A stretch of 64,000 nt of DNA from contig JAJFII010000009.1 in NCBI GenBank assembly GCA_021775095.1, forward strand, positions 1-64,000, in the 5' to 3' direction. A model generated the notes under the pieces. It was not told the DNA's origin, searched no databases, and saw nothing but the letters and a program-made list of their open reading frames with translations. The position numbers and the translations under genes are program-made. Source of the DNA: Rhodospirillales bacterium. Its GTDB lineage: Bacteria; Pseudomonadota; Alphaproteobacteria; Rhodospirillales; Casp-alpha2. This document shows positions 1 through 64,000 of this stretch, one piece after another. Within the stretch, counting starts at the first letter, position 1. The number at the start of each line of letters is the position of its first letter.

Positions 1-271
1 TTAGGGTCAGGACCCATTAATTTCATGCAATTCTGTTTGTCCGTAAGCTTACGAATACAAGAAAACAAGCGCAAGGACATGCTGGGCATATTCGAGCCTT
101 GTTTTCGCAGAAGGCGTGAGCTTACGGACAAACCCCGAGGGACGGGGCGTTTTATCACTCTGGCTTCGTTGAAAAAACTTGAAAACCGTGGGGTTTCCTG
201 CGTCTTTCCGCCTAACAGATAAGATAAATCACCTCCGCAGAATGGATGAAATTAATGGGTCCAGAGCCTAG
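1..271. mobile_element. MITE-like element with 26-bp terminal inverted repeats
   Basis: Bases 1-26 and the reverse complement of 246-271 match at 23 of 26 positions, including 17 consecutive identical bases (10-26 against 246-262). A TA dinucleotide lies at 2-3 and again at 269-270, as expected for a TA target duplication. A second inverted repeat is nested inside (35-53 with 115-133, one mismatch), and within it a third (61-69 with 98-106). No transposase is encoded. The size, the TA ends and the nested palindromes suggest a non-autonomous element of the IS630/Tc1 type, but the family is an inference. The left end coincides with the window edge, so it may extend further. Confidence 0.6.
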
Positions 272-543
272 ATTTAGGAAGTATTTCGGGGATAGCCATA
301 TAATTTTTGACATTATTCAAAAAAATATGTAAAAATTTTACGAGTCCATTTGTTACCTGTTGCCGGTCCGGTGGGTTGCGGGAAATCTCGGTTTTTGAAC
401 CGGAAAAAAATAACGAGCATCTCACTCAGGGAATTTCCCGAACCAAGCAGATGCCACAAGGGACCCGAAATCAATTGCCGCAATAGGCGTGTTGAATTCG
501 GGATGGATTGCCGAAAGGCTTCTGAAATCACAATGGAGTGGAG
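272..543 (+). promoter_or_regulatory. Leader of the peptide ABC operon, with an AT-rich palindrome
   Basis: No gene is visible in this stretch. A TTGACA hexamer lies at 307-312, followed by an AT-rich run containing the palindrome GTAAAAATTTTAC at 329-341. A similar TGTAAAATTTTT lies at 8332-8343, near the RidA remnant next to the RpiR-type regulator. The palindrome is therefore a candidate operator for that regulator; this is inference from position and similarity. The minus 10 element is not clear. Confidence 0.3.
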
Positions 544-2085
544 ATGACAATGACACTTACAAAACTCAAGGCCTTTGCCTTTGCCAGCGTTTTGCTGGCA
601 TCCGCCCAGGCGAATGCGGAAACGATTCTTCGTTACGCAACCATCGGCGAGCCGCCGAGCCTAGATATTCAAGTGGGTACGGCGACCATATCTTCAACGA
701 TTTCGAACCATATGTTCGAAACCCTGTATGCCTTTGACAGCACTTTTACCCCGCAACTCCATCTTGCGGCCTCTGACAAGGTTGAGGATGGCGGCAAGAC
801 CTTGGTGATTACTTTGCGTGAAGGTGTTAAGTTCCACAACGGTTCGGAGCTGACAGCAAAGGATGTAACGGCATCCTTAAAACGTTGGGGCGAGCATGGC
901 TCTCGCGGCAAATTGCTAATGAAGACGGCGACCTCGGTCGCTGCAACCGGTGACTATGAAGTCACCATTAAATTATCGAAACCCAATGGCGCGTGGCGCA
1001 ATCTGCTGGCCTTTCCAAACGGCGGTCCGGTTATCTATCCGGCATCTGTGATGGCCAGGGCCGGAGCCGAACCCCTTGCCAAGGAAGACTATATCGGCAC
1101 CGGCCCCTATAAGTTCGGTGAGTGGCGCCCTAACCGGTATGTTGAACTGGTGAAGTTTGTTGATTATTCGGCTAACCCGGCACCGGCCGACGGATTGGCT
1201 GGCAAACGCGAAGCCCTGGCTGATAAAATTCGGTTTATGCCGGTTCCCGACGTGGGGACCCGGGTCAGCGGTGTGCAAGCTGGTGATTACGATTACGCGG
1301 AAAACATTCCGGGGGATTTGTTTGACGGACTGTCGGCTGACAAATCCGTCAAAATTCACCTGGGTGGGGCACCGATTTTCGGCTTGATGTTTGTCAATTC
1401 GAAACAGGGTTTGTTAAAAACCAACTTTAAACTTCGGCGTGCGATCCAGACGGCCCTCAACAAGGAACAGGCCTTGCGGGTTTCCATTGGACCGGAACGG
1501 CTGTGGGCAGCCAATGGCTCGATTTATCCAGAAGGCAGTGCCTGGTACAGTAAAGCCGGCATCGCCGCCTTTAGTGAGGGTAATCCCGAGAAGGCCAAAA
1601 AAATGGCCATAGAAGCCGGTTATGACGGAACGCCAATCAAACTGTTGGTTTCCACCAATTATCAGTTCCATTATGATCAGGCGGCAGTTTTCACCAGCCA
1701 GTTAGCGAAAGCCGGGATCAACATCCAAATGGTTGTTGTCGACTGGGCAACGCTGATCAAAAAACGAGCCCAGCCGGACCAGTGGGATATCTTTTTTACC
1801 CATCACGGTACAGTGCCGGATCCGATCCTGCTGACGCCCCTAAACGATACCTATCCCGGCTGGTGGACCACACCGGAAAAACAGGCGCTTAAAGACGAGT
1901 TCACGGGAACCTCCGATAAAGCGGCTCGGATTAAAACCTGGACCAAAATTCAGGGGCTGATGTACGAACAGGTTCCGGCCATGAAAACAGGCGAAGTTTA
2001 TGCCTATAACATCGCCTCGCCTAAACTGAAGGGCTTGCTGGAAAAGACCGTGTTCTGGCCTAGCCTTTGGGGTGTGACGAAGTAA
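544..2085 (+). CDS. Peptide/opine-type ABC transporter, periplasmic substrate-binding protein
   Basis: Solute-binding protein family 5 (DppA/OppA/NikA type), which delivers a peptide- or opine-like ligand to the permease encoded directly downstream. The N-terminus is a signal peptide (hydrophobic AFAFASVLLASA, cleavage after ANA), followed by the family opening RYATIGEPPSLD. Length is about 513 residues, normal for the family. Possible starts are GTG 538, ATG 544 and ATG 550; GGAG motifs sit correctly for both ATGs, so the start is uncertain by two codons. It heads a tight five-gene operon, followed by an amidohydrolase, so the ligand may be an N-acyl or cyclic amino-acid derivative (inference). 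Confidence 0.9.
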   Translation: MTMTLTKLKAFAFASVLLASAQANAETILRYATIGEPPSLDIQVGTATISSTISNHMFETLYAFDSTFTPQLHLAASDKVEDGGKTLVITLREGVKFHNGSELTAKDVTASLKRWGEHGSRGKLLMKTATSVAATGDYEVTIKLSKPNGAWRNLLAFPNGGPVIYPASVMARAGAEPLAKEDYIGTGPYKFGEWRPNRYVELVKFVDYSANPAPADGLAGKREALADKIRFMPVPDVGTRVSGVQAGDYDYAENIPGDLFDGLSADKSVKIHLGGAPIFGLMFVNSKQGLLKTNFKLRRAIQTALNKEQALRVSIGPERLWAANGSIYPEGSAWYSKAGIAAFSEGNPEKAKKMAIEAGYDGTPIKLLVSTNYQFHYDQAAVFTSQLAKAGINIQMVVVDWATLIKKRAQPDQWDIFFTHHGTVPDPILLTPLNDTYPGWWTTPEKQALKDEFTGTSDKAARIKTWTKIQGLMYEQVPAMKTGEVYAYNIASPKLKGLLEKTVFWPSLWGVTK

Positions 2086-2089
2086 GGCC

Positions 2090-3052
2090 GTGCTGCTTAA
2101 CTTCTTTACCTCCTATGCGATGAGGAGAACCGGTGCCGCCGCCGTTACCATGGCGGCGGCATCGGTTATCATCTTCGCCTTTATTCACCTGATTCCCGGT
2201 GATCCGACCTACGTCCTGTTGGGCGACGGAGCGACGCCTGAGCAGGCAGAAGCCCTGAGTAAAAAAATGGGCCTGGACCGACCGATTGTTGTGCAATATT
2301 TCACCTGGGCAGTTAATGTTCTGCAAGGAGACCTGGGTAAATCGCTGTTTTTTCAAGCCCCGGTTTTGGAGATCATTGCTGACGGTGCAGAAACCAGTTT
2401 GCTGCTGGCCGGGATTACCATGGTCTGGGTTGTCCTGATTGGCATTCCTATTGGCATGTTATCGGCGACCCGTCAGGGCACGGCGGTTGACCAAACCGCA
2501 TCGGGTCTGGCCATGTTATTTGCCTCCGTACCGACCTTTTGGGTCGGACTTTATCTCATTCTCATTTTTGCCGCCTGGTTGGGCTGGTTGCCAAGCTCCG
2601 GTTATCCGTCAATCTTTGAAGAGGACGGTTTATACAATTTGCGTTATTTGCTGTTGCCGAGCCTTGCTCTGGCGGCACCCAATGCGGCCCTGATTTTGCG
2701 CCTGACCCGGGCCAGCATGCTTGACGTGGCGCGTCAGGATTATGTGCGGACGGCGAGGGCCAAAGGCATCCGACCCTGGCAGGTGACGACCCGCCATATC
2801 TTCCGAAATGCCCTGCTGGCGGTTGTCGCGGCCTTCGGTTTTACCCTCGCCGGTTTGATATCAGAAGCCGTGGTTACGGAAACTGTATTTTCTCTGCCCG
2901 GCATCGGCCGCCTAGTTGTGCAATCCATATTACGGCGCGACTACCCGGTCATTCAAGGCGTCATCCTTATCATTGTCATGCTGTATTTGACGATCAATCT
3001 GGGTGTGGATCTGATCAACCGCTATCTGGACCCCCGGGTGGAACTCGAGTGA
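2090..3052 (+). CDS. Peptide ABC transporter permease, DppB type
   Basis: Inner-membrane permease subunit, 320 residues. Features seen: an N-terminal transmembrane helix ending in HLIPGDP, the hallmark of DppB/OppB proteins; several more hydrophobic helices; and the EAA-type loop near RTARAKGIRPW that contacts the ATPases. The C-terminus NRYLDPRVELE is typical. It starts with GTG four bases after the binding-protein stop and overlaps the next permease gene by one or a few bases, showing translational coupling. Confidence 0.93.
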   Translation: MLLNFFTSYAMRRTGAAAVTMAAASVIIFAFIHLIPGDPTYVLLGDGATPEQAEALSKKMGLDRPIVVQYFTWAVNVLQGDLGKSLFFQAPVLEIIADGAETSLLLAGITMVWVVLIGIPIGMLSATRQGTAVDQTASGLAMLFASVPTFWVGLYLILIFAAWLGWLPSSGYPSIFEEDGLYNLRYLLLPSLALAAPNAALILRLTRASMLDVARQDYVRTARAKGIRPWQVTTRHIFRNALLAVVAAFGFTLAGLISEAVVTETVFSLPGIGRLVVQSILRRDYPVIQGVILIIVMLYLTINLGVDLINRYLDPRVELE

Positions 3053-3912
3053 TGGATCTTCTCTCCTCCTGGTTGGTGCCCTTCCTGAAGCACCGTTTGT
3101 CTTTGTGTGGCCTGGTGGTTTTGATTGGCGTGATCCTGGCGGCGTTGCTTGCACCGGTGATCACTCCCTATGATCCGTTGGCGATGGATCCCATTGGCCG
3201 TTTGCAAACACCAAATATGGCCCACTGGTTCGGCACCGACCACTTTGGTCGCGACACCTTGTCGCGGGTGATTTATGGTGCCCGCCTGGCCCTGTTAATC
3301 GGTACTGGCGTGGTTGGGTTTGCCATGGCCACCGGTGTTCCCATCGGCGTGCTCTCGGTTCTGTTTCCCCGGGTCGGAAATGTTCTCATGCGGCTGGTGG
3401 ATCTGATGATGGCCTTTCCGGCGCTTTTATTGGCGCTGGGATTGATTGTCATCCTCGGCCAAGGGGTGACCAATGCGATCCTCGCCATCGGCGTGGTCTA
3501 TCTGACGACGACGGCGCGGATTACCTACAGTGTAGCCTTGCGTCTGAAGGCCGAAACCTTTGTTGAGGCCGGTCGCAGTATGGGGGCCAATACCTGGTGG
3601 CTGGCAACCCGTCACATCATCCCCAATTTGGTTTCACCGTTGTTGGTTCAGGCCAGTTTTGTTTTTGCCTTTGCCCAATTGGGGGCGGCGTCCCTGGATT
3701 TTCTGGGGTTAGGTGCGCCGCCGGACATTCCCAGTTGGGGCAACATGCTGGCCGAGTCCCGGCGGTATATCACCCGTGCACCCTGGCTGTTGTTCTTCCC
3801 GGGGGCAATGATTGTGCTGACTGCCTTTTCCCTAAACCTGGTTGGCGACGCCCTGCGCGATCGCCTCGATCCCCGGTTCCGCGATGAACTGGCGAACAAG
3901 GGAAAACCCTGA
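3052..3912 (+). CDS. Peptide ABC transporter permease, DppC type
   Basis: Second permease subunit, pairing with the DppB-type protein. It has an N-terminal helix and the family motif GTDHFGRDTLSRVIYGAR, then the EAA loop around EAGRSMGANTWWLATRHI. The C-terminus DALRDRLDPRFRDE is typical. The start chosen is the ATG in the TGATG overlap with the previous stop; a GTG lies one codon upstream. About 286 residues, normal length. Confidence 0.93.
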   Translation: MDLLSSWLVPFLKHRLSLCGLVVLIGVILAALLAPVITPYDPLAMDPIGRLQTPNMAHWFGTDHFGRDTLSRVIYGARLALLIGTGVVGFAMATGVPIGVLSVLFPRVGNVLMRLVDLMMAFPALLLALGLIVILGQGVTNAILAIGVVYLTTTARITYSVALRLKAETFVEAGRSMGANTWWLATRHIIPNLVSPLLVQASFVFAFAQLGAASLDFLGLGAPPDIPSWGNMLAESRRYITRAPWLLFFPGAMIVLTAFSLNLVGDALRDRLDPRFRDELANKGKP

Positions 3913-3913
3913 G

Positions 3914-4894
3914 ATGCTGAGCGTACAAGACTTGACCGTTTCGGTGATCACCGGCGAACAGCCGCTGGATATTACCCGCGCCGTGTCCTTTGACATTGGG
4001 CCGGGTGAAATTCTTGGTGTGGTCGGAGAATCGGGTTGTGGAAAAAGCATGACCTCGCTCGCCATCATGGGTTTGTTGCCAAGCAAACAGATCGCGGTTC
4101 AGTCCGGCAGAGTGTTGCTCGACGGCAGTGATATTACCCATCTGACCCCGGATCAGCGGGTTGATGTGGGCCTAAGTGGTGTTTCAATGATTTTTCAGGA
4201 GCCGATGACGTCGCTCAATCCGGTGATGCGGGTTGGCGCACAGATTATGGAAGCGCTGCGAGTCCATGACCGGGAAAACGGTCGTGATCCCTTTGCGCGA
4301 ACCCGTGAACTGTTGGATCTGGTTCATATCCCCGATGCCGCCCTGCAAATGAATGCCTATCCTCATGAGCTGTCCGGCGGCATGCGCCAGCGTATTATGA
4401 TCGCCATCGCTCTGGCTTGTAATCCAAAGATTCTGGTTGCCGACGAACCGACAACGGCGCTCGATGTGACCGTGCAATCGCAGATCCTTAATTTGATCCG
4501 GGAATTGCGTGACGAGTTGTCCATGTCAGTATTGTTCATTACCCATGACTTGGGCGTGGTCGCCCAACTGGCTGATCGGGTTTGTGTGATGTACGCCGGT
4601 CAGGTGGTTGAAACCGCCGACGTCACTCAGTTGTTTGAAAATCCAGTCCACCCTTATACCCATGGCCTGTTTTCTTGTCTGCCCGATCCCGGGCGCCGGG
4701 CAGAACCCTTGAAACCGATCCCCGGTCAGGCACCGCTGCTAATTGATATTCCGCCAGGTTGCGCCTTTGCGCCCCGTTGCGCCGATGTTACCGAGATCTG
4801 CCGATCCGGCACCTTACCCTGGGAATCCCATAGCTCCGGCCATCAGGCCCGTTGTCATCATCCAAGAACCGGGGGGCGCGGCAATGGCCAATAA
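3914..4894 (+). CDS. Peptide ABC transporter ATP-binding protein, DppD type
   Basis: First ATPase subunit of the importer. Seen in order: Walker [10 protein letters not shown]-loop [10 protein letters not shown], signature LSGGMRQR, Walker B ILVADEPT and switch histidine THD, then the oligopeptide-transporter C-terminal extension with a cysteine-rich tail ([14 protein letters not shown]) as in Fe-S-binding Dpp/Opp ATPases. The ATG at 3914 sits just after the permease stop; the frame is open upstream, but those codons overlap the permease gene. About 326 residues. Confidence 0.93.
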
Positions 4895-5861
4895 ATCGCT
4901 CATGGCGGTTCGAGAACTCAGAACAACTTTTCACGTCAAACGCGGTCGCAAGACCTATGCGCTTAAGGCCGTGGACAACGTATCCTTCGATCTGCAGAAA
5001 GGCGAAATTCTGGGTTTTGTCGGCGAAACCGGATGTGGAAAAACCACGGTGGGGCGTTCACTTATCGGGTTGAGCAAAGCCGAGGCCGGCGATGTCCGTT
5101 ACGGCGGCGTCAACATCCTGGCATTGCCAGAACGCCAGTTGCGTGAAGTTCGCCTGAACGTTCGAATGGTTTTTCAGGACCCCTATGCCTCTTTGAATCC
5201 ACGCCGCAGTATAGGCGATTCCGTCGCCGAAGCCGGTGACATTCACAAGTTGTTTGCGACGGCTGCCGAACGGTCACGCCAGATTTCCGAAACCCTGGAA
5301 AGTGTCGGCCTTGATCCATCCTTTGCCGACCGTTTCCCGCACGAACTTAGCGGCGGACAGCGTCAGCGGGTCGGCATCGCCCGCGCCATATTGCCGGTTC
5401 CCGATATCATCATTGCCGACGAGCCGGTCTCCGCCCTCGACGTCTCCATACAAGCCCAGGTGCTTAATCTTTTACTGGACCTGCAAAAAGGTTTGGGTCT
5501 GACCATCTTGTTTATCTCCCATGATCTATCGGTGGTTGGACAAATCAGCGACCGGATCGCCGTCATGTATCTCGGCCAGATTGTTGAGATTGCCGAAGCG
5601 GAACAGCTCTATCAATCACCCTTGCACCCCTATACCAGGGCGCTGATTGATGCAGTGCCCAAACCCGATCCCAAAATAAAAATCAGTGATGGTCTGGCCA
5701 TCGGCGAACCGCCCAGTCGGCTCGAGCCGCCGCCCGGATGTTCCTTTGCCAACCGGTGCCCGCTGGTACATGACGTATGCCGCCAGAGGGCGCCGGTTCT
5801 AAAGGACTTGGCAGCGGGGCGAAAAGCCGCCTGTCATGCCCTGGACGAAGTCACTAAATAA
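4884..5861 (+). CDS. Peptide ABC transporter ATP-binding protein, DppF type
   Basis: Second ATPase, completing the DppABCDF set. Walker A GETGCGKT, Q-loop FQDPYASLNPR, signature LSGGQRQR, Walker B IIIADEPVSALD and switch HD (SHDLSVVG) are all present, with the oligopeptide C-terminal domain and cysteines (CSFANRCPLVHDVC). The chosen ATG overlaps the end of the previous ATPase gene by 11 bases; ATG 4902 is an alternative. Length about 325 residues. Confidence 0.92.
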   Translation: MANKSLMAVRELRTTFHVKRGRKTYALKAVDNVSFDLQKGEILGFVGETGCGKTTVGRSLIGLSKAEAGDVRYGGVNILALPERQLREVRLNVRMVFQDPYASLNPRRSIGDSVAEAGDIHKLFATAAERSRQISETLESVGLDPSFADRFPHELSGGQRQRVGIARAILPVPDIIIADEPVSALDVSIQAQVLNLLLDLQKGLGLTILFISHDLSVVGQISDRIAVMYLGQIVEIAEAEQLYQSPLHPYTRALIDAVPKPDPKIKISDGLAIGEPPSRLEPPPGCSFANRCPLVHDVCRQRAPVLKDLAAGRKAACHALDEVTK

Positions 5862-5904
5862 CAAATCGTTTTCCCTAAGATGTTGAGAGCAGGAAAGTAA
5901 AAAA

Positions 5905-7026
5905 ATGGAACTAATACTCAGAGGTGGAACCCTATACGATCCTGCATCGGGCAAATCGGGTCGTTATGATATTGGCTTCAAGGGCGGGCGTATTGCCGCC
6001 GTTGAACGGGGATTGAACCCGGAACAGGCCCGCAAGACCGTCGACGTCACCGGCAAAACTCTGGTTCCTGGCCTGATCGATTTGCATACCCACGTTTATC
6101 ACGGCGGCACGTCCCTGGGCATTCATCCCGATAACCATGCGTTAAAAGCCGGTGTTACGACTTTTGTTGATGCGGGAAGCTCGGGCCCCGGGAACTTCGT
6201 CGGTTTTCATGATCATGTGATCGCCCCCTCACGCAGCCGAATTCTGGCGTTTTTGAATATCTCATTTCCGGGTATCTTTGGTTTTGATTTACGCGTTGGC
6301 GAATGTGAAAATCTAAAACTCTGTGATCCTGACGCGGTGCTGGCGAGAGCCCGTGAATATGCCGACCATATTATTGGCGTAAAAGTTCGGGTCGGCGAGT
6401 TTACCAGCGGTAGCAACAACATCGAACCCCTGATGTTGGCAAAACAGGCCTCTGACAAATTGGCAAAACCCTTAATGTCGCACATTGACAGGCCACCGCC
6501 CTCGATCGAGGAAGTGCTGGGGTGTCTCGGTACTGGCGACATTTTAACCCATTGTTTCCGGCCCTTCCCAAACGACCCTATTGACCTTTCTGGCGGCGTT
6601 AAAAAAGAAGTTCTGGACGCCCGGGCGCGTGGCGTGGTTTTTGATACGGGTCACGGCAAAGGTTCCTTCGGGTTTGAGTCTGCGTCCAAAATGCTGGAAT
6701 TGGGGTTCGAGCCCGACGTCATCAGCAGTGATGTTCATGCGGAAAGTGTGATCGGACCGGCCCATGATCTGTTGCATGTGATGTCCAAATTTATGGCCTT
6801 GGGAATGGGTTTCGAAAAGGTCGTCGAAAAAGCCACCGTCGCCGCCGCCAAGGCAATCAATCAGACGGATATCGGCCATCTGGGTGTTGGTGCCCTGGGA
6901 GATGTGACGATCCTGCATGAGGAAACCGGTTCTTTTGAGTTTTTTGATGTCATTGGCGAACGCATTGTTTCTGATCGGAAGCTGGTGTGTGATGGATTGG
7001 TGATTAATGGCACCCATCGGCAGTAG
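5905..7026 (+). CDS. Amidohydrolase/deacetylase-family metal-dependent hydrolase
   Basis: Amidohydrolase-superfamily enzyme of 373 residues, similar to dihydroorotase-like and N-acyl deacetylase-like proteins. The metal ligands are all visible: HTH (H61, H63), a lysine likely to be carboxylated (K160, GVKVRVGEF), H193 (MSHIDRP), H216 (LTHCF) and D276 (SSDVH). The small beta-sandwich halves at both ends are present. A good ribosome site (CAGGAAAG) precedes ATG 5905. It lies 43 bases after the importer operon on the same strand, so it probably processes the imported compound; the substrate is not known from the sequence. Confidence 0.85.
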   Translation: MELILRGGTLYDPASGKSGRYDIGFKGGRIAAVERGLNPEQARKTVDVTGKTLVPGLIDLHTHVYHGGTSLGIHPDNHALKAGVTTFVDAGSSGPGNFVGFHDHVIAPSRSRILAFLNISFPGIFGFDLRVGECENLKLCDPDAVLARAREYADHIIGVKVRVGEFTSGSNNIEPLMLAKQASDKLAKPLMSHIDRPPPSIEEVLGCLGTGDILTHCFRPFPNDPIDLSGGVKKEVLDARARGVVFDTGHGKGSFGFESASKMLELGFEPDVISSDVHAESVIGPAHDLLHVMSKFMALGMGFEKVVEKATVAAAKAINQTDIGHLGVGALGDVTILHEETGSFEFFDVIGERIVSDRKLVCDGLVINGTHRQ

Positions 7027-7109
7027 GGTTTAGGCTTTGTCTACGTCAAACCTGTTTGCCAAAATGCGGCCTTTGTTTGATCGGTATGCAGGTCGATTTT
7101 ACTAATTTA

Positions 7110-7988
7110 TCAATCGCCAACCGGTTGGGGTTTAGTCGAGTTTTGTACGGCGACGATGGATGAGCGAATTCGCCGTAACATTTCGCGGGTTTCTTCTGGT
7201 TTGGAAATGGCGACGCCAGTGGCCAGGACATCGAGGACCGCTGCGAACACCAACCGGGACGCTGTCGGTTTGTACATATCGCCATCTTCCGGCACGTCGA
7301 TAACCAAAGCAATGTCACAGGCGTCGACCAGGGGCGAGTCCGGTCGGGTCAGGCAAATGGATGTGGCTTCATATTGATTGGCAATGGCGGCGCAATCGAT
7401 CAGCGATTGCGGCAGACCGGTCGACGAAATGGCAAAAACCACGTCGCCGGGACCAAAGGTCGAAATCAGCATGCGCTGGCGGTACCCGTCGGATTCAGCT
7501 TCGGCCGGAATTCCCAGTCGAAAAAACCGGTTCGCGCCTTCCGAAGCGACATTTGCCGAACCACCACCAACACCAATAAAGGCAATGCGTTTGGCCTTTG
7601 ATAAAACGTCAATCGCCTGTTCGAGATCTTTTGATGCCAGTTGGCTGCGGGCGCTGTTGAGCCGGTCTACGAGTAAATCAAAGACCCGTCCGACCAGGGC
7701 GTCGGACGATGTCAATTGCCGATCGGATTCTTCCAGATAACGAATGCTGACGGCGACATTTTGCGCCAGTTTGATTTTGAACTCCTTGAACCCGTCGCAT
7801 TTCAGGGAATGGCAAAGCCGGTTTACCGTCGCAACACTGACCCCGGAGGCTTTGGCAATTTCTGACAGGGTCGAATGGACCGCCGTATTCAGGTTTTTGA
7901 GAATGTAATCGGCGACCCGCCGTTCACTAGCCGGAAGCTGGTCGCCGACCTTCTGCAATTCCGCTATCACGTCAATGGCTGGAACCAT
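7110..7988 (-). CDS. MurR/RpiR-family transcriptional regulator
   Basis: About 292 residues. The N-terminal helix-turn-helix of the RpiR type spans roughly residues 5-80 (SEIAKASGVSVATVNRLCHSL). A C-terminal SIS sugar/phosphate-binding domain begins at RIAFIGVGGGSANVASEG and includes FAISSTGLPQSLIDCAAIAN. It is convergent with the amidohydrolase gene and lies beside RidA remnants, an arrangement suggesting that it regulates the importer/amidohydrolase genes in response to a catabolite. The ligand is unknown. Confidence 0.9.
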   Translation of the reverse strand: MVPAIDVIAELQKVGDQLPASERRVADYILKNLNTAVHSTLSEIAKASGVSVATVNRLCHSLKCDGFKEFKIKLAQNVAVSIRYLEESDRQLTSSDALVGRVFDLLVDRLNSARSQLASKDLEQAIDVLSKAKRIAFIGVGGGSANVASEGANRFFRLGIPAEAESDGYRQRMLISTFGPGDVVFAISSTGLPQSLIDCAAIANQYEATSICLTRPDSPLVDACDIALVIDVPEDGDMYKPTASRLVFAAVLDVLATGVAISKPEETREMLRRIRSSIVAVQNSTKPQPVGD

Positions 7989-8029
7989 TTTTTAATCTCG
8001 TTTATCCCTGTTCATGCCAGACTAGCCCA

Positions 8030-8503
8030 TCAGGCCGGAGGTATATAGGCAACAACGTCAATTTCCACCTTGGTACGGACCAGGAAATTCGATTGGACCG
8101 CCGAACGGGCCGATTTGCCAATGGGGAAACTTTCCGCGCCGGCACGAACCGCGCGCAAAAAGCGGATAGGGCCGCTGGTATTGCTTTTCTCACCGCCCGT
8201 ATAATCGTAAATCATTATTTTCTCCTGTGCAGTTTTTACAGATTGTAAAATAAATTACTATCCATAAATAATTGAATTTTATAACATAATTATGAGAAAT
8301 TATAAATAAGTTATCCCCATTATAAAAGTTGTGTAAAATTTTTCCAGACTCAGAAATTGCCATTCTTTGGCACGATGTCCATGGCCACGGTAAATCCGCA
8401 GGAGATTGGAACCTGTCCGGAGCCCGGAATGGCTCCGACAACTCCCCGCATCCGTGCAATATTTTGCAGGAAATGACCCGTTGAAGGGATGAAAAACTGG
8501 CAC
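8030..8503 (-). pseudogene. Decayed RidA-family (YjgF/UK114) gene in two pieces
   Basis: On the minus strand, 8503 to about 8350 encodes a RidA-like N-terminus (HPFNGSFPAKY, then LRTGSNLLRI). The reading then switches frame to SCGFTVAMDIVPKNGNF and stops. After about 130 AT-rich bases, 8215-8030 encodes 61 residues that resemble a RidA C-terminus (FPIGKSARSAV, then TKVEIDVVAY). This second piece has its own strong ribosome site (AGGAGA) before ATG 8215, so a short peptide may still be made. RidA deaminases often accompany RpiR regulators and amino-acid catabolic hydrolases, which fits. The reading as one broken gene is inference. Confidence 0.5.
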
Positions 8504-8630
8504 CTTATCTTATATGATGGAGATCGGGCGTTTGCGGCGTCTCGAACGTCGGGCAGGCTGTCATACGGTTTGACGATGTTTGAGGCGAACGTTAACCTGT
8601 CGAGGTGTAAATCACGGGATTGGATCGTTT

Positions 8631-9317
8631 ATGGGCCGGAAAAAAGCATTACAGAGCAGGCCCCTATTTTGCCTTTGCGTTGCCGGTTGGCTGGTCCAGT
8701 TGGCAACCCCTGTGCATGCCCAAACGATCAAAAATCAGGAGACAATCATCGACACGTCAAAGTCGTTTGAATGCACGGACGTAACCATCGATTATGCTAA
8801 TGATCCGTCGTTGACCCGGGAAGAACGATTGCACCTCATGGATCAGGCTCTGTATCATTCCCTTGGCCAGTTCGATGCCTGTCAGGCGCAACGAACGGGT
8901 GCCAGCGCCGAAAACGCAGCAGCGGGCAGCGCCGGTTCGGGAACGGCGGGCGGCACCGGAACGTCAGGTGACTCCGTTGCTTCCACTGACATGTCTGGTG
9001 ACGAAACCTCGGCGTCTGGCGAAGCAACCGCTGGCGAAGCGGCAATGGTTACACCCAGCGAGGCCACCTCGACGTCAGGCTGGCCAAACCCGGACGCGGG
9101 TCAACAACCTGAGGAAGCGGCTGACGGCGCTGAACTGGGTGGAAACCCAGTGGCCCATGACAATGGGAAGGTCCCGGATGATATTCCGCCAGCAGATAAT
9201 GACAGCATTTTGGAAGCCCAGATCAGACAGGCGGCGATGCGTGAAAGCGATCCGGAAACAAAAGCAAAACTGTGGGACGAATATCGTAAATATAAGGGAC
9301 TGCCTGCCGTGCAATAG
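8631..9317 (+). CDS. Secreted acidic, low-complexity protein (first gene of the motor/vWA cluster)
   Basis: About 228 residues, no family recognised. An N-terminal signal peptide (positive MGRKK, hydrophobic core, cleavage near VHA at residue 30) is followed by a short region with two cysteines. Then comes a long Gly/Ser/Ala/Thr/Glu-rich, probably disordered stretch (roughly residues 90-190) and a charged C-terminal helix (ILEAQIRQAAMRES, then KLWDEYRKYKGLP). A TTG start at 8580 is possible, but ATG 8631 gives the signal peptide a normal N-terminus. It begins an eight-gene same-strand cluster with short gaps or overlaps. Confidence 0.7.
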   Translation: MGRKKALQSRPLFCLCVAGWLVQLATPVHAQTIKNQETIIDTSKSFECTDVTIDYANDPSLTREERLHLMDQALYHSLGQFDACQAQRTGASAENAAAGSAGSGTAGGTGTSGDSVASTDMSGDETSASGEATAGEAAMVTPSEATSTSGWPNPDAGQQPEEAADGAELGGNPVAHDNGKVPDDIPPADNDSILEAQIRQAAMRESDPETKAKLWDEYRKYKGLPAVQ

Positions 9318-9345
9318 GCGGTGCCGGTTGAAAAGGAAAACCAAG

Positions 9346-10602
9346 ATGGCATTGGCAAGAGTGATTACGACGGGGATCGTATGTTGTTCGATATTCCTGT
9401 CGGGCTGTGTGACCCCTTCCGGCCCGACGTCGGGGACCGGCGTCGGACCCCAGTTGTCATCGATAATAACCAAAGCGTCGCGGATAGGTACGGACCCGAA
9501 TGATCTGTTTGATCCGGCCCGGCCGAGATTGGATGTCATTATACCGGTGTTTGACCCAGGGCTGCCGGTTGACGACAAAGCCTACGAGGAAGACGGTGTT
9601 TGGCCGGAACTGCGGCGCGCCGAGGCGATTCGATTTGCCTATAAAATGAAGTCGGCGTTGGAAGATACGGGGGTGTTTGGTGCCGTTCGGGTGACCCCCG
9701 ATCAGACGGCAACGGGCGATCTTTATGTACAGGGTGTGATCAAAGAATCGAATGGTGAAGATGTGGAATTGCAATTGCAGGTTTCCGATATTACAGGCAA
9801 TTCCTGGTTCACCGAAACTTTTGACCATGAGGTCAGCGTCTCCTTCCATAAAAATGTCCGCAATGAAGGCAAGGATGCCTACGACCCACTTTTTGAAAAA
9901 GCCACCGCCGCCCTGGTTGAGGAATTGAGCTATCAGAAAACAGCGGACCTTAGGACTGTAAAGCGCGTCGCCGAGCTGCGGTTTGGCGCAAGTTTTGTCG
10001 AACAGGCATTTGTCGAACATTTAAAAATTGAAGGCGGTACTTATGAACTGGCCAGTTTTCCGGCCGATAACGATCCCATGCTGGTTCGAACCAAAGCGAT
10101 CCGGGTCCGCGACCAGCTTTACGTCGACGGTCTGCAGGACCATTATCGATCCTTTGCCGAGAAAATGAATACCAGTTATCTGGTGTGGCAGGAGCAAAGT
10201 CGCCTGGAGATTGAAGCCAGGGATAAGGCGCAAAGCAAGGCAACCGGTGAAGCCTTGACAGGAGTTGCGCTGGTCGGCTTGGCCATCCTGGCTGTGGTCG
10301 CCGGTGGCAATACCAACAATTCAGGGAAAAGTGTAGCAGCAACAACCGCTGGTGTGGTTGGTGGCATTGCCGGAGCCAAGTTTCTCGCTGACAGTTTTCA
10401 AACACGCGAAGAATCAAAAGTTCACAAAGAGGCTCTCGACGAGCTTGGCCAGTCCATTGAAGCCGATCTGGCTCCCCAGGTCGTTGCCTATGAGCAAAAA
10501 AATGTCGAATTAACGGGAACGGCGAAAGAACAATTTGCTCAATGGCGAAGCTTTCTCAAAAAAATATATCTCGACGAGCAAACCCCTGAGGTTCAACTGT
10601 AA
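9346..10602 (+). CDS. Lipoprotein of the motor/vWA cluster
   Basis: 418 residues. The lipobox LSGC places the acylated cysteine at residue 21, so the protein should be membrane-anchored in the envelope. The N-terminal half (about 45-200) looks like a compact domain (RLDVIIPVFDPGLP, then VWPELRRAEAIRFAYKM). The second half has charged helices, then a Gly/Ala-rich hydrophobic stretch (ALTGVALVGLAILAVVAGG and GVVGGIAGAKF, about 295-350) and a further charged helix. No known family was recognised. ATG 9346 follows an AAGGA site; the open frame extends far upstream but overlaps the previous gene. Confidence 0.75.
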   Translation: MALARVITTGIVCCSIFLSGCVTPSGPTSGTGVGPQLSSIITKASRIGTDPNDLFDPARPRLDVIIPVFDPGLPVDDKAYEEDGVWPELRRAEAIRFAYKMKSALEDTGVFGAVRVTPDQTATGDLYVQGVIKESNGEDVELQLQVSDITGNSWFTETFDHEVSVSFHKNVRNEGKDAYDPLFEKATAALVEELSYQKTADLRTVKRVAELRFGASFVEQAFVEHLKIEGGTYELASFPADNDPMLVRTKAIRVRDQLYVDGLQDHYRSFAEKMNTSYLVWQEQSRLEIEARDKAQSKATGEALTGVALVGLAILAVVAGGNTNNSGKSVAATTAGVVGGIAGAKFLADSFQTREESKVHKEALDELGQSIEADLAPQVVAYEQKNVELTGTAKEQFAQWRSFLKKIYLDEQTPEVQL

Positions 10603-10617
10603 GTCAGCGGCAACCCC

Positions 10618-12426
10618 ATGCTCCAGAACAGACTCGAACACGCCAGCAAAAAGGCTTCCAGAACCCGGTTAATGATCTTCGGCGGGATGGCCCTGACGGT
10701 TATTATTGTCGGATTGGGATTTCTCAGCGCAATACTTTATCAGGATCTGTCAGCGTTGCGGCGTACGCAACAGACGGCACCGACGGCAGATCAAAACGCC
10801 GTCGACAACTGGGCAGCGGAGGACCGCAACCCACTGCCGCAGGAACCTGGGGAGCGGATCTCCTCCGCACCGGTTTTGCCGTCGACAACCGATACGCCGG
10901 TGCCCTTACCCGCTCTGCCGCTGGTCGAACCTGTCAGCAAATCTTTCGCTGAAACACCGGTGCAAGGTGCCGATACCGGCCCAATACGGCCGCGCCAACA
11001 AATGCCGGAGCCGCCGCCTCGACCCGTGACAGCGCCGAACGGTCCTGTGGAGATCGCGGCCCCGCCGACCGCTGGGACGGGCGACCACAGCCAGGTTCCC
11101 GAGGCGTCCCAAACGTTGGCGGCCGCAAGCGATAAAACGCCGGCAGAACCCTTGGCGGAGCGGCAACCGACCAGAACCATCAATGCGCCACAAACCATCG
11201 AAGATCGGGAGGCATTTAAAGATCTTTTGCTGCGTCTTGAAGGAGGCCCGGAACCGATCATTCAGTCCGAAAGTTTTAGGGATTGGCGACCGGAGAAACA
11301 GCGTGATATCGAGTTTCTCAAACAACAGGCCTATGCGGCTTTCGGCGACGGTGACTACGCTCAGGCTCGCAAACACTTAGAGCAGGCCTATGAGATGGCA
11401 TCCCAGGAAGCACGCGCCCTGGAAACCACGTTTCAAAGGGCCCTTGGCGATGCGGCGGCAGCCAAACAGGCCGACGATTACGACCGAGCCAAAACACAAA
11501 TTGACCAGGCTTTGCGATTGGCACCGGAATCCGAACAAGCGAAAAATTTGAAACCGCTGATCAACGTTATGCCGCAGGTCCAAGAATTGTTAAAGTCGGC
11601 GGGCATCAAACGCACCGAAAACAACGCTCAAGGGGAATATGATTACCTGAACGACGCCTTAAAACTTGATCCGACACGCCAGGAGGTCAGGCAAAGAGCC
11701 ACCCAATTGGCCCATACCCTCAAACAACAAAATTTTTTGTTACACATCAATGGCGGATTTTCCGAAGTAGACAAACGCCAGTTGAAAGGGGCCCAGTCCC
11801 ACCATCTGGCGGCCCAAAAACTGTTTCCGAGCCGCGCCGAAACGGCGTTGCTGGGGGCACGGGTGGGAGAACTGAAGAGTGATCTGGAAACCCAGCATTT
11901 TATTGGCAAGGCAAAAGCCGCCGCCGCCGCCGACAACTGGCAACAAAGTTTGCAGTTGTTTACCACGGCCAAAAAAATTCAGGCCAATAACCGGGCTGCT
12001 GTCGATGGTGTTGCCCTGGCGCAATCCGTGGTAAACCTGCAACGTCAAGTTACGCAACACCTGGACAGGGCGCAGCGTTTGGCGTCCGGTGGTGTTGCCA
12101 AAGCGGCCCACCAATTAGTCAAAAAAGCACAATCCCTGGCAACGGTCAGCCCGTCGCTGGATGCCCAAACATCCAGGTTGGCCGACCTGCTGGCAGCCTA
12201 CGCCGTCGACGTACCTGTTAAAGTTCTATCAGACGAAAAAACCCGCATTTCCGTCCGAGGTGTAGGCCAGGTCGGAACAACAAAGGAAAAAATCATCAAG
12301 CTTAAACCGGGAACCTACACCTTTGAAGGAAAATGTGCGGGTTTTAAGTCGAAACTGATCGCCGTTAATATCCCACCAGGGGCAACGGCCATGCGGGTGA
12401 GTATTGTCTGTGATGAACGCATTTAA
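10618..12426 (+). CDS. Membrane-anchored TPR-like repeat protein with PEGA-like C-terminus
   Basis: 602 residues. A single transmembrane helix at about residues 18-42 (LMIFGGMALTVIIVGLGFL) is followed by a proline-rich linker to about 190, and then by TPR-like helical repeats to about 530 (AYAAFGDGDYAQARKHLEQA; DDYDRAKTQIDQALRLAPES). A C-terminal beta-rich module (VPVKVLSDEKTRISVRGVG, ending LKPGTYTFEGKCAGF) resembles a PEGA domain. Topology suggests a periplasmic scaffold. It overlaps the next gene by 14 bases. No enzymatic motif is seen. Confidence 0.75.
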   Translation: MLQNRLEHASKKASRTRLMIFGGMALTVIIVGLGFLSAILYQDLSALRRTQQTAPTADQNAVDNWAAEDRNPLPQEPGERISSAPVLPSTTDTPVPLPALPLVEPVSKSFAETPVQGADTGPIRPRQQMPEPPPRPVTAPNGPVEIAAPPTAGTGDHSQVPEASQTLAAASDKTPAEPLAERQPTRTINAPQTIEDREAFKDLLLRLEGGPEPIIQSESFRDWRPEKQRDIEFLKQQAYAAFGDGDYAQARKHLEQAYEMASQEARALETTFQRALGDAAAAKQADDYDRAKTQIDQALRLAPESEQAKNLKPLINVMPQVQELLKSAGIKRTENNAQGEYDYLNDALKLDPTRQEVRQRATQLAHTLKQQNFLLHINGGFSEVDKRQLKGAQSHHLAAQKLFPSRAETALLGARVGELKSDLETQHFIGKAKAAAAADNWQQSLQLFTTAKKIQANNRAAVDGVALAQSVVNLQRQVTQHLDRAQRLASGGVAKAAHQLVKKAQSLATVSPSLDAQTSRLADLLAAYAVDVPVKVLSDEKTRISVRGVGQVGTTKEKIIKLKPGTYTFEGKCAGFKSKLIAVNIPPGATAMRVSIVCDERI

Positions 12427-14413
12427 CCAAAAACTCAGCGCCGCCCGGTCAGCCCAGCGCAAACGGTTGTTTGTGGCATTTGGCCTATTGCTTGGCGGGG
12501 CCTGTCTGGCTGCGGGTCTTTTTGCCTATCTCAATGGGACGGCTCTTTCCATTCATCCTGAAGACGCCGATCAAATCGGTCAGGTGCAGATCACAGACGG
12601 TTTAGCGGTATCCGTTTCCGACGTGGTTTATTCCCTGTCCAGGGAAACGCAAATTCGGGTCAGTGCCCAAGGTTTTAAGTCGGAGAATCGAACCCTGACC
12701 GGCGGCGACAAAGGACGGACCGTCGACATTACTTTGAGTGAACTGCCGGGTCGGCTAATTGCGGCGACCGTACCGGAGGATGCGTCGACGCGCTGGAAAC
12801 TCAATGGCCGTCGGGCCGCCGTTGGTGCCACATTGCACAGTGAACTCGCGCCGGGAACCTATACGCTGGATGCGGAAAGCCGGTATTTTGAGCCTCTGCA
12901 ACGGACTTTTGAAATGGCACGGGATGGCAACGTAAATCTGTCGTTAGCTATGCAGCCGGTGCACGGGCAATTGAAGATTAATTCTCAGCCGCAGGGTGCA
13001 CAGGTCCATGTAGACGGGCGGGATGTTGGCGCAACTCCAGCAACCGTTGCCGTTGACGGTGGGCAACACCTCGTAACCGTAGGTATGGATGCCTACCAGA
13101 CCATCGAAGACAGGCTTGAGGTAACTTACGCGGAGCGCCTGCTGGAACGCAATTATCGACTGCTGCGCCAACACTCGGAGCTGGTTTTCGACTTGAAACC
13201 GAAAGGCGGTGTTCTCCTGGTCAATGGCCGCAAGGTCGATCCGACGGACCGCCAATCGGTCCGTTCGGCTGTTGAAAATACCGTGAGCTATTCCCGCCCG
13301 GGTTACACGTCGAAATCCCGGAAACTGCTTTTGCAACCGGGCGAAACAAAAACCGTTGATTTGCATCTGGTGGAGGAATTGGGCGTGGTTACCGTTCGCT
13401 CGCAACCCGCCGCCGAAGTCTATGTTAACGAAAAACCTTATGGCAAGACGCCCTTGACCCTGAACCTGCAAACGGTTTCCCAGTCCATTTCCCTGCGCAA
13501 ACCCGGTTATCGGAGCTTGACCAAATCCGTCGTGCCGTCGCGCGAAAACCCGACAGCCTTAAGCGCGACCCTGCGCACCGAAGAACAGGCCCGAACCGCC
13601 GATGCGCCCCGGGCCTATACCAGTAAAGCCGGGATCGAGTTGCTTTTGTTCCTTGAGCCGACGGATTTTATTATGGGTGCGCCTCGGGGTGAAAAAGGCC
13701 AACGGGCCAACGAATTTCAAAGATCCGTTCGCTTCACTAAACCCTTTTACGGGGCAAAACACGAGACAACCAACGGCCAGTACCAAAAGTTCAAATCATC
13801 CCATAGCGGTACTGGTGGCGATCAGGTGCCGGTGACCTCTGTGCGCTGGTTTGACGCCGTTCAGTTTTGCAATTGGTTAAGCGAACAGGAAAACCTGGAG
13901 GCCTTTTATATCCTTGCCGGCGGCCGGGTTAGCGCCATCAACAAAAATGCCAATGGATATCGGTTATTAACGGAAGCCGAATGGGAATGGCTGGCACGGC
14001 GGGCGGCTCGACCGACCCAAACGGTATTTCCCTGGGGCAATTCTTCTACGGTTCCGGCCCGGGCCGGCAACATCGCCGACGAGTCGGCAAAGGGTCTGGT
14101 GCCGTTTTATATTCCGAAATATACCGACGGTTTTGCCGAAAGAGCACCAGTCGGGCAATTCAACAAGGAACCGTCGGGCCTCTATGATCTGGCCGGTAAT
14201 GTCAGCGAATGGGTCCACGATGTTTATTCCCTGCAGGCACCGGCACGGAACCAAGTCGCTGTCGATCCCTTGAGGCCGCTGATCGGCAGTAGCCATGTGG
14301 TTAAGGGCTCAAACTGGCGTTCAGGAACCCGTTCGACATTGCGTGCGGCGTACCGAGAGGGTTTGGTCGATCGACGCGATGATGTAGGATTTCGTATTGG
14401 CAGATATCTTTAA
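12413..14413 (+). CDS. PEGA-domain protein with C-terminal SUMF1/FGE-like domain
   Basis: About 666 residues. Transmembrane helix at about 19-41. Two clear PEGA repeats lie at about 182-245 (LKINSQPQGAQVHVDGRDVG) and 322-385 (VTVRSQPAAEVYVNEKPYG), with related beta modules between. From about 403 to the end is a formylglycine-generating-enzyme/PvdO-like fold (VPVTSVRWFDAVQFCNWLS, LLTEAEWEWLARRA, GLYDLAGNVSEWVHD, DVGFRIGRYL). The catalytic cysteine pair of true FGE is absent where expected (KGSNWRSGTRSTLRAAYREG), so a binding role is likelier than catalysis. ATG 12413 overlaps the previous gene. Confidence 0.85.
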   Translation: MNAFNQKLSAARSAQRKRLFVAFGLLLGGACLAAGLFAYLNGTALSIHPEDADQIGQVQITDGLAVSVSDVVYSLSRETQIRVSAQGFKSENRTLTGGDKGRTVDITLSELPGRLIAATVPEDASTRWKLNGRRAAVGATLHSELAPGTYTLDAESRYFEPLQRTFEMARDGNVNLSLAMQPVHGQLKINSQPQGAQVHVDGRDVGATPATVAVDGGQHLVTVGMDAYQTIEDRLEVTYAERLLERNYRLLRQHSELVFDLKPKGGVLLVNGRKVDPTDRQSVRSAVENTVSYSRPGYTSKSRKLLLQPGETKTVDLHLVEELGVVTVRSQPAAEVYVNEKPYGKTPLTLNLQTVSQSISLRKPGYRSLTKSVVPSRENPTALSATLRTEEQARTADAPRAYTSKAGIELLLFLEPTDFIMGAPRGEKGQRANEFQRSVRFTKPFYGAKHETTNGQYQKFKSSHSGTGGDQVPVTSVRWFDAVQFCNWLSEQENLEAFYILAGGRVSAINKNANGYRLLTEAEWEWLARRAARPTQTVFPWGNSSTVPARAGNIADESAKGLVPFYIPKYTDGFAERAPVGQFNKEPSGLYDLAGNVSEWVHDVYSLQAPARNQVAVDPLRPLIGSSHVVKGSNWRSGTRSTLRAAYREGLVDRRDDVGFRIGRYL

Positions 14414-14424
14414 GGAGAAACATT

Positions 14425-14568
14425 TTGAGACCCCCTAAAAGACGACATTTTGCGCTGTTTATATTGGTCAGTGTGCTCGTTGGTGGTGCTGTGGCGTCTT
14501 TTGCCATCGCCAGTTCACACAGCGCTTTTAATCTTAATTCTCCAGCCTCATTCCCCGTGGATATCTGA
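14425..14568 (+). CDS. 47-residue single-helix membrane peptide
   Basis: A strong ribosome site AAGGAG (14412-14417) lies seven bases before TTG 14425. The reading frame encodes a basic N-terminus (RPPKRRH), one hydrophobic helix (FALFILVSVLVGGAVASFAIA) and a short tail. The stop at 14566-14568 lies one base before the ATG of the channel gene, so the two are probably coupled. Short single-helix subunits are common in multi-component membrane machines; a role here is inference. It could alternatively be a leader that only drives translation of the next gene. Confidence 0.5.
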   Translation: MRPPKRRHFALFILVSVLVGGAVASFAIASSHSAFNLNSPASFPVDI

Positions 14569-14569
14569 C

Positions 14570-15337
14570 ATGACCCGCATGGTCCCAAGCCTGTTGGCGC
14601 TTGCCTTCTCCGTCATTTCGGTTCACCTGATGTACATTGGCTACATTCGCCCGGAAGCCAGTCTGGCAATCGAACTGGCGAAACAGGCCGGCCAGTCATC
14701 GCCGCGGGTCCTGTCGGTCATCTTAAAGGACTATGAGCAGGAAATATGCCTGATCCTGATGGTTTGGGGGACTTTTCTGATCCTCGAAAAATGCCTGGTC
14801 ATCATCAAAGACCGGTATCTGTTCAGTGTAGATCTGCTGGAAGGATCGGAAGCCGACGACAGCAATCTGGCATCGGTACTCAGTTCCATTGAGGATCTGC
14901 CAAACAAAGTCCGGGAAACGCCTTTGGTACGGATCCTGTTGGCCAGTTTGCGCCGCTTCCTGATCACCAAAGACGTGCAAAACACCTCGGATGCCATCGA
15001 CTCCAGTGTTGAAGCCCTGGCCATTAAACAGGAAGCCGAAAACTCGATGATCCGTTATTTGATCTGGGCCATTCCATCGATCGGCTTTATCGGTACGGTG
15101 CGCGGCATTGGTCAGGCTCTGTCACAGGCCGATCAAGCCCTGGCCGGCGACATTGCCGGGATGACGGACAGTTTGGGGGTTGCCTTCAACTCGACCCTGG
15201 TCGCCCTGTTGATCAGTATTGTCCTGATGTTTTTGTTGCACCAGTTGCAGCGTCTGCAGGATGGGTTGGTTGTTGATACCCAAACCTATTGTGAATCCTT
15301 TTTGTTAAACAGAGTCAGTAAAGTAGGCCGCGACTGA
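14570..15337 (+). CDS. MotA/TolQ/ExbB-type proton channel protein
   Basis: 255 residues with four hydrophobic helices at about 5-25, 58-78, 160-182 and 203-225. The family signature lies in the third and fourth helices: IPSIGFIGTVRGIGQAL and SLGVAFNSTLVALLIS, matching the GLLGTV and T-rich pore helices of ExbB/TolQ. The cytoplasmic part lies between helices two and three. In known systems such a protein forms a pentameric channel around two B subunits with a membrane-embedded aspartate. The next two genes encode proteins of that kind, with vWA domains. ATG 14570 was chosen because the upstream frame overlaps the small peptide gene. Confidence 0.88.
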   Translation: MTRMVPSLLALAFSVISVHLMYIGYIRPEASLAIELAKQAGQSSPRVLSVILKDYEQEICLILMVWGTFLILEKCLVIIKDRYLFSVDLLEGSEADDSNLASVLSSIEDLPNKVRETPLVRILLASLRRFLITKDVQNTSDAIDSSVEALAIKQEAENSMIRYLIWAIPSIGFIGTVRGIGQALSQADQALAGDIAGMTDSLGVAFNSTLVALLISIVLMFLLHQLQRLQDGLVVDTQTYCESFLLNRVSKVGRD

Positions 15338-16401
15338 GACGAAAACGCAAAACCGAAGGATTTAACCTGGCCTTTCTCGACATCATGTCCTGCGGGTTAG
15401 GAGCGGTGATTCTTGTCTTTATGCTGGTCAAATATAATGTCGACGTGGCTGGGGCCCGGGAAAACCAGTCCCTGGAACTGGAATTGACCCAACTGGCGGC
15501 CGAGGAGGCGGCGCTTAGCCGTCAGGTGGCAGCGGCAAGGGCGGATCAGTCCACAGTTGAAACGGATGTGCGCAGTGCCTCCGCGCAACTGGCACAAATC
15601 GAAATACAACTTGCCGACAAACGTCGACAGTCTGCCCGGCAACAAAAGGATCTAACGGCCCTTAAAAAAACCATCGAAAAAACCGAAATTGCCAAAACCT
15701 CCGATCTGGTCGACGATGCCAACGCTGGCGAACAGGATTATGTGGTCGGCTTGAAAGTCGAAGGGGACAAAATTATTGTCCTGCTCGATAGCAGTGCGTC
15801 AATGACAGACGAGGTGCTAATAGACGTGATCCGCCGGAAAAACCGGCCGGACCAGGAAAAACAAGCGGGGCCGAAATGGCAAAGAAGCAAACGCATTGTT
15901 CAATGGGTACTGGCCCGGTTGCCCCACGACAGTCTGTTTCAGGTGATTGCCTATGATGAAAAAGCCCGTTCCCTGGGTGCGAGCGGATGGTTAAAAGCCA
16001 ACAATCCCCAGGCCCAGAACGGCGTTCGTGCCGCCCTGTCTGGCCTTGTCCCGAGCGGTGCAACCAACCTGCAGGCCGGTTTAAAAGCCGTGACCCGGGC
16101 CGCACCTACCAACGTTTACCTGGTTACCGATGGTTTGCCGACCAAAGGGGATTCCAATTTTAAGAGCCTTAACCCCTTCGCCAGCTGCAGTTCCTTGCGG
16201 GGCGCCTCAAATACCATTTCCGGGGCCTGCCGATTGAAGTTGTTTCAGCATTCGGTGGATAAGGACGGCCCCACCCGCGATGTGCCGGTCAACGTCATAT
16301 TGCTCCCCATCGAAGGCGACCCCCAGGCCTCAAGCGCCTATTGGTCATGGACCTCGGCGACCGGTGGGTTGCTGATCAGCCCGGCTGCGAGTTGGCCATG
16401 A
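15334..16401 (+). CDS. vWA-domain protein with ExbD/MotB-like N-terminal helix (B subunit 1)
   Basis: The first in-frame ATG is 15385, but the frame is open upstream to 15322. Translation from CTG 15334 gives RRKRKTEGFNLAFLDIMSCG, closely matching the start of the next protein (FSLSFLDVISCGFGA). The conserved F-L-D at the beginning of the helix resembles the ion-carrying Asp of ExbD/TolR (D16 here) and would be lost with ATG 15385. After the helix come a coiled coil (about 45-125) and a vWA domain from about 145. The metal-site motif is complete: DSSAS (about 152), Thr in GATNL, and TDG. It overlaps the stop of the channel gene. The CTG start is inferred. Confidence 0.75.
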   Translation: MRRKRKTEGFNLAFLDIMSCGLGAVILVFMLVKYNVDVAGARENQSLELELTQLAAEEAALSRQVAAARADQSTVETDVRSASAQLAQIEIQLADKRRQSARQQKDLTALKKTIEKTEIAKTSDLVDDANAGEQDYVVGLKVEGDKIIVLLDSSASMTDEVLIDVIRRKNRPDQEKQAGPKWQRSKRIVQWVLARLPHDSLFQVIAYDEKARSLGASGWLKANNPQAQNGVRAALSGLVPSGATNLQAGLKAVTRAAPTNVYLVTDGLPTKGDSNFKSLNPFASCSSLRGASNTISGACRLKLFQHSVDKDGPTRDVPVNVILLPIEGDPQASSAYWSWTSATGGLLISPAASWP

Positions 16402-17354
16402 AATACCAGCGGCGTGATTTCGAAATATTCAGTTTGTCGTTTCTTGATGTGATTTCCTGCGGTTTTGGGGCCATTGTCCTGTTGGTCCTGATCTCCAAAA
16501 CCCTACCTGATCCGGCCAGCGAAGATGCGCAACAGGAGGTTTCCCCAACCCAGGAACTGCTGGGTCAGGTCCTGAAAACGGAAACCCGGGTCGTCATCCT
16601 AAACCGTCAATTACAAGATGCTCTCGGCGGGCAAAAATCGAAATTGACCCTGTTGCAAACCCTCAGACGCCAGGCCCGTTCGTCGGGTGCGGCATTAGCG
16701 GAAATGGATAACGATATTGCCCGGCAGGCCGACGACCTGTCCGGCCTGGCGCTTGTTCAATCGACCTTGAAACGCGCCTCCATATCCCAGGCGACGGCGA
16801 CAAAACGAGATGACGAAGTGGGCGGGATTCCCGTTGATAGTGATTATGTGGTGTTCATCATTGATACTTCGGGCAGTATGCAGGAAATCTGGAACCGGGT
16901 TGTCAGGGAAGTCGAAAACATCATCACCGTTCACCCTAAAATCACCGGGTTTCAAATTCTCAACGACAACGGTGCCCACATTCTGTCGGCTTATACGGGT
17001 AAATGGATCCCCGATACGCCGGGCCGCCGGCGCAGTGTCATCAAGTTGCTCAGATCCTGGAAAAGTGTTTCCAACAGCAGCCCGGTAGAGGGCCTGGAAG
17101 TTGCCTTAAAACGTTACGCCAGATCCGACAAAAAAGTATCCATCTATATTTTTGGTGATGAATACAGTGGTTCGTCTTACGATCCGGTGATCAATACCCT
17201 GGTTAATCTCAATACCAACCGGATCACTGGTAAGAAACTGGCCAAGGTTCACGCCGTTGGTTTTATTTCCAACTATTCCAACGGCCGTTTTGCGACCCTC
17301 ATGCGCGAAGTGGCTCGACGGAACGACGGCACGTTCATGGCCCTTCCCAGATAA
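16398..17354 (+). CDS. vWA-domain protein with ExbD/MotB-like N-terminal helix (B subunit 2)
   Basis: 318 residues, paralogous to the preceding gene, whose stop it overlaps (ATGA). Seen: short basic N-terminus, then SLSFLDVISCGFGAIVLLVL with Asp17 at the start of the single transmembrane helix, as in ExbD/TolR/MotB; a coiled-coil linker (about 45-135); and a vWA domain from about 150 with DTSGS (about 156). The Thr position of the metal site appears to be Ser (NSSPVEG) and the Asp is in FGDEY, so metal binding may be altered. Two different B-type subunits beside one channel protein suggest a heterodimer inside a pentameric channel (inference). Confidence 0.82.
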   Translation: MKYQRRDFEIFSLSFLDVISCGFGAIVLLVLISKTLPDPASEDAQQEVSPTQELLGQVLKTETRVVILNRQLQDALGGQKSKLTLLQTLRRQARSSGAALAEMDNDIARQADDLSGLALVQSTLKRASISQATATKRDDEVGGIPVDSDYVVFIIDTSGSMQEIWNRVVREVENIITVHPKITGFQILNDNGAHILSAYTGKWIPDTPGRRRSVIKLLRSWKSVSNSSPVEGLEVALKRYARSDKKVSIYIFGDEYSGSSYDPVINTLVNLNTNRITGKKLAKVHAVGFISNYSNGRFATLMREVARRNDGTFMALPR

Positions 17355-17413
17355 CAGTTGGCCTGAAAACGGTGCATGCATCTGATCAACGGCACTCGAT
17401 ACAGAGACCGGTG

Positions 17414-18490
17414 CTATTTTCCCGAATCCCTGTTAAAATGGCTTCCACCTTTGGTTTTCAGGAATTGAGACAATGCGATTTCTTCCTGTTTGATGAATCC
17501 AGCCGGTGCCAGGTCACCGTTGCGTGCCATTTCGATGACTGCGCAGACCGAGGCCGACGTGGTCCAGGCGATGGCGGTTCGCGGTTTGCCGGCGATGGGG
17601 CGTGGCGGGTAGGCGCGGACATATTCCTTGCGTTGCAGGCGGCCGCTGGCCGTCCCTTCGACGGAGGCGTGAATATAAACCATGTCTTCATCGACCGGTG
17701 GTTTGGCATTGGTTAATATGCGACCGGCCTCTGCCCGATTGTCGCGCATCAACAGTTCGTGGAAAAAAAAGTTCATCAAGTCCACATGGCCGGGATACCG
17801 CATGGTTTTGTAGTCCAGGTTGTCGACCCGTCCGCCATAGGTTTCGCACATGGTTCCCAATCCGCCGGACGTGGTAAAGGCTTCCAGTTTGGTGCCGTTC
17901 ACATACAAAGTTTCGCGCCACTCCATGGGAGATACCCATTTATGGTCGCCGTCTTCAATGACTTCGCAATCGTTCAGGTATTCATTGACGACCCCTTCCG
18001 GTGACCAGTTAAAAGCATATCCCAAAAGACCCGTGGGGTTTTGCGGTAAGGCACCAACCCGCAGTCGGATTGATCTGATATTGTCGAACTGAGCCGCCAG
18101 GTGGGCCCCGACAATCCCGATAAATCCTGGCGCCAATCCACATTGCGGAGCCATGACTTGATGTGACGTTTCGCTCAATGTGCGTATGGCCTGAGTGGTT
18201 GATACGTCTTCTGTCAGGTCAAAGTAGGCCATTGCCAATGCGTGGGCCGTCGTCGCCACCGCTTGGTTGAGGTGGTAGGGCAGGCAGGAGAGCACCGCAT
18301 CGAAGGGTTTGAGCGCGGACTTAAGATCATCGGTTTTGGAAACATCCAGGGACTTCGCCGGAAACGCCAAGTCGTGCGGCGCGTTGGTATTGTCAAAGCT
18401 GCAGACCTCAAAACCGGCGTCAAACAACATCTCACTGGCCAGGGTGCCAATTTTACCGCGCCCGAGTACGGCAATTTTATGAAGGGTCAT
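17414..18490 (-). CDS. Saccharopine-dehydrogenase-family oxidoreductase, lysine 6-dehydrogenase-like
   Basis: About 358 residues. N-terminal Rossmann nucleotide-binding motif KIAVLGRGKIGTLAS, then family motifs YFDLTEDVSTT and PQCGLAPGFIGIV, then TSGGLGTMCETYGGRV. These resemble the L-lysine 6-dehydrogenase branch of the family more than saccharopine reductase (judged from memory of the family). The start is uncertain: ATGs at 18490, 18496 and 18517 are in frame. A divergent Lrp-type regulator 130 bases away supports an amino-acid role. Alternatives are other opine or carboxyspermidine dehydrogenases. Confidence 0.78.
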   Translation of the reverse strand: MTLHKIAVLGRGKIGTLASEMLFDAGFEVCSFDNTNAPHDLAFPAKSLDVSKTDDLKSALKPFDAVLSCLPYHLNQAVATTAHALAMAYFDLTEDVSTTQAIRTLSETSHQVMAPQCGLAPGFIGIVGAHLAAQFDNIRSIRLRVGALPQNPTGLLGYAFNWSPEGVVNEYLNDCEVIEDGDHKWVSPMEWRETLYVNGTKLEAFTTSGGLGTMCETYGGRVDNLDYKTMRYPGHVDLMNFFFHELLMRDNRAEAGRILTNAKPPVDEDMVYIHASVEGTASGRLQRKEYVRAYPPRPIAGKPRTAIAWTTSASVCAVIEMARNGDLAPAGFIKQEEIALSQFLKTKGGSHFNRDSGK

Positions 18491-18587
18491 GTGCATTGCT
18501 TTCGGTATATTTATCATTGAAAGGACACTGCTATTTAACCGCAAAAACTGTCGAATTAAAGTTTCATTATGGGCTTTATGCGTATAT

Positions 18588-18608
18588 TATTTGTCTTAAT
18601 CACAAATA
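18588..18608. promoter_or_regulatory. Inverted repeat upstream of the Lrp-type gene
   Basis: TATTTGT (18588-18594) and ACAAATA (18602-18608) form a perfect 7-bp inverted repeat with a 7-base AT-rich centre. It lies 11 bases before the regulator start codon, in the intergenic region shared with the divergent dehydrogenase gene. Size and AT-rich centre fit an Lrp/AsnC-type operator; binding is inferred. Confidence 0.45.
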
Positions 18609-18619
18609 TTACGGACGAT

Positions 18620-19051
18620 ATGGCTATAAACGACAAAGATGAACAATTGATAGCCTTGCTCAGAAACAATGCCCGGCTGCCGGTTTCACAGATCGCCCGG
18701 CACCTCAATGTTTCGAGAACCGCCGCTCAGGTTCGCCTGGAAAAACTCGAACGCACAGGTGTCATCGCCGGGTATAGCGTGCGGTTATCCGCCGCCTTCC
18801 AAAAAAATCGCATCCGGGCCCTGGTGATGATCAAGTCACCGCCGTCAAATCGGCCCACTGTTGAGGCCGCTCTGGCTCGAGTTTCGGCTTTGCAGAGCTT
18901 GCATTCGATCAGCGGCGTCTATGATCTGGTAGCGGAAATATCCGCACCGTCCGTCGGCGAATTGGATCAGGTGATTGATGGCATCGGCCAACTGGAAGGA
19001 GTGGTTGATACCCAATCGTCGATCCTTCTTGCCAGCAAACTGGAGCGTTGA
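18620..19051 (+). CDS. Lrp/AsnC-family transcriptional regulator
   Basis: 143 residues, the normal size. The N-terminal winged helix-turn-helix (DEQLIALLRNNARLPVSQIA, then SRTAAQVRLEKLERTGVIAGY) is followed by an AsnC-type ligand-binding RAM domain (ALVMIKSPP, then LHSISGVYDLVAEI). The frame is open upstream to 18569, but ATG 18620 gives the standard N-terminus. It is transcribed divergently from the lysine-dehydrogenase-like gene and probably controls it in response to an amino acid. Confidence 0.9.
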   Translation: MAINDKDEQLIALLRNNARLPVSQIARHLNVSRTAAQVRLEKLERTGVIAGYSVRLSAAFQKNRIRALVMIKSPPSNRPTVEAALARVSALQSLHSISGVYDLVAEISAPSVGELDQVIDGIGQLEGVVDTQSSILLASKLER

Positions 19052-19196
19052 GCGGGGCCGCAAGCTGCTCGCCGGATCGTGTCGGTGACATCCCTCCGGG
19101 GAGATACACTCCAGGTAAATTAAACTGGCCTTTGCCGTTCGCATTATGGAGACTGACCGTCGTGTAAATCATCAGAATAATGGGTAATAACGGCGC

Positions 19197-20834
19197 ATGG
19201 AAACCTACGACTATATCATTATCGGAGCCGGGTCAGCAGGATGTGTCTTGGCCAATCGGTTATCTGAAAACGGGATTTATTCCGTTTGTCTGCTGGAAGC
19301 CGGACCACGGGACTGGCACCCAATGATACATATTCCCGCCGGGTTCATGAAACTCCTCGATAACAAAACCTTTAACTGGGGGTATCAGACGGAGCCGACA
19401 CCATGGACGGCCGGACGATCGATTTCCGTGCCCCGGGGGAAAACCCTGGGCGGTTCCAGCTCGATAAACGGTAATATTTATTCCCGTGGCCATCGCAACG
19501 ACTACAACGAATGGGCACAACGGGGAAATCGCGGTTGGGGATACGCCGATGTCCTGCCCTATTTTAAACGCTGCGAGGAAAAAATTGGCGAAGGCGATGA
19601 TCGATATCGCGGCCGCCATGGCAACCTGACGGTGACCAACATCGACTGGGCTCATCCGCTGTGTGAAGCCTTTATCGCCGGCGCGGTCAGTCAGGGAATT
19701 CCGAGAAATCCGGACTATAACGGGGCCGGTCAGGAAGGGGTTACCTATACCCAGCGAACCATCAATCGTGGTCGGCGGGTCAGTAGTGCCGGAGCCTTTT
19801 TGCACCCGGCAAAAAAACGACCGAACCTGACCATTAAAACCCACGCCCACGCCACCCAATTGATAATGGATGGCAAACGAGTGACCGGGGTGCGGTATGT
19901 GAAGGGCGGGCGTGGCGGCAAACCGACGGAGCTTGGCGCTGCCAGGGAAGTCGTTTTGGCGGGCGGCGTTTTTAATTCGCCGCAGCTCCTACAGTTATCG
20001 GGAATAGGCAACCCGGAAGATCTCAAGCGGCTGGGCATTGCCGTCAACCACGCGGTGACTGGGGTCGGGTATAATCTGCGGGACCATTTTGCGCCGCGAT
20101 TTACGGCGCGGGTTAAGGGTATTGATACCATCAATCAGCGGGCCCAGGGGGTTGGTTTGGTTGGCGAAGCGGCAAAATGGTTGTTTACCCGAAAAGGAGT
20201 ATTGGCCCAGGGGGCGACCCTGGTGTACGCCTTTTGGCGTTCCCACCCGGCCATTGCCAACAGTGATCTGCAGCTGACCTTTACACCGGCCAGTTATACC
20301 ATGGGGCGTCAGGCCGTGCTGGACCGGTTTCCCGGGATGAGTGTCGCCGCCTGGCAACAACGCCCGGAAAGCGCCGGTTTTACCCGGGCGGTGTCCATTG
20401 ATCCCTTCGATAATCCCCTTATCCAACCGAATTACCTGGACCATGAAACCGACCGGCGGGTTTTGCTGGCGGGCATGAAGACGGCCCGCAATATCTTACA
20501 CTCGGCACCCATGGCTGCTTTTTTTGACGGTGAAGAGTTCCCCGGCGACGATGTGCAGACGGATGACGAATTGATGGACGCGGCAAAAATCCGTGGCACC
20601 ACGACCTTTCATCCCATGGGGACCTGCCGCATGGGCCCCGAAACCGACAGTTCGTCGGTCGTCGACGATCAGCTTCGGGTTCACGGGTTAACCGGCTTGC
20701 GGGTTGTTGATGCGTCGATCATGCCGAGAATGCCGTCAGCCAACTTAAACGCCGCGGTGATTATGATCGCCGACAAGGCATCGGACATGATTTTGGGCCA
20801 TGCGCCACTGCAAGCGGCTGAACTGGATCTTTGA
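19197..20834 (+). CDS. GMC-family FAD oxidoreductase, choline-dehydrogenase-like
   Basis: 545 residues. N-terminal FAD-binding motif YIIIGAGSAGCVLANRLS; GMC signature 1 region RGKTLGGSSSINGNIYSRGH; signature 2 region GGVFNSPQLLQLSGIG; and C-terminal catalytic region with His (TTFHPMGTCRMG) and Asn (SANLNAAVIMIADKAS). Such enzymes oxidise alcohols such as choline or aliphatic alcohols; no neighbouring betB or betI supports choline specifically. It is 145 bases downstream of the Lrp-type gene on the same strand. Confidence 0.88.
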   Translation: METYDYIIIGAGSAGCVLANRLSENGIYSVCLLEAGPRDWHPMIHIPAGFMKLLDNKTFNWGYQTEPTPWTAGRSISVPRGKTLGGSSSINGNIYSRGHRNDYNEWAQRGNRGWGYADVLPYFKRCEEKIGEGDDRYRGRHGNLTVTNIDWAHPLCEAFIAGAVSQGIPRNPDYNGAGQEGVTYTQRTINRGRRVSSAGAFLHPAKKRPNLTIKTHAHATQLIMDGKRVTGVRYVKGGRGGKPTELGAAREVVLAGGVFNSPQLLQLSGIGNPEDLKRLGIAVNHAVTGVGYNLRDHFAPRFTARVKGIDTINQRAQGVGLVGEAAKWLFTRKGVLAQGATLVYAFWRSHPAIANSDLQLTFTPASYTMGRQAVLDRFPGMSVAAWQQRPESAGFTRAVSIDPFDNPLIQPNYLDHETDRRVLLAGMKTARNILHSAPMAAFFDGEEFPGDDVQTDDELMDAAKIRGTTTFHPMGTCRMGPETDSSSVVDDQLRVHGLTGLRVVDASIMPRMPSANLNAAVIMIADKASDMILGHAPLQAAELDL

Positions 20835-20915
20835 TCCGCTTTTAATTGAATTCTAACCGACAACGCTTAAAATTGCCGTTGCCGGATCCCTGATCGCAGA
20901 AAAAGTATTCCGAGG

Positions 20916-22778
20916 ATGAACAGAAAACAACGCCGCCGACTGGCCAAACAAACAGCCACACCGGCAAACCGGGATAAGGCCGCTGAATTGATGGCGGCGG
21001 GTATGGCGTTGGCCCAGGAGGGCCGGAACGAAGAGGCCATCGCGCGTTATCAACGGGCACTGAAAATCGATGACGGCGATACCAATTGCCATTATGTTCT
21101 TGGGGTTTTGCATCGCCGGATCGGGCAACTTGAAGCCGCCATGGGGCATTACCGTAAGGCCGTGACCCTGGCCCCCGGCCATGCCAATGCCTGGTATAAC
21201 CTGGGCAATATTCTGGCTGAACAGGGGCAGATGGCTCTGGCCGAGGAAGCTTTTGGCAATGCCGTCACCGCCGATCCGACAATGGCCGTGGCCTGGAACA
21301 ATCTGGGTAATATTTACAAACGCGGCGGTCAACGCGCCCGGGCAATCGAAGCCTATAGACGGTCCATGGCGATTGAACCGAACACCGTTGATACGCTTTT
21401 TAACTTGGGCGAAGTCTACCGCAGCCAAGGGGCGTTTAACGAGGCGGTTGATTGTTTTAAAAAATCCCTGGCCCTGGTCCCCGATCACATAGCTTCGCTC
21501 AATAATCTGGGTGCCACCTATCGCGATATGAACCGCCTCGACGCGGCGATTACCTGCCTGCAGAAGGCGGTTTCCCTGGCCCCGGAGTTCGGATCTGCCC
21601 TGGTAAATTTGGGCAATTCCCTGTGTGATCGTGGCGACTATCAAGCGGCGGTCGGTTGTTTTGAACGGGCCTTAAAAGTGACTCCCGAGAGCCCCATCGC
21701 CCATACCAATTTTGCTAATTTATTGCAGGTAATGGGCGACCTGGACGGAGCCGTACAGCATTTCAAGGCGGCCCTGGCGCAGGCACCTGATTTTGCCGAT
21801 GGCCATTACAATCTGGGGCTCCACGAATTGCTCGTGGGCCAATACGCGGAAGGTTGGAGCCATTTCAACTGGCGCTGGCAACTGGACGGGTTTCGCCGCA
21901 GTTACCCGCAATTTACCCAGCCCCTGTGGGTCGGCCAGCCGCTTGCCGGTAAGACTCTGCTGGTATGGGACGAGCAGGGGGTTGGCGATACCCTGTTGTT
22001 TGCAGGCGTTATTCCCGATCTGTTGGTCGACGATTGCCAACTGCTGTTTTATGGTGATGGGCGTTTAATCCCGCTCATGAACAGGTCCTTTCCGGATTTG
22101 ATCTGTCGGCCAAAACCACCGGGTGAAGCGCCGGTTGTCGCAGCTGGCGACAAATTCGATTACCACGCACCCATCGGCAATTTAGGTGCTCAACTGAGGC
22201 CCAGTGCAGTTGCATTTGGTGCAAGCAAACCTTACCTTCGCGCCGACCCGGAGCGCCGTAAGTCGCTCCGCCAAAGGTATCAAGCCGATAAAGACAGCTT
22301 GCTGATTGGTTTGGCCTGGCACAGTAAAGGCCCGGATTCCGGTCCCAGAAAATCCATTGATCTGATGGATCTGCAGCCGATTCTTCAAGTTCCGGGTGTG
22401 CGGTTTGTTGATTTACAATACGGCGATACGGCGCAGCAGCGCGATGATATCCGGGCCAAAACCGGGGTCGAGATCCTGCACGATGCGACCGTCGACCAGA
22501 TCGCTGATTTGGACCTGTTTGCGGCACAAACGGCGGCCATGGATTTGGTAGTCTGTATTTCCAATACAACGGCTCACATGGCCGGCGGTTTGGGGGTGCC
22601 AACCCTGCTGCTGAGCTGCCATATCCCGATTTGGTATTGGATGACCGAAGGTGATCGATCGCCCTGGTATCCGTCGCTTCGTTTGTTCCGCCAGGCGCAG
22701 GTCGGAGACTGGTCAGAGGTGATTTCCGCCGTTGCCACCGAGCTCAAATCCCGCAGTGAAAAAGTGGCCCGCTCATAA
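20916..22778 (+). CDS. TPR protein with glycosyltransferase-like C-terminal domain
   Basis: 620 residues. A basic N-terminus (MNRKQRRRLAKQ) is followed by about eight tetratricopeptide repeats to residue 320 (AWYNLGNILAEQGQMALAEE; AWNNLGNIYKRGGQRARAIE). The C-terminal half (about 330-610) contains LLVWDEQGVGDTLLFAGVI and an end region CISNTTAHMAGGLGVPTLLL, resembling the nucleotide-sugar-binding half of glycosyltransferase families 9/41. There is no signal peptide, so it is probably cytoplasmic. It may glycosylate proteins or lipids; substrate unknown. It overlaps the convergent DUF1479 gene by six bases. Confidence 0.78.
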   Translation: MNRKQRRRLAKQTATPANRDKAAELMAAGMALAQEGRNEEAIARYQRALKIDDGDTNCHYVLGVLHRRIGQLEAAMGHYRKAVTLAPGHANAWYNLGNILAEQGQMALAEEAFGNAVTADPTMAVAWNNLGNIYKRGGQRARAIEAYRRSMAIEPNTVDTLFNLGEVYRSQGAFNEAVDCFKKSLALVPDHIASLNNLGATYRDMNRLDAAITCLQKAVSLAPEFGSALVNLGNSLCDRGDYQAAVGCFERALKVTPESPIAHTNFANLLQVMGDLDGAVQHFKAALAQAPDFADGHYNLGLHELLVGQYAEGWSHFNWRWQLDGFRRSYPQFTQPLWVGQPLAGKTLLVWDEQGVGDTLLFAGVIPDLLVDDCQLLFYGDGRLIPLMNRSFPDLICRPKPPGEAPVVAAGDKFDYHAPIGNLGAQLRPSAVAFGASKPYLRADPERRKSLRQRYQADKDSLLIGLAWHSKGPDSGPRKSIDLMDLQPILQVPGVRFVDLQYGDTAQQRDDIRAKTGVEILHDATVDQIADLDLFAAQTAAMDLVVCISNTTAHMAGGLGVPTLLLSCHIPIWYWMTEGDRSPWYPSLRLFRQAQVGDWSEVISAVATELKSRSEKVARS

Positions 22779-24005
22779 ACCCATTTGTGTCCGCCCCTGG
22801 GCTGTCAGGTCGTCGACCGTCGCCCGGCCAACAAAATCAACTTCGTAGTCCTCGGCGGCGAAATCCGGCGCACTGCGCCCGGCAAGGAACGCCTGGGCTT
22901 GTTTTTGGATGTAGACCTGATTTTTACCACATTGCGGCGACGCACCGATATAAATGACATTGGAATATCTCTCGCCCCGGTGTTGGTTCTCCACCGCATG
23001 AATAATATCCGGATGCCACCACACCGTATCGCCGGGTTCGACCTGGGGCAGAGAGACCAACGATGCCAGTAAATCCGGATGCCAATGGTGATCCGCACCG
23101 AGCGCCCGTCCGGCCTCAGCGCCGCACAGGTCGTCGTCAGCCACATCGTCCTGCAGGGCGCGCAATAACATGTAAGCAATCCCCCGGGCGATGGGAACCA
23201 GTTGCAGGGTGCCGTCGCCGGATCCCTGAGGGGTCAGGGCGGTCCAACCCTGAAAAGTACGAAACGCCGAACAGACAGCAGGAGACGGGAATTCTTTGGT
23301 TTGGGTCCGATGGGCCGCTTTCCACGGGTCATAGGCCTGCCAGTCGCCGGCAAACACCGGTCCGTAAATTTTTTGAAAGGCCGGGTCGACCCAACGTTCA
23401 TAGGATCCGGCATCCATGTGTGGTGACAGGCCAAGGGTTTTGTCGCCCGGTTGCCGGCGCCGGGTGCGATCGGCATAAGCGTAATCCAAATCTGGATTAA
23501 ATTCGTCGCCGTTTGGTCCGCGCACATCCCAAAGATGGTTCATAAACCGTTTGCTGGCGGCCATCGACGGGGCCTGGCGGGCCATGACTTGGGGTTTCGA
23601 CCAATAGAGGCCAAAAATCTGCGGTCGGCCCGAGTCAAGCTGGCTGAAGTATTTGTCCAGGCCGGCTTTTTCTTTCTGCTTTTTGTAATAGTCGTTGTCG
23701 TCGATATAAGCGCCCAGTTCCTGGTTCCAGTCCGCCGCCTGGGAGCGCGAAAAAACCCCACGGATGATGGCCGCGCCCCGGTGGCGGATTTGCGCCCTTA
23801 TGTCATGGGAAACCCGTCCTGCGGCGACGTCTGAATAATCGAGTTGCGGAATGACAGATCGACCGGCGGCCTGTTCGCGCCCGATCTGATCGGCTTCCTG
23901 TTTCATGGCGTCCCGGGCCGTCTGAAAGCTTTGTTTTAAGTCTACCCCCTTGGCTATAAGTTGGCGTTTCACTTGGCTTATCTGGTGCTTTATCGACGAG
24001 TCCAT
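22773..24005 (-). CDS. DUF1479-family protein (predicted Fe/2-oxoglutarate-type oxygenase)
   Basis: About 410 residues, the normal family size. Seen: GAAIIRGVFSRSQAADWNQE, the metal-site-like HMDAGSYERWVD (H-x-D) and a downstream His in WWHPDIIHAVENQHRGER, consistent with a jelly-roll iron-dependent oxygenase fold. The family has no assigned reaction that I can support. It is the only minus-strand gene here besides thiamine pyrophosphokinase, 36 bases downstream; the two may be co-transcribed, with the kinase gene upstream. Confidence 0.8.
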   Translation of the reverse strand: MDSSIKHQISQVKRQLIAKGVDLKQSFQTARDAMKQEADQIGREQAAGRSVIPQLDYSDVAAGRVSHDIRAQIRHRGAAIIRGVFSRSQAADWNQELGAYIDDNDYYKKQKEKAGLDKYFSQLDSGRPQIFGLYWSKPQVMARQAPSMAASKRFMNHLWDVRGPNGDEFNPDLDYAYADRTRRRQPGDKTLGLSPHMDAGSYERWVDPAFQKIYGPVFAGDWQAYDPWKAAHRTQTKEFPSPAVCSAFRTFQGWTALTPQGSGDGTLQLVPIARGIAYMLLRALQDDVADDDLCGAEAGRALGADHHWHPDLLASLVSLPQVEPGDTVWWHPDIIHAVENQHRGERYSNVIYIGASPQCGKNQVYIQKQAQAFLAGRSAPDFAAEDYEVDFVGRATVDDLTAQGRTQMGL

Positions 24006-24040
24006 GGGTGATCCTGTTCTTTTTTAGGGGCGGGGGTGGT

Positions 24041-24724
24041 TCAGGTTTGGATTAAAAAATCAGCCAATACCGCCCGCAAGGATGAATTGGGCAGAATGAC
24101 CGCATAATTATAGGCATATTCCGGTGCCGGTGAAATATGGAATTCGGGCTCCGACGTTTGATTGGAGACGCCAATGGCCGTGCCGTTTTCCAGGGTCAGA
24201 CCGGCCAGCGGGTATTTAAGGCCCGTCGAGCCGGTAAATTTGGCCGCGCCCAGGGGGAAGAGGGAAACCCGAGTATGTGTGGGCAGGGCCAGGGTTAGGG
24301 GTCCCTGCGGCAGATATAACAAATCCTCTTGATCGACCATCACGATCCGTTTTGTCGTCCGGTATTTGGTGATCACGTGCAGCGCCGCCAGACTGTGATC
24401 CAGGCGACGGCCCCAGAACCCAAAGGCAATGAACAGCGGAGCCTGCAGGCTATAGAGGGCCTTTTCATAATCCGTTGTCTCCTGCTCGGCGATTTCCACG
24501 ACCTGGCAAATCAGGCGCAGACCCCTGGAATCGTCGATGGAATCCAAATCTCCGATTACCAAATCGGGCTCGATGCCCCGGGCGGCCAGGGGGTTGGCAC
24601 CACCGTCAACGGCAACCAACGGCAGGCCCAAGGATTTGACTTGTTCGAAGGCCGGCCAGGCGATGGTGCCGCCGCCCACCAGGACAACCGGGGTTTCATA
24701 GGTTTTGGCTGGCTTTTGTTTCAT
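24041..24724 (-). CDS. Thiamine pyrophosphokinase
   Basis: 227 residues. Transfers pyrophosphate from ATP to thiamine to make thiamine diphosphate. Diagnostic motifs: VAVDGGANPL, VIGDLDSIDD (metal-binding aspartates), ETTDYEKAL and GFWGRRLDHSLAAL, followed by the C-terminal beta-sandwich thiamine-binding domain (GLKYPLAGLTLENG and the S-N-Q-T segment). Length is typical for bacterial enzymes. It starts with ATG 24724 and lies upstream of the DUF1479 gene on the same strand. Confidence 0.88.
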   Translation of the reverse strand: MKQKPAKTYETPVVLVGGGTIAWPAFEQVKSLGLPLVAVDGGANPLAARGIEPDLVIGDLDSIDDSRGLRLICQVVEIAEQETTDYEKALYSLQAPLFIAFGFWGRRLDHSLAALHVITKYRTTKRIVMVDQEDLLYLPQGPLTLALPTHTRVSLFPLGAAKFTGSTGLKYPLAGLTLENGTAIGVSNQTSEPEFHISPAPEYAYNYAVILPNSSLRAVLADFLIQT

Positions 24725-24850
24725 CTTTTATCTCTTCGGTGCCTTTTTGGCATGGGGTTTGGCGCGACGGCTATTGTGATGTCCCCGGCCATGGTAAGGC
24801 CGGGGCGCGCCGATCAAAAGCCGCAATTTACGGATCCGTTTGATTGGTGG

Positions 24851-25228
24851 TTATGGCCAATGGGTAACCAGATTCCCGGCGACAAAATAAACCGCCACGA
24901 GGCTGACTGCCGATCCGCATAGCGGCACTCGGCGGGGCCGGTTAAAGGCATTTCGGCGATGGTGGTTGGTTAATTTAAGGCGCAGCAACGCACCATTGAC
25001 CAAACAGGAGATCACCAACAGAACCAGAGATGTGGTTTCAGCCAGGATTTCCGGGGTGACCTTTAAGGCCAGAACAGCGGTAATGGAAACCACCGATAAT
25101 GGTGCCGTAATCGGAGTTCGTGTCCGCCCATGTATTCGGTCGAAACCGGCCAAGGACCAGCCCTGACGGGCATGCCACAGCGGACGCCCGCCCCGCCAGC
25201 CAATCATTTTAAGCCAATACCAATTCAT
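24851..25228 (-). pseudogene. C-terminal remnant of an APC-family amino-acid permease
   Basis: The 125 residues match only the last third of an amino-acid/polyamine permease: LWHARQGWSLAGFDRIHGRT corresponds to the usual junction before the tenth helix, followed by RTPITAPLSVVSITAVLAL and two further helices (TTSLVLLVISCLVNGALLRL; VSLVAVYFVAGNLV). An intact family member has about 400-450 residues and 12 helices. The missing part would lie where the RND gene leader is (25229-25311), so the N-terminus has been deleted. Possibly translated but not expected to transport. Confidence 0.65.
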
Positions 25229-25311
25229 GTTTTTGGTTGCATTCTTTTGTGTTAAAATAAACCGAACACGGAGATCGTGTTGGACTCGACACGGCGTTAG
25301 AGGAATTCGCC

Positions 25312-28300
25312 ATGAATATAATCGCGCTGGCCATCAAACGGCCCATGGCCGTAGTTGCCGGTGTTTTGATGCTGGTGGTCTTAGGTCTGGCCGCTATGCG
25401 CACCATTCCCATCCAACTGACGCCTGACGTGACCCGGCCGCTGCTGGTTGTCCTGACCTATTGGTCCGGTGTTGCGCCGCTCGAGGTCGAGCGGGAAATC
25501 ACCAATAAAATCGAGCAGGAACTGGCGGGTATTGAAGGCCTGGAAGTGATCAGCAGCCAGTCGCAACTGGGACGCTCACGGATTTCCCTGGAGTTTAACG
25601 TCGAACAGAACATGGATCGGGCGTTCATGTTGGTTTCCAACCGTTTGAACGGGGTTACCAACCTGCCCGACGAAGCGACGGAACCACGAATTCGCACCTC
25701 GACCTCCGATGATGTGCCGATTGCCCGGTTTGCTATTACCCACACCGGCGACAACCAAACGCCGATCGAAACCTATGGTGATTTTGTTAATGACATCGTG
25801 GTCGACCGCCTGGAACGGGTCAAAGGCGTGTCGCAAATCAGCGCGTCGGGGGGCAGTGGGCGCGAATTGCAGGTGGTTGTCGAACCCGATGCCCTGGCCC
25901 GTTATAAACTGACCGTACCGCAGGTCATGCAGGCCCTGCGCGGTGCAAACGCGACGATCACCGGTGGTGCCGTCGATGAAGGTAAACGCCGTTATATCGT
26001 GCGCACGGATTCCGACACTTCAAGCATCGAACTGGTCGAAAAAGTTGTCCTGAACACGTATTTTGATGCGGCCCGTCAGCGCCTTGTCAACGTCACCGTC
26101 GGCGATGTGGCCCATGTCCAGTTTGGCTTTGAGGAGCCGACCAGCCAACGGCGGTTCAATGGTCAGCCGATGATCCGTCTGAACGCCATCCGCGAAACCG
26201 GCGCCAATGTGATCGCCACCATGGAGGGCTTAAGGGCGGCGGCCGATGATCTTAACAAAACCATCCTGGCCGATGAAAATCTGAAGATGGAATTGTTTTA
26301 CGACGAAACCGTCTACATCACATCGGCGATCAGTCTGGTCCAACAGAACATCTATGTGGGTGGCACCCTGGCGGCGCTTATTTTGTTATTGTTCCTGCGC
26401 TCGGCCCGGGCCACTCTGATTGTCTCGATTGCCATTCCGGTTTCGGTCATCGGAGCCTTCGTCGCCATGGCCCTGCTCGGCCGTTCGCTCAATGTCATTT
26501 CCCTGGCGGGCATTGCCTTTTCCGTCGGATTGGTCGTCGACGCGGCGATTGTCGTGCTCGAAAACATCTATCGATACCGGGAAAAAGGTGAACCGGCGGA
26601 AAAAGCCGCGCTGATCGGCACCAAACAGGTGTGGGGGGCCATTCTGGCGTCGGCCCTAACCACTGTGGCGGTGTTTGCGCCGTTGTTAATCCTGCAGTTG
26701 CAGGCCGGTCAGCTGTTCCGCGATATCGCCGTCGCCATATCGGTCTCCGTACTGCTGTCCCTGCTGGTTTCCGTGACGGTCATTCCCGTATTGGCAAAAA
26801 CCCTTTTGGCCAAGGATCAGGGGTCCCTGTCGGACAAACGCCTACGCCTGCCATTCATCGATCCCTTGGCCCGGGCCTTTGTAAATGGGGTGTTGGCGTT
26901 GCTTGGCAAAATCATATCGCGGAAACCCCTGGCCGCCCTGCTGGCTCTGATTATCTGTGCGACAACCGGATTTGGCACTGTCTATATGTTACCCAAACTT
27001 GACTATCTGCCCGACGGTAACCGCAATTTTGTTTTTGGCCGCATTCAACCGCCACCGGGGTTTAACCTGGAAACCACGTCGGCCGTGGCTGAACGCATCG
27101 AAAATGCCGTGCGTCCCCTGTGGTCGCGGGTCAGTGGCGCAGAATCGGCACCGGGTGAGCCACCGAAAATTTCCAATTTTTTCTTTTTGGCGTTTCGTAA
27201 TTTTACCCTGGTTGGTGCCAGCGCTGTCGATATTACCCGGGCCGGTGAACTGGTTCCGGTGCTCAGGAAAACGGTTTTTGATGAACCCGGTATGCGCGGC
27301 ATTATTGCCCAGTCGTCGATTTTCGGGCGCCAAATTGGCGGCTCGCGGGTCATCAATCTGGACATTTCCGGAGAAAACCTGGATCAGATTCTCGAAATTG
27401 CCCGGACCGCCGACCAACTGGTGCGCCGCGCCCTGCCAAGCGGCGAGGGGAACCAGGTTCGGCCCCGCCCGGGCCTGGAAATTGACGCGCCGGAAGTCCG
27501 TGTATTGCCCAATTTGCAGCGCCTGGCATCGGCCGGTTTAACGGCCAAGGATCTGGGCCAGACCATCGATGTCCTCAACGAAGGGGCGCGGGTGCTGGAA
27601 ATTAATGTCGGTTCGAAGCGCCTGGATTTGACCCTGAAGGGCCCTGATAACGTGGTCAATTCGACCCAGGGCATCGAAAACCTGCCGATCGTTACGGGAA
27701 CCGGCGGCATCGTTCCGGCGCAATCGTTGGCCGATATTGAGGTCACCGTCGGACCCGGCGAAATTCGCCATATGGAACGCACCCGGACCGTCACCCTGCA
27801 AATCCGCCCGGCCAAACGGTTGCCCCTGGAAACGGCCATTGGCATCCTGCAAACCGAGGTTTTTGACAAACTGCGGGCCGAGGGATTACCCCCCGGAATT
27901 AAACTGAGTCTGTCGGGTGCCGCCGACAATTTAACCAAAACCTGGAACGCCCTTAAATTAAATTTGCTGGTTGCCATCGTTATTGTCTATCTGGTGATGG
28001 CGGTGTTGTTTGAAAGCCTGTTGTTCCCCCTGGTCATTTTGTTTTCTGTGCCCCTGGCGACCGCCGGCGGGGTCGCCGGATTGGCGTTGCTCAACACCGT
28101 TGTCGCGCAGCCTTTGGATATGATGACCATGCTCGGGTTTGTCATCCTGATCGGCATTGTGGTTAACAATGCGATTTTGCTGGTCGATCAAACCCTGCAG
28201 CACCTGCGGCTGGAGGGTATGGCACCGGCGGATTCCATACTGGCAGCGACCCGCAGCCGAATGCGGCCGATATTTATGTCGACCTTAACCAGTATCTTTG

Positions 28301-28512
28301 GCTTGTTGCCTCTGGTGGTTTTCCCCGGCGCCGGATCGGAGCTGTATCGGGGTTTGGGCTCGGTTGTGGTCGGCGGCTTGTCACTGTCGGCGATTTTGAC
28401 CCTGGCGATCATTCCCCTGTTGTTGGCCGTGTTTCTAAAGGCCCCGGCGACGCGCCCGCAAACCCAGGCCGATCTTGAAGCACCGGCCCTGCAGGTGAAA
28501 CCGGCGGAATAA
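25312..28512 (+). CDS. RND-family efflux transporter, inner-membrane pump subunit
   Basis: 1066 residues, typical of hydrophobe/amphiphile efflux pumps (AcrB/MexB class). Seen: N-terminal helix (MNIIALAIKRPMAVVAGVLM), two large periplasmic loops, and the fourth helix carrying the proton-relay aspartate (AFSVGLVVDAAIVVLENIYR). A second half begins near ISRKPLAALLALIIC and has the repeated GFVILIGIVVNNAILLVDQT. No membrane-fusion protein or outer-membrane channel gene is adjacent, so partners must be elsewhere. Substrate unknown. Confidence 0.92.
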   Translation: MNIIALAIKRPMAVVAGVLMLVVLGLAAMRTIPIQLTPDVTRPLLVVLTYWSGVAPLEVEREITNKIEQELAGIEGLEVISSQSQLGRSRISLEFNVEQNMDRAFMLVSNRLNGVTNLPDEATEPRIRTSTSDDVPIARFAITHTGDNQTPIETYGDFVNDIVVDRLERVKGVSQISASGGSGRELQVVVEPDALARYKLTVPQVMQALRGANATITGGAVDEGKRRYIVRTDSDTSSIELVEKVVLNTYFDAARQRLVNVTVGDVAHVQFGFEEPTSQRRFNGQPMIRLNAIRETGANVIATMEGLRAAADDLNKTILADENLKMELFYDETVYITSAISLVQQNIYVGGTLAALILLLFLRSARATLIVSIAIPVSVIGAFVAMALLGRSLNVISLAGIAFSVGLVVDAAIVVLENIYRYREKGEPAEKAALIGTKQVWGAILASALTTVAVFAPLLILQLQAGQLFRDIAVAISVSVLLSLLVSVTVIPVLAKTLLAKDQGSLSDKRLRLPFIDPLARAFVNGVLALLGKIISRKPLAALLALIICATTGFGTVYMLPKLDYLPDGNRNFVFGRIQPPPGFNLETTSAVAERIENAVRPLWSRVSGAESAPGEPPKISNFFFLAFRNFTLVGASAVDITRAGELVPVLRKTVFDEPGMRGIIAQSSIFGRQIGGSRVINLDISGENLDQILEIARTADQLVRRALPSGEGNQVRPRPGLEIDAPEVRVLPNLQRLASAGLTAKDLGQTIDVLNEGARVLEINVGSKRLDLTLKGPDNVVNSTQGIENLPIVTGTGGIVPAQSLADIEVTVGPGEIRHMERTRTVTLQIRPAKRLPLETAIGILQTEVFDKLRAEGLPPGIKLSLSGAADNLTKTWNALKLNLLVAIVIVYLVMAVLFESLLFPLVILFSVPLATAGGVAGLALLNTVVAQPLDMMTMLGFVILIGIVVNNAILLVDQTLQHLRLEGMAPADSILAATRSRMRPIFMSTLTSIFGLLPLVVFPGAGSELYRGLGSVVVGGLSLSAILTLAIIPLLLAVFLKAPATRPQTQADLEAPALQVKPAE

Positions 28513-28517
28513 GCCCT

Positions 28518-28547
28518 TGTCCTGTACCCCCCTGTCCTGTGCCCCCC
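28518..28547 (+). repeat. Two tandem copies of a 15-bp C-rich unit
   Basis: TGTCCTGTRCCCCCC occurs at 28518-28532 and 28533-28547, differing at one base, with a partial third copy after it. It lies six bases after the RND stop codon. It could be replication-slippage sequence without function. Confidence 0.6.
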
Positions 28548-28637
28548 CTGTCCCGGATCCCGCATCCAATAGGGTCTGGTCTGAACCTGTCCGTATGTTA
28601 GATTGTGGTTTCGAGGGATCTAAGGCGGGAGATTGTC

Positions 28638-29378
28638 GTGCTGGGTGTTATTGGGGCCATGAACGAAGAAGTGCAGCTGTTGCTCAATGAAGTGACCGAC
28701 AAAAAAGAAGCTGTGCATGCGGAAATCGTGGTGACCACAGGCAACTACAAAGGCACCGCCATTGCTCTGGCCCAATCGGGCATTGGTAAAGTCAATGCCA
28801 CCATTTGCACCCAGATGCTGATCGATTTATTCCGTCCGGAAAAGTTAATTTTCAGTGGCGTTGCCGGCGGATTGCTGCCCAATATGCAGGCCGGAGATAT
28901 CATCGTCGCCAGTCATGTGGTTCAATACGATATGGATTTGACGGCCTTTGGCCGCCGCCACGGCGAAACCCCGGGCCGCGACCGGTTGATTGAATGCAAT
29001 CCGGATTTGGTTGCCAAAGCCACCTCGGCCTTTGACAGCGCGTTCGAAGATCAGGAGGACGCGCCAAACCTGATGCTTGGCACGGTGGCCTCCGGCGACC
29101 GGTTTGTGCAGGACAAAAATATGTTGCGTTGGCTGCAACGGGAATTTGCCGCCTTGGCGACGGAGATGGAAGGCGCCGCCTTCGGTCACACCTGTTCGCT
29201 CAACGGACTGCCGTTTGTCGTGATCCGTGCCCTGTCCGATGGTTCGAGCGATACCGCATCCGGCGATTTTGAAAGCAACCTCAGCAAAGCCTGTCTCAAT
29301 TCCTTCCAATTGATGGACCGGATGATCCCCGACGCCATGACCAAACGCGAACGGCGGGCCGGCGACCGCCGGGTTTAG
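28638..29378 (+). CDS. mtnN: 5'-methylthioadenosine/S-adenosylhomocysteine nucleosidase
   Basis: About 246 residues. Cleaves MTA or SAH to adenine and a ribosyl product, feeding methionine salvage. Phosphorylase-fold motifs: LGVIGAMNEEVQLL at the N-terminus with catalytic Glu, AQSGIGKVNATICTQMLID, FSGVAGGLLPNMQAGDIIVA, EMEGAAFGHTC and VIRALSDGSSDTA with the catalytic Asp. GTG 28638 is chosen, with GGGAGA five bases upstream; the frame is open from 28605. The length is slightly over the E. coli enzyme because of a basic C-terminal tail (TKRERRAGDRR). Confidence 0.88.
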   Translation: MLGVIGAMNEEVQLLLNEVTDKKEAVHAEIVVTTGNYKGTAIALAQSGIGKVNATICTQMLIDLFRPEKLIFSGVAGGLLPNMQAGDIIVASHVVQYDMDLTAFGRRHGETPGRDRLIECNPDLVAKATSAFDSAFEDQEDAPNLMLGTVASGDRFVQDKNMLRWLQREFAALATEMEGAAFGHTCSLNGLPFVVIRALSDGSSDTASGDFESNLSKACLNSFQLMDRMIPDAMTKRERRAGDRRV

Positions 29379-29825
29379 GGTGCCGTGGGTTGCTCCTGTG
29401 AAGTGGGTCTTTGCAGCCATCTGGCGACGGATTATCCGCGCCGATAAATCAACTTCAATGCATTTCATTTATCGTCGGGTGTCGAAACACGCCGGAATTC
29501 GTAAATGCTTTGTCCGTTCATTCGGCAATTTCGATACCTGATTATTTGGCCGACTGCGGTAACCCGTACCTGGGACTGCGGTTTCATGCAGCTTCGCAGG
29601 TCTTAGACCTGCAGACGCGACTTTAAAATTTTCTCTATGATCGTTTTGGATAGGGTCTATTCAAACCCGTTTGCGGGCTTGAGCATCTGCCATGTGCTGC
29701 GCTATAAAAACTGTCCGTCTACGGTTGTAAAATCAAAAAGTACGTATTTTTGGGAACGGTAGCACGGCCTTACAACTCGACCGCATTTTGATGTCGATAC
29801 ATAAACAATAGGGAGAAAATAACGA
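29379..29825 (+). promoter_or_regulatory. 447-bp intergenic region before the TRAP transporter genes
   Basis: No gene is supported here. It is less GC-rich than its neighbours. A perfect 7-bp hairpin (GCAGGTC 29596-29602, loop TTA, GACCTGC 29606-29612) is present without a clear T-run. A ribosome site (AGGGAG) precedes the TRAP start at 29826. The region probably carries the TRAP promoter; no box could be assigned confidently. Confidence 0.35.
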
Positions 29826-30833
29826 ATGAGCACTCTTTTATCAAAAATGTTACGTCCGGCGTTGGTTGTCGCCTTCACCGGGTTCACCATGGTTTCGGCT
29901 GCACAGGCCGAAAAATTTACTTTGCACGGTGCCAGCCAGTTTGACGAAAGGCATGCATTTACTCGGCTGATGCGTAAATTTGAACAGCTTACCAAACTGT
30001 ATTACAGCGGTGAGCACGAAGTTGAATTCATCATGCACCTCAATAGCGAGTTGGGCCTTGAAAAGGATTATGTTGCTTACATGAACCAAGGGTTATCCGT
30101 CGACTACGCAGTTGCTTCACCTTCCCATATGTCAACGTTTTCTAAACTGGCAACGGTCCTTGATCCTCCGATGTTATACCGTGATGCCGGTCACTGGAGT
30201 AAAGTTCTGGCGAGTGATGTCCTCAAACCGGTTGTTGATGATATTTACAAACGCGCCGACATTTTATTGCTGGGTTACGGCGGCGGTGGCGTTCGTCATC
30301 TGATCGTCAATAAGCCGGTAACAAATATGGCGGAAATAAAAAAGGTGCCGATCCGGGTCATGGGCGCACCGATCCAAACCAAATTGTTCGATGCTTTTGG
30401 GATGTCGCCGAATGTCATCGCCTATTCGGAAGTCTATAACGCCATTCAAACCGGGGTTATTGATGCGGCGGAAAACGAAGCGGCCGGTATCCGTCAAATG
30501 AAGTTCTATGAAGTCGGGCCGAACATTTCGCTGACCGCCCATTCGATTACCGTACGTCCTTTGGCGATAAGCGGGAAAACACTTCGCAAATTGCCGGAAG
30601 ATTTGCAGGTGGCAATTATCCAGGCGGGCAAAGACGCCGGTACCTATGGTCGGGTTACCGAACTTACCGAAGGATCTGGAATTATGAGCGAAATGGAAAA
30701 AAGTGGTAAACTGAAAACCGTTATGTTTACGGAGCGTGACAAATTGATCGCTGCCGCGACGCCGGTTTTGAAGGAGTATTTCAACGATCTGGGGCAAAGC
30801 GCGCTTTACGATGCGATTCAGGCCGTGAAATAA
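29826..30833 (+). CDS. TRAP transporter, periplasmic substrate-binding protein (DctP type)
   Basis: 335 residues. A signal peptide ends at AAQA (near residue 28), followed by a DctP-type fold: the central PIRVMGAPIQTKLFDAFGMS supplies the conserved Arg that binds a substrate carboxylate, then AYSEVYNAIQTGVIDAAENE. The ligand is therefore likely an organic acid such as a sugar acid or dicarboxylate; no specific ligand can be assigned. Strong ribosome site AGGGAGAA. It heads a P-Q-M operon and is followed by a terminator-like hairpin. Confidence 0.92.
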   Translation: MSTLLSKMLRPALVVAFTGFTMVSAAQAEKFTLHGASQFDERHAFTRLMRKFEQLTKLYYSGEHEVEFIMHLNSELGLEKDYVAYMNQGLSVDYAVASPSHMSTFSKLATVLDPPMLYRDAGHWSKVLASDVLKPVVDDIYKRADILLLGYGGGGVRHLIVNKPVTNMAEIKKVPIRVMGAPIQTKLFDAFGMSPNVIAYSEVYNAIQTGVIDAAENEAAGIRQMKFYEVGPNISLTAHSITVRPLAISGKTLRKLPEDLQVAIIQAGKDAGTYGRVTELTEGSGIMSEMEKSGKLKTVMFTERDKLIAAATPVLKEYFNDLGQSALYDAIQAVK

Positions 30834-30867
30834 ATTTAATACCCACGTAGAAGATATGTTTGAATGG

Positions 30868-30903
30868 AAAGGTCGGCGATGGATAAGTCGCCGACCTTTT
30901 CTT
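30868..30903 (+). terminator. Terminator-like hairpin between TRAP binding protein and membrane genes
   Basis: AAAGGTCGGCGA (30868-30879) pairs perfectly with TCGCCGACCTTT (30888-30899) over 12 bp with an 8-base loop, followed by a T-rich run. It lies between dctP-type and dctQ-type genes, so it probably acts as a partial terminator that lets the binding protein be made in excess over the membrane subunits. Confidence 0.8.
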
Positions 30904-30925
30904 CTCATGCTGGATTGGGGTTGAC

Positions 30926-31411
30926 GTGTCGATGAAAAAAATTATCAACGGTTATTTTGTGTTTCTTAAAGGTGCGCTGACCGTTTTGATGGGCGTATTA
31001 ATTATCCCCGTTACCATGCAAATATTTGCCCGCTACGTGGATTTTGTACCGCGCTATGTTTGGACTGAAGAGTTGGCGCGGTTTTGTTTCATCTGGATTA
31101 TTCTGGTCGGCGCGATGATTGCGATGCGCGAGAACGAGCATTTTACCGTGGATTTGCTGCCAACACCCAAGACAGACCGGGGCAAGGCAATCTCGTTTTT
31201 CTTTGTTGATTTGATGACCTTTACCATGGCGGCCATATTTGTGGTTTGGGGATGGCCACTTGTTGAGTTTGGATTGTTGCAAACCTCCGAAATGGCCGAA
31301 TTGCCCATGGTATTTATATACATGGCTTGGCCGTTGACAGGCTTAACATGGATTCTTTTCCTGAGCGAACGCGTCGCTGATCATATTAAATTATTTAGAG
31401 GTATCGCTTAA
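30926..31411 (+). CDS. TRAP transporter small membrane subunit (DctQ type)
   Basis: About 161 residues with four hydrophobic helices. Family motif WTEELARFCFIWIILVGA lies in the second helix region, followed by MRENEHFTVDLLP. It forms the membrane complex with the DctM-type protein and binds the periplasmic receptor complex. GTG 30926 or ATG 30932 could be the start. Its stop overlaps the next start (TAATG). Confidence 0.9.
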   Translation: MSMKKIINGYFVFLKGALTVLMGVLIIPVTMQIFARYVDFVPRYVWTEELARFCFIWIILVGAMIAMRENEHFTVDLLPTPKTDRGKAISFFFVDLMTFTMAAIFVVWGWPLVEFGLLQTSEMAELPMVFIYMAWPLTGLTWILFLSERVADHIKLFRGIA

Positions 31412-32712
31412 TGACCGCTGTAGAAGTCGCGGCGATATTATTCCCGCTTTTTGTTATTCTCGTTATATTTCGCGTGCCGGTTGCGATCGCGCTAGGTTTG
31501 GCCTGCATCCCGGTGTTTCTGCTGGAAGAACGATTAACGCCCCTGTTGCTCATGAACGAGATGTTCAAGTCCTACAACTCGTTTTTGTTGCTGGCGGTTC
31601 CGTTCTTTTTGTTAGCCGCCAATATTATGAACGCCGCAGGTATTACCGATCGGTTAATTCGCCTGTCGCGCGCCATGGTCGGACATATGCCCGGTGGCTT
31701 GGGCCATGTGAACGTTGTTGTAAGTATGTTGTTCGCCGGAATATCAGGATCATCGACGGCGGATGCCGCAGGGATCGGCTCGCTGTTAATTCCGCAAATG
31801 AAAAAACAAGGGTATTCAGCCAGCTTTTCCGTTGCCATAACGGCCTGCTCGTCGGTCATGGGGGTGGTCATACCCCCCAGCATTTTGATGGTGGTATGGG
31901 GTGGATTGATGTCGGTATCCATCGGCGGATTGTTTTTAGCCGGAGTTATTCCAGGCATCCTCATCGCCGGCTCACAAATGTTGGCCGTCTATATTTTCGC
32001 TAAAATATACCATTACCCGATTTATACCCGATCTTCTCTCAAAGAGTTTTTCCTTGCTGTTTTCAATGCCATTCCGCCACTGATGACGCCTTTAATCATC
32101 GTCGGCGGCATTGTCGGCGGTTTTTTCACGCCGACGGAAGCATCCGTGATCGCGGTGCTCTATTCCGTATTGTTGGGCGGTATTTTTTACCGGACCATCG
32201 GCTTTCACAATATTCCGTCAATCCTGTTTAATTCTGCTAAATTTGCCGCAATGTCGTTGTTTTGCATTGGCACTGCATCGGCATTCGGCTGGTTGCTTGC
32301 CTACTTTAAAATCCCCTTAGCCGTGGTCGCTTTTTTGGAACCCTACGGGGTTGGCCCGACCAGTACCGGATTGATCGTCGCCGGCTCATTTCTGTTAATC
32401 GGAATGTTTATTGATGCCATACCGGCAATCATTATCTTAGGCACCGTTCTTTGGCCGCTGGCTGAAGTCTCGCATATGCATCCCATACACTTTGCGATTA
32501 TCGGCGTCATTTCACTGGCCTTTGGTCTGGTGACGCCACCCTATGGTCTTTGTCTTCTTATCGCTTGTCGAGTCGGCGACATTGAAGTCAAGGCGGCGCT
32601 GCGCGATGTCGCTATTGTCCTGTGTCCGATGTTCGCCGTCCTGTTGATTGTTATCTTTTTCCCCGAACTGATACTGATGCTGCCCAAACTGTTGATGGCA
32701 AAATTTATTTGA
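31411..32712 (+). CDS. TRAP transporter large membrane subunit (DctM type)
   Basis: 433 residues and about 12 hydrophobic helices; the ion-coupled transport channel. Family motifs include LAVPFFLLAANIMNAAGITD, FAGISGSSTADAAGIGSLLI and PPSILMVVWGG, with the second repeat FTPTEASVIAVLYS and LAFGLVTPPYGLCLLIAC. Translationally coupled to the DctQ-type gene. The operon ends here, 70 bases before the convergent wecC terminator hairpin. Confidence 0.93.
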   Translation: MTAVEVAAILFPLFVILVIFRVPVAIALGLACIPVFLLEERLTPLLLMNEMFKSYNSFLLLAVPFFLLAANIMNAAGITDRLIRLSRAMVGHMPGGLGHVNVVVSMLFAGISGSSTADAAGIGSLLIPQMKKQGYSASFSVAITACSSVMGVVIPPSILMVVWGGLMSVSIGGLFLAGVIPGILIAGSQMLAVYIFAKIYHYPIYTRSSLKEFFLAVFNAIPPLMTPLIIVGGIVGGFFTPTEASVIAVLYSVLLGGIFYRTIGFHNIPSILFNSAKFAAMSLFCIGTASAFGWLLAYFKIPLAVVAFLEPYGVGPTSTGLIVAGSFLLIGMFIDAIPAIIILGTVLWPLAEVSHMHPIHFAIIGVISLAFGLVTPPYGLCLLIACRVGDIEVKAALRDVAIVLCPMFAVLLIVIFFPELILMLPKLLMAKFI

Positions 32713-32760
32713 TGACACAATTAAAGGTTTGAAAATTAACCAAATGTTTGAAAATAAACT

Positions 32761-32794
32761 TTTGTGGAAGTGCGCCAGTGATTACTTCCACAAA
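32761..32794 (-). terminator. Hairpin overlapping the end of wecC
   Basis: TTTGTGGAAGT (32761-32771) and ACTTCCACAAA (32784-32794) form a perfect 11-bp stem with a 12-base loop. Read on the minus strand it includes the wecC stop codon (32782-32784) and is followed by an A/T-rich run with TTTATTTT. It probably ends the wecBC transcript. Confidence 0.55.
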
Positions 32795-34035
32795 CCCCGG
32801 GTGTCGAGGATGGTCTTGTCCGGGTAGTCGTCCGGCACCATATCGCGAAATGGCGTGTGGTCGGTGAGCAGGACGATAATGTCACAAGTCTGCAGCGCCG
32901 TCTCGAGACTGGTGAGGGTCACGCCGGGTTGGTTTTGCAGCGGTCCTGGCAACTCCTGACAATAGGGTTCAACCACGTTCAAGGTCAAATCACCGCTCCG
33001 CGCCAGGTCAACGACCACAGCAACGGCCGGGCTTTCCCGCAAATCATCAATGTCGGCCTTATAAGCCAGTCCCAGGCAGGCGATTGAGGCGGTACCCTTA
33101 CCCCGTGCCGCATCGCGGACGGAATTGGCAATATGCGCCGGTTTGCTGTCGTTGACGCCCCGGGCCGCCTTAATCAGCGGCGTTATGTCGGGTGCCGAAT
33201 CAACGATGAACCAGGGATCGACGGCAATACAATGACCGCCCACACCTGGGCCTGGATTGAGGATGTTGACCCGTGGGTGGCGGTTGGCCAGGCGGATGGC
33301 TTCCCAGGCATCGATATCCAGGGCATCGCAGACCAGTGACAATTCGTTGGCAAAGGCAATGTTCACATCGCGGTAGGCGTTTTCCGACAATTTAACCAGT
33401 TCTGCGGTCCGCGCCGAGCTCAGCAGGCATTCCCCTTCGATGGCAATGCGGTACAGCTGAGCGGCGCGTTTGGCACAACGGGGACTGACACCGCCGACAA
33501 CCCGGTCGTTACGGACCAGTTCAATCAATACCCGTCCCGGCAGAACCCGCTCCGGGCTGTGGGCAATCTGAATGTCGGCTGCATCGCCGGCGCCGTCGGG
33601 GAAGCTTAAATCCGGGCGGGCTGCGGCCAGCCAACCGGACGCCTGGTCGGTGGTGCCAACCGGGCAAGTGGATTCAATGATCACCAGGTCGCCCTTTTTG
33701 ACAACCGGTGCGAGGCTTTCGACCGCCGCTTTCACATAACTGAGATCGGGTTTTTTGCCGTCAGTGAAAGGCGTCGGTACAGCAATAATAAACGCGTCTG
33801 CGGTTTCCGGTATGGTTTTGGCCCTGAGTTTGCCGGCGGCAACGGCACCTTTGACCAAAATATCCAGATCTGGTTCGACAATGTGGACCTTGCCGTCATT
33901 GATCAATGCCACCGCCCGTTGGTCAATATCAACCCCTAAGACATCGACGCCGCGACTGGCGAAAACGGCGGCCGTTGGCAAGCCAACATATCCCAGGCCA
34001 AGGACACAGATTTTGTTAAAGGCGTGCAGGGTCAT
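32782..34035 (-). CDS. wecC: UDP-N-acetyl-D-mannosamine dehydrogenase
   Basis: 417 residues. Oxidises UDP-ManNAc to UDP-ManNAc uronic acid with two NAD+. Features: Rossmann motif [26 protein letters not shown]-like segment [14 protein letters not shown]; catalytic region [17 protein letters not shown] with the active-site cysteine; and C-terminal domain with [17 protein letters not shown]. It overlaps the upstream epimerase gene by four bases, so the two form an operon for ManNAcA used in a surface polysaccharide. Confidence 0.92.
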
Positions 34036-35150
34036 TTGGTTTTGATTAACTCCTCAACGATGCGCTGGCTGGCGTGGCCGTCACCATAGGGGTTGTGGGC
34101 CCTCGACATGGTGTCGTAATGGTCTTGATGGTCAAGCAGCAATTGGGTTTCTCTGACAATTTGCGCGGCGTCGGTACCGACCAGGCGAACTGTCCCGGCG
34201 GCCACGGCCTCCGGTCGTTCGGTGACATCGCGCATTACCAGAACGGGTTTGCCGAGCGACGGCGCTTCTTCCTGGACGCCACCGGAATCGGTTATCACCA
34301 AATGGGCACGGTTCATTAAATAAACAAACGGGACATAGTCCTGTGGTTCAATCAAATGAACGGCCGATAAGGTGCCGAGTTTTCGATAGACGGGTTCGCG
34401 AACCTGGGGGTTCAGGTGAACGGGATAGACCAATTCAATATCATCGCGCGTCGCCAGTTCGGCGAGGGCACTGCAGATGGCGTCAAATCCCTGGCCGAAG
34501 TTTTCGCGCCGGTGGCCGGTAACCAGGATCAGACGTTTTTGGTCATCCAGGAAATTAAAATGCGACCGCAAACCACCGGCCAGGACAACATCCTTTTTTA
34601 TCCGTTCAACCACGTCAAATAACGCGTCTATCACCGTATTTCCGGTAATGGAAATCCCATCCTCGGCGATATGTGCCTGACGCAAATGGGTTGCAGCACC
34701 CGCGGTCGGGGCAAAATGCAGGTCACATAATTGGTCGGTAAGGACCCGGTTGATTTCTTCGGGAAACGGCGCATAACGATCTCCGGTCCTTAATCCGGCT
34801 TCCACATGGGCGACCGGGATGCGCAGATAAAACGCCGCCAGGGCCGCAGCAAAACTGGTTGTGGTGTCGCCATGGACAAGGATCCGGTCCGGCTTGAAAT
34901 TTTTCAGAACCTCCGTGACACCGAGCAGGACGGCTTGGGTTATATGCGCCAGGTCCTGATTGGGACGCATGATGTCGAGATCAAAATCCGGATTGATATC
35001 AAACAGGCTGAGGACCTGGTCGAGCATTTCGCGGTGCTGCGCCGTGACGCAGACGGCGGCATCAAAATCACGGTGTTTCGCCAGCGCATTGACCAACGGT
35101 GCCATCTTGATGGCTTCCGGCCGGGTGCCAAAAATAGATAATATTCGCAT
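34032..35150 (-). CDS. wecB: UDP-N-acetylglucosamine 2-epimerase (non-hydrolysing)
   Basis: 372 residues. Converts UDP-GlcNAc to UDP-ManNAc, supplying the dehydrogenase encoded downstream. Features: [14 protein letters not shown] at the N-terminus, [49 protein letters not shown] and [20 protein letters not shown], all diagnostic. No glycosyltransferase or polymerase genes adjoin, so the consuming pathway is elsewhere. Confidence 0.94.
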
Positions 35151-35384
35151 TACGCTGTTGGGCCGCCTATCTATAGATGAGCCAATCGACTAAACCTGGA
35201 GATGCCTCCACAATCAGATGGATATCCCGACCGTGCCAAAAGGGCAAGCAGGGTTCTGTCCCAGCCATTGGCAATTGTTTTAAGCGCTGGTGTTATTGCC
35301 CAGAAACAAATATGTACGGGTCCCGGGTTGCTGAAATTGTATGTCGGCATTAGTATCAGGGAATACTTTCAAGGAGAGCTCGGT

Positions 35385-36116
35385 GTGCACCTGAAATCTG
35401 GACAAAACCGCCATTCGATGATCCAACGCGGGTTAATTGCCGGTGCCGTAGCAGCGATAACGCTGACTTTTGACCTGCCGCCTGCCCATGCCGAAAGCGG
35501 GTTTTCGGGTATGTATTTGCAGGGCATGGACAAACGCATCGCCGCCGCCCTCAGCATGGCGGAACCATCGGGGGTTCTGGTTCGTGATGTTGCCCTCGGC
35601 GGGCCGGCCGATCTTGGCGGTATCAAACGCGGTGATCTGATTGTCGACTATGCCGGCGCAGAAATTACCACCTTCAAACAACTGGTCGCCGTCGCGCAAA
35701 AAACCAATATCGGTCAAACCATCGAAGTCAAAGTCATTCGTGCCGGTGAACCGGTTGAACTGAAGTTGACCCTGGGCAAAAAAACCGAAGCCTGGAAAGT
35801 CAGTAAAGGGGCCGTTTCGGCGATTCCCAGCGTTGGCCTGACCCTGGCCGCAGTTACCCCCAAAATACGTAAGCGCTTTGGTTTGCGTTGGGGATCAACG
35901 GGCGTTCTCGTGACCTTGGTAGCTGCCGAACATGCCAAACGCCAGGTCCTCGAGCGGGGCGATATGATCGTCCAGGTAAATCAACAGGAAGTTTGGAATC
36001 CGGAACAGGTTACCCGGCTGTACGAAAAAGCCCGCGAAGAAAAACGGGATCGAATCCTGCTGCTGGTCGAACGCCTGGGTAATTTTCGATATTTGCTGAT
36101 GCCGGTTCGGGAATAG
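35385..36116 (+). CDS. Secreted PDZ-domain protein without a protease domain
   Basis: 243 residues. GTG 35385 is chosen because AAGGAG lies eight bases upstream, and it gives a signal-peptide N-terminus (RGLIAGAVAAITLTFDLPPA, cleavage near AHA). Two PDZ-like domains follow: one at about 45-130 (GVLVRDVALGGPADLGGIKRGD) and one at about 150-240 (STGVLVTLVAAEHAKRQVLE, then RGDMIVQVNQQEVW). They resemble DegP/DegQ PDZ modules, but no trypsin-like catalytic domain is present. It may bind unfolded peptides or regulate an envelope protease; the BepA-type protease gene is nearby. Confidence 0.75.
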   Translation: MHLKSGQNRHSMIQRGLIAGAVAAITLTFDLPPAHAESGFSGMYLQGMDKRIAAALSMAEPSGVLVRDVALGGPADLGGIKRGDLIVDYAGAEITTFKQLVAVAQKTNIGQTIEVKVIRAGEPVELKLTLGKKTEAWKVSKGAVSAIPSVGLTLAAVTPKIRKRFGLRWGSTGVLVTLVAAEHAKRQVLERGDMIVQVNQQEVWNPEQVTRLYEKAREEKRDRILLLVERLGNFRYLLMPVRE

Positions 36117-36151
36117 TCAAGGCCAGAGCGCCCTACGATCCCGCAAGTGCA

Positions 36152-36910
36152 TTAACTACCCCTGGCGTCTTTAATCAGACCCTTTAAGGTATCAAAATCG
36201 ATTGCGCCGGGAACCAATTCCGTTCCGATGATAAAGGCTGGCGTGCCACTAATACCCAGGGACTGGGCCAGTTGATGATTGTTGCGGATATCGTTTTCGA
36301 TTTCCGGGGACTGCATTGTTTTTGTCAAAGTGGCACCGTCCAGGCCCAAAGATTCGGCGACGGATACCACCTTATTTTGGTTGATGCCGCCACGTGATCC
36401 CATCAATGATTTATGAAAATCCATATATTTGTTGGGTGCCAGGCGCCAAACGGCTAAAGAAGCCCGTGCGGCGACAACGGATTCTGGTCCTAATATGGGA
36501 AATTCTTTGTAGACAACCCGGATATTTCCGTCCTCTTTCACGGCCTTTTCGACGGTTGGGGCCACCCGTTTGCAATAACTGCAGCGATAGTCAAAGAACT
36601 CAACAATGGTGACATCGCCTTTTGGATTGCCGGCGATCGGCGCATTGGGGTCGTTGATCAGTTTATCGTGGAAGGAAACCAGATTCTTTTTCGCTAAATT
36701 GCGTTTGTCTTCTTCCTCCTGGGCCTGCAGGCGCTGCACGGTCTGGAGAATAACGCGGGGGTTCTCCATAATATATTGGTGGATCATTTTGTTGATTTCT
36801 GAGCGCTGCGCCGGGGTCAAGTCCTCAGCAGCCGAAACCGGGTTCAGAGATGTTAAAAATACCAGAGCAAGAACAGCACTCAGGAAGGAAAGTCGGGAAA
36901 ACATCTTCAT
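36152..36910 (-). CDS. DsbA-family thiol:disulfide protein, periplasmic
   Basis: About 252 residues. Signal peptide (LSFLSAVLALVFLTSL, cleavage near VSA), an N-terminal helical extension (QRSEINKMIHQYIMENPRVI), then a thioredoxin fold with active-site CSYC in VTIVEFFDYRCSYCKRVAPT and cis-Pro segment GISGTPAFIIG. The extension resembles ScsC/Com1-like proteins, which are isomerase- or reductase-like. ATG 36910 is preferred over the longer open frame because it gives a clean signal peptide. Confidence 0.87.
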   Translation of the reverse strand: MKMFSRLSFLSAVLALVFLTSLNPVSAAEDLTPAQRSEINKMIHQYIMENPRVILQTVQRLQAQEEEDKRNLAKKNLVSFHDKLINDPNAPIAGNPKGDVTIVEFFDYRCSYCKRVAPTVEKAVKEDGNIRVVYKEFPILGPESVVAARASLAVWRLAPNKYMDFHKSLMGSRGGINQNKVVSVAESLGLDGATLTKTMQSPEIENDIRNNHQLAQSLGISGTPAFIIGTELVPGAIDFDTLKGLIKDARGS

Positions 36911-37272
36911 CAATAAAATCCACACTATTAAGACAAGGAGGCTGGCATCATCTGTGAGAATAACCACCAACACAAGGGGCGGATGGGGTATCTCACATGA
37001 AGTTGACCGGCCAGAGCATTTCCGGGCCAATAGGACGCCCTCTGACCCTGACCTTTAATTTTGTGACAAGCAGGGCATCGCAATGCAATGTATCGGGCAG
37101 GAGGCACGACGCTGTCATGGAATATGCGAAATATAAAGAACTGGGCCTTCGGTTGATATAACGGCCCGTCGGTGGCGTTGCCTTCCTTGCCCGATGCTTA
37201 GGCATCGCGTCGCGCCTAACCGAACGAACCGTTTTGCCCCATCAGAGTGCACCCTATTATCCCGCAGATGCT
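36911..37272. other. 362-bp intergenic region with a possible structured RNA
   Basis: No protein gene is supported. On either strand 37148-37224 can fold into nested stems: TTCGGTT (37148-37154) with AACCGAA (37218-37224); GGCG (37174-37177) with CGCC (37213-37216); and CGATGC (37192-37197) with GCATCG (37202-37207) closed by a four-base loop. It lies downstream of the DUF3047 gene and upstream of the dsbA-like gene, both on the minus strand. It may be a small RNA, a leader element or a terminator region; no known RNA family was recognised. Confidence 0.3.
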
Positions 37273-38019
37273 TTAGCGCGACAGGCGCAGGTCCGATATA
37301 TAGGCGGTGAGCTGGTTTTGTGAGGCGACTGAGGATACACCAATAAAACGGACCCGGGCATTATTGGTTTTATCTCGGGGCCAGGATTTTCGATAAAGAG
37401 ACGCTAAATCAACCGTTTCGGGCCACCAGACACCGACATTCTCAGCCCCGCCGCGGACCGTGTAATGGGCTTCGCGCTGGATTTGGTCCTTTGTTTTAAT
37501 GTGAACAAGTGTTCCGCGCATCAAGGCGGAAGGGGCCCACAAAAACGACATCACCCGATCAAAAACCGGGATCGCCGTTGCCGGGAAAAGTCTGGCAAAT
37601 GCCCCCTGATCCACGGTTTCGTTACTTCCGCCGGAAAATCCGACAATGATCCGCACCGGATGAAACTTCCAGTTTCCTGGTGCCAATCGCCAACGCCAAC
37701 TGAGATAGGGAGTCGCCAGCATATTTGCGCGAACCCGACGGGCGGCCAGAAATGGCGTCGATCCGCTGGTGATGGACAGGGTGCTGGCAGCTAGGGACGT
37801 GCTGACGGCAATGGCGTTGGTAGCGATTTTGCCGCTGGTAAACCAATCGTCGGGCAGGTTGTCTACGGTGAACGACTTGGCCATAGCCAGGACATTCAAA
37901 GAGCCACCCAGTTGGATGGTTGCCTCCGGTGCAGAACAGGCGGCGAGGGCAAGCAACGGGGCACTTTGAATCAGCCGTTTAAGGGGGGTAAATGATTCCA
38001 CAAAGCAATGTTTTATCAT
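37273..38019 (-). CDS. DUF3047-like lipoprotein
   Basis: 248 residues. A lipoprotein-type signal ends in LAAC, suggesting lipid anchoring. The remainder resembles DUF3047 proteins: FTVDNLPDDWF, PYLSWRWRLAPGNW, then AREAHYTV-like and TVDLASLYRKSW segments, ending in a beta strand AYISDLRLSR. Function of the family is unknown. Start ATG overlaps the stop of the upstream M48 protease gene by one base (TAATG on the minus strand), so the two are co-translated. Confidence 0.7.
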   Translation of the reverse strand: MIKHCFVESFTPLKRLIQSAPLLALAACSAPEATIQLGGSLNVLAMAKSFTVDNLPDDWFTSGKIATNAIAVSTSLAASTLSITSGSTPFLAARRVRANMLATPYLSWRWRLAPGNWKFHPVRIIVGFSGGSNETVDQGAFARLFPATAIPVFDRVMSFLWAPSALMRGTLVHIKTKDQIQREAHYTVRGGAENVGVWWPETVDLASLYRKSWPRDKTNNARVRFIGVSSVASQNQLTAYISDLRLSR

Positions 38020-39401
38020 TATTTACCCGCTTTGAGTCTCCGTTCCAGGTCGACGACCGCAAGGAGGATATCCTGGGACTGCAACCACTCACGCGATCCG
38101 TTTTTAAATAATCGTTCGGCCAGTCCGCCGTGGTATTTGGCGATATCCGGTTTGCCGTTGAGTAGGGCTTCTTCGGCCAGGGCTAGAGAACTTTCCCCCT
38201 TTTTCCCCTGACGACCATAGGCTATTGCCAATTGGCGCCAGATTCCTGGCGATTGCGGTTCTTTGGCTATGGCAAAACGCAGGTTTTCAATGGCTGGATC
38301 AATCAGTTTTTCATCCTCAAGTCCCAACTGAACAGACGCCAGCAGGGATCGGATCAGAGCCGAATTCGGCAGTAAATCACTGGCCTTCTGGTAATAGGGC
38401 AAAGCGTCTTGCAGGCGTCCGTTTTCATAGAGGATCTGTCCCTTTAACTCGATGAAATAGGGGTCCGTTGGCCGCTCGGACAGTAAACCGTCGATCAAGG
38501 GCAATGCATGATCCAAATCAGCCTTGCGATAATAAGCAATGGATCTGGCGTAACGGGCTTCCAGACTGGAGTCGGTTTCTTTATAAGTTCTCAGAGTCCG
38601 CCCAGAGGAGTTGATAAAAGCCGCCAATTTGGCCTTCATGCGGGCTTGCATTTCGACATAGGCTGGCGGCGTTTCCCGACCGGAATAGGCGGACGTTTCG
38701 ACGTGATGTTCGATGGTTCGAATCCGCTCGCTGGAAAGCGGGTGGGACTGCACGTAGGGGTCCTGGTTATTTGAACTGAGCAATTCCTGGTCTTCGAGAA
38801 TTTGCATGAATTCCATAAAACCCCTGGCCGATTGTTGCGTTTGATCCAGCAGACTCAACGCCGCATGGTCGGCGGCGGATTCCTGACCCCGGGTATAATT
38901 GAGGAAACTGCGCATGCTGGTGCCGGCACCGCCAGCGACAATCGCCGCGCCTAGGTCGCCTCGACCGGTGGCCAGGGTTGCTGCACCGCCGAGCACGTAG
39001 GACAGAAGGGCGGGAACGGAACTGCGGGAATGGGCGTCTTTGAGCCGTGAAAGATGACCGCCAGCGATGTGTCCTGTTTCGTGGGCGATTACGCCGATGA
39101 TCTGGTTGGCGCTGGCGCTGCGCATAATCAAACCGGTATTGATGAATAAATTTTGCCCGCCGGCAACGAAAGCATTGAGACTATCGTCATTAACGATATA
39201 AATGTTAACCGCATCGGGGTCCAAGCCGGCGGCCTGGAACACTGGTGTTGCAAAGGTCCGGATGTTATTTTCGATTTCCGCGTCGCGGATCAGGTTGATT
39301 CCGGCAGCATACGACGTTTCGGGCGCAAGCGACGCGCCCAAAGACATAATAAGAAACGCGAAAGCAGCTAAAGGGCGAATTATCACAATGGGTATTTCCA
39401 C
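38019..39401 (-). CDS. BepA-type M48 metalloprotease with TPR domain
   Basis: 460 residues. Signal peptide (LAAFAFLIMSLGASLA), zinc protease motif HETGHIAGGH (HExxH) in VIAHETGHIAGG, downstream glutamate ligand in QESAADHAALSLLD, and C-terminal TPR repeats (about 290-450; LPYYQKASDLLPNSALIRSL). This layout matches BepA/YfgC, a periplasmic protease/chaperone for outer-membrane protein assembly. It heads a two-gene unit with the DUF3047 lipoprotein and is divergent from the GGT-like gene, whose start it overlaps. Confidence 0.9.
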   Translation of the reverse strand: MEIPIVIIRPLAAFAFLIMSLGASLAPETSYAAGINLIRDAEIENNIRTFATPVFQAAGLDPDAVNIYIVNDDSLNAFVAGGQNLFINTGLIMRSASANQIIGVIAHETGHIAGGHLSRLKDAHSRSSVPALLSYVLGGAATLATGRGDLGAAIVAGGAGTSMRSFLNYTRGQESAADHAALSLLDQTQQSARGFMEFMQILEDQELLSSNNQDPYVQSHPLSSERIRTIEHHVETSAYSGRETPPAYVEMQARMKAKLAAFINSSGRTLRTYKETDSSLEARYARSIAYYRKADLDHALPLIDGLLSERPTDPYFIELKGQILYENGRLQDALPYYQKASDLLPNSALIRSLLASVQLGLEDEKLIDPAIENLRFAIAKEPQSPGIWRQLAIAYGRQGKKGESSLALAEEALLNGKPDIAKYHGGLAERLFKNGSREWLQSQDILLAVVDLERRLKAGK

Positions 39402-41076
39402 AACGGATAAGAGATATGTATGCCACGCCAGCGGCGCAAGGACTGAGCCTAAACGCCAGTTCCCGTGGCGTCAATTTATTGTCGCAACCCTGGCATTGGG
39501 ATTGGCCTGTTGTGCCGCCATCCAGGGCGAAGAATCGACGGTGCCCAGGGGAACCGTTGGTTTTGTCCAGGGAACCCTGGGCGGGATTGCCACCGATGAG
39601 CCAAGGGCAACCTTGATTGGTCGCGATGTCCTGGCATCGGGGGGGTCGGCGACCGACGCGGCGGTTGCGGCGTTCTTTGCCATGACCGTAACCCTGCCGT
39701 CGTCCGTCAGTTTGGGCGGTGGCGGTCTGTGTCTGGTCCGCGATCACCTGACGGAGACCGTCTCGACTTTGGATTTTCGCGGACAGGCGTCAAAATCAGC
39801 GAATGGCGATCTGGATACTGCCGCCATCCCCGGCAATCCGCGGGGTATCTTTGCCCTGCATGCAAAATATGGAAACTTAAAGTGGGCGGAATTGATTCGG
39901 CCTGCGGAAAACCTTGCCCGGTTCGGCACGGAGGTGTCTCGGGCCCTGGGCCAGGACCTGAAAATTTCTGCCGCTGATATTTGGCCCGATAAGGACATGC
40001 GGCGTTTGTTTTCCAGAACCGACGCCAGCCTGCCGTTCGCGGAAGGCGAATTCATCAAACAGGAAAATTTGTCGACGACCCTGGCCCGTATTCGGGCACG
40101 CGGTGCCAGCGATTTATATACCGGAACCTATGCCCGCCAGTTCGCTGAGGCGGCCCAGGAAAGCGGCCCGGCCTTTACCTATGACGAATTGCGCAGTTAC
40201 CTGCCGGAATGGCGTCAAACTATAGAAGTCCCGTTCATCAAAGGCACGGCTTTCCACTTCCCGATGCCGCCCGGATTGTCCGGCAGGACGGCGGCACAAA
40301 TAACGGCCATGGTGGCGTACCGCGACTGGTTTGCCACAATGACGGCCATTGAGCGGGCCCATCTGTTGGCGGAATCCATTGAAAGGACCCTGGCCGACCG
40401 GCCACGATGGCGCAGTGAAAACATCGAACCCGGAAAAATTGTGACGATGGACGCGACGGATCGATTATTGGCCGGATTTGATCGGGAGAAACACGTTCCG
40501 ACGCCGTCTCAGGTCGCTGCACCGACGGACTCCCTGGCGAAATCTCGGGGTGCGTCCTTGGCGGTAATGGACCATCAGGGATCAGCCGTCGCCTGTGCTT
40601 TTACGATGAACAAACCCTTTGGCGTGGGGCGGGTAGCCAGAGGTACAGGGGTTGTTTTGGCGGCACCGCCAGCGACACCCGACGGCGACGGGTCCCTGGC
40701 GGCCGTCATGCTGGTGAACAAAATAGGAAACTCCATGTTCTATGCATCAGCCGCCAGCGGCGGGGCACCGGCAACCTCGGCCCTGGTTAATGTCATGGCA
40801 AATGGAATTGCCAACCCGGAGGGGAACCTGGAATCAGCGATGGCTGGTAAACGGATCCATCACGGCGGTGCCGATGGTACGACCTATCTGGAAAAAGGCA
40901 TCGATATGGAGATTGTTGAAGGTTTGGGGAAACGCGGTCATAAAATGGCTTATGTGCGAACCCTGGGTTATGTAAATTCCGTTATTTGCGTAAACGGAAT
41001 ACCCAGCAAAACGGGAGCAAATTGTGACGTACAGTCCGACCCACGCGGGTTCGGATTGGGCGTCGGATCTGAATAG
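39388..41076 (+). CDS. Gamma-glutamyltransferase-like protein lacking the catalytic threonine
   Basis: About 562 residues, normal for GGT. Basic N-terminus then a hydrophobic lipoprotein-like segment (FIVATLALGLACCAA). GGT landmarks are present: ATDAAVAAFFAMTV, SSVSLGGGGLCLVRD, LDFRGQA (substrate-binding Arg), and a glycine-rich C-terminal part. At the autoprocessing site, where active enzymes have TTH-x-S, this protein reads GASLAVMD (about residues 388-395), so the nucleophile and its helper residues are missing. It is expected to be unprocessed and inactive as a transferase. ATG 39388 is chosen; it overlaps the divergent protease start by 14 bases. Confidence 0.75.
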   Translation: MGISTTDKRYVCHASGARTEPKRQFPWRQFIVATLALGLACCAAIQGEESTVPRGTVGFVQGTLGGIATDEPRATLIGRDVLASGGSATDAAVAAFFAMTVTLPSSVSLGGGGLCLVRDHLTETVSTLDFRGQASKSANGDLDTAAIPGNPRGIFALHAKYGNLKWAELIRPAENLARFGTEVSRALGQDLKISAADIWPDKDMRRLFSRTDASLPFAEGEFIKQENLSTTLARIRARGASDLYTGTYARQFAEAAQESGPAFTYDELRSYLPEWRQTIEVPFIKGTAFHFPMPPGLSGRTAAQITAMVAYRDWFATMTAIERAHLLAESIERTLADRPRWRSENIEPGKIVTMDATDRLLAGFDREKHVPTPSQVAAPTDSLAKSRGASLAVMDHQGSAVACAFTMNKPFGVGRVARGTGVVLAAPPATPDGDGSLAAVMLVNKIGNSMFYASAASGGAPATSALVNVMANGIANPEGNLESAMAGKRIHHGGADGTTYLEKGIDMEIVEGLGKRGHKMAYVRTLGYVNSVICVNGIPSKTGANCDVQSDPRGFGLGVGSE

Positions 41077-41088
41077 GAAACCCGAATC

Positions 41089-42246
41089 ATGGCCTTAAAG
41101 GTTTCAAGTCGCGGATTAATTCCACCGTTTATTGTTATGGATGTGATGCGCGCCGCCAATGAGCGGGAGGTGCAGGGCGAGCGTGTTCTGCATATGGAAG
41201 TTGGGCAACCGGGTACCGGCGCGCCGCAAGGGGTGGTCGATGCGGTCAAATCGGCTGTTGGTGCGACAACCCTGGGCTATACCGATGCATTTGGTATTCC
41301 ACCGTTGCGTGCGGCAATCGCCGCCCACTACGGAAAACAGTACGCGGTTGATATCGACCCGTCACAAGTGGTGGTCACCACCGGTTCATCGGCTGGTTTT
41401 GTGTTGTCGTTCCTCGCGACTTTTGATGCGGGTGATCGGGTCGCCCTGGCCAGCCCCGGTTATCCGGCCTACCGAAATATTTTAAGTGCCCTGGGCATTG
41501 ACGTGGTTGAAATCTTGACCGGACCTGAAACCAATTTTCAACCGACCGTCGGCTTGCTTGCGGCCGAGATCCGCAACAGCGGCGAGATCGACGGGTTAAT
41601 CATTGCCAGTCCGTCAAATCCAACCGGTACCATGTTGACGCCCGCTGACTTGAAACAGTTGATTGATTTTTGTACGACCCAGGAAATCCGCTTTATTTCC
41701 GATGAAATTTATCATGGAATTACCTATGGAACGGTTGCCCAGACAGCTGTCGCCTACAGTCCCGATGCGATTGTCATCAACAGTTTTTCCAAATATTTTT
41801 CGATGACAGGATGGCGGCTCGGATGGATGCTTATCCCTGACGATTTATTGCGTTCGGTCGAATGTCTGGCGCAAAATCTGTTTATTTCCGCACCGGCCAT
41901 ATCTCAGGTTGCCGGGGTTGCAGCCTTTGAATGTCGCGCCGAATTGAACGATAATCTGCGCCGGTATGGGGAAAACCGTGCCCTTTTGTTGCGGCAACTG
42001 CCGAACGCCGGGTTCGATAATCTGGCATCGGCCGACGGGGCTTTTTATGTCTATGCGGATGTTGGGGAATTGACCAACGACAGTGCCGCGTTTTGTGCCC
42101 GGATGCTGGCAGAAACCGGAGTTGCTGCGACACCGGGGACGGATTTTGATCCGTCCCGGGGCCATCGCTATATGCGGTTTTCTTTCTCCGGCGAAACTGC
42201 AGTGATGGCGGAAGCTGCGGAGCGCCTGATCGGCTGGCTCAAATGA
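41089..42246 (+). CDS. Pyridoxal-phosphate aminotransferase, class I/II
   Basis: 385 residues. Fold type I aminotransferase: GYTDAFGIPPLRAAIAAHYG, ASPSNPTGTMLTPADL, FISDEIYHGITYG (Asp and Tyr contacting the cofactor) and the Schiff-base lysine in NSFSKYFSMTGWRLGW. C-terminal arginine in YMRFSFSGE binds the substrate carboxylate. Substrate cannot be fixed; aspartate/alanine-type specificity is likely. It follows the GGT-like gene by 12 bases on the same strand and probably shares its transcript. Confidence 0.9.
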   Translation: MALKVSSRGLIPPFIVMDVMRAANEREVQGERVLHMEVGQPGTGAPQGVVDAVKSAVGATTLGYTDAFGIPPLRAAIAAHYGKQYAVDIDPSQVVVTTGSSAGFVLSFLATFDAGDRVALASPGYPAYRNILSALGIDVVEILTGPETNFQPTVGLLAAEIRNSGEIDGLIIASPSNPTGTMLTPADLKQLIDFCTTQEIRFISDEIYHGITYGTVAQTAVAYSPDAIVINSFSKYFSMTGWRLGWMLIPDDLLRSVECLAQNLFISAPAISQVAGVAAFECRAELNDNLRRYGENRALLLRQLPNAGFDNLASADGAFYVYADVGELTNDSAAFCARMLAETGVAATPGTDFDPSRGHRYMRFSFSGETAVMAEAAERLIGWLK

Positions 42247-42294
42247 GCGATTTATAGCTGGCGTAATTCCACTGGTCACCTTGCCTTAAAACGA

Positions 42295-42324
42295 AAAACG
42301 GCGGCCCGGGGGCCGCCATTTTTG
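42295..42324. terminator. Bidirectional terminator between aminotransferase and rne
   Basis: GGCGGCC (42300-42306) and GGCCGCC (42311-42317) form a perfect 7-bp GC stem with loop CGGG, followed by ATTTTTG on the plus strand. On the minus strand it is followed by GTTTTTCGTTTT. It lies between two convergent genes and should stop both transcripts. Confidence 0.85.
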
Positions 42325-42433
42325 TGGGTATTAGGGCAAAATCGCTGCAGAAACTTTCACTAAGCAATGTGAAAATGTATCAATACCAAAGGTGTTGGGG
42401 GCCTCGCCAAGCCAGCAATTTGCCGGAATCGCC

Positions 42434-45163
42434 TTAGCGCCGCCACCACCCACGTTTCGCGGGTTTTTCCTCAACAGCCGGTTCGGTTGCCGATTTCGCT
42501 TGTTCGACGGCGACCAGGACCGGTGCCGTCTCTCCCGTTGCCGGCGATTTATCCGTCTCGGCTTGCTCAGCAACCGCAGGCGTTACCGGCTCAGTTTCAG
42601 CCGTCCGGGCTGCGGCGGGTTTGCGTCTAACCGGTTCGGCGGCTGGTGGTGGAGAGGATGGGTCTGTTGCCTCGGCAACAGTTGCAACAGCCTCCGACGG
42701 GCTTGCCGCGGCACCCCCCAGGTCTTCGACAATGGCCTTGGCCCGGCGCCGTCTTTTCGGTTTGGCCGGGGCGTCGTCGACAACCGGATTATCCGGCGTT
42801 TCTACCACAGTATCCGCTTTGGCCGTCTTGGCGGCTGGTTTACGGCGCGGTTTACGGGCCGGTTTTTTTGTTTCGGGTTCCGTTGCGTCGGATCTGTCTG
42901 GCGAAACAGCAGGGCGTGTACCATCTGTTGCCGATGCGGCATCGTCTTCACCTGCGGGTTCTCCGGTCGGTTCGATTGCGTCGGGCGTGGTAGTTGCGTC
43001 GGACGTGGTAATCGGGATCACCTGAACATTTCCACCATTGCTGTTTTCATCGCTCGGTTTACGGCGACGACGGCGGCGTTTTGGTTTTTCTTCCGCCTCG
43101 CCGGTCGGGTCCGCACCGGTCACGGGATCGGCGGTGCCGTCGGACGGGGCTGTCTGCCGGGTTGGCTCCACTTCGGTTGTGTTTTGGACAGCATCCGCGA
43201 CGACGTTTTCGCCGTCATTATTCGTTTCCGCCGCCATATCTTCGGGCTTGCGACCGCGGTTTCTACCGCCCCGGCGTCCCCGCCGGCGCCGTTTATTTTG
43301 AGATTCTTCGTTTTCTTCCGTGGACTCAGGCGGCGTTTCAGGGGTTTCGCCGCTAATCTGTTGGGCGTTATCCTCCGTACTGTCCATATTGTCATTATCG
43401 GAACGTTTACGCCGACGACCGCGGCGGCGTTTGCGGCGTTTTCCGCCGTCGCCAGCAAATTCGTCATCGTCGTCATCCGACGATTGTGATCTGTCCGGCT
43501 GATTGGTGTGAACCGCCTTGGGTTTCGGTTGTTCCAGGTTGACCACATCTCCCTTCCGTTCAATACGGCAATCGGGTGGGATCAAACTGTCGTCGTTTTC
43601 GACGACAATTGAGGTCCCGTAGCGGGCTTCAATGTCGGTCAGGGCCGGACGTTTGAAATTCAACAAATACAGGGCCACTGCGGTTGGTACAAACAGGGTC
43701 AGGTCATCGGCCTTACGTCGTGTGCACTCCTCTTCGATCATGCGCAGGATATGCAATGCCGTCGAATCGGTTGACCGGCGTACGCCGGTACCTGCACAAT
43801 GGGGGCAGGGTTCCGAACTGGTTTCCAGCAAACTGGGCCGTAGCCGCTGGCGGGATAATTCCAGCAGACCAAAGGGGCTGATCCGGCCAATTTGAATGCG
43901 CGCCCGATCATTGCGCATGGCGTCTTTGAGTTGTCGTTCAACCCGTGTCTGGTTGCGATTGACTTCCATATCAATGAAATCAATGACAATCAGACCTGCC
44001 AGGTCCCGTAGTTTTAACTGCCGCGCAATTTCGTCGGCGGCTTCCAAATTGGTTTTGAGGGCTGTTTCTTCAATATTGCGCTCTTTGGTTGCCTTGCCGG
44101 AGTTCACATCAATGGAAACCAGGGCTTCCGTCGGGTTTATGACAATATATCCGCCGGATTTCATGTGCACTTCCGGCGAATGAATAACCGATAACTGGCT
44201 TTCCAGTTGATAGTGTTGGGTCAGGGACATTCCCTCGTCCTTGAACGGTTGAACCCGTTTGGCATGGCTGGGAATCAATAATTTCATAAAGTCCTTGGCC
44301 ATCCGGTACCCTTCATCACCGGCAACGACAACTTCTTCGATTTCCTTGCTGTAAAGATCGCGAATGGAACGTTTGATCAGGTTGCCTTCTTCGTGGACGC
44401 CACAGGGGGCAATGGATTCGAGCGTGGTTTCTCGGATTTGCGTCCACAGGCGCAACAGATATTCGTAATCGCGTTTGATTTCGGCCTTTGAGCGTTTGGC
44501 CCCGGCGGTGCGGACAATTACGGCAATTCCGTCGGGAATTCCCAGATCATTGATGATCACTTTTAAGCGTTTGCGGTCAACGCCGTTGCTGATTTTTCGG
44601 GAAATTCCGCCGCCCCGTGCTGTGTTAGGCATAAGGACACAATAACGGCCAGCCAAGGACAAATAAGTTGTCAGTGCTGCGCCTTTGCCGCCCCGTTCTT
44701 CTTTGACAACCTGAATGAGCAGGATCTGGCCGCGTTTGACGACTTCCTGGATGCGGTAGTTGCGGCGCATTTTGTAGGGCCGCCGGGCCACAACCTCATC
44801 GGTGTCGTCGCCACCAACGGTCTCCACCGGGCCTTCGGATAACGGTGTGTCATCGTCATTATCTTCGGCGGTTTCCTTGGCTTCCTCGGCCATCAGGGCT
44901 TCGCGGTCTTCAACCGGAATTTGATAATAGTCAGGATGGATTTCGCTAAAGGCCAGAAAACCATGGCGGTTGCCACCGTAATCGACAAAAGCTGCCTGTA
45001 ACGACGGCTCAACCCGTGTTACTTTAGCTAAATAGATGTTTCCCTTTAATTGTTTACGTGATTCAACTTCGACGTCGAAGTCTTCTAGTCTGTTCCCGTT
45101 GACGATCACAACCCGGGTCTCTTCCGGGTGGGATGCGTCGATTAGCATGCGTTTCATAGTCAT
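42434..45163 (-). CDS. rne: Ribonuclease E/G family endoribonuclease
   Basis: 909 residues. Catalytic N-terminal half: start MTMKRMLIDASHPEETRVVI, S1 domain (about 36-120, including an acidic alphaproteobacterial insertion EEAKETAEDNDDD), catalytic aspartates in VSIDVNSGKAT and IVIDFIDMEV, and the zinc-link EPCPHCAGTG. From about residue 560 the C-terminal half is low-complexity with arginine-rich patches (KRRKRRRGRRRKR), acidic stretches and Pro/Ala runs ending KRGWWRR, the expected degradosome and RNA-binding scaffold. Core of mRNA decay and rRNA processing. Confidence 0.95.
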   Translation of the reverse strand: MTMKRMLIDASHPEETRVVIVNGNRLEDFDVEVESRKQLKGNIYLAKVTRVEPSLQAAFVDYGGNRHGFLAFSEIHPDYYQIPVEDREALMAEEAKETAEDNDDDTPLSEGPVETVGGDDTDEVVARRPYKMRRNYRIQEVVKRGQILLIQVVKEERGGKGAALTTYLSLAGRYCVLMPNTARGGGISRKISNGVDRKRLKVIINDLGIPDGIAVIVRTAGAKRSKAEIKRDYEYLLRLWTQIRETTLESIAPCGVHEEGNLIKRSIRDLYSKEIEEVVVAGDEGYRMAKDFMKLLIPSHAKRVQPFKDEGMSLTQHYQLESQLSVIHSPEVHMKSGGYIVINPTEALVSIDVNSGKATKERNIEETALKTNLEAADEIARQLKLRDLAGLIVIDFIDMEVNRNQTRVERQLKDAMRNDRARIQIGRISPFGLLELSRQRLRPSLLETSSEPCPHCAGTGVRRSTDSTALHILRMIEEECTRRKADDLTLFVPTAVALYLLNFKRPALTDIEARYGTSIVVENDDSLIPPDCRIERKGDVVNLEQPKPKAVHTNQPDRSQSSDDDDDEFAGDGGKRRKRRRGRRRKRSDNDNMDSTEDNAQQISGETPETPPESTEENEESQNKRRRRGRRGGRNRGRKPEDMAAETNNDGENVVADAVQNTTEVEPTRQTAPSDGTADPVTGADPTGEAEEKPKRRRRRRKPSDENSNGGNVQVIPITTSDATTTPDAIEPTGEPAGEDDAASATDGTRPAVSPDRSDATEPETKKPARKPRRKPAAKTAKADTVVETPDNPVVDDAPAKPKRRRRAKAIVEDLGGAAASPSEAVATVAEATDPSSPPPAAEPVRRKPAAARTAETEPVTPAVAEQAETDKSPATGETAPVLVAVEQAKSATEPAVEEKPAKRGWWRR

Positions 45164-45657
45164 TTATTCCAAAGCTCCGAGGCGATAGGGCGACAGACCT
45201 GGTAAAACCCGGCTGTTCCGCATCGCGTGTTTCAATGAAGCCAGCGGCGCTTGCGATTCCTCCCATCACGACGGTCGCCCGACGTGTGGTTACTGGAGAA
45301 ACTCGCGCTGCTCTATCTGGCATTCGAATAAAACCTTTAATTGTGAATCTGAACATGCCCGAAATGTTATAATCTAGGGTATGTTCAGCGTTAAATAGTG
45401 TAACCCGCTTGCGAACTTCCAGCGCCATAGATAGGAAGGCTTTTGATCGTTCGTTTCATATCGTGCGAACGCGTTACGCTGTTAACATAAAGGTAGGGAA
45501 TTGATTCTACAATGTTCTTTTGAAGATACATGAAAACTTCTTTTGAAGATACATAAACAATTATGACTTTATGGATGTCGGATAAGGTGCCGCAAAGGGT
45601 TTGAAACCAAGGCGGTTTTACCCGTATATTGGATTATAAAGTCAAAGGTCGCGCAAT
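45164..45657. promoter_or_regulatory. 494-bp divergent region between rne and the amidase gene
   Basis: No gene is supported. It should carry the long leader of rne (minus strand), which in many bacteria is the site of RNase E autoregulation, and the promoter of the amidase operon (plus strand). The only distinct structure is the direct repeat described separately at 45515-45554. Confidence 0.4.
45515..45554 (+). repeat. Perfect 17-bp direct repeat with 23-bp period
   Basis: TTCTTTTGAAGATACAT occurs at 45515-45531 and again at 45538-45554, separated by six bases. Two turns of DNA helix per period would put the copies on the same face. It lies about 100 bases before the amidase start and 350 bases before rne, so it may be an operator. 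No cognate regulator is apparent. Confidence 0.7.
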
Positions 45658-47094
45658 ATGTGGTATGGGCAGAGAATTCGTGCATTTGTGGTTTGCGCCC
45701 TGGTTATGACAACCAGCGCGATCCTTTTGCCGTACCCGGTGACGGCCGCCGATTCCGTGGTAACGGATGTCCGGGTCTCGGAACGGGCCCAGCGCACGCG
45801 GGTGGTGTTCGAGTTTACCCGTGATTTGGATTTCAAGGTATTTACCCTAGGCAACCCCCGGCGGGTCGTCGTTGACATGCCGGAAGTCGGCTGGCGCCTG
45901 CCGCCACGACCCCTGCCAAGCCGCGTCGGGGTTTTTGAGACCCTGCGTTATGGTTTGTACAAACCAGGAAATTCCCGGGTCGTTGTCGATTTGCGGGCCC
46001 CGGCGATTATCAAAAAAGCCTTTTTGCTGGAACCTTCGGGGCCCCGGGGGTTTCGTTTGGTGATTGACCTGACTACCGCTAGCAAAACGGTTTTTCAACG
46101 TCACGTTAAGTCGCCGCCGATCCAAATTGTTTCTGCCTCGGCAGAAGAATTTAAAAAACCATCGCCGCCGACCGGCAAACGGCCCGTAGCCGAAACACCC
46201 AAATCACCGGTCATTTCGACACCGAAAATTACCCAAAGTTCGACCATCGCCACCGCCCGGATAAACAAAAAAACGGCAGCCCGGTTAAGCGAAACCGATG
46301 CCGGTAATAAAAATCCCAAGACAGTGGGCAAGGACCTGAAAAAACTGGTTTCAGCGTTTCGCCCGGCACCGCGCAAACCGGGCATAAGGCCGAGCAACGA
46401 TAAAAAAACGATTATTGTCGATTCCGGGCATGGCGGTGCCGACCCGGGCACCATTGGCCGGTCGGGAATTTATGAAAAACACATAACCCTGGCCATGGCC
46501 CGGGAATTGGCCAAACAGTTAAATGCCACAGGCCATTTTCGCGCCGTTATGACACGGGACCGCGATATCTATATCCCGCTTCGAAAAAGGGTCAAAATTG
46601 CCCGGGATTCCGGTGCCGATTTGTTCATCTCCCTGCATGCGGATGCGGTCAAAAATACCAAAATCCACGGACCTTCGGTTTATACCCTGTCGGAAAAGGC
46701 GTCGGATAAAGAAGCCGCAGCCTTGGCCGAAAAAGAAAATAAATCCGATTTGATTGCGGGTATGGATTTGTCCCACGAAAGTCAGGATGTGGCCAATATA
46801 TTGATCGATCTGGCGCAACGTGAATCCATGAACCAGTCCGTACGATTCGCGACACAATTAGTGAAAGACCTGAAGCGTCGGACCAAATTGCTGCGCAATA
46901 CCCATCGGTTTGCCGGTTTTGCGGTTCTCAAGGCGCCGGATATTCCGTCTGTGCTGATTGAAATGGGGTTTCTTTCAAACCGCAACGACGAGCGGCGTTT
47001 ACAGACCCGGGAATACCGAAAAAAGTTCTCGGCGGGGATCGTCGCCGCTGTTAAGACCTATTTTTCCCAGGTCGAAGAAGCCAATAACCAGTAA
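45658..47094 (+). CDS. amiC: N-acetylmuramoyl-L-alanine amidase with AMIN domain
   Basis: 478 residues. Signal peptide (AFVVCALVMTTSAILLPYP), N-terminal AMIN domain (about 30-140, VTDVRVSERAQRTRVVFEFT) that targets septal peptidoglycan, a lysine-rich linker and the amidase_3 catalytic domain (about 250-470): IIVDSGHGGADPGTIG, EKHITLAMARELA, LFISLHADAV and SVLIEMGFLSN supply the zinc ligands and catalytic glutamate. It cleaves peptide stems from the glycan during daughter-cell separation. It precedes the PBP1A gene on the same strand. Confidence 0.9.
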   Translation: MWYGQRIRAFVVCALVMTTSAILLPYPVTAADSVVTDVRVSERAQRTRVVFEFTRDLDFKVFTLGNPRRVVVDMPEVGWRLPPRPLPSRVGVFETLRYGLYKPGNSRVVVDLRAPAIIKKAFLLEPSGPRGFRLVIDLTTASKTVFQRHVKSPPIQIVSASAEEFKKPSPPTGKRPVAETPKSPVISTPKITQSSTIATARINKKTAARLSETDAGNKNPKTVGKDLKKLVSAFRPAPRKPGIRPSNDKKTIIVDSGHGGADPGTIGRSGIYEKHITLAMARELAKQLNATGHFRAVMTRDRDIYIPLRKRVKIARDSGADLFISLHADAVKNTKIHGPSVYTLSEKASDKEAAALAEKENKSDLIAGMDLSHESQDVANILIDLAQRESMNQSVRFATQLVKDLKRRTKLLRNTHRFAGFAVLKAPDIPSVLIEMGFLSNRNDERRLQTREYRKKFSAGIVAAVKTYFSQVEEANNQ

Positions 47095-47101
47095 ATTGGC
47101 C

Positions 47102-47120
47102 GTAATTTTGTCAAAATTAC
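47102..47120. promoter_or_regulatory. AT-rich 19-bp palindrome before the PBP1A gene
   Basis: GTAATTTTG (47102-47110) and CAAAATTAC (47112-47120) form a perfect 9-bp inverted repeat around a single base. It lies between the amidase stop and the PBP1A start. No T-run follows, so an operator or weak hairpin is likelier than a terminator. Confidence 0.4.
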
Positions 47121-47230
47121 CCATTATGCGACTCTGTTGTTCGGCTGTGTTGTGTTACACAGGGGCCAAGATGAAAACGGGTATAGATATGGGGTGCCGT
47201 AGCACGGGGCCCAACTAAAGATCGGGATTT

Positions 47231-49675
47231 ATGGTTCGAATACTTCTCACAACATTGGGTTTGTTGTTCCTGCTGGGCCTTTTAGGCGCTGGCGGCGCGC
47301 TTTATGTGTTCCAAAAGTTTGGTCAGGACCTGCCGGAGCATGCGCAACTGGCCGACTACGAACCGCCTGTCATGACCCGTATACACGCCGGTGATGGTCG
47401 ATTGCTGGCCGAATACGCCATTCAAAAACGGGTGTTTGTACCGCTTGCAGCCATGCCAAAACGGGTGGTCAATGCGTTTTTGGCAGCCGAGGATAAAAAC
47501 TTCTATGAACATATCGGGATTGACCCCATGGGGGTTGCCCGGGCGGTCGTCGTCAATATCAAAAACATCGGTAAGGACCGGCGCATGGTCGGTGCGTCAA
47601 CCATCACCCAGCAGGTCGCCAAAAACTTCCTGCTGACCAATGAGGTTTCGTGGAAACGTAAGATCAAGGAAGCGATCCTGGCGTTGCGAATCGAAAAAGC
47701 CCTGCCAAAAAAACGCATTCTCGAACTCTATTTGAACGAGATCTATTTGGGATATGGGGCCTATGGCGTGGCGGCGGCGGCCCTCAATTATTTTGATAAA
47801 TCCCTCGACCAACTGTCGATCGAAGAAGTTGCCTATCTGGCAGCCCTGCCCAAGGCACCGAACAATTACCATCCCCGCAAAAAATACGGGGCGGCGGTGA
47901 TTCGCCGTAACTGGGTGATCGACCGCATGCAACTGGGCGGTTTTATCGAAGCCGATGCCGCCAATGCCGCCAAGGAGCGGCCGCTGACCACTTATTCACG
48001 CTCGGAGACGCAGTTTGTGCAGGCCCCGTTTTTTGCCGAAGACGTGCGCCGTGAACTGGCCGGTAAATATGGCGAAGAAGACCTGTATAACGGCGGTCTG
48101 TCCGTTCGCACGACCCTCGACCCCAAACTTCAGGACATTGCCAACAAGGTCCTGCGTCGCGGATTGATTGCCTATGACCAGCGCCACGGCTGGCGCGGCC
48201 CCGTGGCCCAGTTGGCCGCTGACACTCGGCTTAACCTGCCGGGCGACTGGAAACGGGCGATCACCAGTGTGCCCCGACCGAAAGGCCTGCACGATTGGCC
48301 CCTGGCCGTTGTCCTTGACCTGGAAGCGGACTATGCCCACATCGGCCTGGAAGACGGTGCCCGGGGCAAGATCCCCTTGCGGGAACTGGCTTGGGCGCGG
48401 GCTTGGATTAAGGGCCAAAAACGCGGTGCAAAAGTTAAAAAACCGGGCGATGTGCTGTCCGTTGGTGATCTGATTGCGGTTGAGGCTGTGGTTGCTGATG
48501 TAAATGAAGAACCCTATCCGGAAGGTTTTTACGGGTTGCGGCAAATTCCCGATATTGATGGCGGACTGGTTGCCATTGATCCCCATACCGGCCGGGTCCT
48601 GGCCATGGTCGGTGGGTATTCCTATGAGCGCAGCCAATTTAACCGGGTCATGCAAGCCCACCGGCAACCGGGTTCGGCCTTCAAACCCTTTGTTTATTTG
48701 GCTGCCCTCGACCAGGGGTTTACCCCGTCGACGCTGATCCTCGATGCACCCTTTGTCATTGACCAGGGACCGGGATTGCCCAAATGGCGGCCTGCCAACT
48801 ACGCAAAAAAGTTTTATGGCCCTTCAACCATGCGCCTTGGCATTGAAAAATCACGTAATCTGATGACCGTGCGCCTGGCGCAAACCATCGGTATGGAGCA
48901 GATTGCCGAATATGCCGAGCGGTTTAACATTGTCGATAAAATGGCACAGACCCTCGCCATGTCCTTAGGTGCCGGCGAAACCACTCTCATGCGGCTCACC
49001 GCCGGATATGCCATGCTGGTGAACGGCGGCAAACAAATCACGCCAACCCTGATCGACCGCATCCAGGACCGCGATGGCCGTACCGTCTTTCGTCATGATA
49101 ACCGCCGTTGCAAAAATTGTCGCGAACGGTTTTGGGAACGACAATCGGCACCGCAGATTGCGGACGAACGCAAACAACTGACCGATCCGGCCAGTGCCTT
49201 CCAAATTGTCAGCATGCTGGAAGGCGTTGTTGAGCGGGGGACCGGCGTGCGCGTCAAAAAAGTAGGGAAACCCCTGGCCGGAAAAACCGGGACAACCAAC
49301 CAGGAACGCGATACCTGGTTTGTCGGTTTTTCACCGGATCTGGCGGTCGGGGTTTTTGCTGCCTTCGATACCCCCCTGCCGCTCGGCCGGCGCGAGACGG
49401 GCTCGTCCGTATCGGCACCCATTTTCCGCGATTTCATGATCGAAGCCCTGGCCGATAAACCGTCCATACCGTTCCGAATACCACCAGGCGTGCGGATGGT
49501 CCGGATCAACGCGCGGACCGGTCTATTGGCAAGGAACGGCGACAGGGACGTTATTCTGGAAGCCTTTAAACCGGGTACGGAACCGACCGGCGAAAGTCAA
49601 ATTCTCGAAGGCCAGTCGTGGTCGCCCGGCGGCGGCGGCGTCAGTTCGGCTAGTGGGACCGGCGGTTTGTTCTAG
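47231..49675 (+). CDS. mrcA: Penicillin-binding protein 1A, bifunctional peptidoglycan synthase
   Basis: 814 residues. N-terminal membrane anchor (LLTTLGLLFLLGLLGAGGAL); glycosyltransferase family 51 domain with catalytic glutamate in AAEDKNFYEHIGID and GASTITQQVAKNFL; an OB-like insert; and the transpeptidase domain with SxxK in GSAFKPFVYLAALD, SxN in KSRNLMTVRLAQ and KTG in AGKTGTTNQERD. Builds and cross-links the cell wall. It adjoins the amidase gene upstream, an arrangement common in alphaproteobacteria. Confidence 0.94.
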   Translation: MVRILLTTLGLLFLLGLLGAGGALYVFQKFGQDLPEHAQLADYEPPVMTRIHAGDGRLLAEYAIQKRVFVPLAAMPKRVVNAFLAAEDKNFYEHIGIDPMGVARAVVVNIKNIGKDRRMVGASTITQQVAKNFLLTNEVSWKRKIKEAILALRIEKALPKKRILELYLNEIYLGYGAYGVAAAALNYFDKSLDQLSIEEVAYLAALPKAPNNYHPRKKYGAAVIRRNWVIDRMQLGGFIEADAANAAKERPLTTYSRSETQFVQAPFFAEDVRRELAGKYGEEDLYNGGLSVRTTLDPKLQDIANKVLRRGLIAYDQRHGWRGPVAQLAADTRLNLPGDWKRAITSVPRPKGLHDWPLAVVLDLEADYAHIGLEDGARGKIPLRELAWARAWIKGQKRGAKVKKPGDVLSVGDLIAVEAVVADVNEEPYPEGFYGLRQIPDIDGGLVAIDPHTGRVLAMVGGYSYERSQFNRVMQAHRQPGSAFKPFVYLAALDQGFTPSTLILDAPFVIDQGPGLPKWRPANYAKKFYGPSTMRLGIEKSRNLMTVRLAQTIGMEQIAEYAERFNIVDKMAQTLAMSLGAGETTLMRLTAGYAMLVNGGKQITPTLIDRIQDRDGRTVFRHDNRRCKNCRERFWERQSAPQIADERKQLTDPASAFQIVSMLEGVVERGTGVRVKKVGKPLAGKTGTTNQERDTWFVGFSPDLAVGVFAAFDTPLPLGRRETGSSVSAPIFRDFMIEALADKPSIPFRIPPGVRMVRINARTGLLARNGDRDVILEAFKPGTEPTGESQILEGQSWSPGGGGVSSASGTGGLF

Positions 49676-49678
49676 GCC

Positions 49679-50518
49679 ATGGCGGCGAAGTTAGACCATG
49701 CGGTTATCAACGTTCATTATGCCATGGACGAAGCCCGCTCGCTTTTTCAATCCCTTGGGTTTCAGTTAACAGAGCGGGGGTTTCATTCCCTGGGATCGAT
49801 CAACCATCTGATGATGTTTGGCAATGATTATCTGGAATTGATCGGTTTGCCCATTGCAACCAAGGGGTTGCCGCCGGGCCGACCCGAGGTCATGAGCGCG
49901 CCCGTCGGCATAAACGGTCTGGTTTTTAAAACCGATGATGCCGACGCCACCTTTGCCCACCTGCAGGCCAGGGGGATGGCCGGCGATCCGCCAAAATCCT
50001 TCTCCCGACCGGTGGTGTTGCCCGACCGGACCCTGGACGCGCATTTTCGTACCGTAACCGCCCATGCCGGGATTGTCGGTGGCGGCCGGGTTTATTTCTG
50101 CGATCACAAAACCCCGGAACTGGTTTGGCGGGACGGCTGGCAGGATCACGCAAACGGCGCCCGGTCGATCAGCGAATTTGTGGTGGTTTCCGAAACCCGC
50201 GCCGACCAGGCGGCCCGCCTGGCAACCCTGGTCTCATCCTCAGTCGAAGGCACCGATGATCGCTTAACCGTGCCCATCGATGGGGCCAAACTGACCGTCC
50301 TGTCGCCAGCCGCCTATGGGGCACGTTACGGTCCATTGGCCTCGCCCCTGGCGGACCGAAGGTCGCTGTTTGGTGCCCTGGTTTTGACTGTCGACGAAAT
50401 GGCTCCTGTCCTGGCCTGTGCGCACCAAGCCGGGGTGTCGGTTTTGCAAAAGTCGGACAGTCTTGTGGTTCGTATCCCCGCCTTCGATTGTGTTTTGGAA
50501 TTCACGGCGGGCGATTAA
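49679..50518 (+). CDS. VOC-superfamily protein with glyoxalase-like domain
   Basis: 279 residues. N-terminal AKLDHAVINVHYAMDEARSL and LTERGFHSLGSINHLMMFGN match the glyoxalase-like domain of the vicinal-oxygen-chelate superfamily (paired beta-alpha-beta-beta-beta modules). Candidate metal-binding residues are H8, H38 and E52. A second half (about 150-275) repeats the fold. The reaction is unknown. It starts three bases after the PBP1A stop and is followed three bases later by the DUF1772 gene. Confidence 0.8.
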   Translation: MAAKLDHAVINVHYAMDEARSLFQSLGFQLTERGFHSLGSINHLMMFGNDYLELIGLPIATKGLPPGRPEVMSAPVGINGLVFKTDDADATFAHLQARGMAGDPPKSFSRPVVLPDRTLDAHFRTVTAHAGIVGGGRVYFCDHKTPELVWRDGWQDHANGARSISEFVVVSETRADQAARLATLVSSSVEGTDDRLTVPIDGAKLTVLSPAAYGARYGPLASPLADRRSLFGALVLTVDEMAPVLACAHQAGVSVLQKSDSLVVRIPAFDCVLEFTAGD

Positions 50519-50521
50519 GAT

Positions 50522-51013
50522 ATGGCACCCCTTTTGACAGGATTGCTTTGGTTCTCGGCCCTGGGGTGCGGTGTGATGGCTGGTGTCTATTTTGCTTTTT
50601 CCGGATTTATCATGGCATCGCTGGCAAAATTACCGACCGCCGAAGGGGTCGCCGCCATGCAATCGATCAATCGGGTGATCCTGGCCTCGCCGTTCATGGT
50701 TTTGTTTTTTACAACCACCCTGAGCAGCGCCGCAATGGTGGTTTTGGGGATCATCAACTGGGGCGGGGCGGGCGGCATGGCCCTGGTGATCGCTGGTGAT
50801 GTTTATGTGATTGGCATGTTTGGTGTTACCGCGGCGTTTAATGTGCCGCTCAACACTGCCCTGGACGCCGTTGATCCCAAAAGTCATGCGGCGACCGATG
50901 TGTGGCACCGGTATCTGCGTATCTGGACCCGGTGGAACCACCTGCGCACGGTCGCTTCGCTCCTGTCAACCGGGCTGTTTATCTATGTGATCGTCCTGTT
51001 CTCCAGGTCCTGA
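50522..51013 (+). CDS. DUF1772 (anthrone-oxygenase-like) membrane protein
   Basis: 163 residues with four hydrophobic helices (LLWFSALGCGVMAGVYFAFS; VILASPFMVLFFTTTLSSAA; MALVIAGDVYVIGMFGV; SLLSTGLFIYVIVLFS). The FNVPLNTALDAVDP segment and the later W-x-R-W-N-H-x-R motif are characteristic of DUF1772 proteins, some of which are called anthrone oxygenases. The function here is unknown. It is tightly linked to the VOC gene upstream. Confidence 0.78.
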   Translation: MAPLLTGLLWFSALGCGVMAGVYFAFSGFIMASLAKLPTAEGVAAMQSINRVILASPFMVLFFTTTLSSAAMVVLGIINWGGAGGMALVIAGDVYVIGMFGVTAAFNVPLNTALDAVDPKSHAATDVWHRYLRIWTRWNHLRTVASLLSTGLFIYVIVLFSRS

Positions 51014-51046
51014 CCTCTCTAAATGAGGGCTCGTGCAAAACCCATT

Positions 51047-51069
51047 CCTCCCCCCTGGATGGGGGGAGG
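51047..51069. repeat. GC-rich 9-bp hairpin repeat
   Basis: CCTCCCCCC (51047-51055) pairs with GGGGGGAGG (51061-51069) with a five-base loop, followed by TTAGGAGGGGGG. Such C/G-rich intergenic palindromes are often dispersed repeats in alphaproteobacteria. It may also act as a terminator for the gene at 50522-51013, though it lacks a T-run. Confidence 0.5.
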
Positions 51070-51232
51070 TTAGGAGGGGGGTGGTCCTGTCGATTGATCG
51101 GTGAATGGGCCGAGTTTGAGGATTACCCTCGCAAGCAAGGGGCAAGCATTATTTGGTTGATTATCGACCTGTCAGGGTGCAGATCGGGCTGTTATGATTT
51201 AAGAAAAGAGGCAACACTTCTGATGGGGAAAG

Positions 51233-51661
51233 ATGATGAGTGATGGGGTGCAAACGACAGGCCGTTGCCTCTGTGGCACGGTGAAATATCAAGTGCAAAT
51301 GGCCGTAGACACGTATGGTGTCTGCCATTGTGATATGTGCCGGCGGTGGACCAGCGGGCCGTTTTTTGCCATCAGTTGCGGCACGGATGTGAAGTTTGAC
51401 GGCGAACAAAACATCGGCCGTTATCGGTCATCGGATTGGGCCGAGCGGGGGTTCTGCAAAACCTGTGGGTCAAGTTTGTTTTATTATATCATCGCCAACG
51501 GTCAATACAGGATGGCCGTCGGCACCATGGATGATCAAACCAACCTGAGGTTATTCAGGCAGGTGTTCATAGACGAAAAACCGGACGGTTATGACTTCGC
51601 CAATGCCACCGACATGTTGACCGGCAAAGAAGCTTTTGCGCCCTATGCACCGAAGGCGTGA
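51233..51661 (+). CDS. GFA-family (CENP-V/GFA) zinc-binding protein
   Basis: 142 residues. Zinc-binding cysteines are in the family pattern: GRCLCGTVKYQV, CHCDMCRRWTSGPFFA and FCKTCGSSLFY. The family is related to glutathione-dependent formaldehyde-activating enzyme, but most members have no proven activity. A second ATG at 51236 is possible. It is preceded by a 220-base intergenic stretch with the GC-rich hairpin. Confidence 0.88.
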   Translation: MMSDGVQTTGRCLCGTVKYQVQMAVDTYGVCHCDMCRRWTSGPFFAISCGTDVKFDGEQNIGRYRSSDWAERGFCKTCGSSLFYYIIANGQYRMAVGTMDDQTNLRLFRQVFIDEKPDGYDFANATDMLTGKEAFAPYAPKA

Positions 51662-51711
51662 GGCTCAAAGGGCTTTATGACTTCGCTCGCACAGAACGGC
51701 AGCACGCCCAT

Positions 51712-52825
51712 TTATTCCTCAACACTGCCCTTCACCCGCTGCGCCAGGGCGGCTTCCATGAAGGTATCGAGATCGCCGTCGAGCACGGCACCGGTGTTTG
51801 AGGTTTCTTCGTTGGTCCGCAGGTCCTTGACCATCTGATAGGGTTGCAACACATAGGAGCGGATCTGGTGGCCCCAGCCGATGTCGGTTTTGGCATCGTG
51901 TTCGGCCTGGCTTTCCGCCTCCCGGCGCTGCAGTTCCGCCTCATACAGGCGGGCCTTCATCATTTTCATGGCTTCCGCCCGGTTTTTATGCTGGCTGCGG
52001 TCGTTCTGGCACTGCACGACAATGCCGGTCGGTATATGGGTCAGGCGGATGGCGCTGTCGGTTTTGTTGATGTGCTGGCCGCCAGCCCCGGAGGCCCGGT
52101 AGGTATCGACCCGCAGGTCCTTGTCTTCAACCACAATATCGATGGCATCGTCGACCACCGGATAGACCCAGGCCGAGGCGAAACTGGTATGGCGGCGGGC
52201 CGACGAATCATAGGGGCTGATGCGGACCAGGCGGTGCACCCCGGATTCGGTTTTCATCCAGCCATAGGCATTGTGGCCGCTGATTTTTATGGTCGCCGAT
52301 TTTATGCCGGCTTCCTCGCCATCACTTTCCTCAAGCCATTCGACCTTGTGGCCATGGGCGTCGGCCCAGCGGGTATACATACGCAAAAGCATTTCCGCCC
52401 AGTCCTGGGCTTCGGTGCCACCGGCACCGGCGTTGACTTCCAGATAACAGTCGTTGGCATCGGCTTCGCCGGACAGCAGGGTTTCGATCTCGGCTTTTGC
52501 CGTGCGCAGCTTCAGCCTGGCAATGGCGGCTTCTGCTTCGTCAATGGTCTCCTGGTCGTCCTCCAGTTCGCCCATTTCAATGAGCTCGCTATTGTCGTCC
52601 AACTCCTGGACCATGGTGTCGATGGTTTTGAGACCGCTTTCCAGACGGTTGCGGTCGCGCATCACCGCTTGCGCCTTGTCGGAGTCGTTCCACAGTTCCG
52701 GGTCTTCCGCCAGGGCGTTTAATTCTTCGAGTTTTAGTTTGGCTTGATCGAAGTCAAAGATGCCTCCTCAGCAGTTCGATGGACTGCTTGATTTCAGAGG
52801 ACATGGTTTCTATTTCGGCGCGCAT
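51712..52825 (-). CDS. prfB: Peptide chain release factor 2, with programmed +1 frameshift
   Basis: Recognises UAA and UGA stop codons. The first frame starts at ATG 52825 (GGGAGG ribosome site six bases upstream) and reads 23 codons to CTT followed by TGA (52756-52754). The classic shift site is intact: an internal AGGAGG, three bases, then CTT TGA C. Shifting +1 continues as GAC TTC GAT CAA in the frame ending at 51712, giving about 370 residues. The catalytic GGQ is in [18 protein letters not shown]. Coordinates span both frames; the minus-strand join is 52825-52757 and 52755-51712. Confidence 0.95.
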
Positions 52826-52946
52826 TTTGCCTCCCGGGCAGTAATCGAACAAATGTACGAGCCCCTTTTAACCGGCTCCGGGGGTGGGGGCAAGGAAAGC
52901 CAATTGAAGGCTTTCTGCGGTCCGGTAAAAACTGCTAGTTTGACCC

Positions 52947-53876
52947 ATGTCTGAACCGCCCCTGACCATTGTCTGGCGCCGCCAGGTCCTTGAAGCGGTC
53001 CTGGAAACGGCTTTTATCCGCCATGTGTTATTGGCCAAAATTGAGCGGCCGCAACGCTGGATGGCGATTGAAGAAGGCGATCGATTGCCATTGTTCGATA
53101 ATACCCTGATCGTCAGTTTTGGCGACCCGGTGGCTTACTTCGATGCGGTCGGCGAACGGGGCATCCAAAATGTTGGGTTCTTTCAGGTTGGTGACGAAAA
53201 AGGCGACGCCGGCTGCCGGTCCTACGACGGCGCCGCCTACGTACTTCGCAATTACCATTTCGCCCATCAACTGGCCCGCAAACCGGGCCGGGTCAGCTGG
53301 GTGCCAAACGGCTGGGCGCGGGCCGTCGGGCCGGTCCGGGCGGCGTCTCATCTGTCCTTTGCCGAGCGCACCCTGCCGGCGTTTTTTTCCGGATTTGTCG
53401 GCCAGGACGCAAGCCAGATCGATGACCGCCAGCGGATGTTAAAAGTGGTCGAGGAAAGCGGCATCGCAGCGCTGATGGCGACCACATCGGGATTTGGCTT
53501 GGGCCTCGGTCCGGCAGCCTATGGGGCGCATATGGGCAACGCCCGGTTTGCCCTGGTCCCGCACGGCCGCTCGCCGGAAACCATTCGGTTTTATGATGCC
53601 CTGGAAATGGGCGCGATCCCGATCACCATTGACGGGGCGTGGATGCATGCGGTGGATGGGTTGGGTGCGCTCGGCCCGCCGCCGGTGGTGATGTTAAAGG
53701 ACTGGTCCCAGTTGCCGGCTTTTATGGCCCCATACCAGGGCCAGGCCAGCCGTTCCGTCGTCGAGGCGGCCGAACAGCAACGTCTGGCCTGTGTGCAATG
53801 GTGGCAAGCGATCAAGGACCATTACGGATCGCGGGTTGCCCGGTTGATCAACGGGGCGACCGGCGCGACGGATTAA
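52947..53876 (+). CDS. Exostosin-like glycosyltransferase-family protein
   Basis: 309 residues. The C-terminal region ARFALVPHGRSPETIRFYDA, then LEMGAIPITI, matches the exostosin/GT47-type segment that binds nucleotide sugar (FxLxPxGxxxxSxRxxEAxxxGCIPVI). The N-terminal part (LIVSFGDPVAYFDAVGERG; NVGFFQVGDEKGDA) fits the preceding half of the fold. Acceptor and donor are unknown. It overlaps the convergent SDR gene by four bases. Confidence 0.7.
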   Translation: MSEPPLTIVWRRQVLEAVLETAFIRHVLLAKIERPQRWMAIEEGDRLPLFDNTLIVSFGDPVAYFDAVGERGIQNVGFFQVGDEKGDAGCRSYDGAAYVLRNYHFAHQLARKPGRVSWVPNGWARAVGPVRAASHLSFAERTLPAFFSGFVGQDASQIDDRQRMLKVVEESGIAALMATTSGFGLGLGPAAYGAHMGNARFALVPHGRSPETIRFYDALEMGAIPITIDGAWMHAVDGLGALGPPPVVMLKDWSQLPAFMAPYQGQASRSVVEAAEQQRLACVQWWQAIKDHYGSRVARLINGATGATD

Positions 53877-54622
53877 TGGATAAACAGGCCGCCGTTCACA
53901 TCAAGGGTCGCGCCGGTGATGTAACTGGACATATCCGAGGCCAAAAACAGGCAGGCATTGGCCAGTTCTTCCGGTGTGCCCAACCGTCCCATGGGCACAT
54001 TGGCAGCAATTTTCGCCTTCATTTCGTCGGTCATACCGCCCTTGGTGAAATCATTGTCGAGGGTCCCTGGGGCGACCGCATTGACCCGGATGCCATCGGC
54101 TGCCAATTCCCGGGCGAAGGCCTTGGCCATGCCCATGATGCCGGCTTTCGAAGTGGCGTAATGGCTGCGGCCAAAGACCCCGCCGCCCAATTGTCCGGCG
54201 ACCGATGAAATGCAGACAATGGCACCTCCCTTTTGCGCCCTTAAATGCGGGACGACGGCCTGGGCGACCATAAAATTGCCTTTGATGTTGGTATTGATGA
54301 TGTGGTCAAATTCAGCCTCGTCAATGTCGTCGATTAATGACGGTGAAACCACGCCGGCGTTGTTGATCAAAATATCAATGTGACCAAAATCACCGGCCAC
54401 TTGATCGATCGTGGTGTGGACCTGGGAGCGGTTGGCAACGTCACATTCATAGACCCGGTGCGGCAATGCGAATTCTTTGGCAGCATCGGCCAGGGCCTGT
54501 TTATTATTGTCGACGAGGGCGATCTCAGCCCCGTGTTGGGCGAATAACCGGGCCGTCGCCCGGCCAATACCGCGCCGTGCGCCGCCACCGGTGATGATCG
54601 CCGTTTTACCTTGTAAAAGCAT
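53873..54622 (-). CDS. Short-chain dehydrogenase/reductase (FabG-like)
   Basis: 249 residues, classical SDR. Cofactor motif TGGGARRGIGRATARLFA, then NNAGVV, catalytic Ser in CISSVAGQLGG and YxxxK in YATSKAGIMG, and the C-terminal LASDMSSYITGATLDVNGG. Similar to 3-oxoacyl-ACP reductase FabG and to glucose-type dehydrogenases. Substrate cannot be assigned. It lies 24 bases downstream of the fliL-like gene on the same strand. Confidence 0.9.
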   Translation of the reverse strand: MLLQGKTAIITGGGARRGIGRATARLFAQHGAEIALVDNNKQALADAAKEFALPHRVYECDVANRSQVHTTIDQVAGDFGHIDILINNAGVVSPSLIDDIDEAEFDHIINTNIKGNFMVAQAVVPHLRAQKGGAIVCISSVAGQLGGGVFGRSHYATSKAGIMGMAKAFARELAADGIRVNAVAPGTLDNDFTKGGMTDEMKAKIAANVPMGRLGTPEELANACLFLASDMSSYITGATLDVNGGLFIH

Positions 54623-54646
54623 TTATTGGTTTCTCCGGATGTGAGG

Positions 54647-55180
54647 TTACTGCAAAACAAATTCTTTAAAAGTGATGCCGTGAATGCGCGATGGGGCGAT
54701 CACATTATTAATGATGTTAACCAGATCAAAGCGCAACTGATCGGCACCCGCCTTGCCGGACAGGTCCTGGCGGTTCTGGTCCCTGAGATGCAGGATCACC
54801 TGTTCCATCAGTTTGTCCTGGCTGGTTTCAATGCGGTCCAGGTCATCACTGGATAACTGGACATTAAATGTCGCCCGCAAAAAGGGGGCCTTACATTCGC
54901 CGGTTTTTAAATCGGCCTTAATTTGCGGCAGTTCAAAGTTGACCGGTTTGCCCAATTCAATGAGGGCGATGGATTTTTCCTGTTCGATGCCGAGGATGGC
55001 GTGGATCCAGCCGAGAAAATAGGCCGCTGTGCCAGCGATCAGCAAAACCGCAACAAGTCCCGCCGCGGCCAGTTTAAGGATCTTTTTCGGGTCCTTGGCT
55101 TTAACCTCTTCTTCACCGTCTTCCGGCTCGCCCAGTTCAGGGTCCAGGTCCATATCCGGGTCGTCGGCGGGCGCTGTCAT
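54647..55180 (-). CDS. fliL: FliL-family flagellar basal-body-associated protein
   Basis: About 177 residues. Acidic N-terminus (DPELGEPEDGEEEV), a single transmembrane helix (LAAAGLVAVLLIAGTAAYFL) and the periplasmic FliL domain (FLRATFNVQLSSDDLDRIET, ending GITFKEFVLQ, which is characteristic). FliL surrounds or supports MotAB stators. No other flagellar genes adjoin, so it may be a stand-alone paralogue. An in-frame GTG at 55192 is an alternative start. Confidence 0.85.
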   Translation of the reverse strand: MTAPADDPDMDLDPELGEPEDGEEEVKAKDPKKILKLAAAGLVAVLLIAGTAAYFLGWIHAILGIEQEKSIALIELGKPVNFELPQIKADLKTGECKAPFLRATFNVQLSSDDLDRIETSQDKLMEQVILHLRDQNRQDLSGKAGADQLRFDLVNIINNVIAPSRIHGITFKEFVLQ

Positions 55181-55276
55181 GGTGGCTCTCACTTGTTATC
55201 GGGTTAAAAATGCGATGGCCGACGATACACCGGTTCGCCGCCGGGTAGCCATAGCATAAGGCCCCGGTGATGGGAA

Positions 55277-56104
55277 TTATTGTCCGACGATCTTGCCGGC
55301 GTCCGCTTGATAATAGGCCGGGTCCATACCGGCCTGATCGCGGGCCGCCACATTAAAGGGCGGTTTCAGGCGGCCCGCATAACGGGTCGCCGCCAGTTTA
55401 CGAAAGGTCGGCACCGCCGCAAGGGACCGGCGTGCACAGATAAATTCAAACCAATGGACACCGGCCGCCACATGAGGCATTTCCTCACGGCCGATTTTTT
55501 CCAAAATACCGGCGGTTTCAAAATCACCGGCCTGTTGCAGGCGCTGAACCGCCGTCGGCGTGATGTCCAGGCCGCGGGCTTCCAGGATCATCGGCACAAT
55601 TGCCAACCGGGCCAATAAATCATCGCGGGTGGTGAGTGCTGCTTCCCACAGTCCGTCGTGCGCCGCGAGGTCGCCATAGGCCGCATCAAGGCTGTGCAGG
55701 CGGTCGTCCAGCAGGGCAAAATGATTGGCCTCGTCCAGGGCGACCGCCACCCAATCGTCATAAAACGCCGGCGGCATGTTTTCATGGACAAACCGGCAGA
55801 CGAGGTCCCAGGCCAGATCAATGGCGTTCAGTTCAATATGGGCGATGGCATGGAGGAAGGCCCGTTTACCGGCAAGCCCGCCCTTGCCCCGACGGGGCAT
55901 ATGGTTGGGATGTTTGAGTTCGGGCCGGGCCGGGCGCGCCGGGCGGTCGGGCGGATGTTGTTCGCCGATTTGCGAGATCGTGCCGTTTTGCCAGGCCGCT
56001 GCGAAACACCGCGTCAGGGTTACTTTTTGCGCCGGGTCGGGTGCCGATAAAACCCGGCATGCGGCATCACAAAGCGTCGGCGGCAAAAGTGGCGTGGAAC
56101 TCAT
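55277..56104 (-). CDS. DUF455 ferritin-like protein
   Basis: 275 residues. The central helical region FLHAIAHIELNAIDLAWDLV and ALDEANHFALLDDRL, then IGREEMPHVAAGVHWFEF, carry paired E..H motifs of a ferritin-like di-iron site. This matches DUF455, a family related to tRNA hydroxylase MiaE. An oxygen-dependent oxidation role is likely, but the substrate is unknown. It lies upstream of the fliL-like gene and seven bases downstream of the peroxiredoxin gene, on the same strand. Confidence 0.82.
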   Translation of the reverse strand: MSSTPLLPPTLCDAACRVLSAPDPAQKVTLTRCFAAAWQNGTISQIGEQHPPDRPARPARPELKHPNHMPRRGKGGLAGKRAFLHAIAHIELNAIDLAWDLVCRFVHENMPPAFYDDWVAVALDEANHFALLDDRLHSLDAAYGDLAAHDGLWEAALTTRDDLLARLAIVPMILEARGLDITPTAVQRLQQAGDFETAGILEKIGREEMPHVAAGVHWFEFICARRSLAAVPTFRKLAATRYAGRLKPPFNVAARDQAGMDPAYYQADAGKIVGQ

Positions 56105-56110
56105 ATCGGC

Positions 56111-56575
56111 TCAGGTTGCCTGAACGGCTGCAAGTACGGCGTCGACGTGCCCCTTGACTCGGACCTTGTCCCAGATGGCGGCAATTTTGCCCTGTTCGTC
56201 AATCAGGAAGGTCGAGCGAACAATGCCCATAAAGGCCCGGCCGTAGAGTTTTTTCTCGCGCCAGACCCCATAGGCCTCGCACAGGGTGCCCGTTTCATCG
56301 GAAACAAGCGGGAACGGCAGGCCGAGTTTGGCGACAAACTTGTCGTGCCGGGCGACGCTGTCTTTGGAGGCACCGACAATAACCGCTCCAGCGGCGTTGA
56401 AGTCTTTGATCCGGTCGCGGAAACCTTCGGATTCTGTTGTGCAGCCGGGCGTCATGTCCTTTGGGTAAAAATACAGAACGACTTTCGTTCCCTGCAATGT
56501 CGCCAGTGCCAATGTGCCGCCACCATCGGTGGGCAGATTAAACGCTGGGGCTTTGGAGCCGATGTCTAGGGGCAT
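56111..56575 (-). CDS. bcp: Bcp/PrxQ-type thiol peroxidase
   Basis: 154 residues. Reduces hydroperoxides using thioredoxin. Peroxidatic cysteine C45 in YPKDMTPGCTTESEGF. The usual resolving cysteine five residues later is replaced by Glu, so this is the variant lacking the helix-2 resolving cysteine. The C-terminus FLIDEQGKIAAIWDKV is typical of the family. It lies in a minus-strand series with the DUF455 and fliL-like genes. Confidence 0.92.
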   Translation of the reverse strand: MPLDIGSKAPAFNLPTDGGGTLALATLQGTKVVLYFYPKDMTPGCTTESEGFRDRIKDFNAAGAVIVGASKDSVARHDKFVAKLGLPFPLVSDETGTLCEAYGVWREKKLYGRAFMGIVRSTFLIDEQGKIAAIWDKVRVKGHVDAVLAAVQAT

Positions 56576-56610
56576 GGGGAGTTCCTTTGATTGGGCGAAA
56601 GCGATTTGCC

Positions 56611-56865
56611 TTAATGGCTTGAAATATACTCACGGAGGGCTTTGTTAATAGCGGTTTGGTATTTGTCACTGTGGCTTTTGAACCAGGCCAGAACATCAGC
56701 ATCCAAGCGGATCGTCACGGGAGTTTTAAGAGGTCGATAAAAACGCGCTCGTTCAGCATCTGTCCAGTCATTCAATTCTGCAATATTTGTTGTATTTATA
56801 TCGTCGTCAGACAACTTTGAAAGAGCGCCTAATTCTTGTTGTTGCTGCCTAGTCAACTTGCTCAT
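56611..56865 (-). CDS. brnA: BrnA-family antitoxin
   Basis: 84 residues. C-terminal ribbon-helix-helix-like part: TPVTIRLDADVLAWFKSHSD and YQTAINKALREYI, typical of BrnA. It would neutralise BrnT ribonuclease toxin and repress the operon. It overlaps the 3' end of the brnT frame by 17 bases, as in other BrnTA pairs. The frame is intact, unlike that of its partner. Confidence 0.85.
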   Translation of the reverse strand: MSKLTRQQQQELGALSKLSDDDINTTNIAELNDWTDAERARFYRPLKTPVTIRLDADVLAWFKSHSDKYQTAINKALREYISSH

Positions 56866-57132
56866 AACGTTTCCTTTCCTGTCTGGTTGCTTTGCGGGCA
56901 GAAATAATCCTTATCGTTTCTTCCGTTCCATCATCCCGATAGGTATGCGCAACCAGTACCAAATCGACGCCGCCTGCCATTCCAACTGTTTGCCACCTTT
57001 CTTCTCCATCTAAAATATGATCCTGAATACTGAGATGAAAAGGATCATCAAATACTAGCTTTGCTGTATTAAAGCTCAAGCGGTGTTTTATTTGGTTTGA
57101 TCGATCTTTTTTTCATCCCACTCGAAACGCAT
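56849..57132 (-). pseudogene. brnT: BrnT-family toxin gene with N-terminal frameshift
   Basis: From ATG 57132 the minus strand reads MRFEWDEKKIDQTK and then stops at TAA. In another frame it continues KHRLSFNTAKLVFDDPFHLS to a normal BrnT C-terminus (DDGTEETIRIISARKATRQE). Together these make one BrnT protein (usually about 90-95 residues) broken by a single missing base, or two extra, near 57090. A TTG start at 57079 would give only 76 residues without the conserved FEWD..K..N..KHG region. The toxin is probably inactive unless the frameshift is a sequencing error. Confidence 0.7.
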
Positions 57133-57154
57133 TATGTGGTCTCATAATTTAATT

Positions 57155-57179
57155 TGTACGTACATTATTGTAAATACAA
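57155..57179. promoter_or_regulatory. Two palindromes upstream of brnTA
   Basis: TGTACGTACA (57155-57164) is a perfect palindrome. TTGTAAATACAA (57168-57179) is a near-perfect one, three bases away. They lie 23 bases before the brnT start, in an AT-rich promoter-like stretch. They are candidate BrnA/BrnTA autoregulatory operators; binding is inferred. Confidence 0.4.
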
Positions 57180-57465
57180 TTTAAAAATAGTCAAGCGCGT
57201 AAGCATGTTGGGGTTTTCAGTTTAAGGGCTTTGAAGTCCCTATGTGATCTCGTCTTCATCCTAATTATACCCGCACCCTATTTACGGGAAGCTAAGCCTT
57301 TTTGTTTTATTGAAAGGAGGCGGAAGAAGTTCCGGCAGAATGCAATTGGGGCAATTGGTGGTTGATTTTGGAATAATCAGAGCCATAGAGCGCTGGGTTA
57401 GAGGCTTGACGATGGCGCGGCCGGGCAGTGCCCTCTTGGGCTACAGAGTGGCCCTGTCGTCTCAA
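57180..57465. other. Non-coding stretch between brnTA and the GST-like remnant
   Basis: I see no supported gene here. The first part is AT-rich (brnTA promoter side). The rest is of ordinary composition, and its open frames on the plus strand are shadows. Confidence 0.4.
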
Positions 57466-57660
57466 TCAGTCATTATCACTACGCGTAGGTATGAACCGAT
57501 GAGTGTCCATGAGGTCGGTCGGCATCAGCAGCCCCGGGGTCAGGGTTTTTTGGACGGATGCCCGCTCGCTCATCTGGTCCATCCAATTCGCCAGTTGAGG
57601 ATGGCCCGGTCGCCTGTAAAATTCGGTTTGATTTGTCCCGTGGGTGTGCGGCGGGGCACC
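57466..57660 (-). pseudogene. Possible C-terminal remnant of a glutathione S-transferase
   Basis: Directly after the GMC stop codon and in the same frame, the minus strand stays open for 64 codons. It reads FYRRPGHPQLANWMDQMSER, then ASVQKTLTPG, ending at TGA (57468-57466). The pattern PxLxxWxxxMxxRxSVQxT is typical of the last helix of glutathione S-transferases. No plausible start exists for a whole GST (about 200 residues). It may instead be a former C-terminal extension or coincidence. Confidence 0.35.
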
Positions 57661-59382
57661 TTAGCGGATTTCAGCGGCGATTTTTTCGGCGAGCATCAGG
57701 GTCGGAAGGTTGGTGTTGCCACGGGGCACCGATGGCATGATCGACGCGTCAACCACCCGCAACCCGTCAACCCCATAAACGCGGCCCTGGGGGTCGACAA
57801 CAGCGTCGGGGTCGTCAGCCGCGCCCATGCGGCAGGTGCCCACATGGTGACCCGGGCCACTGACGCTATCGCGGACAAATTCGAACAGCGCATCGTCGTC
57901 CTCAACCAGCCTGAGGATGTCGACGCCGGGTTTGCTCAGTGCGCCCAGAACCGGTCGGCTTGCCGCCGGGATGAGATCAAGCACCGTCGCCACGGCGCGG
58001 GCGCGGAGGGCGTTGGCGGTGGAAATACTGTTGAACCGGGTCGCCCGCCCGCTGTTTGAGATGGGAACAGCAGTGCGCCACAGGGGCCGCACTTCGGCTG
58101 ACAACAGCATTGCGGCGGCGCGGCGTACGCAATCCATGTGGCGCACCCGGTCGCGGTCGTCGGAATGGAAATCGAATTCGATCCGTGGCCGCAGACACCC
58201 GTCGTTGTTAAACAGCGAGACCCGTCCCCGCGATAGGGGTTTGGCGACGGTCGGAGTGAAAGAACTTAAGCGCTGCCCGAGGGCGTGCCAGCCCGTATTG
58301 GCGACAAAGGGAATATACATATCCCTGGGCGGGCAGCCCGGGATATTTGAGGAATAACGCAGCATCGCGGTTGTATGGCCACGCATGCCGTTGGCCGGTC
58401 GTGCATGTCGGTGTAAGTGAAATACCAGGGACAGCAATTGGTGATTGTGCAGATTGCCACCGACACCCGAGCGGTCGGCGATGACGTCGACGCCGGCCTG
58501 CTTGAGTTGTGGTCCGGGCCCAATGCCGGCGCGCAACAGCAGGACGGGCGATTGCAGGGCACCGGCCGAGACGATCACTTGTCCGGCAGTGAAACATTGA
58601 CTTTCCCCGTCGATCACTGCGCTGACGCCGGTGATCCGGTGCCGGCCGCCGGTGCACTCGACGGTGAGCGAACGCACCAGGGCGCCTGTGGCGATATGTA
58701 GGTTGGATCGGGCGCGCACGTCGCTGTCGAGATAACAAATGGCGGCGGAGGCCCGTTTGTCGGCAAAACGGCTGATGGGAAGAAGACCGAAACCCTCGGT
58801 GAAATCGCCGTTAAGATCGTCAATCAAAGGGATATGGCGGTTGCGGCAATAGTCGCGCAAAGCGCCCGCCATGGGTGGCAATTCCTCGGGCTTTGGGCGG
58901 CGAATGGGAACCGGGCCGTCCTTGCCGTGCAGGTCGCCGTCAAAATCCTGATCGGTTTCAAGTTTTTTGAATATCGGCAACACCTGATCCCAGCCCCAGC
59001 CGGCCGCACCTTGATCCTGCCATTCATCATAATCTTCGGGCAATCCCCGCAAGGCGATCATGCCCATGATCGACGAGCCGCCGCCCAGTATAAATCCCTG
59101 GGGCACGTTTACCGCCGGCGACGTGTCAGCCGTTTTCCAATGCACCGATAAGTTCGGCCAATTGTAGGCTTTGTTAAAATAAGAAAACGGGTAGGTGGCC
59201 CGGACATCGGGCGGTTCGGCATCAGGTGCCGTGTCGCGCCCTGCCTCCAAAAGCAGCACCCGCCGGGAGCTCACGGTCGAGAGCCGATTGGCCAGGACAC
59301 AACCCGCCGAGCCGCCACCGACAATGATGTAGTCATAGGAGTGTGTGACACTCCGGGCAGGTCCGGTGGATTGTTTGGCCAT
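57661..59382 (-). CDS. GMC-family FAD oxidoreductase
   Basis: 573 residues. FAD motif YIIVGGGSAGCVLANRLS, GMC signature FILGGGSSIMGMIALRG, signature 2 VSAGALQSPVLLLRAGIGPG, and catalytic region PGHHVGTCRMG with SVPRGNTNLPTLMLAEKIA. An alcohol dehydrogenase of the choline-dehydrogenase type, differing from the paralogue at 19197-20834 by a longer middle part. Substrate unknown. It is flanked by decayed genes on both sides. Confidence 0.88.
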   Translation of the reverse strand: MAKQSTGPARSVTHSYDYIIVGGGSAGCVLANRLSTVSSRRVLLLEAGRDTAPDAEPPDVRATYPFSYFNKAYNWPNLSVHWKTADTSPAVNVPQGFILGGGSSIMGMIALRGLPEDYDEWQDQGAAGWGWDQVLPIFKKLETDQDFDGDLHGKDGPVPIRRPKPEELPPMAGALRDYCRNRHIPLIDDLNGDFTEGFGLLPISRFADKRASAAICYLDSDVRARSNLHIATGALVRSLTVECTGGRHRITGVSAVIDGESQCFTAGQVIVSAGALQSPVLLLRAGIGPGPQLKQAGVDVIADRSGVGGNLHNHQLLSLVFHLHRHARPANGMRGHTTAMLRYSSNIPGCPPRDMYIPFVANTGWHALGQRLSSFTPTVAKPLSRGRVSLFNNDGCLRPRIEFDFHSDDRDRVRHMDCVRRAAAMLLSAEVRPLWRTAVPISNSGRATRFNSISTANALRARAVATVLDLIPAASRPVLGALSKPGVDILRLVEDDDALFEFVRDSVSGPGHHVGTCRMGAADDPDAVVDPQGRVYGVDGLRVVDASIMPSVPRGNTNLPTLMLAEKIAAEIR

Positions 59383-59464
59383 TGGTCTCTCTCAGGTATA
59401 TGCGTCGCGGGTATATTAGAAGAAGTCGATCAAATGACAACGGGCGCATTTAGACTTGGGGCAT

Positions 59465-60014
59465 CTACACCAGGGCCCGTTGATTCTCGATCGGGAAACC
59501 GACAATGCTGCCCCATTCCGTCCACGATCCATCGTAAATTTTTACCTTTTCGAACCCCAGAATATGTCGCATGGCGAACCAGACCAGGGATGCCCGATGA
59601 CTAAGTCGGCAATAAAGTATGATTTCATCCGGAGAGTTTGGCGCTAACTTAAGATCCGCAAATCTGGTTAATAATGCGTCAGCGTCTAAATAGCAGTCGT
59701 CTTCCTTTAAAAGGTCTTGGTAATGAAGATGGACAGCGCCCGGGATTCGGCCGGTGCGTTCTGCGCTATGATCAAAATGGGGAAGCGGCATAACGCGTAT
59801 GCCATCGAACTCTTCCGGTGACCGGACATCTAAGATCACCCGGCCCGGCTGACCCAGTCCGGCACGAATCCTTCCAGAACCACCAGGCAGCTCCTGGAAT
59901 GTGGTTTTGCCTATAAATCTTATTTTGCCCAAGTGAACAGACTTCGACGACGCGAACAGACGGATCAGCGAGATGATCCTCCAGCCAATCACAGGAAACA
60001 AAGGCAACGGTCAT
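59465..60014 (-). pseudogene. Two-domain rhodanese with internal deletion and frameshift
   Basis: From ATG 60014 the minus strand reads a normal start of the first rhodanese domain (VSCDWLEDHLADPSVRVVEV, then HIPGAAWWFWKDSC). Near 59860-59875 the sense shifts to another frame, which continues with a complete second domain: RVILDVRSPEEFDG, then the active-site loop ILYCRLSHRAS and GSWTEWGS. About 100 residues of the first domain are missing. The second domain keeps the catalytic Cys, and its frame is open from 60007, so a truncated sulfurtransferase might still be made. I read it as a decayed SseA-type thiosulfate/3-mercaptopyruvate sulfurtransferase. Confidence 0.7.
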
Positions 60015-60235
60015 TGGGATAATAGAGATACATTTTTTCTCATTGTATTCTCACTCTCATTTTTTAGCCGGGGCGTAAATGTCGCTCAATTTTCTAACTT
60101 TTTGACAACAGGAAACCTATTGATTTTAAAAATTTATGTGGCCAAAGGTGGATGTCAAACAGGTGTGGAATTATCGAGGTATGGTTTTCATCGCGAGATT
60201 TTTTCTGGTAGTGCAAAAGGCAATATCACGAACTA

Positions 60236-60565
60236 TCATGAATTTCCGATTAAAGACGCAATTTCACGGCAGTTTTCAACTTTGCCGTCGCAACAATCTT
60301 CAAGCATGAAACAGACAAGATCGCCCATTACGTCAAGGTTGGCGGCATAGTGTATTTCTCTTTGGTGGCGGGTGGATTTTAACAATCCTGTGCGTTTGAG
60401 CACGCCCAGATGACCTGAAAGTGTTGAGGCAACAATTCCAAGCCGCCGCGATATTTCGCCGACGGGAAGCCCGTCAGGTGCTTCTCGGACCAGCAGACGG
60501 TAGATCTCCAGGCGCGACTCCTGGGCCATTGCGGTGAAGGTTTCGATGGCGCGCTGCTGATCCAT
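60236..60565 (-). CDS. arsR: ArsR-family metalloid-responsive repressor
   Basis: 109 residues. Winged helix-turn-helix (LPVGEISRRLGIVASTLSGH, LGVLKRTGLLKS). A C-terminal cluster C91-C92-x6-C99 (LEDCCDGKVENC) resembles the C-terminal arsenite site (CC..C) of one ArsR class rather than the CxC site of the E. coli type. ATG 60565 gives the standard N-terminus; the open frame upstream crosses the promoter. Divergent from arsH, which it should repress. Confidence 0.88.
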   Translation of the reverse strand: MDQQRAIETFTAMAQESRLEIYRLLVREAPDGLPVGEISRRLGIVASTLSGHLGVLKRTGLLKSTRHQREIHYAANLDVMGDLVCFMLEDCCDGKVENCREIASLIGNS

Positions 60566-60622
60566 TTGACTCTCAATAGCTGAATTTACAAACCGTGAAT
60601 ACCGCAGGGGTAAATTATTATA

Positions 60623-60652
60623 TTGACAATTCGGCATATGCCGAAGTATCAA
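60623..60652 (+). promoter_or_regulatory. arsH promoter with palindromic operator in its spacer
   Basis: TTGACA (60623-60628) and TATCAA (60647-60652) are 18 bases apart. The perfect 16-bp palindrome TTCGGCATATGCCGAA (60630-60645) fills the spacer. It sits between divergent arsR and arsH, so ArsR bound there would block RNA polymerase at arsH and probably also its own promoter. Confidence 0.65.
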
Positions 60653-60740
60653 AATATTCTCGCACAGGATAGGAAAAATTCCAAATGGTATTTTTTACGA
60701 TGTGCATCACGAGCCATAAAATTCCGTTCGAAAGATCATA

Positions 60741-61490
60741 ATGTTGACCGATGCGCCAAATTTGAACGTTGCCAAATTCCAGACGATCCAGTCGGACCGG
60801 TTATTTCCACAGGAACACAGCACACATGCCGCCAGAATTCTGCTGCTGTACGGGTCTTTAAGAGCACGTTCCTTTAGCCGTCTGATGAGCGAAGAAGCGT
60901 CGGTTGTGTTAAATCGGTTTGGCGCCGAAACACGCACCTTCAATCCGACCGGCCTGCCGCTACCGGACGATGCGGACAGTTCGCACAAAAAGGTCCAGGA
61001 GCTGCGTCAGTTGGTTGAATGGTCGGAAGGCATGGTCTGGTGTTCGCCCGAACGCCATGGGGCGATGACCGGGATCATGAAATCGCAAATTGACTGGGTT
61101 CCGTTATCCATCGGTGCGGTTCGCCCGACACAGGGCAAAACACTTGCCGTGATGCAGGTAAACGGCGGCTCGCAAAGTTTTAACGCAGTCAACCAACTTC
61201 GAATTTTGGGCCGTTGGATGCGTCTCATAACAATTCCGAACCAATCCTCCACACCCAAAGCATTTCTGGAGTTTGATGATGACGGGCGCATGAAACCGTC
61301 ACCTTATTACAATCGCATGGTCGATGTGATGGAAGAATTGGTTAAATTCACGCTCCTGACGCGCGATGCCAAAGACTATATGGTGGACCGCTACAGTGAA
61401 CGTATGGAATGTGGTGAGGATTTGATCAAGCGGGTCAATAACGCCTCGCCAATCCAAAAGGCCGGAAAACCATCTGCGATGCGATCATGA
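60741..61490 (+). CDS. arsH: ArsH-type NADPH-dependent FMN reductase
   Basis: 249 residues. Flavodoxin-like fold: [20 protein letters not shown] for FMN phosphate binding, then [20 protein letters not shown] and [20 protein letters not shown]. The N- and C-terminal extensions are those of ArsH. Family members oxidise trivalent methylarsenicals or reduce quinones/azo dyes. It is divergent from arsR with a shared operator and lies in line with the aquaporin gene. Confidence 0.93.
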
Positions 61491-61762
61491 CAACCATGCC
61501 CGGAGAATTGACGTTTTCGATCAACCGTGATCGGTTGGCTGGTGTCCTGACGGTCAGTGACGATGAGGTCCGTGCTGCCATGGGGTTCGCCTTCGAGCAC
61601 TTTAAACTGGTGATTGAACCGGGTGGCTGCGTCGGGCTGGCCGCCGTCCTTGCCGGAAAGATCGACATCAAGGACCAATGCATTGCGGTTATTGCGACGG
61701 GTGGAAATGTCGATGCCGCAAGTTATTGTGCGGTGCTTAATGCCATTACACCTCAGCTATGA
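61487..61762 (+). pseudogene. C-terminal fragment of a threonine/serine dehydratase
   Basis: 91 residues beginning at an ATG that overlaps the arsH stop (ATGA). They match only the last quarter of a PLP-dependent threonine/serine dehydratase: GELTFSINRDRLAGVLTVSD, then MGFAFEHFKLVIEPGGCVGL and CIAVIATGGNVDAASYCAVL. The PLP lysine and glycine-rich phosphate loop of the N-terminal part (about 230 residues) are missing. It is a remnant fused into the ars operon; a role as a small translated protein cannot be excluded. Confidence 0.7.
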
Positions 61763-61775
61763 CAGGAACATTTAA

Positions 61776-62438
61776 ATGATACGCCGACTTTTGGCCGAAT
61801 GGCTTGGCACGTTTTCCCTGCTTGCGACGGTTATCGGATCTGGCATCATGGCGGAACGCCTGGCGGGTGGAAATATTGCTATTGCGCTGCTCGGCAACAC
61901 CATACCAACCGGCGCTATCCTGGTCGTGTTGATTTTGGTGTTTGGTCCAATTTCTGGGGCGCATTTCAACCCGGCCGTCACCCTTGCCTTTGCCATCGGC
62001 AAAAAAATTACCGTCGGCGATTCCCTTTTGTATGTTGCGGCACAAATTCTGGGTGGTATCTCTGGGGTTCTGATTGCCCATGTGATGTTTGACAATCTGT
62101 TGATTGATCCGTCGACCACCGTTCGCACGGGGCTTGGCCAGTGGGTCGGTGAATTTGTTGCAACTTTCGGGCTGATTGGAACAATATTCGGATGTCTAAA
62201 GGCGCGGCCGGAAGCGGTTCCCTTTGCCGTTGGCCTCTACATCACGGCCGCCTATTGGTTCACCTCGTCAACGTCTTTCGCCAACCCGGCGGTCACCATT
62301 GCGCGCGGGTTTTCCAATACCTTTGCCGGCATCCAACCGGAAAACATTGCAGCCTTTATTGTCGTGCAATTGATCGCAGCCATTCTGGCAACGGTGTTTT
62401 TCAACTGGTTGTTAGGCGACGGTGCCGAGGCGACATAA
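61776..62438 (+). CDS. Aquaporin-family channel, AqpS-like (arsenite efflux)
   Basis: 220 residues, six helices with two half-helices carrying NPAV: HFNPAVTLAFAIG and ANPAVTIARGFSNTFAGI. The N-terminus RLLAEWLGTFSLLATVIGSG is typical of the MIP family. In rhizobia an aquaporin (AqpS) replaces the Acr3/ArsB pump in the ars operon and lets arsenite leave down its gradient. The arsR/arsH setting makes the same role likely. No arsC arsenate reductase lies in this window. Confidence 0.88.
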   Translation: MIRRLLAEWLGTFSLLATVIGSGIMAERLAGGNIAIALLGNTIPTGAILVVLILVFGPISGAHFNPAVTLAFAIGKKITVGDSLLYVAAQILGGISGVLIAHVMFDNLLIDPSTTVRTGLGQWVGEFVATFGLIGTIFGCLKARPEAVPFAVGLYITAAYWFTSSTSFANPAVTIARGFSNTFAGIQPENIAAFIVVQLIAAILATVFFNWLLGDGAEAT

Positions 62439-62465
62439 ATTTTGAACCGTTAGGGACCGCAACCC

Positions 62466-63656
62466 ATGGCAATTTTGGATCGAGAGGGTTTGTTTGATGA
62501 AGACATAAATCGGCGTTCCGTTCCGGCACTGAAGGTCCATCCCAGGGTGCTTGGCACCGACGGCGAAAAACGCTTTGCCGCTGGTGTCGCCGATATGGAC
62601 TACAAAGCGCCACCTGCCGTCTTAGCGGCATTGCAAAAACGCCTGGATCACGGGGTGTTTGGATATGAGGCGGTGCCGGACGGATTGTTTCCGGCACTCA
62701 TCAGATGGTTATCTGTCCGCCACGGCTGGTCTGTCGATCAAAACCATATTCTTCGCGCCCCCAATGTCCTCAATGCCCTGGCAATTGCCGCCTCCGTTTT
62801 CACAGATGAAGGCGACGGTATCCTTGTTCAGCCGCCGGTGTTTTTTGATTTCTTCGACATCCTGCGCGAAAACCATCGAAAATTGATCTCAAATCCCCTG
62901 AAACTGGAAGACGGGCGATACCGGATGGATTTCGCGGATCTTGAGCGCAAGGTGTCTGAACCGCGGACAAAAATGATCTATCTTTGCAATCCTCACAATC
63001 CGGTTGGTCGTGTCTGGACGGAAGCGGAATTGCGAACCCTCGGTGATATGTGCAAACGGCACAACGTGCTGGTTGTCGCCGATGAAATTCACGGTGACCT
63101 TAGCTTTGCGAACCACAAATATGTTCCGTTCGCCTCCCTTGGGCCTGATCATGCCGGCAACAGCATCACTTGCCTGTCGCCGGCAAAAAGTTTCAACATC
63201 GCGTCGTGTTGTTCTGCCTTCACAATCATATCCGATGAGGCCCGGCGTCGGGCATTTCAGAGCGAAAACAGCCGGTTGACCGTTAACAAAAACAATGCCT
63301 TTGCCAGCGCTGCCATGGAAGCGGCCTATCGGGATGGCGGGCCCTGGTTGGACGATCTCCTTGTTTATTTAAAAACCAACGTTGACCTGGTCAGGCGGTA
63401 CATCGCTGACGTGGCGGATGTTCAACTCATTGAACCCGACGGGACCTTTTTACTGTGGCTGGATTTTCGCGCACTGGGCTTTACACCTGAGGAGCTGACG
63501 GTTTTTCTCAGGGACAAAGCAAATTGGGCGGTGATGCGGGGCCAGGCATTTGGCCCACAAGGAGCCGGTTTTGCCCGGCTTAACATCGCTTGCCCACAGG
63601 CGAAGCTTGTAACGGCGCTCGGTGATCTCAAAAAAGCCGTTTCCACACGAAAGTGA
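62466..63656 (+). CDS. MalY/PatB-family PLP-dependent C-S lyase or aminotransferase
   Basis: 396 residues. Fold type I motifs: FAAGVADMDYKAPPAVLAAL at the start, YLCNPHNPVGRVWTEAEL, VVADEIHGDLSFANHKYVPF and the PLP lysine in CLSPAKSFNIASCCSAFTI. These features define the MalY/PatB group (cystathionine beta-lyase activity). It follows the aquaporin gene by 27 bases on the same strand, so it may be part of the ars transcript; a link to thiol supply for arsenic detoxification is possible but speculative. Confidence 0.88.
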   Translation: MAILDREGLFDEDINRRSVPALKVHPRVLGTDGEKRFAAGVADMDYKAPPAVLAALQKRLDHGVFGYEAVPDGLFPALIRWLSVRHGWSVDQNHILRAPNVLNALAIAASVFTDEGDGILVQPPVFFDFFDILRENHRKLISNPLKLEDGRYRMDFADLERKVSEPRTKMIYLCNPHNPVGRVWTEAELRTLGDMCKRHNVLVVADEIHGDLSFANHKYVPFASLGPDHAGNSITCLSPAKSFNIASCCSAFTIISDEARRRAFQSENSRLTVNKNNAFASAAMEAAYRDGGPWLDDLLVYLKTNVDLVRRYIADVADVQLIEPDGTFLLWLDFRALGFTPEELTVFLRDKANWAVMRGQAFGPQGAGFARLNIACPQAKLVTALGDLKKAVSTRK

Positions 63657-63912
63657 ACAGATCAACTATTCGACACATCCGCCGCCGGGAAAACGGAGAC
63701 GTCAGTCTGGTGCTGTATCCGTGCCATTATTTCCGCCCCGTCGTTACATCGGATCTTAGGAGAGAGACCGGCCAGCCTGTGAGTTGAGGTCCAAAATCTA
63801 TTGTAAAATCCGATATTGTCCTTCCTAAAATTAGCGGGTTCTTCGTTGGGGGTCGCCACAAATTGCCCCTTATTCACGGGCTGATAAATCAAGCCGTATT
63901 TTGCCGGATCTT

Positions 63913-63999
63913 TTAAAACCGCTCCGGGATCGGGCCAAACAACCAGTTGCCGGGGGCCGCCGGGTCGTCGCTTTGGTGGAATTCTTTGACCACCGCTAC
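63913..63999 (-). CDS. 3' end of an unidentified gene, cut by the window edge
   Basis: On the minus strand, 28 codons run from the window edge to TAA at 63915-63913: VAVVKEFHQSDDPAAPGNW, then LFGPIPERF. Codon use (GC-rich third positions) and the sequence look like a true protein C-terminus. The family is not recognisable from so little. It is convergent with the MalY/PatB-type gene. Confidence 0.5.
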   Translation of the reverse strand, partial: VAVVKEFHQSDDPAAPGNWLFGPIPERF

Positions 64000-64000
64000 C

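Follow-up and report, generated by a model that had tools for sequence, protein, structure and literature searches.

A candidate energised envelope machine encoded by eight genes, with a dedicated FPVDI-tailed peptide

What do eight adjoining genes build when a MotA/TolQ/ExbB-family channel is encoded beside two vWA proteins and a set of envelope proteins? There are few energised trans-envelope machines, and all of them serve a major function: uptake, division, swimming or gliding. In a window of 64,000 nucleotides from a Rhodospirillales bacterium (contig JAJFII010000009.1, positions 1 to 64,000) we delimit, gene by gene, what appears to be a further energised envelope machine, widespread but sporadic. 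A sequence-only reading had placed all eight genes (g1 to g8) on one strand with spacings of 1 to 23 bases. All eight are plus-strand ORFs, and the spacing was nearly right, with the 28-base gap between g1 and g2 exceeding the range. The remaining gaps are 15 (g2-g3), 11 (g4-g5) and 1 (g5-g6), and the overlaps are 14 for g3/g4 (23 if g4 uses a TTG start at 12404), 4 for g6/g7 and 4 for g7/g8.

The eight genes are a real unit. We compared 100 related loci, 80 retrieved via the channel gene g6 and 20 further regions via the g7 profile (19 of its 27 strong matches and one weak match, G440). Profiles were built for seven of the eight genes and completeness was judged on those seven, all of which occur in 68 of the 100 loci. 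Many loci are clipped by contig ends, which explain all of the 32 loci lacking at least one profile gene except L074, L197, L201, L203 and L207. Order and strand are kept in 66 of the 68 complete loci, making the unit more than a chance arrangement, and the gene set stays together across several bacterial classes; the loci are mutually related, include many MAGs, and L043 and L189 most probably come from the same genome. Co-occurrence with g6 is built into the 80 loci retrieved by the channel gene. Among the 20 regions retrieved via g7, g6 is present in 18, which speaks against vWA genes that dispense with the channel; in one of the other two the contig stops before g6, and in L201 g6 was not found. 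Including the host, the system is present in 5 of 61 genomes and in 12 of 299 in a larger sample, and a plasmid search returned partial g6 relatives in 3 records and no g7 relative. Of the 14 largest flanking-gene clusters listed for the 80 loci, none is widely conserved: the top two occur in 17/80 and 11/80 loci at scattered positions, and the remainder in 4-6 loci each, some from closely related bins. For the residue counts below, alignment rows were chosen for spread from loci whose copy of the protein was of usable length, and the window was added to each (g1, 41 of 56; g2, 49 of 58; g3, 42 of 62; g4, 44 of 70; g6, 55 of 76; g7, 44 of 72; g8, 58 of 71).

The g6 gene (14570..15337, plus strand) encodes a 255-aa protein that matches PF01618 at 8.6e-14 (51.8 bits against a cut-off of 22.9), in agreement with its earlier assignment to the MotA/TolQ/ExbB family. 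Thr residues line the pore in the A subunits of this family; T176 and T209 of g6 are invariant in 56 aligned rows and line up with Thr in E. coli ExbB and in the host's own TolQ. A pore-lining role of Thr residues in A subunits is also given in PMC12204202. Hydropathy points to a probable extra N-terminal helix, and the alignment (56 rows) to a conserved stretch, KDYEQEIC. The g6 profile matched no solved structure at E<=0.01, which we count against a motor; a quickly built g6 tree had long branches that were flagged. The absence of an OmpA- or TonB-like partner, remarked on earlier, is borne out: none of the eight genes has a TonB/TolA or OmpA/Pal Pfam match at E<=0.1, and none matches PF02472 (ExbD/TolR) at E<=0.1. 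PF02472 matches a single host protein, TolR, encoded elsewhere, and by our own reading the host also has a separate tolQRAB locus and three motA-like loci.

The partners of the channel are probably g7 (15334..16401) and g8 (16398..17354), both on the plus strand. Each has an Asp in its sole predicted membrane helix: Asp16 of g7 (codon 15379..15381), numbered from an apparent CTG start that overlaps the g6 stop (CTGA), and Asp17 of g8 (codon 16446..16448), within helix 15-33. The F-L-D helix described earlier holds up, with Asp16 invariant in 45 g7 rows and Asp17 in 59 g8 rows; in a wider automatic alignment (73 g7 and 72 g8 rows) the Asp is kept at a level of at least 95%. The coiled coil and vWA domain also claimed for both proteins are supported in g7 by sequence (VWA_2 at 7.9e-8, above the Pfam cut-off) and in g8 by a structure model with a long helix at 50-128 and a vWA fold at 146-318 (Foldseek 1.2e-7, VIA Z 17.6), where the Pfam vWA match is below cut-off. 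The two proteins are homologous (hhalign probability 99.7 over 245 aligned columns). Residues D152, S154, S156, T244 and D266 of g7 (45/45 rows) and D156, S158, S160, S227 and D254 of g8 (59/59, with S227 assigned by position) are invariant and follow a DxSxS + T/S + D pattern that we take to be the vWA MIDAS motif; the invariance of these sites suggests an acidic ligand. Against solved structures the g8 profile found no vWA structure and three weak matches in the coil region, and the g7 profile 19 weak matches, nearly all to the coil. In hhalign comparisons with the ExbD/TolR helix (a set of 24 rows, the host's TolR entering twice) the g8 and g7 helices gave probabilities of 0.4% and 2.4%, hardly different from those of control TM helices of g4 (0.7%) and g3 (0.3%), so that kinship with the ExbD/TolR helix comes down to the MAFFT register and the motif. 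The lack of a recognised ExbD/TolR-type partner, together with the invariant Asp helices, argues for g7 and g8 as the pore partners. The core thus resembles ExbBD, TolQR and MotAB in its PF01618 channel, the Asp in a single B helix and the aligned Thr, but differs in having vWA in place of the ExbD/TolR or OmpA domain, in the absence of a TonB, TolA or Pal match, and in the probable extra g6 helix.

A 2025 paper predicts that TolQ-like pentamers combine with vWA proteins in pairs and that the Asp of the vWA helix lies in a Thr ring; the same kind of core motor is modelled there independently with AF3 (PMC12204202). The ion-driven motor proposed in the sequence-only reading is probably right, though not new, since vWA-TolQ motors were already predicted there. 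The present unit is similar to the TPH-vWA/TolQ-like motors described in that paper (seed locus, Idiomarina) in its TolQ-like gene without TolR/ExbD, its two different vWA genes and the membrane-helix Asp conserved in the 45 g7 and 59 g8 rows. Section 8 of the paper, compared through its text description, lists for these motors no gene for PEGA, SUMF1, a lipoprotein or a tail peptide, and the available main text contains no mention of PEGA, SUMF1 or formylglycine. Our literature searches found no description of this eight-gene machine or of the FPVDI peptide, and PMC12204202 alone was relevant. What this analysis adds is the predicted g2 fold, the lack of catalytic Cys in the SUMF1-like domain of g4 and the FPVDI-tailed g5.

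Four genes upstream encode predicted envelope partners. The g1 gene (8631..9317, plus strand) encodes an exported protein of 228 aa with a low-complexity middle and a conserved C-terminus, LW-EYRKYKG; D184, Q197, A201, A202, L214, W215, E217, Y218 and Y221 are invariant in 42 rows, and no Pfam or NCBIfam family scores above cut-off. The g2 gene (9346..10602, plus strand) encodes a lipoprotein of 418 aa whose lipobox Cys21 is invariant and followed by a residue that is never Asp (50/50 rows). In an AF2 model (pLDDT 79) a fold domain at about 47-203 precedes a long helical hairpin with a poorly modelled tip and, by hydropathy, a hydrophobic Gly-rich stretch at 303-321. The model adds to this system a domain with the predicted fold of FlgT (VIA Z 10.6), PelC (10.4), CsgG (9.7) and the TolB N-domain (8.3), proteins from which g2 differs in its added hairpin. 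The best VIA matches (ranks 1-9), which also include CT253 and XCC0632, cover 113-133 residues at rmsd 2.7-3.7, and a family missing from such fold lists is not thereby excluded. Foldseek alone gave no match at E<=0.001, and the g2 profile none to solved structures at E<=1. VIA also matched TolB, PqiC and LptE. None of these three is known to form a ring, and we count this shared fold against the machine proposed below.

The g3 gene (10618..12426, plus strand) has an N-terminal hydrophobic anchor, a TPR-like region and a conserved C-terminal domain (43 rows; hydropathy); Pfam TPR matches exist, as the earlier TPR assignment implied, and lie below cut-off. The PEGA/SUMF1 assignment of g4 (12413..14413, plus strand) stands on firmer ground, with Pfam PEGA at 3.1e-34 (best stretch, 185-250) and FGE-sulfatase at 2.7e-33, both above cut-off. 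Behind an N-terminal hydrophobic anchor, its PEGA domains are joined to an FGE/SUMF1-like domain at 414-662 that matches SUMF1 (6.5e-24) and PorK (8e-20) in profile searches against the PDB. The formylglycine-generating enzyme uses a catalytic Cys pair. None of 45 g4 rows has a Cys in columns 631-665, where the SUMF1 Cys align, and g4 is on this evidence probably inactive as an FGE.

The title of the sequence-only reading covered the ExbB-like, vWA, PEGA/SUMF1, TPR and lipoprotein components, and the gene it left unnamed, g5 (14425..14568, plus strand), proved the most distinctive. It encodes an exported or anchored microprotein of 47 aa with the C-terminal tail NLNSPASFPVDI-stop; after signal cleavage the mature peptide may have about 18 residues. 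The DNA pattern for its FPVDI-stop (14551..14568, plus strand) matches nowhere else in the host genome. By script, a P-x-D-[I/M] tail is found in 95 of the 100 loci; in the cousin locus L207 a vWA with DxSxS is present and the tail is absent, a point against the reading given below. Of the 299 sampled genomes 12 have the system, and FPVDI-stop is found in 11 of these; among the other 287 a single genome has it, as a 15-residue stretch (Fisher p 4e-18 for the contrast). In every one of the 11 its neighbour is g4, g6 or both, and the codons that spell it vary; in most loci g5 adjoins g6 as well as g4. We considered FPVDI as a general sorting or export tag and rejected it, since the host has the exact tail only once; of 12 further genomes 11 have it, each of them likewise once with a true stop.

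As a whole, these results are best explained by a PMF-driven, 5:2-type trans-envelope motor with a dedicated peptide, a reading that we hold with somewhat better than even confidence. In this machine g6 would form an ion-conducting ring, probably a pentamer, into whose pore g7 and g8, likely paired as a heterodimer, would insert their Asp helices. Two vWA heads would be held in the periplasm on long coiled coils, which span about 80 residues in the model of g8; ion flow would rotate or flex the heads, and their intact MIDAS-type sites would take hold of an acidic ligand and let it go again, in a manner that depends on metal. The most likely ligand would be the near-invariant Asp-Ile tail of g5, although the MIDAS as receptor of that tail is a guess. 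The inner-membrane-anchored g4 (PEGA/inactive FGE) and g3 (TPR) may serve as a periplasmic scaffold, and the outer-membrane lipoprotein g2 as the outer-membrane end that takes up force. Our best guess for the task is that the machine acts mechanically on the outer membrane or on peptidoglycan. The boldest version, in which the two vWA "hands" cyclically grip the FPVDI peptide and pull a PelC/CsgG-like outer-membrane ring, we consider doubtful; we know of no envelope motor whose hold on a peptide tail is gated by metal.

Perhaps the tail is held instead by g4. FGE enzymes bind a linear peptide that contains Pro, and the FGE-like domain of g4 is retained without catalytic Cys in 45/45 rows, so that in the same motor g5 could link scaffold and motor through the g4 groove. 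In L202 and L203, where g6 has moved behind g8, the tail gene still adjoins g4, as would suit g4 as its partner; however, the adjacency of g5 to g6 in most loci and the invariant MIDAS-type sites of both vWA proteins point the other way, and we regard the groove as a less likely alternative. Side attachment of the vWA proteins to a channel of g6 alone, outside the pore as in TonB and TolA, is very improbable. A separate side-binding vWA family with an SHLS motif is described in PMC12204202, but inspection of the g7 and g8 helices revealed no SHLS motif, their Asp is invariant, and Pfam recognises no other pore partner in the unit.

The biological task could also differ. PelC and CsgG form an outer-membrane ring or pore, and the T9SS/gliding GldKLMN motor has an FGE-fold partner, PorK/GldK. 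By analogy, g2 might form a ring or pore through which the motor drives protein or polysaccharide export, or surface movement, as its nearest folds (FlgT, PelC, CsgG), its hydrophobic stretch and the matches of g4 to PorK and to the GldK model (TIGR03525, 2.3e-20) would allow. This is rather unlikely: the GldK score is 73.3 bits against a cut-off of 350, GldL/M/N models match none of the eight genes (Pfam, NCBIfam), the A subunit is of the MotA/ExbB family, g4 has PEGA domains behind an anchor, there is no widely conserved gene among the 14 largest flanking clusters listed, and an exact tail found once per genome is no general export tag. The motor kinship of g6, the TolB-N-like fold of g2 and the PEGA and TPR-like partners are compatible with a system for outer-membrane tethering or constriction, akin to Tol-Pal in function, in which periplasmic partners pass force to the lipoprotein. 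We think this improbable too, as the same genome by our reading has a tolQRAB locus and so sporadic a spread is unlike a housekeeping function. A Zorya-type stress or phage sensor that performs no work shares the MotA-type channel, and the PADLOC matches of g6 are ZorA models (weak, best 5.3e-4). The sporadic distribution would fit it, as would a cousin locus with FHA and PP2C genes and an Anabaena A/B pair within a type III-B CRISPR and viperin island. Nevertheless this defence reading is weak, and a sensor is highly unlikely: g6 scores 15.2 against the NCBIfam ZorA cut-off of 500 bits, ZorB/C/D models (NCBIfam, PADLOC) match none of the eight genes at E<=0.1, envelope partners stand in place of ZorB/C/D, many parts are predicted to be extracytoplasmic, and the flanking clusters speak here as they do for export.

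A consensus promoter scan of the region gave 14 promoter-like sites against 5.6 in shuffles, several on the minus strand or within genes, and a terminator scan found no terminator-like site behind g8. FPVDI-stop, found once per genome where present among the genomes checked, is a sharp signature that makes the system easy to find and gives experiments five residues to work with. Among the loci are those of cultured environmental hosts: Methylophaga strains, Magnetovibrio blakemorei MV-1 and Mariprofundus sp. EBB-1.

Eight tightly packed open frames, g1 to g8, occupy 8631-17354 on the + strand, as the sequence-only reading had described. Pfam assigns g6 to MotA_ExbB (8.6e-14), in agreement with the MotA/TolQ/ExbB signature noted earlier, g4 to PEGA (3.1e-34) and FGE-sulfatase (2.7e-33), and g7 to VWA_2 (7.9e-8), all above cut-off. 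The PEGA/SUMF1 assignment of that reading thus stood, while the TPR matches of its TPR protein, g3, fell below cut-off, as did the vWA matches of g8. Pfam gave no family above cut-off for g1, g2 or g5. An NCBIfam search of the unit returned nothing above curated cut-off and a PADLOC search weak matches only; weak matches from these searches include GldK for g4 and ZorA, ExbB and TolQ for g6.

The unit is real and found across several classes, yet its distribution is sporadic. Eighty loci were fetched by a channel-gene search, with titles naming Alpha-, Beta-, Gamma- and Zetaproteobacteria, desulfobacteria and a Nitrospina bin, among others. Because selection by channel alone was to be avoided, we added 20 regions found with a g7 profile in a sample of the class of genome G182 (evidently Gammaproteobacteria). 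All seven profiled genes are present in 68/100 loci, and the order g1 g2 g3 g4 g6 g7 g8 on a single strand is kept in 66 of these 68, so that the gene order proposed for checking proved conserved. The exceptions are L202, with g6 behind g8, and L055, which is rearranged. In L055 (7729-16962) the unit is divided between the strands, g4-g5-g6 facing g1-g2-g3-g7-g8 at a tail-to-tail junction, reflecting either rearrangement or misassembly. Contig ends cut most of the other 32 loci, but not L074, L197, L201, L203 or L207; L203 also has g6 behind g8 and lacks a g2 match. The vWA genes keep company with the channel even when chosen by g7: g6 is present in 18 of these 20 regions, the remaining two being L192, which is cut, and L201, where g6 was not found. 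No gene outside the eight was widely conserved among the 14 largest flanking clusters of the 80 loci. Five closely similar loci (L083-L087) carry two more lipoprotein-like genes downstream of g8. A quick g6 tree, with long branches flagged, mostly agrees with taxonomic class (10 changes against a minimum of 7 and a shuffled mean of 26). The unit occurs in 5/61 genomes of a relatives search and, with strong matches, in 12/299 genomes of a phylum sample (host counted in both), where two further matches are weak and lie in the coil region. In the class sample, 27/321 genomes match strongly (E<1e-50) and 46/321 at E<=0.001. The host genome has a single copy.

In the channel protein g6, T176 and T209 are present in 56/56 aligned sequences; in E. 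coli ExbB and host TolQ the aligned residues are Thr as well. Hydropathy peaks begin at about 8, 61 and 204 and the alignment puts a further helix near 162-180; g6 therefore seems to have an additional N-terminal helix, with the conserved stretch KDYEQEIC behind it. Besides g6 the host has four PF01618 genes, in our reading the tolQ of a tolQRAB locus plus three of motA type, so that g6 adds a further motor.

The claim of two vWA proteins held for g7 by Pfam and for g8 by an AF2 model (pLDDT 84.5) with a helix at 15-33, a long helix at 50-128 and a vWA domain that matches other vWA domains (Foldseek 1.2e-7, VIA Z 17.6). The two are homologous (hhalign 99.7%). By hydropathy each has a single hydrophobic helix, in which an Asp is invariant in the aligned sequences, as expected from the N-terminal Asp helix claimed for each. 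MAFFT aligns this Asp with that of TolR/ExbD; profile comparison with the ExbD/TolR helices was not significant (g8 0.4%, g7 2.4%; controls g4 0.7%, g3 0.3%). The MIDAS-type residues are invariant in both g7 (D152, S154, S156, T244, D266; 45/45) and g8 (D156, S158, S160, S227, D254; 59/59). The g7 gene apparently starts on a CTG overlapping the g6 stop (CTGA, 15334-15337), and no ATG, GTG or TTG in the window's g7 would retain the Asp helix. Besides the window, 10/56 compared loci have a CTGA-type start (L011, L012, L014, L015, L016, L020, L029, L042, L075 and L077), and four more have neither an ATG/GTG/TTG start for g7 nor the CTGA overlap. Annotation insisting on usual starts would truncate g7. 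In L074 (10666-15963) one open frame of >1700 codons matches both g7 and g8, possibly a fusion or a much enlarged vWA protein.

The residue after the lipobox Cys indicates lipoprotein membrane location (the +2 rule), and because this residue is Asp in 0/50 rows of the g2 alignment, g2 points to the outer membrane. In VIA, the domain of the g2 AF2 model (pLDDT 79) resembles FlgT (Z 10.6, residues 49-203), PelC (10.4), CT253 (10.2), CsgG (9.7), XCC0632 (9.7), TolB N-domain (8.3), PqiC (7.9) and LptE (7.0); Foldseek alone gave nothing at E<=0.001, the nearest being LptE and TolB. This domain is followed by a helical hairpin, which has a poorly modelled tip and contains a hydrophobic, Gly-rich stretch. 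SUMF1 (6.5e-24) and PorK (8e-20) are relatives of the g4 FGE domain, which has no Cys at the catalytic-Cys stretch in 45/45 rows; we take it for a non-catalytic FGE fold that would serve in binding or as a scaffold.

With a TTG start behind AAGGAG, the small gene g5 codes for 47 residues and ends in SFPVDI. Its body resembles a signal peptide or an anchor, and mature g5 of the window would have about 18 residues if cut at AIA. A script found a P-x-D-[I/V/L/M] tail at the g5 position in 95/100 loci (FPVDI in 80, FPIDI in 5, FPADI in 5, and FPSDI, YPVDI, MPSDI, IPSDM and FPTDI in one each). Of the five misses, two are cut (L077 and L192), two do carry the tail (L055 and L195) and one, L207, has none. 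The same tail ends 1/554 flanking proteins, our comparison set. In the L083 group and most g7-chosen regions it sits on longer, different, exported-looking proteins; it is therefore mainly the tail that is conserved. Searched genome-wide as DNA (FPVDI codons plus stop), the pattern has one match in the host and occurs with a true stop once each in 11/12 other system genomes; it is not in G182, whose tail is YPVDI. In the 299-genome sample, scanned with the settings of the phylum-sample search, true-stop FPVDI occurs in 11/12 system genomes versus 1/287 others (Fisher p 4e-18); five genomes are common to this sample and the 12-genome set. The sole non-system match is a 15-residue open stretch close to a contig edge, and five more pattern matches end in TGG, which is no stop codon. 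Except for that stretch, every true FPVDI-stop adjoins g4 and/or g6, and the codons differ.

PMC12204202 predicts, by AF3, TolQ-like pentamers with paired TPH-vWA proteins and without TolR/ExbD, mostly in Proteobacteria and Verrucomicrobia. The central claim of the sequence-only reading is therefore independently published, and the machine would belong to the 5:2 motor kind, its core being already predicted there. PEGA, SUMF1 and formylglycine are absent from its main text; its Fig. 4c may show some neighbours. No publication on the eight-gene set or FPVDI turned up in our search, which lay outside preprints and most subscription literature. Two elements are new and testable: how the full unit is delimited, and the tail peptide.

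The gene unit, the folds, the conserved Asp, Thr and MIDAS-type residues and the tail come from sequence or prediction; from these we infer that a g6 pentamer would surround the g7/g8 pair and that PMF would move two metal-dependent gripping heads, whose acidic ligand may be the g5 tail. The main rival places the receptor of the tail in the FGE groove of g4 instead of the vWA heads, and it is favoured by L202 and L203, where g6 lies behind g8 and g5 remains beside g4. The g3 and g4 proteins would form a scaffold anchored in the inner membrane and g2 the outer-membrane end of the machine, for which tether, export and movement are candidate tasks.

An extra gene lies near g6/g7 in 20/100 loci (L083, L191, L202, L205 and others). 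It has 444-464 codons in the four loci read and is to our eye actin/Hsp70-like. A Pfam scan of three such genes gave a clear FHA domain in one (PF00498 1.9e-12) and no match in the other two. These loci form a second subtype, perhaps controlled by phosphorylation. The cousin locus L207 (3516-6816, minus strand) has a g6-like channel, a single vWA B subunit with a REINIFSMSALDLF helix, a PP2C phosphatase, an FHA protein and, by eye, a protease-FHA protein. On Rhizobium plasmid pRlBT01d (L126, 7695-14676) a PF01618 channel is followed by a B-like protein with a NIEIFSMSVLDLF helix and no vWA match, and by a 1610-aa open frame farther along. The B proteins of L207 and L126 look intermediate in the MAFFT alignment. 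An Anabaena plasmid (L125, 7539-10115) encodes a MotA/TolQ/ExbB protein and two short B-like proteins, one with Ser at the aligned Asp position, flanked by a type III-B CRISPR module and a viperin gene.
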